Assembly: GCA_029834535.1 (NCBI GenBank)
Contig: JAQMWT010000162.1
Span: forward strand, 1-64,000
Source of the DNA: Chrysophaeum taylorii
Taxonomy: Eukaryota > Sar > Pelagophyceae > Pelagomonadales > Pelagomonadaceae
Direction of reading: 5' to 3'
DNA: 64,000 nucleotides
The position numbers and the translations under genes were made by a program. The notes beneath the pieces are model-generated. The model saw nothing but the letters and a program-made list of their open reading frames with translations, made no database searches and was not told the DNA's origin. How positions within the stretch are numbered: the first letter of the stretch is position 1; the number at the start of each line of letters is the position of its first letter. Below, piece after piece: positions 1 through 64,000 of this stretch.

Positions 1-1
1 A

Positions 2-1375
2 CACGGGTCCAAGGGGAAGGGCACGGTCGCCGCGCTCGTGGGCGCGGGTCTCGAAGCCGCCGGGTTTCGCGTGTGCGTCCTGAGCTCGCCCCACGTGGAG
101 TCGGTGACGGAGCGCGTGCGGCTGAGAGGTCTCGCGCCGATCGGCGAAGAAGTTCTGGCGAAGTCAATAGAAGCCGCCCTAAATCGCGCCGTGCCGGGCG
201 CGACTTGGTTCGACGTGTTCGTCGCTGCGTCGCTCCACGCCGCGCGCCACTGCGACTGGGCAGTTATCGAGTGCGGCCTCGGCGGTCGCCGCGACTCGAC
301 AAATGTCCTCGACGCCGAGGTGTGCGCGTTAACGAGCGTCGAGCTCGAGCACGTCGAAGTCCTCGGGCCGACGGTTTCGCGGATCGCGCGCGAAAAGGCG
401 GCCATCGCCTCGCGCCGCGGCGTCCTTGTCGCGTCGGCAGCCTGCCCGCCGGCCGCGCTCCGCGCCGCAAAGGACGTAGCCGCCAACCGCGGCGCCGGGT
501 TCGCGCTCGCCGAGCCCGACCCGAGACCTACGCCCTTCTTGCGGTCCAATCTCGGTCTCGCCAAGCGCATCCTCGACCACCTCGGTCGTCGCGGCCTTCG
601 GTGCAAGCGCCCGCCGCTCAGACGAGTCTCGGGCCGCCTCCTCGACCGCCCGCGACCTTTGCGCGTCGCGCGAGCCGCGCTCCCGGTACGTTTTTCGTTC
701 CGCTCGTAGACGCGCCCGTAGGCGAGGCGCGAGTGGCTCGCCCCCGATCTTCTCGTCGACGCCGCGCACACGCCCGCCGCCGTCCGATCGTGCGTGTTTT
801 TGCGACGCGCGGCCGTTTGACTACGCGACAGACTAGCGTCCTACGTCGGCGGAAACCGCGCCGCCGTCGCTCTCGTGCGTGCCTCTTCCTCGTCGTTCAC
901 GGCAACGTTTATTGATTCGCGTAGCTGGGGCTCGCCGACGACAAGGATCTCGATGGCGTCGCGGTGCGTTCTTGGGGTCATTTCTTAGACCGTGCGACCA
1001 GGCGGCCGTCGTCGAACGCCTTCGCCCGAGAGCCGTCGTCTGCGTCTGTCTCGACGACGACGGCAACTCGCGAACGTACGCGACTTTGAGATTGCTGCAA
1101 CCACCTTGTATAGTATTCTTCTTCTTGGCAGGCGAGCAGCCGCGCTGCGACGAATCTTCCTCGCGAACTCCCTTGATGTCCTCGGGGACCCGACGCCACG
1201 CGTGCTCGACGGCGCAATCCTCGCCGCGACCCTCGAGCGCGCCCGAACGATCGGCGCGATTACCCTCGCCTTCGGCTCCTTCCGTCTCTGCGCCCAGTTG
1301 GCGCGCCTTGTGAGGGTGTCCGAGTCCGAGTGCTCCCCCCCAATCCGAGCCCGTGTAAAGAAGGAAGAGGGTTAA
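2..1375 (+). CDS. Folylpolyglutamate synthase / dihydrofolate synthase, 5'-truncated, six exons
   Basis: This Mur-ligase-family enzyme adds glutamates to (dihydro)folates using ATP. The window opens inside the P-loop (GSKGKGT), so the N-terminus is missing. Exon 1 carries the ATPase core (IECGLGGRRDSTN and LEHVEVLG segments). Frame continuity requires introns at about 686-721, 790-831, 875-924, 964-1001 and 1076-1131 (36, 42, 50, 38 and 56 nt), all GT-AG. Spliced, the C-terminal domain reads through VDAAHTP, then GLADDKDLDG, which matches the family's LxxxKD segment, and ends with a GSFRLCAQL stretch like the conserved GSxxLxG region. Each intron removes a stop or frame change and gives family-like sequence, which is why I accept them. 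A longer open frame overlapping on the same strand is a shadow. Whether the product is cytosolic, mitochondrial or plastidial cannot be told without the 5' end. Confidence 0.82.
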
Positions 1376-1539
1376 GGAGTAAACTCGAAGGCTAAGGGTA
1401 AAGCGTGCGTGGAAAGGGGGGGGCAGCCGGTCAAAACGGCCAAGTTAAAAAGAAAGAGGGTTTAGGAGTAAACTCAAAGAGGTAGAGGGTTAGCAGCAAC
1501 GATACGTCTTTAACGCCGGCGCCGCGGGCGGGGACCGCC

Positions 1540-1543
1540 ATAG

Positions 1544-1574
<31 letters not shown>

Positions 1575-1575
1575 C
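1540..1575. repeat. (TTG)n microsatellite upstream of the IQ/LRR gene
   Basis: About eleven TTG/GTT units lie immediately 5' of the ATG at 1581, probably in the 5' UTR or core promoter. Confidence 0.8.
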
Positions 1576-1580
1576 GAAGG

Positions 1581-2948
1581 ATGGGCGCGTCGGAGGTGGA
1601 CGCCGCCGCCACTAAGCTGCAGGCCGTCTCGCGGGGGCGGCGGTCGCGGAGCGTGACGAACCGCGTTAGGACGCTGCGCAAGGAGCGCGAGGTCGCGGCA
1701 ATCAAGGTGCAGGGACAACAACGGCGCGTGGTCGCGGCACAGCGCGCCCAGGAGTACGCCGTAATGAGTCGCGCGTCGACAAAGATCGGGCGGGTGTCCC
1801 GAGGGCACGCGCAGCGACGCAAGATGTCGCATCATATCGAGCGTCCGCTCGACGACGCGGACGTGCACGACGGCCTCTTCGCGCTCGGGAGGGCGGCGTT
1901 CGACTTGAGGCATGCGTACCTCGGGCTCCGCGTGCAACGGGCCAAGATCACAGAGATCGACGCGATCGCGAGGTACCCCCGCCTCCAAACGGTCGACTTG
2001 GAAAAGAACGTCGTCAGGTCGCTCAAACCGCTCGAGCGACTGCCCTATCTTACGCGTCTCAACGTCGCCGACAACGCGCTGACCGAGGTCTTGGACGTGA
2101 CATTCCCGACGTGCAGGCCTGGGGCCGCTTGGTCTACGGGGGCTGCGCACGCCGGTTCGCAGCTGCGCTTCGTCGACGCCTCCCGGAACAAAATCGCCAA
2201 AATCCGCGACCTTTCGGCGCACGCGCACCTCCGCGAGCTCAAACTCGACGGCAACCATATCGACAGGATCACGGGCCTCAGCGCGCTCCCTTGCTTGCGG
2301 GCGCTGAGCCTGTGCTCGAACCAGATTGCCCAGCTCGACGGTCTCGACGGCCTCCCCCTCCTCGAGCTCCGCCTCGACGACAACAAACTCCGGTTCCTAG
2401 AGAACCTCGACACCCTGAAGCTTCTCCGGCGCCTTACGGTGTCGCACAACTATATCGACACCCTTGACGGCCTCCAGCTCTGCGCGCACCTCGGAGCCCT
2501 CGACGTGTCCTACAATAACATCGACTACGTCCGCGAGGTCGAGTTTCTTGCCGACCTCCCGCTCTTCAGCGAGCTCCACCTTTGTGGAAACAAGTGCGCC
2601 GACCTCGACTTTTATCGCCGTCGCGTCATCGTATGCCTCCAGCGCCTGACCCTCCTCGACGCCTCCGAAATTTCCTCCGAGGAGAAGGTCGAAGCCATCA
2701 ACCTCCACGGGGCCGAGGACTCCGACCTCCCGCTCCGCGTTGCGACGCACGAAAAGCACTTCGGCGACTCGGAACCATGGGCGGACTATCTCCCGCCGTT
2801 CGTCGAGCCGGAGCCCTCGCCGTTCTGCGAACGCCGTCTGGCCGCCCGTCTTGTGGGCAAGTTGGTCCATCGCGTCGTCACTCAGGCACGGGCGGATGTG
2901 GTATCGACGGGGCAGCAGCAACCCCTCCAGCAGCAAACGTGTGGATAG
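1581..2948 (+). CDS. IQ-motif and SDS22-type leucine-rich repeat protein
   Basis: The 455-residue protein starts with two or three basic IQ-like helices (AATKLQAVSRGRRSR, AAIKVQGQQRR, ASTKIGRVSRGHAQRR), expected to bind calmodulin or EF-hand light chains. From about residue 110 to 350 there are roughly ten SDS22-class LRRs with the LxxLxxLxLxxNxI pattern (for example LRELKLDGNHIDRI and LGALDVSYNNIDYV). An LRR-cap-like region follows (ASEISSEEKVEAINL) and the tail is Gln-rich. LRR plus IQ proteins of this sort (LRRIQ/LRGUK-like) are often axonemal or centrosomal scaffolds, so a flagellar role is possible but inferred. The ATG at 1581 follows a TTG repeat and no upstream ATG in frame was seen. 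Single exon. The exact orthologue is not identified. Confidence 0.75.
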   Translation: MGASEVDAAATKLQAVSRGRRSRSVTNRVRTLRKEREVAAIKVQGQQRRVVAAQRAQEYAVMSRASTKIGRVSRGHAQRRKMSHHIERPLDDADVHDGLFALGRAAFDLRHAYLGLRVQRAKITEIDAIARYPRLQTVDLEKNVVRSLKPLERLPYLTRLNVADNALTEVLDVTFPTCRPGAAWSTGAAHAGSQLRFVDASRNKIAKIRDLSAHAHLRELKLDGNHIDRITGLSALPCLRALSLCSNQIAQLDGLDGLPLLELRLDDNKLRFLENLDTLKLLRRLTVSHNYIDTLDGLQLCAHLGALDVSYNNIDYVREVEFLADLPLFSELHLCGNKCADLDFYRRRVIVCLQRLTLLDASEISSEEKVEAINLHGAEDSDLPLRVATHEKHFGDSEPWADYLPPFVEPEPSPFCERRLAARLVGKLVHRVVTQARADVVSTGQQQPLQQQTCG

Positions 2949-3043
2949 CGCTCTTGTACACCACCTCTCAACGGGTCGAAGGATACCAGGTATACCAACA
3001 ACGTCAGTGACGCGGATCGTCTCTCTCTGGCGATCACAGTTCT

Positions 3044-4120
3044 ATGGTTTCTTCACGGTGGACTTCACGGTGGAGGTGGATACTCGTCGCATGCGCGTTC
3101 GGACGGGCCGCGGCGGGGCCGTTCCGGCGGTTCGGCGCCAAGCGTAACGGATGGGTGCAACGGGAGAGCAACGAGGACAAGGTGCGCGGCGGTGAGAACA
3201 CCAACGCGACCCCGCCGCCGCCCTCGGAGCTCCGCGAGGAGACGCAAGCCGTGCTGAGCATGGTGCCCGTGTTCGCCTTGACCGACGAGGACGGAAGACC
3301 CGTGCTGATGCGGTCGGCGCAGAACGAGACGCAGCCCCAGCAGCTGTTCTTCACCAACGTCGACGTGGCGCGCGCCCACGCGACGTCAATCATGAAAATG
3401 TCGAGCGATCTCCAGCTGCGGCTCGCGACGATGAACTTGGGTCAGGTGTGGAACATAAAGGTCGACGATCGCGAGATCCGCGTGCTGTCCGACCCGCGCG
3501 AAGTTCACTTCGCGCGCCAGCTCTTGCTCCGCGCTGCCGGCTACGCGAACGCCGACGAGGACGACGCGCCGACTAACGCGACCGTTCTCGACTTTTCCAA
3601 CGAGACGATCGTCGCCGAGACCGCCGCCGCGCTTCAGGAGGCCATGGGCTTCGACCTCGAGCGCGACGTCCCGCTTTTTACCGCGGGCATCCTCAACGCG
3701 ACGCTCGGCGTCGGCGGCCGCGTCGTCCAGCCGTGGTTTCTCAGCTTTGGCGATCTCGTGCGCGCCTACGTCAACAGCACCACCGAAGCCACCGACGACG
3801 AGTCCGAGTATCAACGCCGCGCTCAGACCGCACTCCGCGAGATGCTTACTCTCGGCGAGACGGCTGTCACCACCGTCGCCAAGCTTGTCGAGGCCATCGA
3901 CCGCAGTCCTACCGACCTCGAGGTCTTTATCATGCCACCCTCCTCCTCCCTCACCGTCATCGCGCAAGCACGACAGCAGCAGCAACAACAGCAATCGCAA
4001 CAGGATGCCTCCCCGTCCTCGCCGACGACCACGCAACCCTCCTCCTCCAAAACGCCGGGGGGTGGTGGTGGTCTCTTCGATGACGATGACGCCGCTCCGG
4101 GCGGTCTCTTCGATTCTTGA
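3044..4120 (+). CDS. Tic22-like plastid protein import component
   Basis: The 358-residue protein has a hydrophobic leader (WILVACAFGRAAAG) followed by a basic segment with aromatics, consistent with a bipartite plastid presequence. The body matches the Tic22 family layout: a first half beginning VPVFALTDEDGRPVL then LFFTNVDVARAHA, a central VWNIKVDDREIRVLSDP, and a second half repeating the pattern as VPLFTAGILNATL and VQPWFLSFGDLVRAYV. Tic22 proteins act as chaperones for preproteins in the space between plastid envelope membranes. The C-terminus is a low-complexity Q/S/P/G/D tail with a GGLFDDDD/GGLFDS repeat. The assignment rests on pattern recognition of a divergent family. Single exon. 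Confidence 0.65.
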   Translation: MVSSRWTSRWRWILVACAFGRAAAGPFRRFGAKRNGWVQRESNEDKVRGGENTNATPPPPSELREETQAVLSMVPVFALTDEDGRPVLMRSAQNETQPQQLFFTNVDVARAHATSIMKMSSDLQLRLATMNLGQVWNIKVDDREIRVLSDPREVHFARQLLLRAAGYANADEDDAPTNATVLDFSNETIVAETAAALQEAMGFDLERDVPLFTAGILNATLGVGGRVVQPWFLSFGDLVRAYVNSTTEATDDESEYQRRAQTALREMLTLGETAVTTVAKLVEAIDRSPTDLEVFIMPPSSSLTVIAQARQQQQQQQSQQDASPSSPTTTQPSSSKTPGGGGGLFDDDDAAPGGLFDS

Positions 4121-4655
4121 GAAGTAGAAGGGCGGTCGTCGCCGCCGTCTCGATTAACTGTCTTTCGCGCGGGCGCATCGGGACTCCTTCCTTGCCCTCC
4201 CCTCCTTAGGACCTTCGCGTTTTATGATGACCCCACCCCGCCCGTCTTATTATTATTATTATTTGCAGTCGTCGCTTCTTGAAAGTTCTAGATTTCCAGC
4301 TGGCCGCGACTTCAGAGTTATTAAAACTAGACCCTTGTTTACTATCCACAATAATTAATTGGGAAACGTGTGTCTGTGTGTGACAACAGTCTAACGGCAC
4401 TCTACTTTCTGTTCGAAGCCCTATGTATGCTCGAAACGGCCACACAAAATCTGCGTTTTGTAAAGCCGATTCATTTCAAAACGCTTCACTCGAGGCCTAC
4501 TTTCTGTTCTTTTGGTAATGTATGCGCCAAAAGCATTAATGTTTATAAAATGTTTTGTACTTGCCATCTGCGGCGACCCTTGGAGTATCGAAGAGACCGT
4601 AGAAGTTTGAGCGAGAATCTGGGTGATTGCTGTACGTACGTCTCGAGTTCGGATC
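4121..4655. other. Gene-free stretch, AT-richer than its flanks
   Basis: I see only a short (TTA)n run near 4247-4263 and no credible coding frame. It is probably the 3' flank of the Tic22-like gene. Confidence 0.5.
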
Positions 4656-4835
4656 CTGGTAGTATTTCGAAGGAGAGAGAAAACCCTTAGGCGAGAGTAT
4701 TTCGAAGAAGAAAACCCGTAGTATTCGTTGAAAAGAAAACCCTGTCGGATGGTCGATTTCTATGCTGGCTGTATGCTGGCGTAGTCGTAGATCGCGAGTA
4801 TTTCGAGGAAGAAAACCCTAACCTTCCGTCTACGC
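4656..4835. repeat. Imperfect short repeats (GTATTTCGAAGAAGAAAACCC-like)
   Basis: At least three recognisable copies of a roughly 20-bp motif (AGTATTTCGAAG/GAAGAAAACCC) start near 4660, 4693 and 4797. A partial copy (GAAAAGAAAACCCTG) lies near 4730. No coding frame uses them. Confidence 0.7.
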
Positions 4836-4837
4836 CC

Positions 4838-5003
4838 CCCGGCCATGCACCGTCCCACAGCGAACGTTCCGGCTGCCAACCGGCACGCCCCCGGCACGCC
4901 CGGGAGGCGAATAGGTGCCAACCTACGCCGGGAGGCCGGATGGCCCTCGCAAGGCTCAGGATTCGTGAGGCACCGTCCTCCATCGCCCGCAGTCAGCGAT
5001 CAG
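4838..5003. repeat. Dispersed repeat, copy A (related copy at 38.83-38.98 kb)
   Basis: Shared landmarks in the same order are CCCCCCGGCCAT, CCGTCCCA, GGTGCCAACCT, CCGGGAGG, and TTCGTGAGGCACCG followed by CCATCGC. The copies are diverged with small indels, as for an old interspersed element. Confidence 0.6.
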
Positions 5004-5099
5004 GGTAAGGTTGTAGTCGTAAAAAATTTTTTTGAAGTAAGGTTGTCGCGTGCGACGGCGATGGAGCCTTCGCCCGGCAAACGGGACGACGCGCTCGAG

Positions 5100-6450
5100 C
5101 CAGGGACGCTACGCGAGCCTCGACGCCGGCATCGCATGCCGGCGTTTTACGTTCGGGGTTCTTTCGGGGTTCTGGCGCGCGCAAAAATGCGACGCGATTT
5201 CGCCTTTATTCCGCGCGAACTCTTCGGTACGCGCGCGATGCTGCCCGGCGTCTTCGTCGCCGCTGCGACCGGCCACCGAAATCGACAACGGCTTGCCGCG
5301 CTCGCGTCTGCGGTCAAAGCCCGCTTCCACGGCCACGACTCGATCTTCCGACGGGCCGTCCTCGAGAACGCGCGAGAGCGAACGAGACTCGACCGTCGAC
5401 TCGGTGGATCGAACATCGTTTCACCTTCGATACGATGCGTGCCGCCGGCTTCGTCGCCGCTGCGAGCGGCCATCGACGTCGCGACCGCGGTATCGGACTC
5501 GCCCGCGGGTTGACGTCCAGTCGACAAACCCGAAAAAAAACTCGGCGGCTCGCTCGACGGGCGGCGCTCCGCGCCGCCGGGCCCGGCGCTTCGATACGAT
5601 GCGTGCCGGCGTCTTCGTCGCCGCTGCCAGCGGCCACCGCCGTCGCGACCGCGGCCTCGGACTCTCCCCCGCTACGGATCGAAGACCACGAAAAACGCGG
5701 CGACGACCGCGACGAGCGTGCCGCGCGCGCGCGCGCCGACGACCCGGCCGCGCGCCCGCGCACCCCGGTGCGCCGCCGGGCAGCGCACCGATACGATGCG
5801 TGTCGGCGTCTTCGTCGCCGCCGTCGCGACCGCGGGTTGACGTCCAGTCGACCAACCCGAAATAAAAACTCGACGGCGCGTCGAGGTCGACGCGTCCGCC
5901 AGCGCTTCGATACGATGCGTGCCGGCGTCTTCGTCGCCGCTGCGAGCGGCCACCGCCGTCGCGGACTCGGACTCGGACTCGCCCGCGGACTCGGACTCGC
6001 CCGCGGACTCGGACTCGCCCGCGGACTCGGACTCGCCCGCGGTGTCCAGTCGACCAAGCCGAATAAAAAGTCCGCGGCGCGGCGCGCCGGCGCTCGACGC
6101 GTCTGCCAGCGCTTCGATACGATGCGTGCCGGCGTTCGTCGCCGCTTCGATACGATGCGTGCCGGCGTCTTCATCGCCGCTGCGAGCGGCCACCGCCTTC
6201 GCGACCGCGGCCTCGGACTCTACGAGCGCGCCGCGCGCCCGCGCGCCGACGACCGGCCGCGCGCCCGCGCGCGTCCACCACGACCGCCCGTGGCCATCGG
6301 CCATCGCCCACGGAGACGAAGACCTCTCCGCTCGCGTCTACGGCGAAGCCCGCTTCCGCGGCCACGCCTCGCTCTTCCCGCTGCGGCCGTCCTCGCCGCG
6401 AGAACCTCTGGACCGTCGACCGCGACGGCGCGTCCGCTATCTATGGATTA
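5100..6450. repeat. Composite GC-rich repeat array
   Basis: A core reading GATACGATGCGTGCCGGCGT, usually followed by CTTCGTCGCCGCTGCGAGCGG, recurs near 5429, 5597, 5789, 5909, 6117 and 6150. A second motif (TTGACGTCCAGTCGAC then an A-rich run) is interspersed, and an 18-bp unit GCCCGCGGACTCGGACTC is tandemly repeated about four times at 5968-6045. The outer segments (about 5310-5405 and 6340-6425) are also related to each other. All six frames stay open by composition, and none looks like a protein. Confidence 0.75.
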
Positions 6451-6769
6451 TGCGCGACGCCCTCCTTCTCACTACGCCCGCCGCCACCCCGGCGCCTATT
6501 GTCTATAATGAAATACTCCATTAATTAAAGCGGCCATCCGCCATCTCATAGTCCATCTCATAGTCCATCCGCAAAAAACGCAAAGCCGAAAATAATCAGG
6601 CATAACGCTAACCCCCAGAACGCTTCGCGCAACGGAAAGGAAGGAAAAGGGTACCCACCCTAACCCAAGAACGAAAAAATGCGCAGAAATCTTCAAGAAC
6701 CGAAAAGACAGAATTTCCACGGCGTCGCGACTTCGTTTTTGGTCGGCTCCCGAGACGCGGCGGGCGTCG

Positions 6770-6865
6770 AGGCGGTGGGGGGTCCGGGGGTGTCCCCCGG
6801 CGGGGGGTTTGGGGGGCAGAGCCCCCCAATTCCCGGGGGGTTCGGGGGGCTTGCCCCCCGAGAAA
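6770..6865. repeat. G-tract / C-tract hairpin cluster
   Basis: Runs of six Gs face runs of six Cs in two short palindromes (GGGGGGCAGAGCCCCCC and GGGGGGCTTGCCCCCC). Further G-runs precede them, so the strand can fold into hairpins or G-quadruplexes. Confidence 0.75.
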
Positions 6866-6917
6866 AAGGCCGAAAAAAACCCGACTTGGCCTTACTAGTC
6901 CTAACTACTAATCGACA

Positions 6918-6963
6918 GATGTTTGTCTGTCTGTCTGTTTGTTTGTCTGTCTGTCTGTTTGTC
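6918..6963. repeat. (GTCT/GTTT)n microsatellite
   Basis: Tandem TGTCTGTCTGTTTGTTTG-type tetranucleotide repeat. Confidence 0.85.
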
Positions 6964-6989
6964 CCTCGATTTAGGGTAAGGATCAGGTA

Positions 6990-7530
6990 GGCGCGAGAGC
7001 CAGACAGTGATCCTCCAAGCCGTCTACGGCGACCTCGCAGACTATTTCCACGACCCGCGGCGGCTCTTTCAGCGCGCCATTCTCACGCCCCGTCGAAACG
7101 ATGTTGTCGATGCTGACAACGCGCGCATGACCGCGGCCTTTTTTTCCCGGAGACGAGGCGTCGGAGTTCTTTTCGGCTGACTAGGCTGGGTCGGAAGACG
7201 ACGCCTCGCTCTTTACAGTAGAGTTTTCAACTCCCTGACAACCAACGGCATGCTGACTTTGATCGCGAGCTTAAAGTCTTCGCAACCTCGACCCGTCGCA
7301 CGGCCACTGCAACGGTACCAGATACATCATTGATCGTGTTGTTGTCACCGAGGCTCCTCCAACCTGTATCCCTCAAGCCCCACCGACGCCAAACGATCAA
7401 CAAGAGCCAGAGGCAGACGCCCCGCAAGGTCGGCGTCCTCTTGCCCAAGCCCGTCTTCTGCCACGTCCAGCTCTACGTGGCTCTCTGTCGATCGGCAACC
7501 CCGAGGATATCCTCTTCTGAGTCGACGACT
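6990..7530 (+). pseudogene. Relic of a Helitron-type PIF1 helicase (C-terminal part)
   Basis: Broken frames give two blocks typical of the PIF1-like helicase of Helitron RepHel proteins. The first is an AILTPRRNDVVDADNARM segment (family pattern: AILTPxNxxVxxIN), near 7057-7130. The second is DPSHGHCNGTRYIIDRVVV (family pattern: NLxxxxGLCNGTRLxV), near 7286-7350. Between them are in-frame stops and frame changes, including a remnant resembling EFFNSL. The 3' end dissolves into Pro/Ala/Arg-rich sequence with a stop near 7517. No Rep domain or Helitron terminus was seen, so this is a fragment. Confidence 0.7.
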
Positions 7531-7589
7531 CCACCCTACCCCACACGTGCTGCGCAATACCGATAAGCCCCCTCCCGGCGTCTACACGC

Positions 7590-7935
7590 GCACTGTAGGT
7601 GAACTTACTGGGACCACGTGAACTTACTGGGGTTTGAGATTGGGACTAGGTGACTGACTGAGTGACAAGGTGAAACGGGGACCAGGTGAACATACTGGGG
7701 TTTTCAGAGTAAAGGGTTTTTAGAGTAAACTCAAAGGTTGGCGGCGCGTGCGGATCAAAGCAGCTTAGATTGGCGGAGGCGAGAGCGACGAGCTCAAAGG
7801 AGTGAGCTAGGTGAACTTACTGACCAGGTGAACTTATACGAAACTTACTGGGACAGGTGAACTTACTAGGGTAAGAGATTGGGACTAGGTGAACTTACTG
7901 GGGTTAGAGATTGGGAGTAGGTGAACTTACTGGCC
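7590..7935. repeat. Field of AGGTGAACTTACTGG direct repeats
   Basis: Eight or nine full or partial copies of (A)GGTGAACTTACTGGG occur at irregular spacing (near 7599, 7616, 7684, 7810, 7825, 7856, 7888, 7919). GATTGGGACTAGG spacer copies separate several of them. The field ends about 100 bp before the ATG of the helicase gene, so it covers that gene's promoter. Confidence 0.8.
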
Positions 7936-8035
7936 TGCACTTGTTTTTTGTTATTAGTTTGATTTGAAACCAAGAGTTGTCTGTCAACCGCGATGTAAAG
8001 GCAGCAGTCGTAGGGGAAGCAGCAGTGCGCGCGCA

Positions 8036-11000
8036 ATGGGAAAATCGAAGGGGCCGCAGGCGGTGAGCAGCCTCGAGGAAGAACTCAAGAACCTGTCGAT
8101 CGCAGAGGCGCAGCGGCGGCAAGGCAAGGCGACACCAGCCAGGAAGAAAGCGAAAACTGAGAAAAAGGCGGCGGCGGCGGCGGCTGCGGACTACGAGTTC
8201 GAATTCTACGTGAAGTATGGATACCACGACGATGAAGGGGATGAGACTGCCATGCCGCCGCTACACAAGCTGCCGTGCGAGATCGACGAGTCGCGGTCGA
8301 AACGCGTGATCCCCATGAACGGCGTGAGCGTGCACTTTCCGTTCAAGGAACCGCTCGTGCCGCAGCGCCAAGTGATGCTACGCGTCGTGCAAGCGGTGCT
8401 GAAAAAGGAGTGCGCGCTCCTCGAATCCCCCACGGGGACCGGCAAGACCCAAGCGCTTCTGTCGGCGAGTCTCGCCGCGCAACGCCACCTCATGGAGCGC
8501 GGCGACCGGGTCGGTATCATCATCTTCGCGACCCGGACGATCGGCCAGATGCGACAACTGCCTGACGAGCTCCGGAAGAACCCCTACCGGGCGATCTCGG
8601 CGCCGCTCGCCAGCCGCGTCCACTACTGCACGAACGAAGCGGTGAACAACGGCAGATCGAACGCGTTCCTGACTCAGGAGTGCCGGAAACGCGCGAACCA
8701 CGCCGAACACAGGATACGGAACAAAAAGGATGCTAATGCTGAAGGCAAAAACGAAACTAGTGCCGCTGAAGGCAAGGAAGAAGAAGAAGAAGAGGATAAA
8801 GCCTGCACGTGCGAGCACTATTGGGCGTTGACTTCGAACGTGCACGCCAGCAAAGCGCACCGCGCCGCTCGACCGGCCGCGTGCGAAAAAAAAAAGTCGA
8901 AAACAGGGCTGGTCGACATCGAGGACCTTGCCGGGGTCGCCAACATCAACGACCTCCGCGACCTGGCCGGGAAAGAGGGCGGCCTCACAGTGGGCGGATG
9001 TGCGTATTTTACCGCGCGGGTGCTCGCCATGCAGTCGCACATCATTTTCCTGACTTATAATTACCTCATGTCTCCGGCGATTCGAAAAGCGATAGGACTT
9101 GACGATCTCCTCGAGAGCGCTATCGTCATCGTCGACGAAGCCCACAACGTCGAGCAGTGCGCGCGCGACGGCGGCTCGATCAGCATCTCTCTGTTCCAAA
9201 TGTACGACCTCGAGGTCTTTTTGTTAACGCGGCTCGATGGCTTGAAGAAGAAAGTCGCAGAGATTCGGAAAGAGAGCGGGGAGGACGACAACGATTTTAC
9301 ATATTCCGGCGATAAAATCACACAATTGGTCAGGGTTGTGCGCCACAAGTTGGAAGAGGCGGAAACGGCCTTTGGCGACGAGGAGGAGCCCAAATCTCAA
9401 GCGAAATTCTCGCTTTCGGAGCGCATCAAATTCAAGCGCCCGCCCGATGACCGCGACGTCGTGCGGGGTTACGATTGGGGAGCCGGCGGCAAAAGGCCGT
9501 CGTCGGAACAATTTTTCGTCAAGTTCGACCTCGATGAGGATCTCATCAAGTCGGCCTATGCTGATGCCGTGACTATCGCCGAGGGCGCGCGAGAGCTCGA
9601 CGACGATTCGTTTATGTATGGCGACCAATGCGTCGAACTCGCGTCTTTGTTTCAGATGTGCTATGCGAATAAAGGCCATTATGCCATATGTGTCAACGCG
9701 TGGTACAACGAAGCCTCCGCATTTAAGCAGTCCTTTGACGGAAGAAAAAAGTCTGACGGTGGTGGCGACGACGACGACGACGACGAATACCATCAGCAAC
9801 AGCAATTGATTGCGACGCCAGATGGCAGGATGGTTGTTGCTCCCAACGCGGGCAATCTTGCCGCCGCGGGGGGTACCCCGCTTGCGGCGGCGGGTTTCGT
9901 TGCTGGGAGCGGCGGGACCCCTCCCGCGGGCAGCACCCCGTCTACGAGGAGTGGAGGTTCCTCTATACGACGATACAAGGAAAACGCGCACACGAAACTG
10001 CGGAAATCGAAACCAATCGTGGTCGTCTGTGCCAAACATCATTTTCGTGTATCTATGTTTCGTGTGTTTGACATGACATGTAGGTGCCGGTGTGGGGGTT
10101 CGAGCTCAGCCTTATGTTGCTGCACCCGGGAGTCATCATGGACGGGTTGGCTAAGTCGGTGCGGTGCCTAGTGCTCGCGTCAGGGACGCTGTCCCCGATC
10201 GATAAGACCCAGCACGAGCTCGGCGACCACTTCACCGAGCGCATGAAGCGCGACCCCCTAGTCGCCAAGCACGTCGTCTGCACCAAGAATCAGGTCGCCG
10301 TGCGAGCCGTCACGTCCGCGAACGATACGAGGAGCGGTCGGCCGGTCGACCTCGAATGCACTTCGAGGAACCTCAATAATGGACGCACGCAGGAAGGACG
10401 TATGATGAGAAGTGCGCTGGGTAATACAGTCGTGTCGCTGGCGTCGACGGCCCCCGGCGGCGTTCTCGTCTTTTTTCCGAGCCACAAACTGCTCGACAAT
10501 TTAGTCAATTTCTGGAAAACCCAGAGTAACTGGCATAGTCTGGAGCGTGCCAAGCATACGATCCTGATCGAGAACAAGGATGCCGTCGAGAACGACAAGA
10601 TTATTGCGAGCTACCGCGAGGCCATCGCCGGGCCACACAAGTCCGCCGTGCTGCTTTGCGCGTTTCGCGCGAAATGCTCGGAAGGAATCTCCTTTAACGA
10701 CGACTTTTGCCGCCTCGTGATTTGCATCGGCATCCCCTACCCGCCCGTATACGACATCCTCGTTACCCGCAAGAAAGACTACAACAACGCCAAGATCCAA
10801 GGCGGCGCCGAACTTGGCTTACCCAAGGTGGATACGAAATGTATGTCGGGCACTACGTGGTACTCGGTCCAAGCGTTTCGTGCTTTGAACCAGGCGAGCA
10901 GAGAGTTAACAGTCTCGTTCTTATCCGTGTATTTAGGCGCTCGGTCGCTGCATCCGCCACCTCAACGACTACGGTGCCATCGTGCTCTGCGACGCACGTT

Positions 11001-11500
11001 TTCGCGACGTCCCTAGTCGATCGCACGTCGCCGCGTGGCTTCGCGACGCGATCGAATGCGGCTCGCAGAAGCGCGTGCGAGAAGACTTGGTTGAACATTT
11101 CAGAAATGTGCCCAGTTTTGTTCAGCGGGAGTACCGCGAGCGGATGGGTCTTCCGCCGAGAACACCATCTAAAATGACAGCACAGCAGCAATCCCAACCG
11201 ATGAACGTCGACACCATCCAATTTACGGCCAGGAATCTCGTCGCGATAAGCAACCGCGCTGCGATGGAGGGGAAGGTGCGGGAGACGGCCAGGGAGAGCG
11301 AGCCGGTCCCCCCGGTGACGCGAGCCACGCGCAGCGAGGTGACGCGCCCATCGCCGACGTCCGCCACACCTCCGACTCCCCCAGTTCCCGCCGCCGCTGC
11401 CGCCGCCACCAGCGTCAAGCCAGATAATAAGGAAGAAATGGCCATCTTCCTCGACGCCTCCTCGAGCGACGACGACGACGACGACGAAGAAGATGCCTAG
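8036..11500 (+). CDS. FANCJ/RTEL1/CHL1-type superfamily 2 DNA helicase, three exons
   Basis: This is a 5'-3' Fe-S helicase of the XPD/RAD3 group, acting on nuclear DNA repair or replication structures. Seen: [16 protein letters not shown] (Q-like region), Walker [10 protein letters not shown], a Cys-containing insert ([19 protein letters not shown]) where the Fe-S cluster sits, [10 protein letters not shown], and Walker B VIVDEAHN. Exon 2 carries [12 protein letters not shown] and, spliced to exon 3, the arginine-finger motif [22 protein letters not shown]. Introns: one ending at 10083 with a donor near 10019-10022 (about 62 nt), and 10894-10936 (43 nt, GC-AG). The ATG at 8036 is the first in frame. 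The Fe-S region contains a long Glu/Lys insert, and there is a low-complexity insert before intron 1. The C-terminal tail is acidic. VDIEDL before the Cys resembles FANCJ and RTEL1 about equally, so the subfamily is left open. Confidence 0.85.
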
Positions 11501-12323
11501 TTTATAGTTCTCGCCATCCTGTATTGCCGCGTCTTGCGTGGTGTTGGGTGCGTTTTTTGCGAGCGTTGGCGAGGACGTCCTCGAGGTTGGCTTGAAGCGG
11601 AGTGACGTGGTCGCCAGAGAAGAGGCCAAGGTGAGATTAGGATAGGTGAGGCTTGTTGCGCGGGAGCAGCAAAGAAGAAGGGGCAGATGGCGTTGTCGCC
11701 GGCCTATATAATTTCGAGGGAGGACGACAGGTTGTGAACGAACGCGGGTCCGCACACCATATGCGACGCGAGCTGGCGGTGGTTGGCGAGTATTCTGGTG
11801 CGCGCGTCTTTCTATCGAAGGACGAGGATTCGAAATGAAATTTTCGAGACATCGAATAAAGTAAATACGCGACGGATTGACTAGAATGTCGCGAACGTCG
11901 GGCGTGCTCTGGGAAGCCGAGGGGGACAACCAACTCACGAGAGCGTTACTATTTGCCAGAAACGCGGATTAACCGCCATCGCGAGCGAACGAGGGCCGTC
12001 AGTAGTCCGTTCGCTCCTTCGTGGCCCTTCAACTCCTTCCTCGATGGGGTCGAGCGACACCGACGTCACTTGGATTTTGAAGAAGACGCTCGGCTCGGTC
12101 TGTGCTTTCGGCCCGAGTTCTTGGAATCCCTTTCGAAGCAAATAAATAAGAACCGGGAGCGCGAAGTCCGTGAAGCGCGCTGTTGCGCCAGCGTAGTGCT
12201 GCGAGCAGCGAGATCATTGTGCCAAAAAAAAAAATCAACGGGTCTGTCTTTCTTTCTTCCTTCCTTCCTTCCTTCAGGGTAAAGGTCAGGAAACAGTGTT
12301 TGGCACGTCCTCGACGGCGCCGG
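11501..12323. other. Intergenic stretch with a pyrimidine microsatellite
   Basis: No family-like frame on either strand. Near 12247-12276 there is a (TTCC)n run ending in CAG, possibly a 3' splice site or 5' UTR of the following glycosyltransferase gene. Confidence 0.5.
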
Positions 12324-13744
12324 ATGCGCCGACGCACGCGCGAGCGCCGCGGAGTGCACCGGCGCGGATCGAGCGAGCGCACGTTCTACATAGTAGTCGT
12401 GGTCGTGACCTGCGGGATCATCTCGTCATTGTTTCACCACGCGACGGCAGTGGCAAACCCCACCTCCTCTTCGGAGGCCGAACCGGAGCCGGTCGAGTCG
12501 AAGAAGAACGCGACGAAGAGACGGGGGGCACGGAACAGCTGCGACCTGTTCGACCTGCGGCGGCAGCAGGGGCGGTCTCGAGGCGCGAAGCTGAGGAAGG
12601 TGGTGTCGGGGTTCGAGTCTATCGACCGACACGCGGAGGAACTCGGGTCGCTCGCGCAAAGACAGTGGCTGCCCGCACACTGTCCGATCAACTTCACGCT
12701 CGTGACGCAGGCGACCCCCGAGCGCCTCTGGATGCTCCGGTGGATTTGCCAGAGGTGGGAGGGCCCGATAGTTCTCGCCGTCTACACGGACCGCTCGACC
12801 GTCGTCGAGAAAGAGACGTCGTGCGGCGACCGAGTCGACTATCGGATCGTGCCTGCGACCAAGGAGGTCTTCGCGCGTCACAACGCCTACCCCGTCAATC
12901 GCCTCCGCAACCTCGCCATCAGCCGCGTCAAGACGTCCCACTTCCTCATGAGCGACGTCGACCTCTGGCCCGACGTCTTTCTCTTGAGGCGGCTCCAGGC
13001 CTTGGCCGAGGCCGAGCCCGACGTCTTCCGCGACCCCTGGCGCGCGATTGTCGTCCCCGCCTTCGCGCGCGACGTCAAGACCGAGTGCTCGTCGAGCACG
13101 GCCGCCTCGGACTCGCAGTCGACCTATCGTATGGCGGAGTGCCACAGGGAAGCCGAGCAGATGCCGTCCAACTTCGTCGAGCTCAAGGACTGCATTATCA
13201 GCAAGCAGTGCCACATCTTCGACCGCTTTAACATGGACGGCCACGGCACGACCGACTACAGGAGCTGGCTTCGCCAGGAAAACGGCGTCAGGGACATTCC
13301 TTGCTTCCTCTCGAACCGATACGAACCTTACGTCGTGCGTTCGGGCGTCTGTTGTGGTGGAGGGACTCGCATTATCACGATTTTTTTTTCGCTCAGGTCT
13401 TGGCCCACACGCCCGACCGGCCCAAGTTCGAGGAGCAGTTCACTGGCTACGGCAAGAACAAGATCCAAAACCTCGTCCACCTCCGGTACGTCGGCTGGAA
13501 ATTTGCCGTCCTCGCTCGCTCATTCCTCACTCATTTCCCCCACCACAAGTCGGCCGCCCGCATCCAGTGGGAAAACAAGGCAACCCCGCCGTCACAGCAG
13601 CAGGGGGCGGACGCCGCGACCGACGTCGACGCGCAACACCGATCGCATATGGACAAACTCTATCGCAACTTTCTCGACGCGCTCATCGCGGTCTACGGCA
13701 GCCCGGGCGCCCGCGACGACGTCGTGCGCATCTGCAACGCATGA
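12324..13744 (+). CDS. LARGE-like glycosyltransferase (GT49), type II membrane protein, two exons
   Basis: The first in-frame ATG (12324) gives a short Arg-rich cytosolic tail and one membrane anchor (TFYIVVVVVTCGIISSLF), the layout of a Golgi type II glycosyltransferase. The lumenal part matches GT49 (the B4GAT1/LARGE C-terminal domain): VTQATPERLWMLRWICQRWEGPI, VNRLRNLAI, the catalytic DxD-type block HFLMSDVDLWP and RYEPYVV. A 62-nt GT-AG intron (13335-13396) removes a frame change. Exon 2 resumes with FEEQFTGYGKNKIQNL and LARSFLTHFPH, which are also family hallmarks. About 452 residues. The likely role is transfer of GlcA, Xyl or a similar sugar to a surface glycan, but the donor cannot be read from sequence. 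It ends about 100 bp before the next gene on the same strand. Confidence 0.85.
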
Positions 13745-13850
13745 TGACGAGGGCGACACCTCCAGCTCCAGCTCCAGCTCCAGCTGCCCCCCCCCATTTT
13801 TGTCTGGTTTGAAGCACCACGTTGTTGAGGTCAAAGGATTGCAGAATCTG

Positions 13851-14459
13851 ATGTGTTTGCGCGTGCTGGCCCTCATGATGATGGCGAGCCGCTGCGTCTC
13901 CGGGTTCCTCGCTCCCCCCCAGAGCTTCGCTAGAAAGACGGTCCGGATGATGAGCGACTTTGGGTTGTCGGCCATGGATTTGCGAGTGGGGACTTTCGTC
14001 GCCGCGTGGCACCACCCGGACTCGGACAAGCTGTTCGTCGAAGAGGTCGATCTCGGCGAGGAGACCCCGCGGCAGATCGTCAGCGGCCTGCGCGCCTACT
14101 ATACCGTCGACGATCTCGAGGGCCAGCGGTGCGTCGTTGTTGCGAACCTGCCCAAGGCGAAGCTCGCGGGCGTCGACTCCTTTGGGATGGTCCTGTGCGG
14201 CTCGGAGAATGACAAGGAAAAGGTCGAGTTTATCGTCCCGCCCGAGGGCGCCGAGAACGGCGAGCGGGTCCTCTGCGGCGACGACGACGACGACGTCGAC
14301 CCCCTCACGGCCAACCAGGTCAAGAAGAAGAAGGTCTGGTCCGCCGTGCAGCCCAAGCTCGCCGTCGTCGATGGCGTCGCCACCTACGACGGCGCGCCCC
14401 TCACCACCTCGGCGGGCCCCTGCAGACCAGCCACCATCCAAGCGGGGCCTATCTCCTAG
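13851..14459 (+). CDS. Plastid-targeted tRNA-binding domain protein (EMAPII/Arc1p-like OB fold)
   Basis: The 202-residue protein begins with a short hydrophobic leader ending CVSGFLAP. This resembles the signal-peptide cleavage/Phe+1 (ASAFAP) motif of proteins entering complex plastids, and a basic Ser/Arg transit-like stretch follows. The body is a tRNA-binding OB fold: LRVGTFVAAWHHPDSDKLFVEEVDLG, then RQIVSGLRAYY, then VVVANLPKAKLAGVDSFGMVLC. These match the C-terminal EMAPII domain and the free Trbp111-like proteins. It lacks an aminoacyl-tRNA synthetase domain, so it likely acts as a tRNA chaperone or synthetase cofactor. It is convergent with the MFS gene, with only about 50 bp between stop codons. 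The domain call is firm; the plastid location is inferred from the N-terminus. Confidence 0.82.
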   Translation: MCLRVLALMMMASRCVSGFLAPPQSFARKTVRMMSDFGLSAMDLRVGTFVAAWHHPDSDKLFVEEVDLGEETPRQIVSGLRAYYTVDDLEGQRCVVVANLPKAKLAGVDSFGMVLCGSENDKEKVEFIVPPEGAENGERVLCGDDDDDVDPLTANQVKKKKVWSAVQPKLAVVDGVATYDGAPLTTSAGPCRPATIQAGPIS

Positions 14460-14510
14460 GTTAGAGCGTTACGCGCAACTCATAACTAGACGACGCGTTA
14501 CATATTATTA

Positions 14511-16292
14511 TTAAGTCCAGGCGACGAGCCTGGTGGGGGACGACAACGACAACGACACCGACCGCGACTTCCCCTCCTTAGATGATGATGATGATGATGA
14601 TGAGGATGATGATGATTGCGAGAACGAGGCGGCGATTCGCCCCTCATCTTCCTCGTCGTCGTCATCACTCCTATGCGGCAGCGGGGTCCTTTGGGTAATG
14701 GGCGAACCACACGCGGCGGCCAGATTCCAGGCTTCGTCGTCGTCGTCGGCCGGATTCCAGGCTTCGTCGTCGGCGGCGTGGAGGCGGCGGCGTCGTCGTC
14801 TTCGTCTTCGTTTCCACCACTTAGCAAAGGGGGTCGCCCGGAGTTCGTGCTTGATTTGGGCGGGGGACTTGTTGTAGGACTCGACGAAGACGAATCGGAC
14901 GAAGATAAGACCGAGGACGGCGGCGGCGGCGTGGGCCGCGAAGAGGAGTGGAAGGTAGCTGTCGAGCGCGAGGGCGAAGAGGAGCTGCGAGGAAAACTGG
15001 AAGGCCGCCGCGGGAAACTTGACCGAAGTGGCGAGGCGGCCCTTGAGGTGGGGCGGAAATAACTCGCCGACGAGGATGAAGTTGCAGGTGCCAAAGCCGA
15101 GCTGAAACGCCGCCGTGTAGACGTGCGCGGCGGCCACCACGAGCCACGGAACGCCCATGCCCGCGGCGATAACCAATGCGCAGACCGCCGTGACCCCGAG
15201 CGACCGCATCAAAAACGGCTTGCGACCGTCGACGTCGACGCGCGCGAGCGCGAACGCGGTAGTCGCGAATTTGACGACGCCGAGGCCGAGCGTCGCGCGC
15301 GCGGCGACCTCGGCAGACATGCCCGAGGCCTCGAAAATTTCGACCGCGAAGATGCGGAGGTTGAAGCCGCCGGTGAAAAAGGTCAGCCAGGCCAAAACGA
15401 CCACGCACAGCCACGGGACCCGCCACGGCCAGCACGACGTCGACTCGACGGTCGTCGGTCCTTCGTCGAGGGGCGGCGCGACGTCGTCGCGGCCCCACCG
15501 GACGTAGAGTTGGCGGTGTGCCTCGACGCCGCGCTTGCGGTCGCGCGTCGCGAGCCATACCGGGCTCTCGGGCGCGATGGCGATCGCGACGAGCTGGACG
15601 AACGCGGGAATCGCCGGAAGCGCGAAGAGAGCGCGCCAAACCTCGACGGGCTTGGCGGCAAAGACGGCGAACGAACACACGAAACCAGCCGAGATCGCAA
15701 GCTCGAAGGAGGCCATCACGGTGCCGCGGCGCCGAGACGGCGAAACCTCCGAGGCCCACGCGACCAGGGCGACAAACAGCGCGCCGACGGCCGTGCCCGA
15801 GCAAACCCGTCCGACGTACAGCGTCGTCTTCGACTGCGCCGACGCGAGGACGAGCGCCGAGACGACCATCAGCACGTCGGCCGCGGCCAGGCACCGCCGA
15901 CGCCCGAAAATGTCCCCGACGACCCCGGCGAGGGTCGCGCCCCACAGTTCCCCGACGCTCATCAACCCCACGAACAACCCCGCCTCGCGATCCGATAGCC
16001 CGAACCGCTGCCGCGCGCCCGCGAGCGCTCCGCTGATCGACCCGAGATCCAGACCCCAGGCGAGCCCTCCGAACGCGACGAGCGACGCAGCCCACCACGA
16101 TATCCTCTCCTCGGCAGCCTTGCGCCTCGACGCCAACTCCCACGATTCATCATCCTCCTCCTCCTTGCTCGGCTGCGCCGGTAGTGCGAGGACGTAGGGT
16201 GGTGGTGACGACCCCGGTCCGCGGAGAGGGGGGGACCCTGGCAACCCGCTCGTCGTCCCGGACCGCCGGCTCCTATCCCCCTTGAGCTCCAT
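14511..16292 (-). CDS. Sugar-porter MFS transporter
   Basis: About 593 residues with twelve predicted membrane helices. Seen: a first-loop motif (GDIFGRRR), a mid-protein PESPVWLATRDR segment typical of sugar porters, a second-half loop motif (RVDVDGRKPFLMR) and GELFPPHLKGR near helix 11. The N-terminal cytosolic tail is Pro/Ser/Glu-rich. The C-terminal tail has a basic run, two AADDEAWN-like repeats, and poly-Ser and Asp/Glu tracts encoded by trinucleotide repeats. I chose the ATG at 16292 because an upstream extension would run into the divergent eIF1 gene. Substrate unknown; hexose or a related solute is likely from the family. Confidence 0.8.
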   Translation of the reverse strand: MELKGDRSRRSGTTSGLPGSPPLRGPGSSPPPYVLALPAQPSKEEEDDESWELASRRKAAEERISWWAASLVAFGGLAWGLDLGSISGALAGARQRFGLSDREAGLFVGLMSVGELWGATLAGVVGDIFGRRRCLAAADVLMVVSALVLASAQSKTTLYVGRVCSGTAVGALFVALVAWASEVSPSRRRGTVMASFELAISAGFVCSFAVFAAKPVEVWRALFALPAIPAFVQLVAIAIAPESPVWLATRDRKRGVEAHRQLYVRWGRDDVAPPLDEGPTTVESTSCWPWRVPWLCVVVLAWLTFFTGGFNLRIFAVEIFEASGMSAEVAARATLGLGVVKFATTAFALARVDVDGRKPFLMRSLGVTAVCALVIAAGMGVPWLVVAAAHVYTAAFQLGFGTCNFILVGELFPPHLKGRLATSVKFPAAAFQFSSQLLFALALDSYLPLLFAAHAAAAVLGLIFVRFVFVESYNKSPAQIKHELRATPFAKWWKRRRRRRRRRLHAADDEAWNPADDDDEAWNLAAACGSPITQRTPLPHRSDDDDEEDEGRIAASFSQSSSSSSSSSSSSKEGKSRSVSLSLSSPTRLVAWT

Positions 16293-16395
16293 CTTCGAGA
16301 CACTACCGCATTTTTTTTTGTTCTTCCTTCGCGTTTTTAAGCACATCCTAACCCGCGCCGCCAAGAGAACGAGACCGCGAAGGCGCCGTCGTGCT
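16293..16395. promoter_or_regulatory. Bidirectional promoter between MFS transporter and eIF1
   Basis: Only about 100 bp separate the two divergent start codons. The segment holds a T-rich run (near 16311-16319) and must contain both 5' UTRs and core promoters. No clear TATA box. Confidence 0.5.
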
Positions 16396-16725
16396 ATGAG
16401 CCTCGACATCCAGAACTTGAAGAACTTCGATGCGTTTGACGACGCCGATGAGACGACGGGCGACCAGAGCAAGGTTCACATTCGCGTCCAGCAACGCAAC
16501 GGCCGCAAGTGTATCACGACAGTTCAAGGCCTCGCCGACGACCTCGACATCAAGCGAATCTGCAAGGCCTTCAAGAAGAATTTCCAGTGCAACGGCGCCG
16601 TCACCAAAGACACCGAGCTCGGCGAGATTATCCAGCTCAGCGGCGACCAGCGCACCAACGTGAACGATTTCCTCGTCGACCAGGAAATATGCTCCAAGGG
16701 ACAACTCGTCATCCACGGTTTCTGA
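16396..16725 (+). CDS. SUI1: Translation initiation factor eIF1 (SUI1)
   Basis: The 109-residue protein has the usual eIF1 length and order: an N-terminal NLKNFDAFDDAD segment, then VHIRVQQRNGRKCITTVQGL, DIKRICKAFKKNFQCNG, and ELGEIIQLSGDQRTNVNDFL ending in GQLVIHGF. eIF1 binds the 40S subunit near the P site and enforces start-codon fidelity. The ATG at 16396 is chosen because MSLDIQNL is the conserved eIF1 start; the frame is open further upstream without similarity. Single exon, divergent from the MFS gene. Confidence 0.96.
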   Translation: MSLDIQNLKNFDAFDDADETTGDQSKVHIRVQQRNGRKCITTVQGLADDLDIKRICKAFKKNFQCNGAVTKDTELGEIIQLSGDQRTNVNDFLVDQEICSKGQLVIHGF

Positions 16726-16879
16726 GCGGCGGCGGCGGCGGCTGCTGCGACGTTCAAAGGGGATTTCCTTCCACGCACGCACGCAGTGTTGGTGTGTGTG
16801 TTATCGGCCTCATGCCTCTCATACTACCGCCGCCTTGCTGAGGTGTGATCGGGGGAAATAATGAAGTAGGGATCTCTAG

Positions 16880-17758
16880 ATGCCGCTTTTTGTCGCGGCC
16901 CTCATCGGGTTGGCCGTCGAGGCCTTTCAGTACAACCACCACCACCAGCGCGTGGTGGCGTGCGCGTCTCGGAGCGTTGCCGAGGTGCTCGAGGCGGAAG
17001 AGCTCGGGTGCCTACCGTTCGGTTCGAGCGAGATCCTGTTGCCGGGCCAGGCGAGATACTTCCACCTCTACGAGGCGCGGTTCCTCTCGCTGTTCGAGCA
17101 CGCGACATCGGCCTGCGGGGACTTGCTGGTTCTCGGTTTTTTTTTGGGATCCGACTTGCTCAAGGTTGGCGTCGTCGGCAAGATCGAGCGATGGGAGCGC
17201 CTCGACGTCGGCGTCGGCGCGACCGTGCGAGGGATCGCGCGCTGCGACCTCAAAAATATCGGCACCGACGACCGACCCTACCTCTTTGCGAGCGTCGAGC
17301 GCCTCGTCGACGAGTGCGACGACCTCGAGACGGCGCGCCGCGTCCGTGACGCGTACGCGCAAGTTCAGGACCTCGCTAAGAGACACGCAATCGCCCAGGA
17401 CAAGACGCACGAGCTCGTGGTCGATCCGCGCGCCATGCTCGCGCCCGACGACGCCGAGTTCGTGCCTCGCGCCGACGACGAAAGGGACGACGATCTCGCC
17501 CTCCGCGTGCGCGACGCGCAGACCGACGCCCTCTCGAACCCCGAGCTCCTCAGCTTCCTCGCCCTCGAGGGCGCCGCGCCCGAGGTCAAACTGAAGGCCC
17601 TCGTCACCAGGAACCAAACGATGCGATTGGACCTCGCCCATAATGACCTTAAAAGACAACGCGACGAGCTCGCCGCGAAAGCCGCCATCAAGAGCCTCAA
17701 TCTGTCCTGGGCGACGAGCCCGGCGACCCCACCACAGGACGACGAGCTAGCTGCATAA
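16880..17758 (+). CDS. Lon N-terminal (substrate-binding) domain protein, probably plastid-targeted
   Basis: The 292-residue protein starts with a textbook short signal peptide (MPLFVAALIGLAVEA) directly followed by Phe, the +1 residue of complex-plastid presequences. The Lon-N/PUA-like domain is recognisable as LPFGSSEILLPGQARYFHLY, then EARFLSLFEHA, and VGVVGKIERW with an RGIARCDL segment. There is no AAA+ or protease domain, so this is a stand-alone Lon-N protein, as found in plants, algae and cyanobacteria, likely a substrate adaptor. The C-terminal half is helical and rich in Asp, Arg and Leu. It follows eIF1 on the same strand after about 150 bp. Confidence 0.72.
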   Translation: MPLFVAALIGLAVEAFQYNHHHQRVVACASRSVAEVLEAEELGCLPFGSSEILLPGQARYFHLYEARFLSLFEHATSACGDLLVLGFFLGSDLLKVGVVGKIERWERLDVGVGATVRGIARCDLKNIGTDDRPYLFASVERLVDECDDLETARRVRDAYAQVQDLAKRHAIAQDKTHELVVDPRAMLAPDDAEFVPRADDERDDDLALRVRDAQTDALSNPELLSFLALEGAAPEVKLKALVTRNQTMRLDLAHNDLKRQRDELAAKAAIKSLNLSWATSPATPPQDDELAA

Positions 17759-18764
17759 GATACATTCAACAATCGTGGAAAACGAGCGAGGGGGGCTGTG
17801 CGCCGCTCCGGGGAATACAGTAAGATCAAAGCAGACGTTTGTCACCGATGGTCCGTCGGTGGCGCCTTGCCTTCTATGGGAGCTCCCCACAGTCCCACGG
17901 CCGAAACATGCGAAGGTGGTGTGCGCGTCGTAGTTAAGGTGAGCTACGAGCGGATTCGAGAAGCTTTCGAGAATCAAGAAGCCGTCCGCTAATATCCGGG
18001 GCGCTCTCTGGAAATCAAACGACGGTACGAGTAAGGACGGTGCGTACGGACCTTGGACGGCATTGTTGAGCCGATGTTCGAGTACCCTAGGTCCACAAGC
18101 GACGGGCGACGCGCTCGAACCACAAAAGGCGCATCGGATGAGGATTTTCATATTCATGCGCGCGCGGCATCTCCTTTGAGGACTCGCCAACTCCAAGGTC
18201 GAGCCGCGTGCGATTCGACGAGGCCGACGGCCTTCAAGTCGTTCGTCGCAGCGTGCTGCGTCGAGCGCATGGTAATGACTACCGCTGGTTGATGATGTGC
18301 CAGCTCAATTCTTGGGTCGAATTAGTTCTCGCGGTGGTATTCATGCCACTCGCCGCCTACCAGACGCAGACGCAATTATGCAGGTGGTGTGCTCGTTGTT
18401 GTCCGCCTGCCTTCCTTTGGGGTGATTTTTAAAAGTCGACCGCCTTCATTGGGGTGTCAATCGGCAGTCTAAGTTTTTCGTCCTTCTGAGAGGCTCCCAA
18501 AGGCGATGGTCGATGAGCCGCCGCAGGTGCATTTCCCGATCACCTGACAACCGAATCTTGACTTGACTTGGCGCGCGTCATTTCGTTTCTCTTCGGCCCA
18601 AATGACACCGATTGGTCTAGTTCGCCCCACTGCGATGCTCGTGGAGGAGCTACCGAGCTCGACTCCATTTTCCTATATTGTTGCGAAACAGCAAGCAAAT
18701 TCGGGTCGTAAGGTGCGCATCATCGTCCGTGTGAAGGCCGCGCGATTTGACTTGGTACCGTCCA
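17759..18764. other. Gene-poor interval
   Basis: Short open frames exist on both strands, but none shows a domain, sustained codon bias or a conserved motif. I see nothing that I can name. Confidence 0.4.
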
Positions 18765-19749
18765 TTAGAAGATAGTCTCGGCTTCCTTCCAGTTGAAGTC
18801 CTGGCCGCAGACGCATCGGACTTGATCGCAGCCCGAGTGACGGAAGATGATGACTTTGCACGCAGGACAGAGTTTGGTGCCGTCAAAGTCGGGTCTCGCG
18901 CAAGGCGCCGAGTCGGTCCGTGTGTTTTAAGAGTCTTGGAGTAGAGGGCATAGATGTCGGGACCAACAAGGGCCCATACGCCGGCCGAGTCCAGCAAATG
19001 GCGGCAAGCTTTCCCCGGGCATGCCATGCGAGACCGGCCCTCTTGGACTTCGGTTCGAATGTACGTCGATAGGCACATCTTGCAGAAGCGGGAACCGCAG
19101 CATTGGCGGAGGTTTGTCACGTTGCGCGATAGTTCCTCGAAACAGATCCCACTCTCGACGGTGGTCAGTTGGAAGCTACAGGCGCCGAAGTTGGTGACGA
19201 AGGACGGCGGCGTGAGTTTTTACTTCCGAAACCAGAAGCGGCGCATTTTGGCAAAGTCTCCGCGCCGTTTTGCAAGAAGGTGCCACAGCGCGACGCTGCC
19301 GACGTGGTCAAATAACGTGTCGAGTCTTCCCTCGCGGACACCTCAAAGTACACATGAGCCTTCAGCTGCTTCGCTCGCTCCATCAAGTTCCGAGAGCTTC
19401 CGGAGAGGTCGGCCTTGGTCGCAGCAACCACGAACGGCACGCGCGCCTGGAGATGAGCTCGAATCTCTGGAAGCCACTTCGTCGCGAGCGCATGTTGCGA
19501 ATGATGATCATTTAGCGATGCGCACAACACGAACGCGTCCGTCTGGGGATAGACCAAAGGTCGCAGGCGGTCGTAATCGTTCTGACCAGATGTGTCAAAG
19601 AACGCAACGTTCGTCGGGGTGCCATCAATGATCGTGTTCATTGTGGGCACGTTGCACATTGTGGGCACGTACTCCTCCGGAAACGCGCCCGTCGTGCGCT
19701 TGAGAACCAAGCACGTCTTGCCGACCGCGCCGTTGCCGACGACCACCAC
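18765..19749 (-). pseudogene. Rho-family GTPase joined to an RBR-type RING region, frame-broken
   Basis: The minus strand encodes a Rho/Rac-like G domain: P-loop GNGAVGKTC, FPEEYVPT effector region, DTSGQNDYDRLRPL (G3), ATKADL (G4), FEVSA (G5). It then runs through LFDHVGSVALW into a RING1-like region (ICFEELSRNV, CCGSRFCKMCLSTYI, CPGKACRHLL) and a RING2-like end (CPACKVIIFRHSGC, VRCVCGQDFNW) before a stop. A 48-nt GT-AG intron (about 19163-19210) joins the G domain to the RING part. Two further one-base frame changes (near 19325 and 18930) have no splice explanation. No CAAX box ends the G domain, which supports one fused gene. There is no ATG just upstream of the P-loop, so a 5' exon is missing or unrecognised. 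It is either a pseudogene or an intact fusion with sequence errors. Confidence 0.65.
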
Positions 19750-21075
19750 CTTGACGCTTCTTCATCCTCGTGTTTTGTACAGGATAAGTGAAGTCTCCGA
19801 GAACTCCTCATAGTTCGATCCGTTCCGATCCGTTCTGCCACACGCGTTGGGGGCAATTGCAATGGCAAGCATCCACCAGGCTTCAGAATGTAACGCCCCA
19901 GTGGAAGGAAGGAATCACAAAGACACGAGAGGAGTATAGAGGAGAGCAACTTGTAGCACACCACAAGAGCAAAGGGAGGCTGCGCACGTGTGCACGAAGA
20001 GGAAAAAGCTAGGGAAGAGCTCCAAGTCAGGAGGACAAGCCGGCGAACAAGCAAGAGGCAGATTAGCGCCCGCGATAGTGGCGCCAACGGCGGGACAATC
20101 TTCTGATGGTTTCAACGAAAGCCAACCAACAACCGCTGATCATCGACTTTGAGCGCACTTTTAGTCTCGGCTTATAGCGACCTCTGTGTGCCTCGCCTCC
20201 TCACTCTAGAACATGGTCGCGTCCATGTACGCGGACATCTGCGGAAAGCTCCAGGTCCGAAGGAAAGAAGAAACTCCATGGCGGAAGGGGCAAATGGCCG
20301 CTCTGCCCACTCAACACCTGCAAATTGCACTTTCAACTGCCTTACGATCTCTTGGAGCGCGCTCGCTTCGTGGCAGTTCCCTGGTAATGCGGTTCATCAG
20401 CGACGTCGAGACATGATGCGGGCTCTAAAGGGGCGCAATCCATGACTTCTTGGGCGGGCAAACGAGCTGTTCGAGTTGTAGGCACGAGAAACTAAGGTAA
20501 GACCGAAAAGCTCTAAGCACGAAAAACCTCTCAGTAGACCTCCGGCGCTTACACCCCAAAAAAAAAGTTAAATGGCAATTGCGAAGAGCTAGGAGTCATC
20601 GCGATCTTAATGCCCACCGCGCTCCGAAGTGTATTCTTGCCTTCGAGTATGGGCAGCGGACCGCCGTGTACCCCGCAATTGCGAGGGTTATTAAAAGGTG
20701 ACTGCTAAGAGCAATTGCGAGGGTTGCTAGCTCGAATTATCACGTCGATTATCTGCGGAGTTCTTGTTAGTTCGATGCATTTCTATATTTGAAATCGCCC
20801 ACTTCGCTTCGGGGATTCATTCATTTACGAGCAGGCGAGCTGCAGCGCCACAAACGCGGCTGGACGGTGCGTTAGTTCGTCGCCACAATCAATCAATCAA
20901 CCTGAGATTTGTGCACATCAACTATTTTGATCTCGGGCCAGGCTCAGGACGCAACGGCCGTCATATGCTTCCGCCCCACCTCTTCCGGATTGTTCACGCC
21001 GACCGGCCCGAGGCGAAAAAGTGGCAAAAAGCAAAACGGTAGTTCTTCCGAACTTTTGGCCTGAGCGGCAATCTC
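19750..21075. other. Gene-poor interval
   Basis: No recognisable gene. Short frames lack domains. The missing 5' exon of the Rho/RING gene may lie at 19.75-20.1 kb on the minus strand. GCAATTGCGAGGGTT-type segments recur near 20677 and 20711. Confidence 0.4.
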
Positions 21076-21817
21076 ATGGCTCGCTATGGGGTGTTTTTTT
21101 TGTTGCTCAGAGCCGACGCCCTCCCTACGCTTTTGACATGCGACCGCGACATGGTGGGTGTTTGGACGTGCCTGTGTTTACCGTCGGTCAGGCCGTGGGA
21201 TCAACCATTATGGGAGAAGAAGCGATCTCGAGCGATGAGCTGAGCGTTGTCTTCGAGCGCGACGGCACCGAAGTAACACGCTCTTCTAGCTTGAGGTCAC
21301 GGCCAGTCCTCAGGTTGCATGCGGAAGCACGTACGTCCCGGGCGAGCAGCTGACTGCCCGGCTCGTGAACAGCACCGGCCCCGCGCAGTACGTGCTGCAA
21401 GTCAGCGGAGGCACCTTCCAAGACCAAGCCTCCGGTTGCGAAGGCGAGTACACGTGCAACGGCACGCGGTGCTCGAAGAGCGACTCGTCGGGCCAAACGG
21501 TTCTCGCGCCGAGTAACGAGACAGTGAGCATCGAGCTACTCGCGGGTTGGGCCGAGACGTTTGGCGCCGTTTTCATTGCTGACACGTGTACACTCATTCA
21601 TCCCAATCAAGAAGGAGATGGAGGTGACGACGACGATGACGGCGACGGTCTCAGCAAAATGTCGTTTTTCTGGATCGGTTTCGCGTCCGGTTTTGGTGTC
21701 GCCGGGCTCTTGGCTCTATTTTTCTATTGTTGCCTCGTCCGACCCAACATTCGGCCCAAGGTCAACAAGGAGCGTTCGACGATGGGTATGGGTAAGATTC
21801 CACAGGACGATGCTTGA
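21076..21817 (+). CDS. Reeler-like single-pass membrane glycoprotein with ultra-short introns
   Basis: Three frames join in phase when two tiny GT-AG introns are removed (21154-21191, 38 nt; 21273-21295, 23 nt). The product starts with a short hydrophobic leader (YGVFFLLLRADALP). It then has an extracellular domain with VGSTIMGEE, YVPGEQLTARLVNSTG, QYVLQVSGGTFQ, paired Cys residues and an AGWAETFGAVFIADTCTLIH end. These resemble Reeler (reelin N-terminal) domains. An acidic linker, one transmembrane helix (FFWIGFASGFGVAGLLALFF) and a short basic tail follow. Several N-x-S/T sites are present. The topology is clear; the Reeler assignment is from pattern only. The 5' end is uncertain, because the leader itself may be interrupted by another short intron. 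Confidence 0.55.
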
Positions 21818-22844
21818 GGTCCTCGCTGTTCATCTCACTCGAAGCCTCAGTCGCAGTGGCGAGTTCGACGCGTGCCAGTTCGGGAATTCCTGATGGCGCG
21901 CCGTCGCCACTGTTGGTCGAGTCGTAGACACCTGCGATCGATGCTCCCCCCTCGACCCGAGCCCACCCTCCAAATGTACAATGTAAAGACGGTGTCGTTT
22001 GAGAAGAACTCTTTACTATTTAAACTTGCCAACCTCAAGCACGCGACGTCTTATAGGTACAAAGTAGAAGGAAGAAGAGGAGAATGCAAGCATTTAGGGA
22101 GTGTGGCAGAGGAAGGGGTGGAGGGAGTGATTCGAAGCCCATCACCGGAGCGGTGACCATAAAACAGGCCGATAGCGAACAACCGCGGCCCGTCGCGCTT
22201 TGTACCCTGGGTATAGGTTTCCCCGCAGTAGTAAACTCCGCAAGTCGGCACGTATCTAAGTCTGAACACACACCATTGTCCGTCCGCGGCTCGTCGGCCT
22301 GGGCAAGGCCGCGATCGAGTGGCCCAGGGTGTGCGGTCGGCCACCGCAAATAAACCTCACAAGACCGCAGATTCCTCTCGGAGCCTTATTTAATATGAAG
22401 CCAGAAGAAGAACTTTTTGTTCCGAGGAGGGGGGAACAATAATGACGACGACAACAACAACAGTGGGTTCTCCGACCGACCGTCCGTCCGTCCGTATCCG
22501 CGCCGGCTCGGTCACCAGGGGACTGACTGACTGACTGCCTGACTGACTGACTGACTGACTGCCTGACTGACTGGGAGAAGAGGGACGTTGGTCTCAACGA
22601 CGATGATGACGACACGATGTTGATGGATAGTATCAATACGCGGTGTGGAGTGGCGACGCTCGTTGATGTTGATCCCCGCAAACGAACAAACAAACAAAAC
22701 AAACAAATCCATATAAACACACAAAGCAAGCATCAAAGAAACGGCGGGGTCGGGCTTTTTTTGGTGGAAGTGGCGCGTGTCGAAGGGGTAACGACAGGGT
22801 CGCGGATTTGGCGGGCGATGAGGTCGCGGGCGAGGCAGTTTGGA
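21818..22844. other. Intergenic stretch with a GACT microsatellite
   Basis: No gene recognised. A (GACT/GCCT)n tract occupies about 22521-22573, and AAACAAAC repeats lie near 22683-22706. Confidence 0.5.
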
Positions 22845-23666
22845 CTAGTCGAAATCGCCCGCCTTTGAGTCTTCGTCGGCAAGGCGGGACGCGTTGAGGT
22901 ACCGGAGGCCGTCGTGGTCGTCGAAGCAGACAACGAGATCGGAACGGCGGCGGGCGAGGGTCTTGAGAGCGGCGAGGGTCGATGACTTGAGGACCGCGGC
23001 CGACCCCCCCACCGCGTCGTCGGTCTCGTCGAAGGAGGTGACGCCGTAGTCGTCGAAGCCGCGGCGCAGGTCGACGACGTCTCCGACGTTGAGGAACAGG
23101 GCGCCGAGGGTCTTGCACTGCTCGACGGAGACGACGAAGGCATCGAGACCGTCGGGGCCGTTGCGACCAAGGCGCAGCTCGGAGATGGCGCTCTGGTCGA
23201 GGACGTCCGCGAGCGCGCGATATCCGGCACCGCCCGTCGTTCCGATTCGGTTGTTCTCGAGGTTTAGCACGCGGAGCGTCGTGTTTGTGGACAAGGCCGC
23301 AGCGAGGGTCGCGACGGCCGCATCGTCGAGGCCGTTATTCCGCAGGTCGATTGACACAACGGTCGTATTGGCCGCGAGTCCCGCGGCCAGATCTTCGAGT
23401 CCGCGCTTGCCGTCGATCAGCTTACACCGCCGCAACCGCAGCACCTCGACCACGCAGCACGGCCGACGCAGCGCCACCCCCAGGGCGCGCTCGCCGCGCG
23501 GCCCCAGCGCGAGCCCGCTCAAGTTGAGGTCGACCTCCATCGAGACGACGCGCTCCGCGGCGGCGAGGGACCCTTTCGCAATGAGCCGCCGCAGCTCGCC
23601 GTCGGTTTCGTCACCCGAGAGCTCCTCGTCATTCCCGCCCTTGATCACCGACGAACTGCAGCCCAT
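22845..23666 (-). CDS. Membrane-anchored RNI-type leucine-rich repeat protein
   Basis: The 273-residue protein begins MGCSSS, a strong N-myristoylation signal with an adjacent Cys for palmitoylation, so it should sit on the inner face of a membrane. Residues about 45-190 hold RNI-like LRRs (VVSIDLRNNGLDDAAVATLA and LRVLNLENNRIG) as in NLRC/RanGAP-type repeats. The C-terminal part is acidic and unassigned. Such repeats bind proteins; the partner is unknown. Single exon. It is followed upstream on the same strand by the Pro-rich gene, about 180 bp away. Confidence 0.7.
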   Translation of the reverse strand: MGCSSSVIKGGNDEELSGDETDGELRRLIAKGSLAAAERVVSMEVDLNLSGLALGPRGERALGVALRRPCCVVEVLRLRRCKLIDGKRGLEDLAAGLAANTTVVSIDLRNNGLDDAAVATLAAALSTNTTLRVLNLENNRIGTTGGAGYRALADVLDQSAISELRLGRNGPDGLDAFVVSVEQCKTLGALFLNVGDVVDLRRGFDDYGVTSFDETDDAVGGSAAVLKSSTLAALKTLARRRSDLVVCFDDHDGLRYLNASRLADEDSKAGDFD

Positions 23667-23809
23667 ACACTGTCAAAAGATCCTTCGCACAAGTCCGACT
23701 TGCACTTGTCCTCGAACACCGCCTACCGCGTGTCAGGGGGAAGAAGGGTTGGTTTTTTTGCTTTGAATTCCAATTGTCGTTGGGGAGGAGCGATTCTCAA
23801 CTTAACCCC

Positions 23810-23850
23810 TAGTCATTCCACTCCACTCCACTCCATTCCATTCCATTCAT
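23810..23850. repeat. (ATTCC/ACTCC)n pentanucleotide microsatellite
   Basis: Short tandem pentamers overlap the 3' end of the minus-strand Pro-rich gene. Confidence 0.8.
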
Positions 23851-24680
23851 TCGTAGGCTGGGGGGGCGGTGGCCACCGGAGGGGCGGTAGTCAGCGGCGG
23901 GTCAGGCGGGGGGGCTGTGTAGCTGGGCGGCGCGGAGGGGGCCGCCGCCGTCGTCGTCGGGGCCGCAACAACCTCGATCGCGGGCGGCGGCGCGGGAGGC
24001 GGTGGCGCGGCGGCCACGGAGGGGGTTTGTTGTTGGACGGGCGCGGCGGTCACGGTGGGAACGGGGCGAAAGTCGGGGAAGAGCTCGAAGACGAATTCCT
24101 CGTGGAAGCGCTGCTTGATTTTGGCAACGGCAGACCCCGTCCCGTATTCCTTGAAGGCGGCAAAGCCGCCCGTCTTCGTCTGGACGAAGACGACGCTGGC
24201 GAAGAACATCGAGAGCTTCGACCACGCGTTCTCGGCGCCCCTGAGCGTGTCGTAGCGCGTGCGCGTCCACGTCCCGTGGTTGTCGGAGACGATGGCAGCC
24301 GCCGGAACGAAGGGCGGGGGGCGAACGACCACAGGCGGCGGCGGCGGCGGCTGGGCGTCCGTCGGCGCGTCTCCGGGGATCTGAACGTCAAACGTCATAC
24401 CAGGACGCACACCGGCGGGAACGTTCACGAAGAACGCGCGCCCATCGACCGCGATCTCTATCACCATGCCCTCGCCCACGCCGCCCGGGCAGATGAGCCG
24501 CACTGTACGCGTGGTGCCGCGCGTCACGACGACAACTCGCTCGCGATATAGGTGATGCACGCGTCCGGGTCTGCGGTGCGAGGCGACGTACGCGCCAGCT
24601 GCTGCGCCCACAAGAGCTGCCCCGGCCACGGCACCGGGCCGGGGACCCAGCGGTCGACCTCTAAATGGACGAGGAGGCAT
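23847..24680 (-). CDS. Hypothetical protein with a VPAGVRPGMTF motif and Pro-rich tail
   Basis: 277 residues. The N-terminus has a Gly/Ala-rich hydrophobic stretch (AVAGAALVGAAAGAYVA) that could be a membrane segment. Residues 60-105 contain two related beta-like units: LICPGGVGEGMVIEIAV, then FFVNVPAGVRPGMTFDVQIP. This 'VPxGVxPGxxFxVxxP' pattern is common in algal and oomycete proteins of unknown function. The middle (about 120-205) is a compact domain with WSKLSMFFASVVFVQTKTGGF and FHEEFVFELFPDF that I do not recognise. The C-terminus is Pro/Ala/Thr-rich and disordered. Start codons of this gene and the SLC44-like gene are divergent, about 170 bp apart. Confidence 0.6.
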   Translation of the reverse strand: MPPRPFRGRPLGPRPGAVAGAALVGAAAGAYVASHRRPGRVHHLYRERVVVVTRGTTRTVRLICPGGVGEGMVIEIAVDGRAFFVNVPAGVRPGMTFDVQIPGDAPTDAQPPPPPPVVVRPPPFVPAAAIVSDNHGTWTRTRYDTLRGAENAWSKLSMFFASVVFVQTKTGGFAAFKEYGTGSAVAKIKQRFHEEFVFELFPDFRPVPTVTAAPVQQQTPSVAAAPPPPAPPPAIEVVAAPTTTAAAPSAPPSYTAPPPDPPLTTAPPVATAPPAYE

Positions 24681-24852
24681 CTATCTATGCTCAAGAAGAG
24701 GCTTCTGCGACTGTTGCTGATGATGAAAGGTCCGTTTTTTTAGGAAGGGAGGGAGAGCACGGGCCGTTTCGTTGAGCCTCGTTATTATTACCGTTGAACC
24801 AACTCCCGAAGGATACTCTACGGATTCGCCGCGAACAAAATCTTCCAGGAGT

Positions 24853-27047
24853 ATGGCGTGCTGCATCTGCCGGTCGGCACGCATCGAGCCAAAGGCCGAG
24901 GAGGCCGTCGACGAATTGCCGGAAATGAGCGAAAAGGATAAGGCGCATCCCGACAACAAGGCGCTAGAAGTTGGATCTGACTTTGGAGGGCCGTGCAAAA
25001 GGCGCCGCTGCACCGACGTGCTGTGCCTGCTGCTGCTCATGGCTTGCTGGTTTGTCATGACTTTTATTGGGCTGGCAACCATTCCGGGGTCGGGCGTTGA
25101 CACCCCGAGACTCAACAAGGGCAACCCCTGGCGACTAGTCAACGGCATCGACTACAAGGGCCAGGTGTGCGGCATCAACTCCGACGTCAAGAGCAAGGAA
25201 AACTTGTACTATTTACCTACGGGCGAGGGTGTCTGCGTCAAGAGTTGTCCTAAAAAGACCAATCTCGAAGCTTTCATTTGCCGCTACAACATCCAGGACG
25301 AGCTCGATGCCATCAACGACACGGCGACCCGCGTCGCGAAAGGCTACGACTACGTGAGCAAAGAAAAGTGCTCGGTCGAGTACAAAACCAAGGACACGAT
25401 CACGCCTCACTATTGTATCGCATCCAAGGCCTTCGACTACCTCGAGGAGCTCGAGAGTAGCTCCTACGAATATGTCAGCGACACGACCAAGGGCCTCAAC
25501 GCGACGACGTACGACGACAACGACAAACAGGAGTGGTGGGAGAAAGTCTACGGCGACGTTTTCGTCGCTTGGCCCTACATCATCGGCGTTGGCGTCGGCG
25601 GCGCCATCCTTGTCGGCTTTGTCTACACCTTTTTGCTCCGAATCCCCGGCGTCCTCGCGCTCATCATTTGGGGCCTGCTCGCCGCGGTCTTCCTGACTCT
25701 CTTGGCAGGAGCGGCGTTTTGCTACACCACGTCCCAGCGATGGGCCGACGAGAACAAGCCCCGAACACACACCAAGACCCAGGCCGACGGCATGCTCTAC
25801 ACATCGTACGTCCTCGCCGCGCTCGCCGGCCTCTGGTTCTGCTGCATATGCTGCCTTCGAAAGCGCATCATGCTCGCCATCGGCATCGTCAAGGAGGCCG
25901 CCAAGGCCCTTGCAACCATGCCTCTCCTCGTGTTCTTTCCTATGGTCCAGACCGGCGGACTCATGTTTTTCCTGGTGCCTTGGTTTGTCTACAGCCTCTT
26001 TCTCGGGTCCTCGGGCGAGCTTAAGACCAGAGACGGCGGCTCCGCTGGCACTTACAAGGAGATGAAGTACGACAACAACACCTATTACGCGGGCTGGTAC
26101 ATGATCTTCACCTACTATTGGACGTCCGAGTTCATCGTGGCGCTCGGTCAGATCTTCGTCGCCCTCGCTGTCTCGACGTGGTATTTTACCAAGGACAAGT
26201 CGCACGTTGGCAACATCACCGTCGTTTCCTCGTTTAAATTGTCGGTCTTTTATCACAGCGGCACTGCCGCCTTTGGTTCGCTCGTCATTGCCATAGTCAA
26301 GACGATCCGCGCAATCGTGGCATATATCAAAAAGAAAGCCAACAAGATCAAGAGGTGTCGCCAGCTCGTCAAGATTATCCTCTGCGTCATATCGTGCTGC
26401 CTCTGGTGCATCGAGAAATGCTTAAAATTCTTGAACAAGAATGCCTACATTCAGACCGCCATCTTTGGGTATTCATTTTGCAAGGCCGCGCGCTGCGCCT
26501 TCTTCCTCATCCTACGAAACATCGCGCGCATTTCCGCTCTCTCGATCGTCTCGGGCTTCGTATTGTTGCTCGGCAAGGCCATCATTACGGGGGGCGCGGC
26601 CCTCCTTGCTTACATCGTCATCGACTACACGATCGCCGACGACCTCAATTCGATCATCGCGCCCATGGTCCTGACCGTGATCCTCGCGTACTGGGTTGCC
26701 AAGATGTTCAACGAAATATGGGGCATGGCCATGTGCGCGATCTCGTCGACTCTCGCTTTGTTGGATCACTCGCCTCTCGCAGGTCCACCATCCTCCAGTG
26801 TTTCATCGCGGACGAGGAGATCTACAAAGGCGACAAGAACGCCATGTGAGAAATGCTGCTCGAGAAACGACTTCTCGTCCTCGTGATTGTGCCAACCCAG
26901 GTATGCCGGAGCCTCGCTCAAAGCCACCGTCTCCAACGCCAACAAGGGCAAGTACAAGGGGGAACCTAATAAGGTGAAAGTGCGTTTCCACCTTGGCTCG
27001 ATGCCCCAACGCACTCGATTGCCGCGCAGGTGTCACCGATGCCGTGA
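24853..27047 (+). CDS. Choline-transporter-like protein (SLC44/CTL family), four exons
   Basis: CTL-type protein: a cytosolic N-terminus, a first membrane helix (VLCLLLLMACWFVMTFIGLATI), a Cys-containing extracellular loop, then about nine further helices and the C-terminal CTL domain. Landmarks include WPYIIGVGVGGAILVGFVY, YMIFTYYWTSEFIVALGQIFVA, YHSGTAAFGSLVIAIVKTIRA and FCKAARCAFFLILRNIARI. Introns at 26733-26782 (50 nt), 26846-26900 (55 nt) and probably 26974-27029 (56 nt) join in phase to give STILQCFIADEEIYKGDKNAM, matching the family's conserved TxxxCFxxD segment. Without splicing, the frame ends early at 26886 in unrelated Ser/Arg-rich sequence. The ATG at 24853 is the first in frame. 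CTL proteins move choline or related amines at the plasma membrane or in mitochondria; substrate inferred. The last exon is tentative. Confidence 0.83.
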
Positions 27048-27662
27048 ATGTATAATCCCACCTGCGGACATAAATAACAGTAGACGCTGGCGGCAAAACT
27101 CGAATAGAGGCCATTAATAATTTTCGTTCACACCGACGCACTCGGCGTCCTCTGGATATGAATCGCCGCGCCGCACGCGCGCCCCTGGCAATTCGATAAA
27201 AAAAAAAAAAAAAGATTATTCGTAGTAGGGCAGTTTGTTAATAACGCTTGTGGGAGTCAGTCCGTCCGTCCGTAGGGCGGTGCACTTGTGTTGGTACTTG
27301 TTGTTGCTTTTCGTCCCAAAATCCTTGTACTAAAAGCACTATATAGTAAGTCCATTGTCCGTGGTCGTCGGTCCCGCGCTCGTCCCGACCCGTCCATTCC
27401 CATAGAAATACGGTACCATCGAGACCACCACAAGTAATAACGGGTATGGGGTGATTGTAAGTAAGCGACGACGGCGGGTCTCGTCGGACGACAGACCGAC
27501 CGGACGACTTCAGACGGACCGACGTTGCACAATAGCAGTGTTGGCCAGTCAGTCAAGAATGAGGTCCGAGAAAAGCAGACAAAGTTCCAGCAGCAGAGAG
27601 ACGCACCCTCGTCGTCGTCGTCGTCGTCGTCGGCAATCGCCGTCGGTGAGTGAGTCGGTCGA
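27048..27662. other. Convergent intergenic region
   Basis: It contains an A-run near 27199-27213 and a (CGT)n tract near 27607-27633, but no gene. It probably holds the 3' UTRs of the flanking convergent genes. Confidence 0.5.
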
Positions 27663-30600
27663 TCAGAAGGTGTCGCGGACGAGGGTCCAGACCTTGAGGG
27701 TGCAATCTTCGGCGGCGGAGACGAGAAGGGTCTCGAGGTGGTGGTCGGCGTCGTCGTCGTCGCAGACGGGAACGAGCGCAGAGACGGCCGCGGCGTGCGC
27801 GAGTTCGAAGCGGGCGAGAGTCCGGGGCGGGGCGTCATCGAGGTGGGGGGGTGGTGTCGAGTCGACGAGGACGAGGTCGCCGTCGCGGCTGCCGGCAATG
27901 GCGTAGGGTCCGACGACGGCGTCGCGGCGGAAGGCGTCGGGGCGCGCGTCGAGCACGGCGAGAGCCGTCGCGTCGGTGGAAAAGGCGCAGGTCGCGGAGG
28001 AGACGACGCGTCCGTCGAGGGTGAGTCGCACGAGGTCGCCGGAGCGCGAGAGGGCGACAATACCGTCGCCCCTCGATGTGGTTTGCTCGAGTTTGAGGCT
28101 CGCGACGGCGTCGGGGAGGAGGGCCGAGCCGACGGGCGCGGAAGCGTCTCTCACGTCCCAGACGAGGACGCGGCCGTCGTCGGCGCCGGCGGCGACGAGG
28201 TGGCCGCGCGCGTCGGCGCAGCCGACGGGGCTCTCGTGGTCGTACAAGGCGACGACCTCCTCGCAGTCCCCGGCCCGGGAAAGGTCCCAGAGTTTGACCG
28301 ACGCGTCGAGCGCGGCGGTCGCGAGGGCTCGGGGCGTTCGGACGGAAACGGCCGAGACGGCCGCGTCGTGTGCGTCGCGGATGCGCGCGACGGCGGCGCC
28401 GGCGTCGACGGAATAGATGGAAATGGCTGCGTCGATGCCGCCGGCGACGGCGAGGCGCGCGTCGGGGGTGAGGCGAACGCACGACAGGGGCGCCGGTGCG
28501 GTCAGACTCCGGCGCGGCACGAACACGTCGTCGCCACTCCGCAAGACGGTTATTTTGAGGGCGCCGTCGCGGGAAGTCGACGCGACGAGGCCGCGCGCGG
28601 TCGACACGTCGGTGATCGCGTCGCGGTGGAGCCGTGCCGCCGCGCCTCCCTCGAGCCGCGCGAGACGCGCGCCGGGTTGCCGCTTGGACGCGGCTACGCG
28701 TCGTCTCGGCTTGCTGGCGACGGACGTATCGGGCTCCGGTTGTTGCTGCTGCTGCTGCTGCTGCTGCTGTTGCTGCTGAGGGGGGGGCGGCGCGGCCGCG
28801 AGGAGCCTCGAGACGTCGAGCGGCGAGACGCCGTGCTGCTCGAGGGGCGAGGCCAGGAGACCCCCTCCTTCAGGTCTCGGGGTCGGCGGCTTTGCCGTCG
28901 CCGGGGCCTGCGCCGGGGCGGGGTCGCGTCGTCGTCGCGTCTCTGCGCGCGGGATGCCGTTGGCGGTTTTGTCGCCGCGGCGCGGGTGGGGTTCGGCGAA
29001 GAGCTGGCGCGGGGTCTGGCCGAACTCGTCGATCTGCGTCTCGACGGCGGCGCGGTCGCGAGGGTCGAGGTCGGTCTCGAGGGGCACGGTGCCCTCGTAG
29101 GTGAGCGGGTGGAAGAGGTTGTGGGCCCGTGCCGCCGCGGGGCCGCGTTGCTTGCACCCGAAGACGAGGTCGATCCACTCGTGGAGGTGCGCCGAGACGT
29201 GATCCGACTCGAGCGCCTGGCGACACTTGCGCACGAAGTCTGACGGCGAGCGCGCCCAAGCCGGGAGCTTGACGTCGCCGAGCTTCTCGCCCGACTGCGT
29301 CGTGCCGAGGGGGACGTTCCGGGCGTTGGACAGAAAAGCGCCGTCGCCGTCGTAGAACTCGGGGATGAGCTCCTTGAGGTCGGTCGAGTTCGCGGAGACT
29401 GAGCGCCACGCGGCCGAAATCGACGTGAACATGCGGTCCGGCGCGTCGAAGCGCCCGTTCTGGAGGCACAGAGTGTACTCGGGCGCCGCGCGCACCACGT
29501 AGAAGGCGACGTATCCCGGCGTCGAGTAGTGCGTCCCGTAGAGAAAGGGCGCGTCGCGCGGGTCATTCTCTTCTCGAGGTCGAGGCTCGTCGCGCCAACA
29601 ACTCTCCGAGCTCTCGCTCTCGGCGAGTTCGTCCGACGACGCCGCGGCGCCGCGCCCGAGGAGCTTCTCGGCGACGAAGGACCGCATGCGGGAGGCCCCG
29701 ACCGCGACGTCGGCCTTGGTGAAGGAGCCCCTCGTGCTGCTCCGACGCATCACCAGCCCCGCCACGCTCCGGGGCGCTTCGTCGACCGGCGCCGACGAGG
29801 CGCGCGGCGGCGGCGGCGGCGGCGAGGAGGCCATGGCCTCGTAGCGCTCGAGGAAGGCGGCCAATCGCTTGGGGTCGAGGGCGCCCACGGGCTTGGAGAG
29901 GTCGCGAAAGGTCCGGGGGTCCGCGAGGTCCAAGCGCGGCGCGTCGTAGTTCGCGACGACCCACGGGAAGACGGGATACTGCGACAAGTCGTGGAGGCTG
30001 CGGTCGGCGAGGTGGTTCAAGATGCAGAGGTAGGTGTAGTTGTCGATGGTCCGCGAGCACCAGCGATCGCGCGCCTCGCGAAGCACGGCCTCGTCGTCGA
30101 CGCAGCACGCGCTCCCGAGCTCGGCGGCGAGCGCGCGCCAGACGACGTCGCGCGCGCTCGCGCTCGAAAACGCGAGCCGCAGGCAGTCCTTCGCGGCGGT
30201 CCCCGTCGACGAGAAGAACTGGACCTCCAGGGCCCGCCGCGTCATCATGTGGCGCGCGCGGCGGCACGATGCGATCTGGCCAAAGGCGACAGAGACGGCG
30301 GCGTCGCCGACGTTGTTGAGCATCGCCGGCTCGAAGTAGAGCCGGGCCGTCGTGACGACGACGACGCCCGGCTGGCGCAGCAGCGGCGTGACGCGCTCGG
30401 CGCGCGTCTGTGCGACGATATCTTCCCTGAAATCGACGAGCTGCCGCATCTCGAACTTGGCCTCGACGAGCGGCGCGACGAGCGGCCGGAGCGCGACGGC
30501 CTCGGCGTGCGCGCCCTCGCGCTTGGCGACCGTCGCCGCCCGCCGCAACGCCTCGGTCGCGCGCTCGAGCTCGGCGACGGTCGTGTGCTGCGGGGCAAAC

Positions 30601-30980
30601 TCGAAGTACTTGGTGCTCGTCGGGGACCGGGACCGAAACGGCGCGACCACGGCGCCATCCATTTCGACGACGCTCTCGCACCCGACCACGATGCGATCCG
30701 GAGCGCGCGCGATTCCGACCGGCGCGTCGTCCATCGCCCGGAATGTCAGCTTCAACAACGGCGCCCTCGCGTCGATCGGCTCAAACACGAGCGACCGCGA
30801 GCAACACTTGAGCCGACCCGACTGTGGCGCGGCCTTGCCGTTGTACAAGGTGACTCCATAGTCGAACAAAAATTGTTCGCCGTGCTCCAGCTGCAGCAGC
30901 GAGAAACGGGACTTCCGCTTCTTCGACTGGAGCGCGAGCACGCTGTACTGCGACGACACCCAGCTCACCAGCGGATCCAT
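27663..30980 (-). CDS. FAN/NSMAF-like BEACH-WD40 protein
   Basis: 1105 residues. The N-terminus ([19 protein letters not shown], then [14 protein letters not shown]) matches the GRAM/PH-like region of NSMAF (FAN). A PH-BEACH linker follows. The BEACH domain starts [28 protein letters not shown], continues with [15 protein letters not shown], and resumes at [20 protein letters not shown] through [21 protein letters not shown] and [15 protein letters not shown] to the FGQTPRQLF end. The C-terminus has about six WD40 units ([30 protein letters not shown]). BEACH proteins are membrane-trafficking scaffolds. Oddities: a Ser/Arg-rich insert of about 100 residues within BEACH (around residues 390-485) and a Gln run encoded by CTG repeats before the WD region. 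Single exon. Confidence 0.88.
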   Translation of the reverse strand: [1105 protein letters not shown]

Positions 30981-31103
30981 TCTTCATTTTGTTCTTCTCG
31001 TCGGACCCAACGACAACAACACGCCGTCGTCGTCATGGCGACTCGAGGAGGCGACCCTTCGTCGTCGGCGGCGCGAAAAGCCGCGACCGATTAATAAATG
31101 TAA

Positions 31104-31295
31104 AATAAAACCCCTCTCTTTCTTTCTTTCTTTCTTCCTTCCTTCCTTCTTCTTCAAATGTCCAACGTCCGTTGGGAATTCTCGTCGGTCAACAGACCAC
31201 CGCAGAAGAAGAAGAAGAAGAAGAAGAAGAAGTGAGAAAAAAAAAAGAGGCGAGAAGGTTCTACTTCAAAACAACAACAACAACAACAACACCTA
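31104..31295. repeat. Cluster of simple repeats (TTTC/TTCC, GAA, AAC)
   Basis: Three adjacent microsatellites (about 31108-31147, 31203-31233 and 31267-31292) lie in the spacer between the BEACH and Myb genes. Confidence 0.85.
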
Positions 31296-31568
31296 GGGCA
31301 CGTGGTAGATTCGTAAGATTCACGGCAAAAATTGGGCAGGTTGAAGATCGACGTCAGAAGGCGTTAACCGCACGCCAGGGTTCCTGATGAAATGTATAGG
31401 TGCCCTTGTTGAAGGGTAACTGGAACCGCGCCTGTGCTAAAAATTTGGGGTTTTGCTACTAGAGCGAGTGTCGACGAGGGTGTCAACAGAGGTGCGCTGA
31501 GCCTCACCAACCTCGAACAAGAACCCTCCGCCGCGGCGGCGGTTGATAAGGTCTTCGTTGCCCGAAGG

Positions 31569-33161
31569 ATGAGCGAGAAGGCCGAGGAGGCGCTGGTATC
31601 CGGGACGCTGGGGGTCGGATCGTCAGGAGGAGGCGGCGGTCCCGTCGGAAGCCCAGCCCCCCCGCCTCCCCTGGGGCTCGACGGGGCCCCCGTCGTCACC
31701 GACGACAAGACGACGACAAGCCCGCGGGAGGGCGCGGCGATGGAGATCGACAGCGAGACCGCGGTGCGCGTGGTGCCGCTGGGCGAGGCGGCCGCGGTGG
31801 TGAAGGCGTCATTCGGCGCGCCCGATCTCGGGGCGCCGGCGGCGCCTCCGCCGACGCCCGAGGGCATCACCGGGGACGCGGACGACGAGGTCGGGGCGCC
31901 AGCCCCCGACAGCACGGGGAAGCGTCGGCGGCGCGGGTGGACCGAGGAAGAGGAGAAGCGGCTCCGCGAGGGCGTCGCGCAGCACGGCGCGGGGCAGTGG
32001 GCGAAAATCCGCGACTCGTACGGATTCAAGAGCGAGAACGAGGGCGAAGGACGGACGTGCGTCAATCTCAAAGACAAGTGGCGCAACCTCAATCGACCCC
32101 CTCGGCCCGAGAAGCCCGCCAAGGCCGAACAGGTTTTGCGCCCCCCGCGCAAGAAGAAGCCCCGGACGCCCAAGCGCAAGCGCGACGCGCGCGACGCGAC
32201 GCCCGCGCACTCGCCGACGTCCGACACGGTCGAGGCCGACGCTATCGAGAGCCCCGCGCCCCCCCCGGCCTGGATCCCGGCCGCCGCGGCCTGGTGCAAA
32301 GCCAACCTCGTCCGCGTCGACAAGGGCAAGGTCCACGTGGGAGCCCTCCGCACCAAGTTTGCCAACTCGGCCGAGTTCTTCCCCGGCAAGGAGTTCTTTG
32401 GCGACGACGAGTCCGAGCTCGAGAACATAAAGTACGACCTCGAGAACCCCAAGACCGAGGCTTCGAAGAAATTTCGCTCGGACGCCCTCGAGCCCTTCGT
32501 GGGAGCTGACGCGATCCGCCAGAACTGCTTCATCGGCGGCCTCAACCAGCTCGGCGTCTTTGGCTGGGCCGTCAAGGGCGAAGAAGCCAGCCCGCCCGCG
32601 CGCGCGCCCCTCGCCAAAGCCGACGACGACGCCATCAAGAAAGACGACATGCACCCCGCCGACGTCGCGTCCGTCGTCAGTGCGGCCACCAAGCAGCTCA
32701 CCGAGAGCGGCGACATCCGCGTGGCCGGCGTCGTCCCGGCGACCCTCGGCGCCGTTTCCGACGTCCCCCCGACCGTCCAAGTCCCCGTCATCTCCGAGCC
32801 CCCCGTCGCCGACGTCGCCATGGCCGCTGCGACGGCGGCGGCGGCCGCCGCAGACAAGGACGACGCCCCCCCCAAAAAGCGCAAGCGCAAGGCCGCCAAG
32901 GACGTCGCCGCCGACGACGCTCAGGACGACCAGCAAGACGAAGTCGCTCCCAAAGACCTCGACGACGACGACGTCGCTGGCGGACCCGACGCCCTCAAGC
33001 AGCAGCAACAACAACAACAACAGCAACAATCCGGAAACACCTTCGTTTCCCGGGTCATCCAAGGCGCGGCCGCTTTCCTCGGACGCTCGGACGTGGCCAG
33101 CGAACAACTGGCCTCTCCGCCGCAGCAAGTCCCCTCGGAGCCGATCGCGCACCACGCCTAA
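31569..33161 (+). CDS. Telobox-type Myb/SANT DNA-binding protein
   Basis: About 530 residues. A single C-terminal-type Myb repeat lies near residues 118-180: [20 protein letters not shown], then [12 protein letters not shown] and the telobox signature [10 protein letters not shown]. The VxLKDKWRN helix is the hallmark of TRF/TRB-class double-stranded telomeric DNA-binding proteins. A basic Lys/Arg-rich stretch (nuclear localisation) follows. A second compact segment (about residues 235-340, from [13 protein letters not shown] to [13 protein letters not shown]) is unknown to me. The rest is acidic and Gln-rich with an NLS-like [10 protein letters not shown]. The ATG at 31569 is the first in frame. 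Expected role: telomere binding or transcription from telobox promoters. Confidence 0.75.
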   Translation: [530 protein letters not shown]

Positions 33162-33822
33162 GACACGACTTCTTCATCCTCTTTGACCGACCTCCTTGCT
33201 TCAATATCGAACAAAAGGGCGCACACCATCCCCGCGGCCCGATCCTCCACCCGCGCGCGGCTCCGCGCGGTGCCCCGCGCCTCCTGCTGCTGGTGCTGGT
33301 GCGGGTGTTGGTGGTGTCACACACACAACGATGCGTCTTTACCTTCCCCCCTTCTTTCGCGCCTGCTGTTGCTTGACCCCCCATCTTGTCTGCTCGCGCC
33401 CTCCCTCCTCGACGCCCCCCCCCTTCAAGCACAAGAAAATACGGGAGCGAGGGAGAGAGAGAGAGAGAAAAAAAAAAAAGGAAAGAAAGAACGCGCCCCC
33501 CCCACTACTATGTTTTGGTATGTTTTCCCGCTTTGCTCTCGACTGGGCGCCGCGTTCGTCTCCCTGCTTCTCATAATTAATTCTTCTAAAGCGCGAACGA
33601 AGCAACACCATCCGTCGCGAGTAAGTAATTTTATTGTTTGTGTGCTGCGCCCACCCCCCCCCCTCCCGGCGTTTAGTTGTTAGAAGAAGCAGCATGGTGG
33701 GCGAAGTTGTTCTGACGTCCGTCGTCGTCGCCGTCGCGACCCCCGGGAGTGGGTTAGATTTTCATTTAAGCCGGTCGGTCGGTCGGTCCTGATCCGCCCC
33801 GCAGGATCAGGTGGTCGACGGG
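33162..33822. other. Intergenic region with C-rich and GA-rich tracts
   Basis: Short frames only. A GAGAGAGA/poly-A tract lies near 33451-33490 and a C-run near 33653-33665. It is the 3' region of two convergent genes. Confidence 0.5.
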
Positions 33823-35019
33823 TCACCCCTCGTCTGGTGCGATTAAAGGAGGTCGCGCGAGGAGGTAGCCGACCAGGCCGAAGAAGGGGACAGAGGCGAG
33901 GAGTCGGAGCGGCATTTTGTCGGCGACCCCCCGGCGGTCGAGATCGTCGGGGACGAGCCAGGACTGGAAGAGCGCGTACAAGACGAGGTCGACGACAAAG
34001 GAGCTGGCGAGGCGATCTTGGCTGAGGAGCGCCCAAAAGGAGTCGAGGCGCGTCGGGAGATCCCCGAAGTCGTCGACGCGTCCCTCGAAAAACCAGTAGG
34101 TGCTGAGCGCAAAGACGGCGAGCATCGCGAGGGGGAGGGCCTTCGATTCGGCCACCGGGTTGGGGCGGACGTCGAGCGTCGTCGCGACCTGGCGGGTTGC
34201 GAGGTAGTTCAAGTAGAAGGCGTTGGTGAGGAACTGCATACCCACCACCGTCGGGAGGAAGGCGGGGGAGTCGGCGAGGAATCCCGCGAAGAGCGCCGAC
34301 CACGCGAGGACGACGTTGAACAAAGCCTCGAGGCACGGATGTACGACTGGAAAAGCCGCTGGCGCAAGCATCGGGCCGACCAGCCAAAAGTTGAGCGAGA
34401 GGTCGCGCACCTCGATCCAGGTGGCGGGATCCAGCTGGAGCGCCGACGGCCCCGGGAGCAGCTGGCCCTCGGCGAGAAAGAGCTGCTGGCAATAGACGAC
34501 AAAGCAAGCGAGCGGCGCGAGGCGCGCCGGTTCCTTTATGAGGTTGCTCGCGAACGAAAGCAACGCGAGTCCCGCGTCCCCCGGCTTGAAGGGCGCCGGC
34601 TCGGGCACGTCGAACCCCGAGACGATGAGGCCGCCGTCGTCGCACTCGTACATCGAGCACCCGCGCGCGAACGGAAGGGCTTTGCCGTTGCTCTCGACGT
34701 GCCACCGCACGCCCACCGTGTCTCCGGCGTCGGCGAGGCCGTCCACCACGAACTCGAACGATTCGGGCAACGCGGCCGCGACGCGAAGCAGGTGTGCCCG
34801 CAGCGCCGCCTTCCCCCGAAACGCCCCCGCGTACTGCGTGTCTTCGTAGGTCGCGTCCTCCGCAAAGCACGCGACGGCGGCCTCCATGTCCCGCCTGTTC
34901 CACGCCTCGAAGTACGCGCGCACCGCGTTGCCGCTGCTTGGTTGCAGGGCCAAGGCGCCGCCGCCGCCGCCGCCGAACACAACCACCACCGCCAACATAT
35001 TGAAGTTATGACGTGCCAT
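33823..35019 (-). CDS. SnoaL-like domain fused to a multi-pass membrane protein
   Basis: About 398 residues, with a leader MLAVVVVFGGGGGGALALQP (from the second Met) that looks like a signal peptide. Residues about 30-150 form a SnoaL/NTF2-like domain: VRAYFEAWNRRDMEAAVACFAEDATYED, then FRGKAALRAHLLRVAAALP and VGVRWHVESNGK. The rest has about six hydrophobic helices (for example WLVGPMLAPAAFPVVHPCLEALFNVVLAWSALFAGF) resembling membrane proteins of cyanobacteria and plastids. The function is not known; SnoaL domains bind small ligands or act as cyclases/isomerases. The first possible ATG (35019) overlaps the divergent nuclease gene by 12 nt. Starting at the second Met (about 34998) would leave a gap of about nine bases. 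Confidence 0.65.
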   Translation of the reverse strand: MARHNFNMLAVVVVFGGGGGGALALQPSSGNAVRAYFEAWNRRDMEAAVACFAEDATYEDTQYAGAFRGKAALRAHLLRVAAALPESFEFVVDGLADAGDTVGVRWHVESNGKALPFARGCSMYECDDGGLIVSGFDVPEPAPFKPGDAGLALLSFASNLIKEPARLAPLACFVVYCQQLFLAEGQLLPGPSALQLDPATWIEVRDLSLNFWLVGPMLAPAAFPVVHPCLEALFNVVLAWSALFAGFLADSPAFLPTVVGMQFLTNAFYLNYLATRQVATTLDVRPNPVAESKALPLAMLAVFALSTYWFFEGRVDDFGDLPTRLDSFWALLSQDRLASSFVVDLVLYALFQSWLVPDDLDRRGVADKMPLRLLASVPFFGLVGYLLARPPLIAPDEG

Positions 35020-36795
35020 GTAGTGGTGGCGGCCGTCGTCTTGGTTGTCGCGTGTGCCGTCGTTGTTTTCAAACGCAGAAAAAGAGATGAACCGCCGAGC
35101 CCCGCGCGGCGCCTTCTCGAAGAGCGATGGACGACGACGACCTGGGGAGGCGACGACAAAAAACAGCGCCTCGAGGAGGAGGAGGAGGAGGTGCGAACAC
35201 CACCACCTCAGCGGAACTCCAGCGACATTCGCGTGATGACGTGGAACGTCCTCGCCGATGCGTACGCCTACGGGCAGCAGCACTGCGGGCGGCAAGCGCT
35301 GGGCTTCGAGGCGCGGCTCGAAAAGGCGATCGCGGCGATCGACCGCGCGCGCCCGGACGTCGCATTCCTGCAGGAGGTCGACCGGCTCGACGAGTGGCGC
35401 GCCGCGCTCGCGACCGTCGGGCTCACGGAAATAAGGGTTGCGACCCGCGCAGAGTCCTATCCGCCCGACGCGTGCGTGACCGCGTGGCGCGCGAACGTTG
35501 CGACGTGCGAATCGACGAGGCGCGTCGCCTACGACGCGATCGTCGACGAAAACGACCGCCTCGCCAGGCGCTACAGGCGCCACAATGTCGCGCTTCTGTG
35601 CGTGTTGCGGCGCAACGACGGGGATGTGGTCGTGGTAGCGAACACCCATCTCCACTGGGACCCCGACCGCGCCGACGTCAAGCTCGCCCAGACGGCCGCG
35701 TTCCTGCGCGAAATCGAGAAGGAAGCCCGCGGTCGACCCGTGATCGCGGCCGGAGACTTCAACGCGACGCCCTCGTCTGCGCCCATCGTCCTTGCTCTCC
35801 AAGGCGCGGCGCGCCTCGATCAGTGCCGCGGCCTCCTCCCGTCGCCCGGACCTCCGGGCCGCGTCGACGCGCGCGAGGTTCGCGTCGTCCTCGACTTTAA
35901 CCAAAATCGCCTCTGCCGCTGGCTCCGGCTCTGCGGCGTCGACGCCGTTCTCGAGACCCCCGAGCAGGCCGCCGAGCGCTGCAGCTTGAGTAATCATTCG
36001 AACACCAACAAGCCTGCCATCGCCATCGTCGCCATCGCCGCTTCAGAGCGACGCCTCCTCGTTACGGGCTCGAAGACGCTCACCGCGCGACGCGAGGTCG
36101 CGTCGCTGCCGCACGTCGTCGTCACCTCATCCATGAGCTGCGAGGACGCCTTTGCCGCCGTCGTCCGCGCTACGAGGTTGCGCGTCGTCGCCAACGAGGC
36201 GCTCACGCGCTGCGTGCGCTGCAACGGCGATATCGTCTCCCTCGACCCGACGCAGTCCGCCCGCCTCCGCGCCGCCGACCGCGACAACAAAATACCCCAC
36301 GACCCCAGCGTCGATCTCTTCGCCTGCGACGGCTGTGCCCAGACATTTTGGTGGTCCGAGCGCGACAACTCCTCGGCCGCGCGGGCCAAGGACCTCGCCG
36401 ACAAGCTACGCCGACGAGCCGACGACCTCGACGCTTCGGGAGGTTTCGAGGAGGAGACCTCGAATAACAATCCACCCCCCGACCGCTCGGACGACCTCGT
36501 CCGTTCCCTCGTCAAGGGCGTCAACCACGGCCTCGATCTGAGGTCGGTCTCCCCGCTCGCCGAGCGCCGCGGCGGCGTCACCAACTACGTCCCGCAATTC
36601 GCCGCACAGATCGACTACATTTTCTACACGAAACGACACTGGTCCGTCGTCGCGCGCCGCCGCCTCCCGACCGTTGCCGACCTCAAGCAGGCCCTCGGCC
36701 GCGGCCACTATCTCCCGAGCGACGCCTGGCCCTCCGACCACATCGCCGTCGTCGCCGACTTGCGACGACGACGACGATCCGGTTGTACCGCATAA
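35008..36795 (+). CDS. CCR4-like EEP nuclease with an inserted Mut7-C-like domain
   Basis: 595 residues with an N-terminal membrane anchor (VVVAAVVLVVACAVVVFKRRKR). Catalytic exonuclease-endonuclease-phosphatase motifs appear in order: MTWNVLAD, FLQEVDRLDEW, NTHLHWDPDRADVK, AAGDFNATPSSAP, then after a long gap IDYIF and PSDAWPSDHIAVVADL. All match CCR4/Angel/nocturnin-type Mg-dependent nucleases. The insert between GDFN and DYIF (about residues 290-480) begins VVLDFNQNRLCRWLRLCGVDAVL, continues RLLVTGSKTLTARR, and has two CxxC pairs (TRCVRCNGD and FACDGCAQTFWW). This is the Mut7-C RNase (PIN-like) plus zinc-ribbon pattern. Mut7-C itself appears complete, with Asp replacing typical residues near its start. 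It would be a membrane-tethered RNA-degrading enzyme with two nuclease folds; the activity of each is inferred. Confidence 0.78.
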   Translation: MTCHVVVAAVVLVVACAVVVFKRRKRDEPPSPARRLLEERWTTTTWGGDDKKQRLEEEEEEVRTPPPQRNSSDIRVMTWNVLADAYAYGQQHCGRQALGFEARLEKAIAAIDRARPDVAFLQEVDRLDEWRAALATVGLTEIRVATRAESYPPDACVTAWRANVATCESTRRVAYDAIVDENDRLARRYRRHNVALLCVLRRNDGDVVVVANTHLHWDPDRADVKLAQTAAFLREIEKEARGRPVIAAGDFNATPSSAPIVLALQGAARLDQCRGLLPSPGPPGRVDAREVRVVLDFNQNRLCRWLRLCGVDAVLETPEQAAERCSLSNHSNTNKPAIAIVAIAASERRLLVTGSKTLTARREVASLPHVVVTSSMSCEDAFAAVVRATRLRVVANEALTRCVRCNGDIVSLDPTQSARLRAADRDNKIPHDPSVDLFACDGCAQTFWWSERDNSSAARAKDLADKLRRRADDLDASGGFEEETSNNNPPPDRSDDLVRSLVKGVNHGLDLRSVSPLAERRGGVTNYVPQFAAQIDYIFYTKRHWSVVARRRLPTVADLKQALGRGHYLPSDAWPSDHIAVVADLRRRRRSGCTA

Positions 36796-36888
36796 GATAG
36801 TTGGTCGACAAGGAGTAACAACAACAACACAATAGGGAGCACGGAGGAGGACGACGAGCAACCTCTGCTGGCCCTGTCGCTTAGAAGG

Positions 36889-38145
36889 ATGTCGGGAGGC
36901 GGGGAGACGATGTGGTGGACACATCTGTCGCAAAAAGACGGGCGGCGGCTGCTCGTGACGCTGAGTTGCCTTGGGGCCGCCAACGCAGCCGAGGCGGTCG
37001 AGGTGCTGTCGGCCGGGTACATCCTTGGCGGGCTGGATGGCGCGTGGCGGGCGGGAATCTCGAGCGGCGTCTACTGCGGCATGTTGCTGGGCGGACTCCT
37101 GTCGGGATATGTCGCCGACAAATCGCGACGACGCGCGGCGTCGCTCCAGCGCGCGATGATAGTCGCCTTTGCGGGCGCCAGCCTCGCCGCGTTCAGCCCG
37201 AGCCCGGCCATGCTGTTGGTGTGCCGCGTCGTCGCCGGCGCGGGCGTCGGCGCGGCGACCCCGCCGCTGTTCGCGCTCGCTGCCGAGGTCTCGCCGAGCG
37301 CGATCCGCGGAGCTTGCATTACCTACGTGGCTGCCTGGTGGATGGTCGGCTCCATCTTCGCCGCCGGGCTCGCCAAGATCGTTCTGGTGTCGACCACCAA
37401 GCTCTCGGTCGATTTCGACCTCGAGCCCAGCCGCTGGCGACTCTACGCCCTGGCTTGCGCGGCGCCCGCGCTCCTCGCGGCCGTCGCCTGCGCGCTCAAC
37501 GTCCGCGACTCGCCGACCCCCGTAGAAACCTCGTTACTGGGGACGCCACGCAGCGACCCCGAGCCGCGCCGCCACACCTTCTTCGGTCGCCGCAAGCTCG
37601 CGGCTCTCGGCGTCGCGTACTGGGGTCTCAACTTTGGATACTACGGACTCGCGACCTGGATCAGCGTCGTCCTCGCGCGCGTCGGCGTCAAGGATGTCTA
37701 CGGCACGGCGCTTTTGTACGCGGCGGCAAACGTCCCCGGTAATATCGTCGCCTTTGCCGTCGTCGACGCCGTCGGGCGCAAACCCCTCCTCGCCGCCTCC
37801 ATGGGCCTCGCCACGCTCTCCGCGCTCTCCCTCGCCTTTGAGCTCGAGAGCGACCCCTCTCTCGTCTTCACCGTCGTCGCCGCCATGTGCTTCAACGCAT
37901 CTGCTACCGCCGGATGGGCCTCCCTCGACGCCCTCTCCGCAGAGTCCTTCTCCGCCCTCGAGCGAGCGACGGCGCTCGGCATCCTCACCGCCGTCGGCCG
38001 CGTCGCCTCGATCGCGGCCCAGTTCGTCAACGGCTCCCTCGCTTCGAGGCCCCCTGTCTTGCTCACCGTCACCGCCTTCTTCATGCTCGGCGGCACCCTC
38101 TCCACCGTCGGTCTCAAGGAGCTTAAAAACGTCGATATCGACTAG
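36889..38145 (+). CDS. MFS transporter (SV2/organic-ion-like)
   Basis: 418 residues with twelve predicted helices. Seen: helix 1 with an AANAAEAVEVLSAGYIL pattern, the loop 2-3 motif GYVADKSRRRAASL, RVVAGAGVGAATPPLFALAAEVSP and SAIRGACITY in helices 4-5. The second half has YWGLNFGYYGLATWISV and a second loop motif VDAVGRKPLLAAS. The AE...SPSxxRG segment is like SV2/synaptic-vesicle-2-related and SLC22-type carriers. Substrate unknown. It starts about 90 bp after the nuclease stop on the same strand. Single exon. Confidence 0.8.
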   Translation: MSGGGETMWWTHLSQKDGRRLLVTLSCLGAANAAEAVEVLSAGYILGGLDGAWRAGISSGVYCGMLLGGLLSGYVADKSRRRAASLQRAMIVAFAGASLAAFSPSPAMLLVCRVVAGAGVGAATPPLFALAAEVSPSAIRGACITYVAAWWMVGSIFAAGLAKIVLVSTTKLSVDFDLEPSRWRLYALACAAPALLAAVACALNVRDSPTPVETSLLGTPRSDPEPRRHTFFGRRKLAALGVAYWGLNFGYYGLATWISVVLARVGVKDVYGTALLYAAANVPGNIVAFAVVDAVGRKPLLAASMGLATLSALSLAFELESDPSLVFTVVAAMCFNASATAGWASLDALSAESFSALERATALGILTAVGRVASIAAQFVNGSLASRPPVLLTVTAFFMLGGTLSTVGLKELKNVDID

Positions 38146-38324
38146 CGCGACACGATCGGCGACGACGACGCCTGGGACTTGCTTGCTTCGAGGGACACGC
38201 TTGTAACTATATTAAGTGCGCGCGCGTACGGATGACTGCGATCTCCTCGATCTCCCTTGTAAGTAAAAATAACGCGTGCGCTTGTGTCGCGAAAACTGTG
38301 TCGCCCTCGATTAGTGCGAGGCAC

Positions 38325-38528
38325 CACTTGGTCGTAGGGTGCGTTCAAATGACGTCGAAGCCTGCCCCCGCGAGCCACGTGGTCGTAGGATGCGTCCAAA
38401 CGACGTCGAAGCCTGCCCCCGCGAGCAACGTGGTCGTAGGATGCGTCCAAACGACGTCGAAACCTGCCCCCGCGAGCCACGTGGTCGTAGGGTGCGTCCA
38501 AACGACGTCGTAGCCTGCCCCAGCTCGC
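38325..38528. repeat. 51-bp tandem repeat, four copies
   Basis: Units start near 38325, 38376, 38427 and 38478 and read (C/A)ACGTGGTCGTAGG(A/G)TGCG then TCCAAACGACGTCG and CCTGCCCCCGCGAGC. Copies 2 and 3 differ at very few positions. Units 2-4 hold a G-box-like (C/A)ACGTGG. As 51 is a multiple of three, frames stay open through the array, but no flanking gene uses them. Confidence 0.9.
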
Positions 38529-38824
38529 GGACGGAGTACGGGCCAGTGCGTCGCGGGAATCCGTTTGTGTTGCTGCTCATCATGTCCTGGTGCGAAGAAA
38601 ATCAAAAGGATCGTAAATGCCGATTCTTGATTCTTGACCCAATTGTACATCGAATAGGCCAGCCCGTGCATGGGTCCCAACGCCGGAGCGCGCAAGATCA
38701 GATCCACACGAGGTGGGGGGAGAGTAGAGTCGATGGAGAGAGATCATCGTCCCTATCGTCATGCACGTGCGCGGGGACCGCGATTTGACCGACAACCAAC
38801 TTCGTCGTATAAACATCTTTCTGC

Positions 38825-38980
38825 GCCCCCCGGCCATACCCCGTCCCAATGCAAAAGCTCCGGTGCCCATTGCCTTCCAACCGGCCCGCCCGGGTGCCAA
38901 CCTTCACCGGGAGGACCGATGCGCTGCGTGTTCTTCGTGAGGCACCGACCGCCTTCCATCGCAACCACGCGGTTAGCGAG
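38825..38980. repeat. Dispersed repeat, copy B (related to 4.84-5.0 kb)
   Basis: Same ordered landmarks as copy A, with substitutions and small indels. Confidence 0.6.
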
Positions 38981-39995
38981 TCGGGGTCAAATGGGGTTCT
39001 TCATGAGTAAGACGACGACCATGTCCGCCTCTTCTGGAAGGATCAAGCCGAGTTGGTGGGGGGTAGCTACAGGCGCGCTCGCCTTCGTCGCACCCGTCGC
39101 CAAGGACCAAGTCAAGGGCGGAGTAAATGTGCTTTAGAAGTCGACTGTGCTACGAGGGGGAGGTGCGTGCGGGGGGGCGGTCGTTCGTTTAGTGGTTTGG
39201 GGGATTGTGTTTGTTTGTCTTTAAATGTCGACTGCTAAGACTCTTAGTAAGAGGGGGGTGTGTGTGGGGAGCATGAAGGATGTGGGTGGGTGTGTGGGGT
39301 ATGAGGGATGTGCCTGACGGGCGGAGATAAGTACGCGGGACCTAGTCGGGGTCATCGCCGAGGCGTGGGGCAGGCGAAGAGAGGACGGGCCCCGCCCGTA
39401 GGTCGTACGCATGCTGCCGCCGGACGTATGTGGGGGATTGTGTGTGTCGAGACAAAAGGCAACCTGGTCAAGAAAGAGGAGTTTCAGGAAGACTGAAATA
39501 AAAGGCTGCGGCGGCGGCGCACTGGCCGGCTGCCGCAAAACAAACCATACCTGCGTGGACGACTTTTCTATGGGGTCTTGATGATTGAACCAGTTAGGTA
39601 ATTAGCGAGGCGGAGAGAAGGGAGGTGAAACGAGATTGGCCACAACACCAAAAATCTCGCGCGCGAGGGGATTGATTCGATTCGCGGGGTAGATTATTGC
39701 CGGGTCCCCCCCCTTAGAGTAAAAAGAACGATTCTCTCCTTGCGGCCATTGCTTTTACTTTTAAACTTGTTATGTGACACACAATGGATGCGCAGTGATG
39801 ATGATGATGATGATGATGATGCGCGAGAAAAGGACCATTCTTGTTGATGAAGAACAACAATGAGCGCACGGCAATTCCTTCCTTCCTTCCTCCGGTGAAA
39901 AAAAAATCCACGAATAAGAAAGAAAGAACAGCGCCGAGTCCGAGGTTTGATCGCGGCACGCAGCAAGGAGAAAAGAGGCCGGCAAAACAAGAGCA

Positions 39996-41552
39996 TCACG
40001 ACTTGGTTTGTATGGCGCGGGGCACGAGCTTGGACTTGCCCGGTGAGTTGTGGACGAGCTGGGCTTCCTGGAACCAGTCGGCCCACCCGTCGTCGTCGTC
40101 GTCGGGAGCCTCCGGGTGGCGGGTGACGGAACCCTCGTCGTGTTCGGCGCCGTCGAGGAGACTGTCGTGGAGCGTGGCGCGGTTCGTCGAAGATTGGACC
40201 GAGTCTTGGGTCGCCGCCGAATAGACAGTGATGTCGCAGACCGAGTCGGGCGTGGTTAGCGAGTTCTTGGAGGGTTCTTGGTCGACGGTCGGGAGGCTGG
40301 CGGCCTCGCAGGCGAGCGAAAACTCGGCGAAGGCGGCCTTGGCGGCATCGCGGGTGCTGCGGGCGCCGGTCGCGCCGCTGGCGCCGGTCTCGAGGCAGCT
40401 GAAGGGGGCGGGGGCCTTGCGTCTATTGAGGAGGCGCCAGTCGACGAAATCCCGGAAGAAGTCGGCGCTGAAAATCTCGTGTTCCGGGTTGCGGGCGCCG
40501 AGGCGGGCCTCGGGATCCTTGGAGAGTAGGCCGCGGACGAAATCCATCGCGGGACCGATGCTCGCCTTGCGCGCGGGCCACTTCGGGTCGGACTTGAGAA
40601 TGCGGCAGAAGAGCGCCCGGACGCGGGTCGCCTGAAAGGGCGTGCGGCCGACGAGGAGCTTGAAGACGAGACAGCCGAAGGCCCAGTAGTCGACGGGCTT
40701 GCCGTAGTTGTGGCCCCGGAGGACCTCGGGCGCGAGGTACTCGATGCTCCCGCAGAACAGTCGGAGCTGTCCCGAGTCGCAGACGGCCGCGAGGCCAAAA
40801 TCGGAGAGCAATACGTGACCGGCGCTATCCACGAGAACGTTCGAGGGTTTGACGTCGCGGTGCACGATTCCGTGCGCGTGGAGGCACACGACGGCGCTCA
40901 CGATCTCGGCGGCGACGATCCGCGCCTGGTGCGCCGAGAGACGCCCTTCGGGCCCGAGGACGTCCGCGAGCGTCCCGCGCGGCGCGTACTCCATCACCAA
41001 AAACATCCGCTTCTCCGAGTGGAACGCGTAGACGAGTTTCACGACGTACGGATGATCGACTGCCCACAACAACTTGCGTTCCATCGTCGTGGTCGCCTTT
41101 TTCTTCAGCCGCAGCACTTTCATCGCGTACAGCCGGTTCGCGTCCTTTCCCGACAACTTCTCGGTCAGGAACACCTTCCCGAAGGCCCCTCGCCCGATGA
41201 CGCAGTGTCTCGTAAAGTCCGCCTCGAGGTCGTCGCCCGCCGCCGCATTCGCCGACGACGGACGCGACGACCACGCCTCGCGAGCTCGCCGCGCCGCCTC
41301 GACCGCCGCCTCCTCGATCCTCGCGGGCTCGGACGTCGACGACGACCTCGCTCGCCGGACCAGAGGGGCACTCTCCTCGGACCCAAAACTACTGCTGTCC
41401 TCGGTCAGGATGTCCCGCCACACCAGAGGAACCTCGCTCCGACGATGATCCTCCTCGTCTTTTTTTCCCGAGGAGTACTTTTCGTCCTGCTCGTCCTCAT
41501 CGAAGTACACGTTCGTAATACCACCCCCAAAGCACGGGATCCCCGACGTCAT
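39996..41552 (-). CDS. AGC-family Ser/Thr protein kinase
   Basis: 518 residues from the first ATG (41552). Kinase domain about 114-360: glycine loop GRGAFGKV (120-127), AMKVL with the catalytic Lys at 145, HRDVKPSNVL (231-240), DFG at 251-253, APE in EYLAPEVL, and WAFGCLVFKLLVGRTPF. The activation loop reads LRLFCGSIEY. AGC kinases usually have Thr or Ser two residues before the Cys (TFCGT), and here it is Leu, so the PDK1 site appears lost. An AGC tail follows (FFRDFVDWRLLNRR, then a hydrophobic-motif-like FAEFS near 408-412). The C-terminal 100 residues are acidic and disordered. Family preference is basic residues at -3/-2 before Ser/Thr. It is divergent from the giant PH-repeat gene, about 300 bp between starts. 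Confidence 0.88.
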   Translation of the reverse strand: MTSGIPCFGGGITNVYFDEDEQDEKYSSGKKDEEDHRRSEVPLVWRDILTEDSSSFGSEESAPLVRRARSSSTSEPARIEEAAVEAARRAREAWSSRPSSANAAAGDDLEADFTRHCVIGRGAFGKVFLTEKLSGKDANRLYAMKVLRLKKKATTTMERKLLWAVDHPYVVKLVYAFHSEKRMFLVMEYAPRGTLADVLGPEGRLSAHQARIVAAEIVSAVVCLHAHGIVHRDVKPSNVLVDSAGHVLLSDFGLAAVCDSGQLRLFCGSIEYLAPEVLRGHNYGKPVDYWAFGCLVFKLLVGRTPFQATRVRALFCRILKSDPKWPARKASIGPAMDFVRGLLSKDPEARLGARNPEHEIFSADFFRDFVDWRLLNRRKAPAPFSCLETGASGATGARSTRDAAKAAFAEFSLACEAASLPTVDQEPSKNSLTTPDSVCDITVYSAATQDSVQSSTNRATLHDSLLDGAEHDEGSVTRHPEAPDDDDDGWADWFQEAQLVHNSPGKSKLVPRAIQTKS

Positions 41553-41851
41553 ATCTCGGACGACTCCCACCACCCGCTGCTCTCACGTCGTCGGGGCGGC
41601 GTGAACCACCACCACCATAACAGGCACGTCGCACACGACGCCTTGCGTCGTCGACGCGAAATTTTGAGGCAAGGTGTCAGAACTTGCTTGACCAGCCAGA
41701 GACCTGTGGCAAAACATCATATCTTCAATCACAAACGAACTGATAATGTCTTCAAGGAGTACTCAACGGAACTCAACGGAACCACGACCCCGACGACGCT
41801 CCTCCACAGCAGCAGCAACAGCAGCAGCAGCAGAAGCTTTGTTCTTCGGCT
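41553..41851. promoter_or_regulatory. Bidirectional spacer between AGC kinase and giant PH-repeat gene
   Basis: About 300 bp separate the start codons. It contains an ACTCAACGGA direct repeat (near 41760 and 41770) and a CAGCAG run just before the plus-strand ATG. Shared transcriptional control is possible. Confidence 0.45.
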
Positions 41852-44800
41852 ATGGCGGCGTCGTCATCATCTGATGGCGAGGATGATGCCTCGAGCGTCG
41901 ATGCCATCGTGGACCGCATGCGAGCCTACGACAAGCTCCTGGGAGGGGACGAAGACACCAAGCAGGAGGAGACGTCGCCGGAGCGCGAAGCGCTACGGGC
42001 AGAGCTGGAAAACTTGGTCTTCATGTCTGGCCGCCTCGGCAAACGCGAAAAGGGGTCGCGGGGGTTCTGGGTGCAATGTGATTTCACGCTCGTCGCGGCG
42101 ACCTTCGACGAGAACCAGGTCAACGTGGGACCCGCGCTGCGATGGATACATCACGCCAAAGGCCGCGGTAACGAGAGAACCAACGAGTACGTGCTCGAGA
42201 GCAACGTCGAGCTGAGATTGTACGAGAAACAGCCGGCATTCGACCTGATGCACCCCGACGAGGGACCCTCCTTCGCCATGCGCGCAACCTCCGACGACAT
42301 CCGCCGCGCGTGGTGTGACGCGATCCACAAAGCCCTCGAGGTGCACAACGCCCACCTCTCGCGCATGCACGAGGACGCGCTGCGACTCGCCGAGGTTGGG
42401 ACAATCTGGGACGGGAATCAGGAAGGAGAAGAGGAGGAGGAGGAGGAGGAGGAGGAGGAGGAGTTCGACGTGCCAACCGAGGCCATCTCGAACGAGTGTT
42501 ATTTGACCTCGTCGGACGAGGGCGACGACGAAGGTGATTTTCAGTCGTTCGACGTGCGAGACGAGGCCGACTTCACGACGATGATGCCCGACGCCGACGA
42601 CGTCGAGCGAGCCCGAGAGGACTGCAGAGCCGTCTGCGCCTCTGGCGACGCAGCAGCCTTGGAACAAGTTCTCGCTCGCGCACGACCCCTACTCGGCGAA
42701 AACGACGATGACGTGATGCTCGTCGTCGAGGCGCTCGAAGAGGCGCGCGCCGAGGCAGCCCTCGACGACGTCTGCGAGAGCGACGACATCAAGGAGATCG
42801 AGGCGGCTATGGCACGAGCGCGGGCGGCGGGAGTCGCGGCGACATCACCGGCCTATGTTCGCGCTCTCGAGGTCCTGGATTTCCTCCGGCATAGGCTCGC
42901 CGCGAGAGACGAGGCCGAGGCGGCGCTGCGTGGCGCGGTGCCAGACGACCTCCTCGCGGCATACGAGCGATGCGAAACCGTCGGTCGTGACGACGCCGTT
43001 ATAACCGACGACTTGCTCGGCCGTCTGCGCGAGGCGCTCTTGGACGGCTCGATCAACAACCTGAAATCAGGCCAGCTATGGCTGAAGCTGCCCAACAATT
43101 CTTGGCAACGACGACATTTCGTGCTCGAGGCTACCGCTTTCGACGATGACGGCACCTACTTCGGACCGAGCATGACCTACTACGACGACGTCGGAACCAA
43201 GCTCGGCGAGCTGCCGTTGGACGGGTGTGCGACGGTGCGCCCCACCGACGACCCCGAAAAACCGAAGCGCACCTTCTGCTTCGACCTCGTTCACCCGCGC
43301 GCCGTCGTCGACCGGCTGGCCGCCGAATCGCCGACAGACCGCTTCAAATGGCTCGACGCGATCCACGCCTCGCTCGCGCGTCACCACGGTGTCTTGGCGC
43401 GCGTTTACGACGACGAAGCACACCGAACCCCAACGAAGCACGATGTCGCCTCGCGCCGCCGCGATTCTATCCAGCGCGCGCGCGACGTACACCAAGCACA
43501 TCTCGACGCGGCCTCGATGTCGGCCGCGCCCCGTCGCTCGCTCATGGCCAGCTTCGGCCAGAGCGTCCTCTCTCTCGTCGCGCATCCACAACAGGCTACT
43601 GCTCCCGCTACTGCTTCCCCAGAGCTCGCTCAAAAGCTAGAGGAAGCTCCGCCGCCGCCGCTGCTGCTGGAAAGCACTGACCACGCAACTCTCGCCGCGT
43701 CGCACAAAGCTGGCATCGCGCGAGTTGGAGCCTCGCAGGAGCTGCATGCCGCCGCGGCGGGCGACGACGCCGGCGCGCTGAATGCCGCTATTGCGGCGGC
43801 CCGCGACGCCGGGGTCGAAGATGGGTCGCCAGACATGCTTAATGCGCGCGGAAATCTCGCAAAACTTCAACGTGCTCGCGATGCCCGCAAGGCGCTTCGC
43901 GATGCGAAAGACATCAACGACGTCGCCGCGCTTCGAGCCGTCTTGGACCAAGCTGTTTCAGCAAAATTACCGGCGAGCGAATACCAGGAACTCCAAGAGA
44001 AATGCGGCGCTCTCGAGAGGAAAGTCAAGTGCACGGAAGATTTGCATCGCGCGGTCCAAAAGGACGACATCGCAGCTATGGACGAGGCGCTCGCTGCAGC
44101 GATCGAAGCTGGAGTGCCAAGGGATATTGTTTCGGACGCGCAAGCCGCGCGAGCTAAAGCCGCAGCGAAGCATGCCGCCAAGCAGGCAGCCAAGAAAACC
44201 ATGCGAAAGGCCATAAAGACCGAAGACCTAGATGAGATTACACGAGCGTTAGAAGAAGCGGCGCAGGTCGGTCTTGAAGATGATGACGTCGCGTCGTTAC
44301 GAGCACGGCGGGACCTTGTTGAGGCTCAACAGAAGCTCAGTAGCGCGGCAGATGGAGACGATCTTGAGGCTCTCGACGCTGCTCTAGCCGATGCCGCTGT
44401 CGTGGGTTTTCCTTGGGAGTCGCCGCAATTGCGCCGAGCACACGTGAAGCGGAACGCAGTTGATAGCAAGCGAAAGGCCAGAGCTGCGGTTCGCGCAGCG
44501 CTCGAGTCGCCTCACTCAAGCCTCGAAATTATCGCAAAAACCCTGGACCAAGCCGCCGCAGCCGATTTAGATCAAAGTGAAACGGCGGAACTTGCCGCTC
44601 GACGGGATGAGCTACTACATCGGGCAGATGCCGAAGCAAAGCTGGAAGACGCGTTGAGGAGCAACGACCTTTCTGCGCACGAAGAGGCGCTACGTGCTGC
44701 CGAAGACGCCAGTATACCTGAATCGTCGTCCTTGCTCTGCGAAGTTACCTCGAAGCGCAACGAACTGCAGCGGCGCCAGAAAGTACTGCAAGCGTGCCAG

Positions 44801-47800
44801 GCTGCAGTTGCCAATCCGAGCACGCCCCCCGAGAGGCTGACTTCACTGCTGGAGCAGGCAGATGCGGTCGGTTTGGGGCTGGATGATGACCCGGTCATAA
44901 ACCGTCTCGCTGAGCAACTGATTCGAGCAGAAGCAGAGGCTGCGTTGATCGCCGCGTCTCGTGGTGACGACATAAACGCCATTCAAAGAGAACTTGCTAA
45001 GGCCGAAGGGGCTGGGGTAGACACCATCTCATCGGCATACGTCAACGCAGTAGCGGCCCACGACGCGCTGTCGCGAAAGTGCGCACTGCGCAAAGAAGCG
45101 GAGGATGCACTCGAGGCGCCTGTGAAAGATACGGATGCGTTGTTGCGGGTTTATGCACGGTGCGAGGCTGCTGGCCGCGATGAAAAGATTATTGACCCCG
45201 AGCTGCTCGCTCGCATCCGAGCCGCCGTGGAAGGTCATGTAGTGCGGTCCGGCCCGCTCTGGAAGAAGAACACAAGCAACGATAAGTGGCAGGACTGCTT
45301 CACGAAACTCCTCATCGTAGTCTTTGATGAAGACGGCGTTTGTTTGGGTCCCGCTCTCGCCTTTTCTCACGAGGAAGGCTCGCCAACGCGTTACCTGTTG
45401 GACGGAGTGACGAAAATCTCCCTTTCCGAAGACCCCGAGAGGCTCGAGGCGTTCATGTGGGACGTCATCCATCCAACCGAGGACGCGTGCTCGCTCATGG
45501 CAAGCACCATGATCGAACGAGCTGAGTGGGTGGCGGACACCCACGCAGCGCTTGGTGGACATCATGCTCTTCTTGCCCGCGTGAATGCCGAGTCAGATGT
45601 TGCTGATTCTTCGCAAATGCAGCCACATCGACGTGCCTCGGCACTTGCCGCAGCGCGCGGCCGAAACCGCGAGAAATCGCCAGCCAACCTCGCGTCAACA
45701 CAGGGTGATGGTGACGACGGAATGGATGTGGCACTCTCAGACTCTCATCAGTCAGCCAGCGCGCGCTACGATATCATGCATGCGATGCTTGTGGAGGTTT
45801 CACGCGCCAACGACCTGGACGCCCTGGAGAAAAAGATTCAAGACGCCATATGCGCTGGCGTTGCTGAAGACTCCTGCGAAATTGTGGAGGCTCGATCAGT
45901 GCGGGACGCACTCAAACTCAAAGCTGAATGTCGCGCTGCCATCGCCAACGCCCTAGTAAACGTCGACGACTCCGCGGTTATTAGCGCTCTTATCGACGAT
46001 GCCAAGGCGGCCGGTCTAAAACAGAGCGATTACCAAGAATTGCGGTCGAAGCTAGAAGCTATACAGCAACGAAATATTGCGGAGCGCGAGCTGGAGAAGG
46101 CCGTCGTTGGGTTGGACATCGACAACGTCGACTGCACTGCGCGCAACCTCGAAGATCAGGCTCTATCCCTAAACGCGGCGCTCGGCTATGCCTTGGTCGC
46201 GGGCGTGCAACCGGATAGCCCGTGGTGCGTCGACGCAGAGGAAAAGCTTGGAACTTTGACAGAGAGAAGACGAGAGATTGACGCGGTTTTTGAACGGGCG
46301 CTCGCCGATCCCGACGCGTCGATTGACACTATGTCATTCGCGCTCGCACGAGCTGACACGGGTCAAGATGCTGAACGGGTTGCTGCGCTCCAGGCGAAGT
46401 TAGACGCAGCGCGGCTCAAGGAGGTAACGCGTCAAGAAATTCATGCAGCAGTTCGAGATGGTGGTGCTATCTCCAAAGTTGAAGTGGAGAACCTTTTGGA
46501 ACAAGCGAAGAATGCGGGCCTCGAAAATGCTGAGTTAGAGGAGCTCAGTGCCAAGCTTGGTCGACGGGTCGCTGAGACCGCGCTTGAGCACGCGATGCTT
46601 GGCAACGACCACAGGGTCCTGGACACCTGCATCAAAAATGCGGTCGAGGCGGGAGTTGACTCTGACGCGCCGTTGTGCAAGCAGGCTCGTGAAAAGTTAG
46701 ACACACTTCTCCGTCAAAAGGACGCCCGGGATTCCGTCGCAGCTGCACTCTCCTCCCCAAATCCTACGCTGGAGAGCCTGTACCATGTAGAGGACAATGC
46801 GCGGTCGGCTGGTCTAAACGAGAACGAACTCGACGAGCTGAAAGTTCTATGTAACCAAGTCAAGGCCAAAGAAGAGGCTAGTCTGGCATTGATCGCGGCC
46901 ACGACCAGTGATGACGTTGATGCTCTCGATAGCGCACTGCGCGCAGCGGAAGGATGCAATCTGTCGCCTGAGTGTGAAACCTACAAAGAGGCACTAAAAA
47001 AACGCGATGCGTTGCAGTGTTGTCGTGACGCACGCGATAAATGTGCGGAGGTCCTTGCGGACGATAGCGCCACTACCTCCGATATGGCATCGGCAGTTGA
47101 ACAAGCGTATGCTGCAGGGCTCGATCCTGTGAGCGAGGAAAAAGTGGTGCTCGTGCAAGAGAAGCTCGTGAGAACTAGAGCTTTAGAGGCACTACGTAAG
47201 GCCACAAGTGACCAAGACTTCGAAGCCATCAAGGCCGCGTTGCAGCAAGCGAACGAAGCGAACATACCTCCAAATGAAGAGGTGTATCAAGAAGCCCTCG
47301 AAATGCAACAGCTCCTTTGCCAAAAGATCGGAGCGCGAGATGCCGCACAATCTGCGTTAGCCACGGAACCTTGGGATTTCGAACAGCTCTTGTCATCATA
47401 TGTGCAGTGTGAAGCTGCGGGCGTCGACGACAAAATCATCACGCCCAACCTGATGCAATCCATGCGTTCTGATCTCGAGGGCCATGTGTTGAAGTCTGGG
47501 ATCCTGGGAATCAAACGCAACGGTGCATGGCAGCGAAAACAATTCGATCTCGTGGCAGCAGTTTTCGACGAGGAGTCGACATACATTGGCCCCTTATTGG
47601 CATGTCGCGAGGATAATGCATGCTCCGTCCTCCTTGATGGGTGCGCCATAGTTCGTCCGGTAGAGCACGGGGAAGATGACTCACCGAATCTGTTTTACTT
47701 TCGCATCGCGAATCCTCATGACGCGACACGATCGCTCTACGCTGATGCAATGAGCGACCGCATAGAGTGGATAGCAGCCATGCACGATGCGCTCGGCCGC

Positions 47801-50800
47801 CACCATGGGTTATTGGCGCGAGTGCACGAAAATACTATGCAAACTCGGAATGCTGAGGCTGCGCCAGCGGTGGCCGCAATACGCCGTCGACGTGATTCGA
47901 TTCGTCGTAGTCGAGCGCTATTCTCAGAGGTGACTAAACGCCGCAGGTCCATCCTAGAATCGTTTAACGACAAGATGTTTGGGGTCGCCGAGGGCAGCAC
48001 GAGCGAAGATGATAATATTTCCTTGCTGGCCAGCGGAATGGGCGACGCTATGCTTGCTAAAGGTCACCTGGACTCACAGAAGCAAGAGGAATTGGCTCGA
48101 GCTCTCATCGCAGCCACGAACGGCACCGACATTCTGGCTCTCGAAGCGGCAATCCAAGAGGCAATCGACGCGGGTCTTGCCACGGATTCTGGCGAAGTTG
48201 TGGCAGGTCGAGCAGCCTGTGACAAGATGAAACGGGAGAAGGATGCTCGTGAGGCTATCGTTACGGTACTTGATTCGAATGTCGATGATGTGGCCACGCT
48301 TGCGGCGGCGCTTGATCGTGGCAAGGCTGTAGGGTTAGATCCAGGCGAGTACACACAGCTCCAAGAAAGACTCGAAGCGGTAAAAAAACGAGATGCAGCG
48401 GAACGAGAGCTTATCATCACGAGTGCCAATGCCAATCTCGATGTGGACACTTTAGCAGGTGTGCATCGTGAGATGGCAACCCTGAAGGCAGCTCTTGAGT
48501 CCGCCATTAAAGCCGGTGTTCCAGCAGATGCTCAAGCCTGCACAGAGGCAGCGGGTGCTCTCGACAAACTCGAGAAAAAGCGGCAAGCGATAGATGCGGC
48601 CATCGACGACGCTCTCTCTGACCCAAATGCAACAATTGATGACATGAAGTCAGTACTTGAGCGTGCAAACGGCATTCCTAGTGATGACAGGCGGCAACGT
48701 GCGCTCGAATCTAAACTATCTCAAAAGGAGGCCACGGAGAAGCTGAAAAACGCTCTGGCGAACCATCCTGACCTCGATGCCCTTTGCGTAGCGATCAACG
48801 ATGCTGTTCAAGCAGGAGTCTTAGAGGATACAAGTGAATTGAAGCAAGCCCAAGAAACAAAACACAAGATGGAGGTCCGTGCCGCTGTTGCCAACGCCCT
48901 CACCGATATCGATGACACCGAGGAGCTCTCATTAGTTCTCGATAGTGCCAAAGCGGCCGAGCTTGATCCGAGTGAGTTCGATCAACTGCAATCAAAGTTG
49001 GCACAGAAGCGAGCTTTGGAGAAGCTTAGGAATGCTACTGCCGAGTTGTCTGATGTCGACACTCTCGAGGCTGCAATTAACGACGCTGTTCAGGCTGGAG
49101 TCTCTGAGGATGCTAGTGAATTGAAGGAAGCCAGAAAAACCAAGCGCAGGGCTGAAGCTCGTGGCGCCATAGTTTACGCCCTCAGAGATATCGATGATCC
49201 TGAGAAACTCTGCGCGATCATTGATAGCGCTAAGGCGGCCGAGCTTGACGCGAGTGAGTATGACGAACTCCAGTCAAAGCTTGAGGCTTGTGAACGTCGA
49301 ACCAACGCGGAGAGTGATCTCGAGAATGTAATCTCTTGCTTCAACATTGACGATGCCGACTGTCCAGCTAGTAGTCTCGAGGAGCTGATTGCCGCTTTAA
49401 ATGCGGCCCTAGGTTCGGCCGTAGAAGCGGGCGTCGCGCCGGATAGACCAGGATGCCTTGAAGCAAAGAAGAAGCTCGAAACTCTCAGTGAGAAAAGGCG
49501 GGCGATTGACGAGGCATTCGACGAGGCTCTCACCGAACCGACGGCTTCAATAGAGAGCATGTCTATCGCACTCGAGCGAGCTGACATCGGACGAGATGCG
49601 GAGGAACTTGGTCTGCTCAAGACAAAGCTTGACGACGCGCGACTCAAGGAGGCGATGCGACAGGAAGTTCGTGCAGCGGCTCGAAGCAAAACAGCGTCGA
49701 TAGTTGACTTGGAGAAACAGTTGGAACGCGCGAAGCAGTTAGGGCTTGACGATGCAGAATTAGAAGACTTGAATGCTCAGCTCAACCGGATGCGGGCCGA
49801 AGAAGCACTCCGGAATGCGTTGACCGTAGACGATCTCGAAGTGCTCGACACGTGCGTTGCAGCCGCCATCGAAGCTGGTGTAGATTCCGAATCATCTCTG
49901 TATGAAAGAGCGCGTGAACAGCTGGCGAAGTTACTGCGACAGCAGGAGGCGCGGGACGCCATCACTGATACGCTTCACTCTCCGAATCTATCGGTCGAAA
50001 TGTTATCTGCAGTGCACGAGAGTGCAGTGTCAGCTGGCCTCGGTGGAGACGAACTACAGGAACTCCAGGAGGCCTTGAGCCAACTTAAGGCTCAGAAGGA
50101 TGCGAAGCTCGCTTTGGCTGCGGCCATGTCCCACGATGATCTTGCCGCTCTTGACAACGCGATTCGGGCGGCGGAAGACGCCAATCTTCCAGCCGAGTGT
50201 GCAGCGTATAAGGAGGCTCGTGATAAGTGCGACGCGCTGCAGCGGCGCGAAGATGTGCGTAAAGTGTGCTTAGCCATTTTGGCTGATGAAGCTGCACCGG
50301 CTTCCGAATTGGCTTTAGCTCTGGAGCAAGCTAAAGAAGTCGGTTTCAAAGAATCCAATGAGCCATGGGTTCCGTCAATTGAAACCAGGCTTAAGCAAAC
50401 TCGAGCTGCAGAAGCGCTGCGAGATGCTGCGCGTTATCAAAACTCGGAGGCGATCGAGACTGCGTTGCGGCAAGCCAAGGAAGCTGGCTTGTCGGAAGAC
50501 TCGCATGTGTTTGCAGATGCTCTCAATGCGCAGCAACTTCTGCGGCAAAAGATGGCAGCACGAGATGCCGCAGAAGAAGCGCTCAAAGCGGAGCCACAGG
50601 AATTTGACTGTCTTCTTTTGGCATATGAGCAGTGTGAAGCATCTGGCCGTGACAGCAAGATCATCACACCGGAGCTCCTTGCCGCATTGCGCGACGCTTT
50701 CGAAGGGAAAATTTCGCGGTCAGGGATGCTGAGAATAAAGCGCGCTGGCGAGTGGGAGTGCAAGGAATTCCAACTCGTGGCAGCTGTCTTCGACGATGAC

Positions 50801-53800
50801 TCAACTTACGTTGGCCCTTCATTGGTGTGCCCCGAGGACGAGGAATGTTCTCGACTCCTCGATGGGAGCGCAATCCTTAGGCCTGTCGCTTCTCATCAAG
50901 ACGACAGCGCACCATCCTTCTTATTCGACATATCCAATCCTCATGCTACGACAAGTTTTTCTGCAGACAGCTTGCACGACCGTGTCGAGTGGATCGCAGC
51001 GATCCACGCCGCACTAGCACACCACCACCGCTTGTTGTTTCAGGTTCACAAGAATTCAACATGTCAGGATAAAATGTCGAAAGGTTCGCCGGCTGCTGCA
51101 ACAATGTCTAGGCGCCGTGAGTCTATACGCCGCAGTCAAGCTAAAGTTGGAGACGATGCAGCTGTGGAAGCTCCCCAAACCCCAAGTACAAAACGCAAAA
51201 GGTCCTTACTCGCTTCACTCAATGAGACAGTATTTGGATCCGCCCACGATCAGCCTGGTATTGATGAAACCATTGCCACACCAGCGCAACATACAGCCGT
51301 AGATGACGGAGCGCGCGACGAAAAGATGGTCAAGGATCACGAGGACGGCATGAAAGAGTGCGAAGCTGCCCGAATATTGCTCGCAGCTGCGACTGGCACG
51401 GACATCCCGAAGCTCGAAATGGCGATCCAAGACGCAATTGATGCTGGTCTTGGTTCCGATTCCGGTGAAGTTGCGGCAGGTCGAGCAGCCTGTGATAGAC
51501 TCAAGAAGAAGCAGGGGGCTCGCGAGGCTATCAAGGTGGCACTCGATTCGAACGTCGATGACGCGGCAAAACTCATTGCGGCACTTGATCAAGGCCAAGC
51601 AGCTGGGTTAGATCAAGATGAGTACGCAAAGCTCGAGGAAAAGATCGAAGCGGTGAAGAGAAAAGATGCCGCCGAACGGGAGCTTTTCTACTCGACTACC
51701 AATGCCAACCTGGATGCGAACAATTTGGCAGATTTGGTTCGTGAGATAGATACCCTGAAGGCGGCTCTTGAGTCTGCGAATGAAGCCGGTGTTTCAGTGG
51801 ATTTTCCAGCTTGCACCAAGGCGCGCACCATGCTCGATCAGCTTGAAAACAAGCGGCAAGCCATAAATGCAGACATCGACAGCGCACTCTCTGACCCGGA
51901 TGCGACAGTTGAATGTATTGTATCAGTACTAGAGCGTGCGAAAGGTCTGCCTGATGACGACGGGCGGCAAAGTGCACTGGAATCCAAACTAGGGCAGAGA
52001 CGGGCTAAGTTGAATGCATTGGAAGTGTTGAAAGAGGTGGCAGCGCGCGACGATCCAGATCTTATTGAACGAAGCCTGGAAGCTGCTACCACTGCTGGAG
52101 TGACCGAAGATGATGAGGAGTTTGCTGCCGCCAAAAACAAACTGATAGAGGTGTGTGCTCGCGAGGCAACAATGAACAGGGTCCGCGACGTGCTGGCCTT
52201 ATCAGATCCACGGAAAGAGATGCTGGTCCTTCTGCTGAAAGACATGGAAGATGTAGGGCTCGATGCACAATCGCCCGAGGCTGTGGCTCTGAAAAATAAA
52301 ATTCGCGCTATGCAAGTACGTGCGGAGGCGGAGCAGGCGTTGACGCAAGCCGTAGAAGGTAAGGATATATCGGTTCTTGATCGCACGATTGCGGCAGCGT
52401 GCGAAGCCGGTGTCGATGACGATACCATCTCTTCCGCGCAACACCTTCGTGATATGTGTGCCGAAAAGCAGACGGCGAAACAAGCGATCACCGTCGCGCT
52501 CACAGTCGATCCGCCGCTGTACGATCTCGACACGTTGATGGCCCTCCTAGATGAGGCTGAGTCGAAAGGTGTTGATCACGAGTGCCCTGAACTCGAGCAG
52601 CTCCGCCAACGGGTTATTGAGGCCCACGCCCGCGCCGATACTGAGGAAGCACTGGCATGTGCGGTCGCTGACAAAAACGCTGTTGCTATAGAGAGTGCTC
52701 TCCCAGCGGCGCAAGCACACGAAGTCGATCCAGAAAAGGTGCATGAGGCACAACAGCTCAGGGATATGCTGAATAAGCAGGATGCTGCCAGAAAGGCTGT
52801 GGCTGAAGCATTGGGCGAGAGTGAGACGAAGATCCCGAACATAGCTGCGGCTTTAAAGCAGGCAGAGGAAGCTGAATTGGATCCAAGCGAATACTTCGAT
52901 GCTATTCACCGCAAACTCGCGCAGCTGCGTGCCGAAGAAATGCTAGACAACACCGCAAGAGGTAGCGACCTCGATGCTCTTGAGTCGTCGCTTTCTGCAG
53001 CCCTCGATGCCGGCATGTCGCCAGAGTCGACGTCGTGCAAACGCGCTCGGAAGAGACAATCTGTGCTTGCTTCACAGCGAGCGGCACGTTATGCCGTCAC
53101 GAACGCGTTAGAGTCGCCGGAACTAGGACTTGACGAGCTGAACGCCGTCCTGGCGCAAGCAAACGAGGCAGCATTACCAGCGACTGAGGGCGAACTGGTC
53201 GATCTACGAACTCGTATCAAAGATCTAATGCACGAGAAGGAGGCATCGGCGCTCAAAAAAAGTCTTCGTACGGAGGCCGAAGCAGCTCTCAGAGAGTCTC
53301 CTCACGACTTTGCGAGGTTGCTGCTGACGTATGAAAAGTGCATGTCGACGGGCCCTGACAGCACAATTATTACTCCGGGAATCCTGAATGCGATGCGGTC
53401 AATTCTCCAACAGGAAGTTCTTAAGAGCGGACCGCTTTGGAAGAAAGGCGGAGCTCACCACAGCATGCTCGGGAGAAGGAACTGGAAGAAGAGACACTTC
53501 AAACTAGTGGCCGCCGCCTTCAACGATCACGGCGATTATCTTGGTCCAGCGTTGTTGTACTTCGAGCCTTTTGCCTCAGAGCAGGAGGAGCCAGCCAAGC
53601 TCGGAGAATACATCCTCGATGGGAGTACAGACATATGTGCGAATGAAGCCGCAGACGTACATGGAAGCAAGTTTCATTTCGAGATTCGCCATCCTGTCGA
53701 CCGACCGTACTCGATGTACGCCGAGACTGCTCGGGAAAGAGTCGAATGGGTCGAGACGATGCACAACGCGTTGGCGAAGCACCACGGCATTCTTTCAAAG

Positions 53801-56269
53801 GTGCACACATGGGAGGCCGAGCAAGCAGGTATTCGTGAACTCGACAAGGGCGCACGCAACGAGAGACGACGTGGATCGATCCAGCAGTTGCGTGATTCGT
53901 CGGAGATGGCTGCCAAGGAAGACGAGGTGGACGAAGTCCCTCACGGCACAAGAGCTGCGATGATGATGAGCAGTCTTGGGCAGAGCGTCATGTCGCTAGT
54001 CTCTTCGAAAGACGGCGACAAGAGAGACCTGTCGCGTGATAATAGCGACGATACTGAGTCCAGGACGATGCAGCCGACTGATGCAGATCTCGAGCTCGCA
54101 CATGAAGCGGCTCTTCTGGTTTGCGAGGCGATTCAAGACCTGATCAACGCCTCGGAGGGCGACGATGACGAGGCTCTGGCCCAAGCTATCCAATCTGCGA
54201 GTACAAGGTCAGTTCCACCTGACGCCCCAGAGCTCATGGCCGCGCGTGCGGAGCTGGCTGCGCGCCAGCGAAAGGCTGATGCCCGCTCGGCAATCGCTGG
54301 ATCGAGCGATGTGCAAGACATTAGAGTGTTGGATGCCGTCATTGAGAACGCAAAGACCGCCGGACTACTGGAGTCCGAATGGATGCCGCTACAAGCGAAA
54401 CGCGACGCTGTCAACCGGCGCAACGAAGGCGAAAATGCGCTTTCGCTTGTGCTTGGGTCAGTCGACCTGGACACCACACAGATTTTCAAGATGGAGGCTG
54501 AACACGACAAGCTCAAGGCCGGCTTGGCTTCAGCACGGGATTCCGACGTCCCAGTCGACGCGCCACTTTACGTAACCGCGAGCGGGAAACTGGCGACTCT
54601 TGGCAAGATGATAGATGCGGCAAAGCAATGTGAGTTCGACGAAGAAAGAGCCGCGCAAGATGATCTAGCTTCAGCTGTGGCAGATGCTGATCTCGATGAA
54701 ACAGATCTTGACACGATTAGCGGGAAGCTCCGCGCGATAGATGCCGCGCTCGCGAGAGCGGACGCTGCTGGTGTTCCGATGGACGACGACAACCACATGA
54801 AAGCCCGAGAAAAAATGGCTGCTCTTGAGCGTGCCCACTTGATTAAGCTCAAGCTCGAGCAGGCCCTCTCGGATCCGGCGGCGTCGGTGGAGACCATGCA
54901 GCTGGTACTCAAGCGAGCTACGGAGCATCCCGATTTGGCCTCCGACCAGAGCACGGCTTTGCTTCAGATGAAACTCGATATGGCAACGGCACCGAATTCT
55001 ACTAAAATGAACGATGGAGCCACCTTGGACACGCCGAATCTAGCCATGCCTAACAAGAATGATGAGACCCTTGTCCTCGAAAAATGTGCTGCGGAAGAAC
55101 CCATGCAGGCAGATGAGGTCGCACAACTCGAACCGCGGTCAGCAACAGCTATCGCGCCGGAACATGCGCAACTCACCACGTTCTTTGCCGATCTTGAGCA
55201 TGCCGAGCAGCTCGATACGGCTGAAGGTGACCAGATGTTGCGGCGCATTCGTGATAGCTTCAAAAATGTCGTGGTCAAGAAGGGGATCCTGTGGAAGAAA
55301 TGTCTTGTCTCCAAAGAAGAGAAAAAAATGAAACAGCATCGCCACGTGTGGAAGCGTTTTTTTGTGAAGCTAGTTGCGGCCGGTTGGGAGGATCACCTGT
55401 ACCTCGGCCCTGCTCTGTTGTACCATGATCCCAAGAATCACGAGCAAGTCGGCCAGTACATCCTGGATGGTTGCAAGGACATAAAGTCGTATAAGCACGA
55501 CGGCCGGCCTGGTTGCTTTATGTTCCGCATCGAGCACCCCCACGCCTTGGCTGGGTCTCCATCTTTCTATAGCGATATCAGTGCACGTGATCGCGACGAA
55601 TGGTGCCATGGCATTCGAATCTTACTTATGCGTCATCACGCGATGCTTGCTAGACTGCATCATGCCGCGACCGAGCAAATGACCAACCGTCGAATCTCTC
55701 GCAGGGACTCCATCAAGCGTGTGAGACAGGAAGAGCGCAAGCGCGAAGAGCAAGGATACAAACCTATGATTGCCCCGGTCGTCGTTCGAAGCGACGAGCC
55801 AGCTGTCGCGCGCCGGCACTCCAAGGTGGTAGAAATGGATGCGATGGAGGCTCGTGACACACACAGCGATCCTGATACGCGCATTTCGTTTTCGATCGCT
55901 TCCACCGATGGGCATGACGCTAATGATACTACTGATGTTGCACTCGACGAACCGTTGCCTCCAAGACTCGTTTTGGACCGAGATGCGCGGGAGTCATCTG
56001 TGGTGAAACACCCCACCATGGGCAGCGATGATGATGCACAGCAAGATCCGCCTCTGAGCAGTGAGGTGCCAGGCGACGAAGTGGCACACCTACCCCCGGA
56101 AATCTGGAACGAAACGCTGCTCAACGTCGCCGACTCAGATGGTTTTTACGAGAACCTCGAGGAATCGATGTTTGAGTATGCCTATGCGCGCTACGTTGCG
56201 GACCCGTTAGAGCCTACCTACGCCGACCGCTTCATAACTGCTTGTGGCTGCGGTCCGAACACGCTGTGA
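41852..56269 (+). CDS. Giant PH-domain and helical-repeat protein (4805 aa)
   Basis: A single open frame of 14.4 kb without introns. Seven PH domains lie at about residues 58-170, 405-520, 1131-1245, 1880-1992, 2955-3066, 3856-3985 and 4474-4603. Each starts SGxLWKK-like, has a WxxxxFxLVAAxFDDxxxYxGPxL core, and ends ERxEWxxxxHxALxxHHxLLARVH. Five are preceded by a conserved helix, LLxxYxxCExxGxDxxIIxxxLL. Basic Arg-Arg-x-Ser motifs follow six of the seven (RRRDSI, RRRRDSI, RRRESI, SRRDSI and similar). Between PH domains run dozens of about 50-residue Ala/Leu/Asp-rich helical repeats (DxxxLxxALxxAxxAGV then AxxxLxxLxxxxxAxxAL), probably a long solenoid. The N-terminal quarter is GC-rich and has an acidic Glu run. 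No enzyme domain was found. PH domains suggest membrane phosphoinositide or protein binding; a scaffold role is inferred. Confidence 0.85.
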   Translation: MAASSSSDGEDDASSVDAIVDRMRAYDKLLGGDEDTKQEETSPEREALRAELENLVFMSGRLGKREKGSRGFWVQCDFTLVAATFDENQVNVGPALRWIHHAKGRGNERTNEYVLESNVELRLYEKQPAFDLMHPDEGPSFAMRATSDDIRRAWCDAIHKALEVHNAHLSRMHEDALRLAEVGTIWDGNQEGEEEEEEEEEEEEFDVPTEAISNECYLTSSDEGDDEGDFQSFDVRDEADFTTMMPDADDVERAREDCRAVCASGDAAALEQVLARARPLLGENDDDVMLVVEALEEARAEAALDDVCESDDIKEIEAAMARARAAGVAATSPAYVRALEVLDFLRHRLAARDEAEAALRGAVPDDLLAAYERCETVGRDDAVITDDLLGRLREALLDGSINNLKSGQLWLKLPNNSWQRRHFVLEATAFDDDGTYFGPSMTYYDDVGTKLGELPLDGCATVRPTDDPEKPKRTFCFDLVHPRAVVDRLAAESPTDRFKWLDAIHASLARHHGVLARVYDDEAHRTPTKHDVASRRRDSIQRARDVHQAHLDAASMSAAPRRSLMASFGQSVLSLVAHPQQATAPATASPELAQKLEEAPPPPLLLESTDHATLAASHKAGIARVGASQELHAAAAGDDAGALNAAIAAARDAGVEDGSPDMLNARGNLAKLQRARDARKALRDAKDINDVAALRAVLDQAVSAKLPASEYQELQEKCGALERKVKCTEDLHRAVQKDDIAAMDEALAAAIEAGVPRDIVSDAQAARAKAAAKHAAKQAAKKTMRKAIKTEDLDEITRALEEAAQVGLEDDDVASLRARRDLVEAQQKLSSAADGDDLEALDAALADAAVVGFPWESPQLRRAHVKRNAVDSKRKARAAVRAALESPHSSLEIIAKTLDQAAAADLDQSETAELAARRDELLHRADAEAKLEDALRSNDLSAHEEALRAAEDASIPESSSLLCEVTSKRNELQRRQKVLQACQAAVANPSTPPERLTSLLEQADAVGLGLDDDPVINRLAEQLIRAEAEAALIAASRGDDINAIQRELAKAEGAGVDTISSAYVNAVAAHDALSRKCALRKEAEDALEAPVKDTDALLRVYARCEAAGRDEKIIDPELLARIRAAVEGHVVRSGPLWKKNTSNDKWQDCFTKLLIVVFDEDGVCLGPALAFSHEEGSPTRYLLDGVTKISLSEDPERLEAFMWDVIHPTEDACSLMASTMIERAEWVADTHAALGGHHALLARVNAESDVADSSQMQPHRRASALAAARGRNREKSPANLASTQGDGDDGMDVALSDSHQSASARYDIMHAMLVEVSRANDLDALEKKIQDAICAGVAEDSCEIVEARSVRDALKLKAECRAAIANALVNVDDSAVISALIDDAKAAGLKQSDYQELRSKLEAIQQRNIAERELEKAVVGLDIDNVDCTARNLEDQALSLNAALGYALVAGVQPDSPWCVDAEEKLGTLTERRREIDAVFERALADPDASIDTMSFALARADTGQDAERVAALQAKLDAARLKEVTRQEIHAAVRDGGAISKVEVENLLEQAKNAGLENAELEELSAKLGRRVAETALEHAMLGNDHRVLDTCIKNAVEAGVDSDAPLCKQAREKLDTLLRQKDARDSVAAALSSPNPTLESLYHVEDNARSAGLNENELDELKVLCNQVKAKEEASLALIAATTSDDVDALDSALRAAEGCNLSPECETYKEALKKRDALQCCRDARDKCAEVLADDSATTSDMASAVEQAYAAGLDPVSEEKVVLVQEKLVRTRALEALRKATSDQDFEAIKAALQQANEANIPPNEEVYQEALEMQQLLCQKIGARDAAQSALATEPWDFEQLLSSYVQCEAAGVDDKIITPNLMQSMRSDLEGHVLKSGILGIKRNGAWQRKQFDLVAAVFDEESTYIGPLLACREDNACSVLLDGCAIVRPVEHGEDDSPNLFYFRIANPHDATRSLYADAMSDRIEWIAAMHDALGRHHGLLARVHENTMQTRNAEAAPAVAAIRRRRDSIRRSRALFSEVTKRRRSILESFNDKMFGVAEGSTSEDDNISLLASGMGDAMLAKGHLDSQKQEELARALIAATNGTDILALEAAIQEAIDAGLATDSGEVVAGRAACDKMKREKDAREAIVTVLDSNVDDVATLAAALDRGKAVGLDPGEYTQLQERLEAVKKRDAAERELIITSANANLDVDTLAGVHREMATLKAALESAIKAGVPADAQACTEAAGALDKLEKKRQAIDAAIDDALSDPNATIDDMKSVLERANGIPSDDRRQRALESKLSQKEATEKLKNALANHPDLDALCVAINDAVQAGVLEDTSELKQAQETKHKMEVRAAVANALTDIDDTEELSLVLDSAKAAELDPSEFDQLQSKLAQKRALEKLRNATAELSDVDTLEAAINDAVQAGVSEDASELKEARKTKRRAEARGAIVYALRDIDDPEKLCAIIDSAKAAELDASEYDELQSKLEACERRTNAESDLENVISCFNIDDADCPASSLEELIAALNAALGSAVEAGVAPDRPGCLEAKKKLETLSEKRRAIDEAFDEALTEPTASIESMSIALERADIGRDAEELGLLKTKLDDARLKEAMRQEVRAAARSKTASIVDLEKQLERAKQLGLDDAELEDLNAQLNRMRAEEALRNALTVDDLEVLDTCVAAAIEAGVDSESSLYERAREQLAKLLRQQEARDAITDTLHSPNLSVEMLSAVHESAVSAGLGGDELQELQEALSQLKAQKDAKLALAAAMSHDDLAALDNAIRAAEDANLPAECAAYKEARDKCDALQRREDVRKVCLAILADEAAPASELALALEQAKEVGFKESNEPWVPSIETRLKQTRAAEALRDAARYQNSEAIETALRQAKEAGLSEDSHVFADALNAQQLLRQKMAARDAAEEALKAEPQEFDCLLLAYEQCEASGRDSKIITPELLAALRDAFEGKISRSGMLRIKRAGEWECKEFQLVAAVFDDDSTYVGPSLVCPEDEECSRLLDGSAILRPVASHQDDSAPSFLFDISNPHATTSFSADSLHDRVEWIAAIHAALAHHHRLLFQVHKNSTCQDKMSKGSPAAATMSRRRESIRRSQAKVGDDAAVEAPQTPSTKRKRSLLASLNETVFGSAHDQPGIDETIATPAQHTAVDDGARDEKMVKDHEDGMKECEAARILLAAATGTDIPKLEMAIQDAIDAGLGSDSGEVAAGRAACDRLKKKQGAREAIKVALDSNVDDAAKLIAALDQGQAAGLDQDEYAKLEEKIEAVKRKDAAERELFYSTTNANLDANNLADLVREIDTLKAALESANEAGVSVDFPACTKARTMLDQLENKRQAINADIDSALSDPDATVECIVSVLERAKGLPDDDGRQSALESKLGQRRAKLNALEVLKEVAARDDPDLIERSLEAATTAGVTEDDEEFAAAKNKLIEVCAREATMNRVRDVLALSDPRKEMLVLLLKDMEDVGLDAQSPEAVALKNKIRAMQVRAEAEQALTQAVEGKDISVLDRTIAAACEAGVDDDTISSAQHLRDMCAEKQTAKQAITVALTVDPPLYDLDTLMALLDEAESKGVDHECPELEQLRQRVIEAHARADTEEALACAVADKNAVAIESALPAAQAHEVDPEKVHEAQQLRDMLNKQDAARKAVAEALGESETKIPNIAAALKQAEEAELDPSEYFDAIHRKLAQLRAEEMLDNTARGSDLDALESSLSAALDAGMSPESTSCKRARKRQSVLASQRAARYAVTNALESPELGLDELNAVLAQANEAALPATEGELVDLRTRIKDLMHEKEASALKKSLRTEAEAALRESPHDFARLLLTYEKCMSTGPDSTIITPGILNAMRSILQQEVLKSGPLWKKGGAHHSMLGRRNWKKRHFKLVAAAFNDHGDYLGPALLYFEPFASEQEEPAKLGEYILDGSTDICANEAADVHGSKFHFEIRHPVDRPYSMYAETARERVEWVETMHNALAKHHGILSKVHTWEAEQAGIRELDKGARNERRRGSIQQLRDSSEMAAKEDEVDEVPHGTRAAMMMSSLGQSVMSLVSSKDGDKRDLSRDNSDDTESRTMQPTDADLELAHEAALLVCEAIQDLINASEGDDDEALAQAIQSASTRSVPPDAPELMAARAELAARQRKADARSAIAGSSDVQDIRVLDAVIENAKTAGLLESEWMPLQAKRDAVNRRNEGENALSLVLGSVDLDTTQIFKMEAEHDKLKAGLASARDSDVPVDAPLYVTASGKLATLGKMIDAAKQCEFDEERAAQDDLASAVADADLDETDLDTISGKLRAIDAALARADAAGVPMDDDNHMKAREKMAALERAHLIKLKLEQALSDPAASVETMQLVLKRATEHPDLASDQSTALLQMKLDMATAPNSTKMNDGATLDTPNLAMPNKNDETLVLEKCAAEEPMQADEVAQLEPRSATAIAPEHAQLTTFFADLEHAEQLDTAEGDQMLRRIRDSFKNVVVKKGILWKKCLVSKEEKKMKQHRHVWKRFFVKLVAAGWEDHLYLGPALLYHDPKNHEQVGQYILDGCKDIKSYKHDGRPGCFMFRIEHPHALAGSPSFYSDISARDRDEWCHGIRILLMRHHAMLARLHHAATEQMTNRRISRRDSIKRVRQEERKREEQGYKPMIAPVVVRSDEPAVARRHSKVVEMDAMEARDTHSDPDTRISFSIASTDGHDANDTTDVALDEPLPPRLVLDRDARESSVVKHPTMGSDDDAQQDPPLSSEVPGDEVAHLPPEIWNETLLNVADSDGFYENLEESMFEYAYARYVADPLEPTYADRFITACGCGPNTL

Positions 56270-56523
56270 CCATCGAATGCGTAAGCTGCTCGGAAGTGTA
56301 TCGCATGGCCTTCAATTTGAAAATGCCCACACATTCTCGAAAGAGACCATCGCAATCTCGAGAGAGACCATCCCAAGCGCACGTACCTCTGTCATCTCTA
56401 GTGCCGGATTGTGCTTGTGCTTCCGAAATTTATCGTCTCGACGCGCATTTCAAAGCCTGAATAATAATAGTTGTATACCGCACTCGAAATAGCAATGTTA
56501 TTATAGTACTTCGTAGAAAATCT

Positions 56524-57954
56524 CTATTCGATCATGCCCTCGGCGCCATGTAAGGTGCCGTTCTTGGTGGTCACAACGACAAACATCCGGTGATGATCGT
56601 GCTGGTCGATGAACATAGTCGAATTGGCGGTGGTGAGTATCTCATTGCTCATTATGGGAGAAAACTCGACAAAAACCGAGGGATCCAAGGCTTGTAGCAC
56701 GAAGCTGCTATGGGGGGCATCGAGGGTGGCGTTGGACGAAAGGCCGAGGGTGCGGGGGATGAATCTGAGCTTAATGGTCTCGACATAGGTAGTGTTGCAT
56801 CTGAACTTGTCGCAGAATATTTCTTGGCGTTGTTCGTGTGGGAGGAGGCGACCGTAGAACCTGCGTTCGCGGACGAACTCGACAAAGGAGCCATTGAGGG
56901 CACGCCATTCTCTGACATTGGCGAAAAAATGGAGCATGTTGTTGGTTTCGTTTTCACGAAAAAGGACTGACCCGTCAAGTTTTCCGGCCCGAACGATGTG
57001 CTTATTTCGCGTGTTCTCGAAGTGGAGGGAGAACTGTGCTTCTGGCGGCCGGAGCACGAACGTCAAAGACGTCGAGGTGCGCAAACACACAGATCGATTT
57101 TTCGCGAACGACGACACCAGCGCGTTGCATGTGCCACGGACACCGGAGGCGACAACTTCCTCATACATCCTCGCAAGACGTTTCAGCGCGCCGTGAAAGA
57201 AGAGCATTAGACGGTCATCTTTGAGTGAAATAAGCGCCGGTCGTGCTGGACCCCTGCCGCACACGGCTCCGGTATATGTGTTGTCGAGCATGCGCGCGGT
57301 TTGCGCCTGAAATGTCAAGTCTTGTCTTGTCTTTATCAAGCGACTGTACGGGCAGCCACGATCTTTCTCAGCTTGCAGGACTGCTTGCGCGCACTTGCCA
57401 AAGTCGCGCCACTGGTGCCAACACACGGGCACGCCTGTCGAGAGGTTGGAACTTTTAAAAAACTCAATCCACTTGGGGTGGAGTTCGCGCATCGCGCCGC
57501 GAAACGACCGGGACGACGTGTCGACCTTGTACAGACTCGCCTTGGCCGTGAACGAGCCCGAGTGTCGCTCAAGGCCTTCGCGCAGCGCCAGAAACACGTC
57601 GACGCCGTGATTGTGGCTTCGAAGTTTTGATACCAGATTCACGAGATGCGTCCAGTCGCCCGTCCGCACGTATCCTGTCACGCACACAGCCATATCCCGG
57701 TTGCGCGGCGCGTCGGCAGCGTCGGAAGCCGGGCACAACGTCGAGTTTCTCACTGCCTTGGGCGCCTTCTTAAGCATGTATTCTTTTGGGTATCTCCGGA
57801 CATTCGCGTCTGCGTTTAAGGTTGTCATGTTACTCGCGTGCCGCATCCTGGGAAGAATTCCTTCGTCGGTAGTTCTTACGTGTTTCACGCGCGACGGCGC
57901 GACACCGCCGAGACTAAACAAGCAGCACAGTCTTGTGAACTGCCTACGCAACAT
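56524..57954 (-). CDS. Putative algal glycosyltransferase-like protein
   Basis: 476 residues from the first ATG (57954), with a short hydrophobic N-terminal segment (RLCCLFSLGGVA) that may be a signal anchor. The core starts MAVCVTGYVRTGDWTHLVNLV, then VDVFLALREG, and later YSRLIKTRQDLTF. The 'VC(I/V)(S/T)GxxRT' start plus 'KxRxD' block is shared by a poorly characterised group of algal proteins annotated as glycosyltransferase-like. Many N-x-S/T sites and several Cys pairs suit a lumenal or secreted location. The donor and acceptor are unknown, and the assignment is by motif pattern only. Convergent with the giant gene, about 250 bp apart. Confidence 0.5.
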   Translation of the reverse strand: MLRRQFTRLCCLFSLGGVAPSRVKHVRTTDEGILPRMRHASNMTTLNADANVRRYPKEYMLKKAPKAVRNSTLCPASDAADAPRNRDMAVCVTGYVRTGDWTHLVNLVSKLRSHNHGVDVFLALREGLERHSGSFTAKASLYKVDTSSRSFRGAMRELHPKWIEFFKSSNLSTGVPVCWHQWRDFGKCAQAVLQAEKDRGCPYSRLIKTRQDLTFQAQTARMLDNTYTGAVCGRGPARPALISLKDDRLMLFFHGALKRLARMYEEVVASGVRGTCNALVSSFAKNRSVCLRTSTSLTFVLRPPEAQFSLHFENTRNKHIVRAGKLDGSVLFRENETNNMLHFFANVREWRALNGSFVEFVRERRFYGRLLPHEQRQEIFCDKFRCNTTYVETIKLRFIPRTLGLSSNATLDAPHSSFVLQALDPSVFVEFSPIMSNEILTTANSTMFIDQHDHHRMFVVVTTKNGTLHGAEGMIE

Positions 57955-59700
57955 CGCTAGAGAACCCGAGTTGAATTCAATGAGCTGCGACCCGGTCGGT
58001 GCCACCCCAGCGCAACTCAATGGTCGCACATCAGCAATAGGGTCGAAAAGGAATTCACTAAACCCTACCCGTGAATGTGAACCACGTCACCGCGCAAGTT
58101 CGGTGAAAATGATTGTGAATGATGAACACGGTAATTGCGCCTTACGTGGCGATCGTGAGCCACCTTTATTTAATAGTTTTTTTTTTTATTTATTTTTTTG
58201 TGGCGCCCGCGCAAATGTCCCTGTCAGTCCGTGCACCCGGGGCTCGAAGGCTCAAACGTGTTTTGGGGCGAAGGAGGAATCAACGGCAGTGGAAGCCATT
58301 ACGCCTTTCTTGCCGTAAGTGACGTGAGCGATCTCGATATCTTCGTCTCGTTCTTCCTTATCAACTTCCATCTCCGAAGAGTCTTCGGGGATGTTCCTTC
58401 CGGCGTTTCTTAATTCGCCCTCGACGAGATCGCTGTACTTGATCCGGGTCGCCGCCATGACTTCCTTGTTCATGCGCAGTAGGGCAACTTTGTCCGTCTC
58501 GCCCGCGCCGAGCCAAGAATGCCATCAGGACAGAGTGGTTTTACTGGCTGGGCACGGCCCGGACGTAGCTAGTAACCAGCGATTTCTCCTTCGAGGCTGC
58601 CACAACGCCCACGACCGTCATTACGCCCTCCCTTTCTTCGTCTGTCTTCTGTTTCTTGGTGAGCTGTTGACGGCCCAGCTCGACCCCCGGATGCGCAGTC
58701 TAAAAGTGGGCAAGGGGCTTGGTCGTCATTACACTGGTAGGGTCGGATAAGAAAACGAGACTAGCCCGCGCCGCAACGACGGGTCCTACAACGCGTGGGC
58801 TTTTTCCTTTTTTTGCGTGAGGGGACGAAAGGATGCCGACTTCACTATGGGGACTAGTTCCATCGCGACGATCTCGCGGCGTGGCGGCACATACTGCTTG
58901 AGTACAAATGAACATAGCTCAGCGATCCGTTGAGTATGTCTTAGTACAAACTGAAACATAGTTAACGGCTCGTACGAACTTTCTTATCCGACCCTGATTA
59001 CAGCCCGGCTGCAGAGAAATCTGCTGCCTCTTACCCTTATCCGTCCGTTGAGAACGTGATCTCTTCCTTACCCTTCTTCTTCCTTTTCTACACAATCAAA
59101 TAGTCCTCTGGTTTGTGCCTACGCTCATCATCATGGTCTAGCGCGTCCCGAGGTATGTAGCACTATACACTTTACCTTTCTCGTGTAGTTCTAGATGCCG
59201 CCTGTCGTGTTCTGAGGATATAGGGAACATACCTTTTCATTCCCCGAATTAAATACTTCCAGACGTTCATGATGAGACGGGATGGTTTCCCAGGTGACTT
59301 ACCACTGATTGCTAATGCTCTGCAGGTTATGGGCCCAGGCGGGTCCCTGAGAAACCATGTGTTAAAACGTGCACGTAACCTATGGGTATTGGGTCGTTAC
59401 CGCGCCGACTCAGCCTCGCCACGTAAACACACTTGTAAATACAACGCCATTACCATTGGGCTGTATATAATACTTTTTGCACACGTGATCGTGTAACCTT
59501 GTGTGCACCTGTTCATAGTATCGTATTGTCATGTCAATGTTGATGTGTGTGTAATTGGCTAACCTGTACTCTTGCACACATGTTATGGAATATTTTGGGT
59601 ACGTCCACTCGTACATTCCATGGCAATGCACTTAACAAGCTCCTTGAGAGCACCAAAACTAACCAGCTGCCTGAGTGACTACGCTTAGCGACACTACTCT
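57955..59700. other. Gene-poor interval before the retroelement
   Basis: No credible gene. It contains T-rich runs (58170-58200), the inverted-repeat element at 58739-58995 and, from about 59 kb, AT-richer sequence that may include the retroelement's LTR or leader. A TATA-like CTGTATATAATAC lies near 59461. Confidence 0.45.
58739..58995. mobile_element. Short element with 16-bp terminal inverted repeats (MITE-like)
   Basis: AGGGTCGGATAAGAAA at 58739-58754 is perfectly inverted as TTTCTTATCCGACCCT at 58980-58995, enclosing about 225 bp with no coding frame. No clear target-site duplication was found, so MITE status is provisional. Confidence 0.5.
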
Positions 59701-59844
59701 GGACTCACAGCTTGCACAGTCGTCAAATAGACATATTTCCATCGAAAACGATGAGTGTACATAGACACCGATAGACAGACCCCCTTAGAATGTCTAGACA
59801 GTGTCAACTGCGTGACTGAACCCACAGGTTCCCCGTCAACTGCT

Positions 59845-60939
59845 ATGGCAGAACACGCAGCACGAGCCGCACCCAAGGCGATCACAGGTGCGGATATATT
59901 GAAGCTCGAAGCTCCTGTAGTTGAGTTTCTTAACGATGGAAATCGATTTCAGCTTCAGACTCGCAAGGTATCCTTGCAAATCAAGCACATTAAGCAATTG
60001 TTACGGTCCAGTCATGCCGATGCTTTCCTCGAGTACGACTCGTACGAAGCATATACTCGGTCATGCAAGGACTACGAGATCCTCCGGAATCAAATTCTCG
60101 ATCGCGTTTTCCTGGAATGGAAGACCGATAGGGCTGCTGATCTCCGTTTAGCTGTTGATGAATTGCCCCCTGAGTATCAGGAATGGCATTTCACCAACGA
60201 AGCTTTCCCCCACTTACCTGATGCAGAAGTAGCTCAGCTAGCTACTGTCTGTTACGACTATGAAGTCAAGGCATTACGTCCTGAAATCAATGCCCGTTTC
60301 TTAGAAGAGGAACGAATCTTAAATCGCGCGCACCCGAAGGCACTAGCTTTCGACACCCGTGTTCGTGCCCCTGTTACCATGTTTTCGTTAACTGCTGCTG
60401 ACTGGCACACTTATCAGAACACGTATGCTACATTCTTGCATACTTACTTCAATCTTGAAAGTGTTGGAAAACCGGCACTTGCGGCCTGGCCCGCCATCAA
60501 TGAGGTATACAACAAAAGTTATTTACCCAACAAGGCTCGAGCTATTATGCTCATCGCCTTTAGTCACTACGAGTCTGTTACGACTACTGATGTGTCCTAT
60601 TTGAAACAGCAATTTAACTCTGTTGTTTATAATCCTAACTGGTATGTCCATGTATTTATCGAAGCTGTCCTAGCATTTAGGCAAATCTCTTACCAACTTA
60701 ACCAGGAAGAGACTGACCTTCAATTCGACTTTGGCACTCTTTGTAGAAAAATCTATGAAGAGATACATCGGCATTATGCCGATAATACCAGCAACAACCG
60801 TTACGATCGTGGTTGGGTAGATTGGTGTTATATGTACGAAACCCGATCTTCATCTCGGCCTGTGCCAGAAGCTGAACGATTGTGTCACCCTACCAACCCT
60901 AGCTACATTTTAGAATACGCATTAGACCTTACAATGTAG
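59845..60939 (+). CDS. Gag-like protein of an LTR-type retroelement
   Basis: About 364 residues from the first true ATG (59845). It is largely helical and charged, with no enzyme motif. Its position directly upstream of a retropepsin-like frame is the reason to call it gag. The sequence is much less GC-rich than the host genes. A zinc knuckle was not found. After the TAG at 60937-60939, coding character continues in the -1 frame (about 60903-61210, a Ser/Thr/Gln-rich stretch) before the protease frame, so the gag C-terminus is split by a frame change. It could be a recoding event, an indel in a decayed copy, or a sequence error; no good slippery heptamer was seen. Confidence 0.55.
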   Translation: MAEHAARAAPKAITGADILKLEAPVVEFLNDGNRFQLQTRKVSLQIKHIKQLLRSSHADAFLEYDSYEAYTRSCKDYEILRNQILDRVFLEWKTDRAADLRLAVDELPPEYQEWHFTNEAFPHLPDAEVAQLATVCYDYEVKALRPEINARFLEEERILNRAHPKALAFDTRVRAPVTMFSLTAADWHTYQNTYATFLHTYFNLESVGKPALAAWPAINEVYNKSYLPNKARAIMLIAFSHYESVTTTDVSYLKQQFNSVVYNPNWYVHVFIEAVLAFRQISYQLNQEETDLQFDFGTLCRKIYEEIHRHYADNTSNNRYDRGWVDWCYMYETRSSSRPVPEAERLCHPTNPSYILEYALDLTM

Positions 60940-61068
60940 TATCAAATGGGTCGAACAAAAGACGCTTAGAACGCCCTGTTTCTTGGCAACCCTATGTCGA
61001 AGGTTTATCATCTCAACCAAAGCCAAAGTTACTACTTACAAACACTTTGGACTCATCAGACAAAAGTC

Positions 61069-62619
61069 TGACTCAAACTGCTAACACACTCGCCTTCATC
61101 ACTTCGTCCCAACCTGGTACATCTTCCACGTTTAATGCTAGACGCTTGCGTAACTCTAATGATGCTCGCCAGCCTTTCTCTCGCAGCGATTTATCGTATT
61201 ATCGTTCCTGGTGATTCTTACGTCACCAAGAAAACTGCCGGACAGTCCCATGACCGTCCAATTTACCCCCGCACTTTTGACAGGTCCTCTCGGTCTAACA
61301 TGAAATTATTAGATCGAACAAACCACACCTTAAACACCCTGCGAGAACAGTGTAGTGAACTTACGAAGCATGTGACAGATAATGATACCACGGCTCAGCT
61401 ACAACAGAATATCAACAAGTTATTTGAGACTCTATTACAATCAGCTGACATTCTGTCAACGACATCTACTGAGGACAACAGTAGTTTACTTCGTCTAAAC
61501 GAACAGCTCATGTTTGCAGAAGACATCATTTATGATGTAGACGTTCATCTATCCTCGACCGAAAAGTCGTTAAACTACGTGGAGCCACAACACCATACTG
61601 TTGTTACTGCTCCCACCCCAAAGGCAACTCCTCCTACTACAAACACACAGGGTAATCCTTCCAATACTGTGCCTAACCTCTTTACCGCTTCCGCCATCTC
61701 GGCTTTACCACCAGCATTATTGTCCTCGCTATCTTCACAGGTCCAATCTGCCCTCAACACACCATCACAAGCCGAAACCAAAAGGGATGCCGATCATACT
61801 TCGCTATCGTCATTTGATGAAAAGCACGGCATGGCTGATGAGGCTGACGAACCATCACCACCTGTTCAACCGATTATTATTCCAACGAATCTGTTATTGC
61901 TGAAGAACTTCTTCACAGCCAGCCTCTCCACTACTTGCCCACATTCGGAAAACGCCTTCCTCACCAACTACATGAAGGTAAACAGTGTCCCTCCACATTG
62001 CTCTTTTCTATATTTTGACTCTTGTGCTACCATCTCATTGATGTCCACTTACGATTTTGCAATACCCAATCATATAATTCCATTGGACTCCAAATACGCG
62101 CCGATTGTTATTCAGACGGCTACAGGACAACAACGGGCATCACACATGATGTTAACACGTAACATTGTTGTTCCCCTACCAGATCATCCACAAGTTGGCT
62201 ATGTTAAGATCGACTTCGCTTTATGTCTTCAGCCAGTGCATGACCGACATCTCGCTATCCTGAGCATGCTCGAGTGGAACCAGACGAACCTGACCACTGT
62301 GTTCAATGATCGAGCTGAGCCAAAGCTCAGCGCTGTCACGAGCCGCATAGACAAAGATGTACGTATACCCATACACTATGTAGCAGCTAATTTACCTGCT
62401 CTCCCTTGTCTCACTTACAACATCGCGCGCGACAAGCAACTCGAACTTCGTTCTCTCGCATTTCCCCTCAAGCGATACCATGAAAACAGGGATCTACTGG
62501 CATACTACAACTACCTACTCCAAAGAGTTTTACCAGATCGCCCGTGGATTCGCCCTTTGGTTCTCAATCTTCGGAAACAGAACAAATTTGTTCAGCAAAA
62601 TACGCAGCCATTAACTTGA
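61069..62619 (+). CDS. Retropepsin-like aspartic protease region of the retroelement
   Basis: The open frame contains a Ser/Thr/Pro-rich N-terminal part and then an aspartic-protease-like core. YFDSCATISLM (near 62011-62043) corresponds to the D-[ST]-G-A catalytic motif with Gly replaced by Cys. A later hydrophobic segment resembles a flap and second beta layer (IVIQTATGQQRASHMM, VPLPDHPQVGYVKIDFALC). The nominal ATG at 61135 overlaps coding-like sequence of another frame, so the true beginning is unclear. The frame ends in a lone TGA (62617-62619), after which the same frame continues open into the methyltransferase-like region. Confidence 0.6.
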
Positions 62620-63225
62620 CTACTTTCACGCCCAGTGTTTCTCTCACAAGAGTCCAATCTCCGCAAACCCTCTGTCATGTTACTTTGTTCTGGTTTGTCA
62701 ACTCCGGCGTTCCTGTCTCAAGCCACTAATGACTTAGGCTTAAATATCAATGTAAAAGTTGTTGTTGAGTCTGATGATACGCTTGTTCGTATGTTACGCC
62801 ACCGTTTTCCTACTGTATTATTATTTGAATCTCTCCCCGCCTTTATTAACCACCTTCACCTAATCTCACCAGAGGAAAGGCGCACATTCTATTGTGATAT
62901 AATTGAGATCACTCCTCCCTGCACAAACAGGAATTTACTAAAACAGCATAAGACAGAAGACTTACACAGCCTGCTGGACGACTCTTTTCGGCAGCATGTT
63001 GTCTGTCATCAAGCTACTCCAGCCCATGGTACTACTGGCTGAGATGACGCCTCCGCATAAGTACTGTCATCAAGACCACATCACAGTGGCCAACCTTATC
63101 CATACTGCACTTGATTACTGTGCCGATGTTGTTGATAGGTTCCCGACCTACCTCTGTGGCGACTACCAATCTAGAGAAGATGGATATGCATCGCACGCAG
63201 ATATTCTACTGGACCAATTAAACTA
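62620..63225 (+). pseudogene. C5 cytosine methyltransferase-like domain within the retroelement, frame-broken
   Basis: Directly after the in-frame TGA the same frame gives VMLLCSGLSTPAF (motif I, family LFSGxGG, near 62674). It continues with VKVVVESDD (motif II acidic residue near 62767) followed by LRHRFP, and CDIIEITPPCTN (motif IV with the catalytic Pro-Cys near 62917-62922). After a frame change near 62995 the next frame gives KLLQPMVLLAEMTPP (motif VI, family ENV; here EMT, near 63041) and FPTYLCGDYQSRED (motif VIII QxR, near 63167). Order and spacing fit Dnmt/Dcm enzymes. Motif I lacks the second Gly and ENV is altered, so activity is doubtful. Such domains catalyse transfer of methyl from SAM to cytosine C5. 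Confidence 0.65.
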
Positions 63226-64000
63226 TTGTCGTGGCCCATCCTCCATATATCCCCGTTCCTAAAACGTTTGCACCTTACTCTCGCACAGGTTCTGCTCAGC
63301 TTACTATGGCTGACCTTGAATCCCTCAATATGTTACTGCTTCGCCTTCACTCACAACAGGCTCACGAACAACGTACTCACTCTGTTCAATCCGAGTGTAC
63401 TTATCATCAGTTGTGCTTTAAACGCTCCTCTATGGAGCCACTACCCAATGCAACACATCCTATACACGTCAAGGTTTTTACAATCCTCTATAACTTGTTT
63501 GCCAGCTTACACACTAACTCACCCACTCCTGTGTCCTATTACATAACCGTTTTCGAAACTAACCAACCGTCACACAGGTTATTACTTACAACCTCATCAA
63601 CATCACACAACTCCCACTTCTTAACTGGTGGCCACCATTCCGACGGCAACCTCACCATAGAGAACGCCACCACCAAACATCAAACTCCCATCAACGCCTT
63701 TGGAAGCACGTATACGTTCACTGCTTCCGACATCCCCCGCGACCGGGACAGGTCCATATATTTGGAGCCGTTTATGGGTTACTTGTGGATAGTCCAAGCC
63801 CTTCCCCAAGTTGGCTCCGCTGCCACCTATGGCACCGCCATACAAAAACTCTTGTCCAGATGCTCTCTTGTGATGCCTGGCTGCCTTACCTACAAGGCCA
63901 CCGACAACTCTTTCGATTACAAGGACTCTCATTTTGCTCTGGAAGATCACCACTTATCTCATAGTCGCTATATAGGGTACCTTCGTGGAAGTGACCGCAA
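63222..64000 (+). CDS. Continuation of the retroelement, unassigned open frame reaching the window end
   Basis: A third frame opens after a TAA near 63219 and stays open for about 780 nt to the end. It includes IPVPKTFAPYSRTGSAQLT (which could be a degenerate motif IX of the methyltransferase) and later FTASDIPRDRDRSIYLEPFMGYLW. I recognise no reverse transcriptase, RNase H or integrase motif in it; those would be expected further downstream. Confidence 0.45.

Follow-up and report, generated by a model that had tools for sequence, protein, structure and literature searches.

Does the string of C5-methyltransferase (C5-MTase) motifs found at this locus belong to a retrotransposon and, if so, what would an element of this type gain from it? 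The window, i.e., the whole stretch of DNA analysed here, corresponds to the first 64,000 bases of contig C162 (68,696 bases), from a 70.8-Mb genome comprising 697 contigs. From position 59010 to beyond 64000, the window contains the 5' portion of a Ty1/copia element whose parts are arranged in the following order: LTR, primer site, gag, protease, methyltransferase (MT), integrase, copia reverse transcriptase (RT), and RNase H-like frame (Table 1). Three families of related elements are distinguished below: B (the family of the window copy), A, and D.

Structure and class of the element

Table 1. Features of the element in the window (positions in the window; ~, approximate)
Feature	Position	Strand	Basis or remark
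5' LTR, 315 bp, TGCAGAG...CTCTGCA	59010..59324	+	start shared by other copies
Primer binding site (PBS)	59325..59338	+	sequence GGTTATGGGCCCAG directly behind LTR
gag-like frame, stop to stop	59755..60939	+	394-aa open frame
pol frame start, -1 relative to gag, overlapping gag	60903..61214	+	open frames
Protease-containing frame, D-S-C-A motif near 62017	61072..62619	+	equivalent frame in L030
TGA, in frame, between protease and MT	62617..62619	+	7/8 family B loci
MT motifs I-VIII, frame change at ~62985	62620..63178	+	motif reading, alignment to copies
Motif I-like, LLCSGLSTPAF	~62674-62712	+	window frame reading
Motif II-like, VVVESDD	~62758-62778	+	window frame reading
Motif IV, TPPC	~62911-62922	+	window frame reading
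Motif VI-like, AEMTPP; catalytic Glu retained, ENV Asn absent	~63038-63055	+	window frame reading
Motif VIII-like, YQSRE	~63164-63178	+	window frame reading
MT target-recognition stretch (TRD)	63175..64000	+	motifs IX-X beyond window, to ~64290 of contig

A DNA search with window 58900-60300, in which 40 main places were scored (the window copy among them), started at query 107-113 (window 59006-59012) in 36 of the 39 other copies. Furthermore, the 3' ends of L038, L039 and L040 carry the purine run CTCGAGGGGG followed by the sequence that starts at 59010; since this sequence recurs behind the purine run at the 3' ends of three copies, it is regarded as the LTR. The sequence directly behind it, GGTTATGGGCCCAG, is presumably complementary to the anticodon arm of the initiator-Met tRNA; half-tRNA priming is the mode used by many copia elements. 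The exact LTR-PBS junction is present at 251 places in the genome (backwards control, 0), and the tRNA-like pattern at nine (control, 0), the latter being candidates by pattern.

LTRs, primer site and purine tract are thus documented across copies, the 3' LTR of the window copy lying past the contig end: self-comparison of the contig end yielded no LTR pair, as the contig ends before the 3' LTR. From L038, we infer that this LTR lies ~1.3 kb past the contig end and that the whole element measures ~11.3 kb. Repeat pairs in L011 and L020 were also considered as LTRs and interpreted as fragments of adjacent repeats. To the left of the LTR, window 58801-58995 is 99% identical to pieces of the family A loci L011 and L021 and, in consequence, the element lies among nested repeats.

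The preliminary description had placed gag-like and retropepsin-like frames directly upstream of the motifs. Their position and the D-S-C-A motif stand, but the gag-like frame has no Pfam match and the protease-containing frame matched no relevant Pfam family. The gag/pol overlap (window 60903-60939) is likewise -1 and of equal length in the family A loci L024, L025 and L026, and where gag and pol overlap we recognised no canonical slippery heptamer. The extension downstream that had been proposed did recover the remaining parts of Pol: integrase-like, RT and RNase H-like frames continue on the same contig to ~68265 (contig end, 68696). The RT of the window element (L009) matches RVT_2 with E 9.8e-37, and those of L030 (E 7.7e-42) and L024 (E 1.6e-38) do so as well; integrase precedes RT in all three. 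Matches to rve (E 0.002-0.008) are below the Pfam cut-off, SH3_retrovirus being above its cut-off in family D only.

The methyltransferase domain and its genomic copies

All five motifs reported between 62620 and 63225 were located there in the order described, in strings that we take to be motifs I, II, IV, VI and VIII. The domain itself is larger than had been described: motifs I-VIII lie within that interval, but a TRD of ~280 aa and motifs IX and X continue to ~64290 of the contig. Compared with an unbroken copy, the window copy has frame shifts at ~62985 and ~63178 and lacks a short segment of roughly 25-40 codons near 63250. Its frames have no DNA_methylase match in Pfam at E<=1. Of three viral-contig MTases compared with the N-terminal window piece, two give z 4.4 and 4.5 (reached by 1/400 and 0/400 shuffles), and the third, like two family A copies, stays at z 0.7-1.5; the second window piece stays within shuffles in all comparisons (z -0.5 to 1.3). 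Hence, the window copy owes its MT identity to its relatives: unbroken copies align to family A, and family A matches PF00145.

The translation of 62620-63039 (140 residues) matches at least 150 places in the genome, the window included. Among the 150 matches listed, 138 contain no stop and six reach the last residue of the query; most stop around residue 124, the point at which the frame is lost in the window copy. Copies are 96-99% identical over the 5' end of the element. One of them, L030 (C42), is unbroken, with MT, integrase and RT in a single 1691-aa frame; its MT comprises motifs I, II, IV (TPPC), VI (AEMTPP) and VIII (QSRERW), a TRD of ~280 residues, and IX/X-like blocks. RVT_2 is found 2.5-6.5 kb downstream on the same strand for 49 of the 150 family B MT places listed, and upstream or on the opposite strand for none (0 and 0). 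Regarding family D, RVT_2 lies downstream in 23 of the 115 places listed (0 upstream, 2 on the opposite strand). Seen from the RT, a B or D MT lies upstream of 71 of the 149 RT places listed (controls 0, 0 and 2). These rates, obtained among the matches listed for MT and RT, are lower bounds. The MT-RT linkage and the single frame of L030 bear out the claim that the domain follows the protease in an element rather than sitting in a host gene; the genomic copies thereby supply both an intact state and the owner of the domain. That the MT domain is genuine and part of a copia element is almost certain.

A TGA separates the in-phase protease and MT frames in seven of the eight family B loci examined (the window included), and the eighth, L033, has an insertion at the TGA site. 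Most, not all, of the differences near the TGA are synonymous in the protease-MT frame, and in L034 and L036 the codon right after the TGA is ATG. In L024, from family A, protease runs into MT without a stop.

Over the full 140 residues, two other copies, C331:29867-30286 and C431:51426-51845, match the window at 99% and 98% identity and thus end out of frame as it does; a broken copy may have multiplied, by help in trans or by duplication.

Sister families and their relationship

In the genome, PF00145 matches 57 places: (i) a DNMT2-like gene; (ii) a DNMT5-like gene; and (iii) 55 others, the best 20 of which by score all carry the family A MT. Family A reaches 46.1 bits (cut-off 22), and L003 gives E 5.1e-12. 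In L024, a single 1952-aa frame contains DNA_methylase (32.1 bits, cut-off 22) together with RVT_2 and an rve match under its cut-off. It also matches the PADLOC type II MTase (E 6.2e-9), phrog_363 (E 1e-8), phrog_116 (E 1.2e-7) and, under the cut-off of 100.65, NCBIfam dcm (E 3.2e-8, 33.6 bits). Family B, L030 included, has no match to the MT models of Pfam, NCBIfam and PADLOC; against phrog_116 it gives E 0.058. The PF00145 check that had been suggested is therefore positive for family A but not for the window copy and its close copies. Family D (L041, L042), with at least 123 matched stretches in the genome (best candidates scored), has motif VIII, TRD, motifs IX-X and integrase in common with B, mostly at 41-49% identity to unbroken copies.

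Families B and A match continuously from motif IX into the integrase (23% over 541 aa, tblastn E 2.7e-17), and their RTs are ~36% identical (L030 versus L024). Over the whole MT, colinear global alignment of unbroken B and A copies gives z 8.0-8.5 in three pairs (0/400 shuffles each); by parts, z is 3.8 (2/400 shuffles) and 5.4 (0/400) for the catalytic block and 8.2 for motifs IX-X (BLASTP E 0.003), and the TRDs of A and B show no similarity (z -0.5). Family A against the D pieces gives z 1.6 and 2.5. Local HMM searches did not connect the families: the A profile gave E 1.1-2.8 against B and 0.17 against D (best shuffle 0.48), and the B profile 0.24-0.59 against A (best shuffle 1.1). With very shallow alignments, hhalign returned for A versus B a probability of 1.6% and E 0.032 over 208 columns. 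Since these local comparisons are weak, A-B homology is based on the colinear alignment, the BLASTP match of motifs IX-X, and the tblastn match from IX into integrase. A joint profile (A4) retrieved PDB 8yf3_A, a cytosine-specific methyltransferase, at E 1.1e-4 (A-only profile, E 0.2). The simplest reading would be that the MT was captured once, ahead of the split into families A, B and D. The integrase region L018:9017-9972, 65-74% identical to B, may represent a fourth copia family.

Conserved residues and selection

Pro-Cys and Glu-Asn are present in 20/20 family A loci, these being the best 20 of 55 by PF00145 score, a choice that biases toward conserved motifs; Cys and Glu are invariant in the six aligned family B copies (6/6). 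In the colinear alignment of three A and four B copies, motif IV Pro-Cys, VI Glu, VIII Arg and IX-X follow in order, and the catalytic Cys, the Glu, the motif VIII Arg and the motif X Asn-Ala are invariant across both families.

The MT core is under purifying selection (median dN/dS 0.10-0.12), although the copies compared were picked for long open frames, which biases toward low ratios. With seven B copies (21 pairs), medians were 0.10 for the MT core, 0.11 for IX-X, 0.27 for the TRD, 0.40 for the spacer and 0.24 for the integrase. The integrase frame is broken or short in L034 and L036, and L034, out of frame there, raised the integrase ratio. Without these two (five copies, 10 pairs), the values were 0.12, 0.13 and 0.29 for core, IX-X and TRD, and 0.18 (pooled, 0.15) for the integrase. 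The idea that the MT is kept more strictly than the integrase was consequently dropped (0.12 versus 0.18); the core is kept about as strictly as the integrase. In family A (six copies, 15 pairs each), dN/dS was 0.16 for the protease region, 0.12 for the MT core and 0.21 for the TRD, with 0.15 for IX-X (6 pairs) and 0.25 for spacer plus integrase (3 pairs). The one family D pair gave 0.18 for TRD-IX and 0.09 for motif X through integrase; hence, the MT is not the strictest part everywhere.

The host, its own methyltransferases and the origin of the domain

The gene beside the DNMT2-like gene (L001) matches chlorophyll a/b-binding protein (PF00504, E 1.2e-13) and, together with the DNMT5-like gene (L002), identifies the host as a photosynthetic eukaryote. 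The red-plastid alga of the preliminary description is consistent with this pair of genes. L002 matches chain 7r76_A with E 5.3e-132; the entry is labelled DNA repair protein Rad8, and we take the chain to be Cryptococcus DNMT5. No similarity was detected between the element MT and either host enzyme (z -0.3 to 0.5; against the DNMT2-like one, 0.0 for A and 0.5 for B).

The family A core is nearest to C5-MTases of IMG/VR viral contigs (seven loci, L043-L049), with 27-32% identity and z 18.7 against L043. Judging by sequence similarity, the nearest relatives found are phage-type C5-MTases, the comparison having covered host DNMT5/DNMT2 and viral sequences; a DNMT3 origin is a further possibility. 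PDB profile searches returned 8yf3, 3g7u and 4h0n (DNMT2) at E<=1 with A4, and 8yf3 alone at E<=10 with the A-only profile, with no DNMT3 chain among them; a single-sequence PDB search gave 0 matches. Scans of viral_contigs with family-specific alignments (67 and 200 stretches) and of genome_contigs with A4 (59 stretches) revealed no relative, plasmids gave no match, and phages gave two records of one virus (27.5%). The L016 + 168 frame (E 9e-5) was rejected as an MTase because no MT motifs were recognised on reading.

In four of the IMG/VR loci, a second open frame overlaps the C5-MTase gene (L043:6134-6652, L045:4514-5005, L048:6131-6637 and L049:2373-2846). Two of the four contain SLSAKACEGILRRA and the other two close variants of it, and the overlapping frames of L043 and L048 match phrog_16143 (DNA methyltransferase by description). 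This frame looks like a conserved overlapping gene.

Comparison with known systems

The published systems are considered here as described in the available parts of the sources cited. Earlier captures of MTs by retrotransposons of dinoflagellates and a charophyte, to which the preliminary description had alluded, are indeed on record: C5-MTases occur in Symbiodinium LINE and DIRS elements and in Klebsormidium Gypsy elements, and some of them carry out de novo CG methylation (PMC5890265). Like the element described here, SymbioDIRS-Dnmt3 and SymbioLINE-Dnmt have a C5-MTase in the coding region (within Pol in DIRS), occur in many copies, retain the catalytic residues and show purifying selection, but they are DIRS and LINE elements instead of copia, and the DIRS MT is a Dnmt3 (PMC5890265). 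KnitGypsy-Dnmt3, from Klebsormidium nitens, is also an LTR element with an MT in Pol under purifying selection; unlike here, it is a Gypsy element with a Dnmt3-related MT, fewer copies and a charophyte host (PMC5890265). Symbiodinium copia elements are described as lacking a DNMT domain (PMC5890265).

One sentence in the literature names 'LTR Copia and DIRS' with DNMT3 (PMC12344493). These 'LTR Copia' elements share with ours the class name and the presence of an MT, but theirs is DNMT3-type, their anatomy is not given in the portion available, and the source cited there calls the streptophyte element Gypsy (PMC12344493, PMC5890265). DNMT3 is reported as missing from most stramenopiles except diatoms, and seemingly from the haptophytes studied (PMC9998398). 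Within the present data, the viral-contig C5-MTases (L043-L049; phrog_116, phrog_363) are the nearest sequences but stand-alone phage-type genes; the host DNMT5 and DNMT2-like enzymes belong to the same superfamily and genome but have no detectable similarity to the element MT. In the literature searched, as far as its text was available, no copia element with the order protease-MT-integrase was found. The copia class, the position between protease and integrase, and the host of the captured C5-MTase all appear to be new.

Proposed function and alternative explanations

At the level of sequence, the element class, the position of the MT, its copy number, the conserved catalytic residues and the purifying selection are demonstrated. 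The best explanation, and probably the right one, is a Ty1/copia lineage whose Pol carries a C5-MTase between protease and integrase and which would methylate its own cDNA before integration. The MT would be synthesised within Gag-Pol, after readthrough of, or reinitiation past, the in-frame UGA in the case of family B, and packaged with RT and integrase. It would then methylate cytosines in the freshly synthesised double-stranded cDNA, ahead of its integration, so that this cDNA would resemble methylated host DNA and escape attack on foreign, unmethylated DNA, a benefit that would parallel that of the modification enzyme guarding phage DNA. The parts of this proposal are not equally firm: catalytic activity in live copies is likely; action on the element's own cDNA has about an even chance; and protection, rather than self-restraint, is a tentative reading of its purpose. 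Equally tentative is the wider scenario of a single capture, possibly of phage or bacterial type, by an old copia lineage before the A/B/D split. The enzyme, retained under strong selection, would modify the cDNA within the particle and so carry it past a host system directed against unmethylated incoming DNA and, in B, the conserved UGA would meter MT-integrase-RT. The diverged motifs I and VI of family B are a point against MT activity. Besides, in seven B copies, recent C-to-T changes amount to 0.049 per CpG site versus 0.045-0.056 in other contexts; as the rate is not raised at CpG, no CpG methylation footprint is seen.

The divergence of motifs I and VI in family B, together with two features of family A (Leu in place of the first PPC proline, and a motif VIII without Gln), would suit an MT without catalysis, retained in Pol to bind nucleic acid or in a structural role. 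This is rather unlikely given the residues invariant across A and B (Cys, Glu, motif VIII Arg, motif X Asn-Ala) and the stronger constraint on core and IX-X than on TRD and spacer in B, or than on TRD in A. Chance motifs, or an unrelated host pseudogene beside the element, would account for a window copy without an MT HMM match, but this explanation has a negligible probability and is refuted by the genomic copies: the domain occupies the same place in many of them, PF00145 matches the sister family, and purifying selection is observed.

Two further readings accept the enzyme but change its target or its benefit. The MT might methylate RNA in a DNMT2-like manner, be it the primer tRNA, packaged genomic RNA or other RNA. 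A TRD of ~280 aa is more typical of DNA-type MTases, which the element MT fits better in this respect, and its lack of similarity to the host DNMT2-like enzyme also speaks against an RNA target; an RNA-directed role is hence improbable, even though the element is apparently primed by a tRNA and RNA activity has been proposed, in the available text, for the dinoflagellate LINE MT (PMC5890265). Alternatively, the MT could silence each new insertion in advance, making the element tolerable to its host. Such self-restraint would agree with the presence of a host DNMT5 and with the increase in copia expression upon DNMT5a loss described for a diatom in the accessible part of PMC9998398, but 251 exact junctions and 5' ends 96-99% identical are not expected under strong restraint, and it is considered improbable too.

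Significance

This copia lineage would add one more case to the cytosine methyltransferases captured by retrotransposons, with a different element class and a different algal lineage, and the host has DNMT5 and DNMT2 among its own enzymes. Such repeated capture argues that carrying an MT pays. With hundreds of copies in a 70.8-Mb genome, these elements would offer a natural system in which to study methylation as a shield versus a brake.
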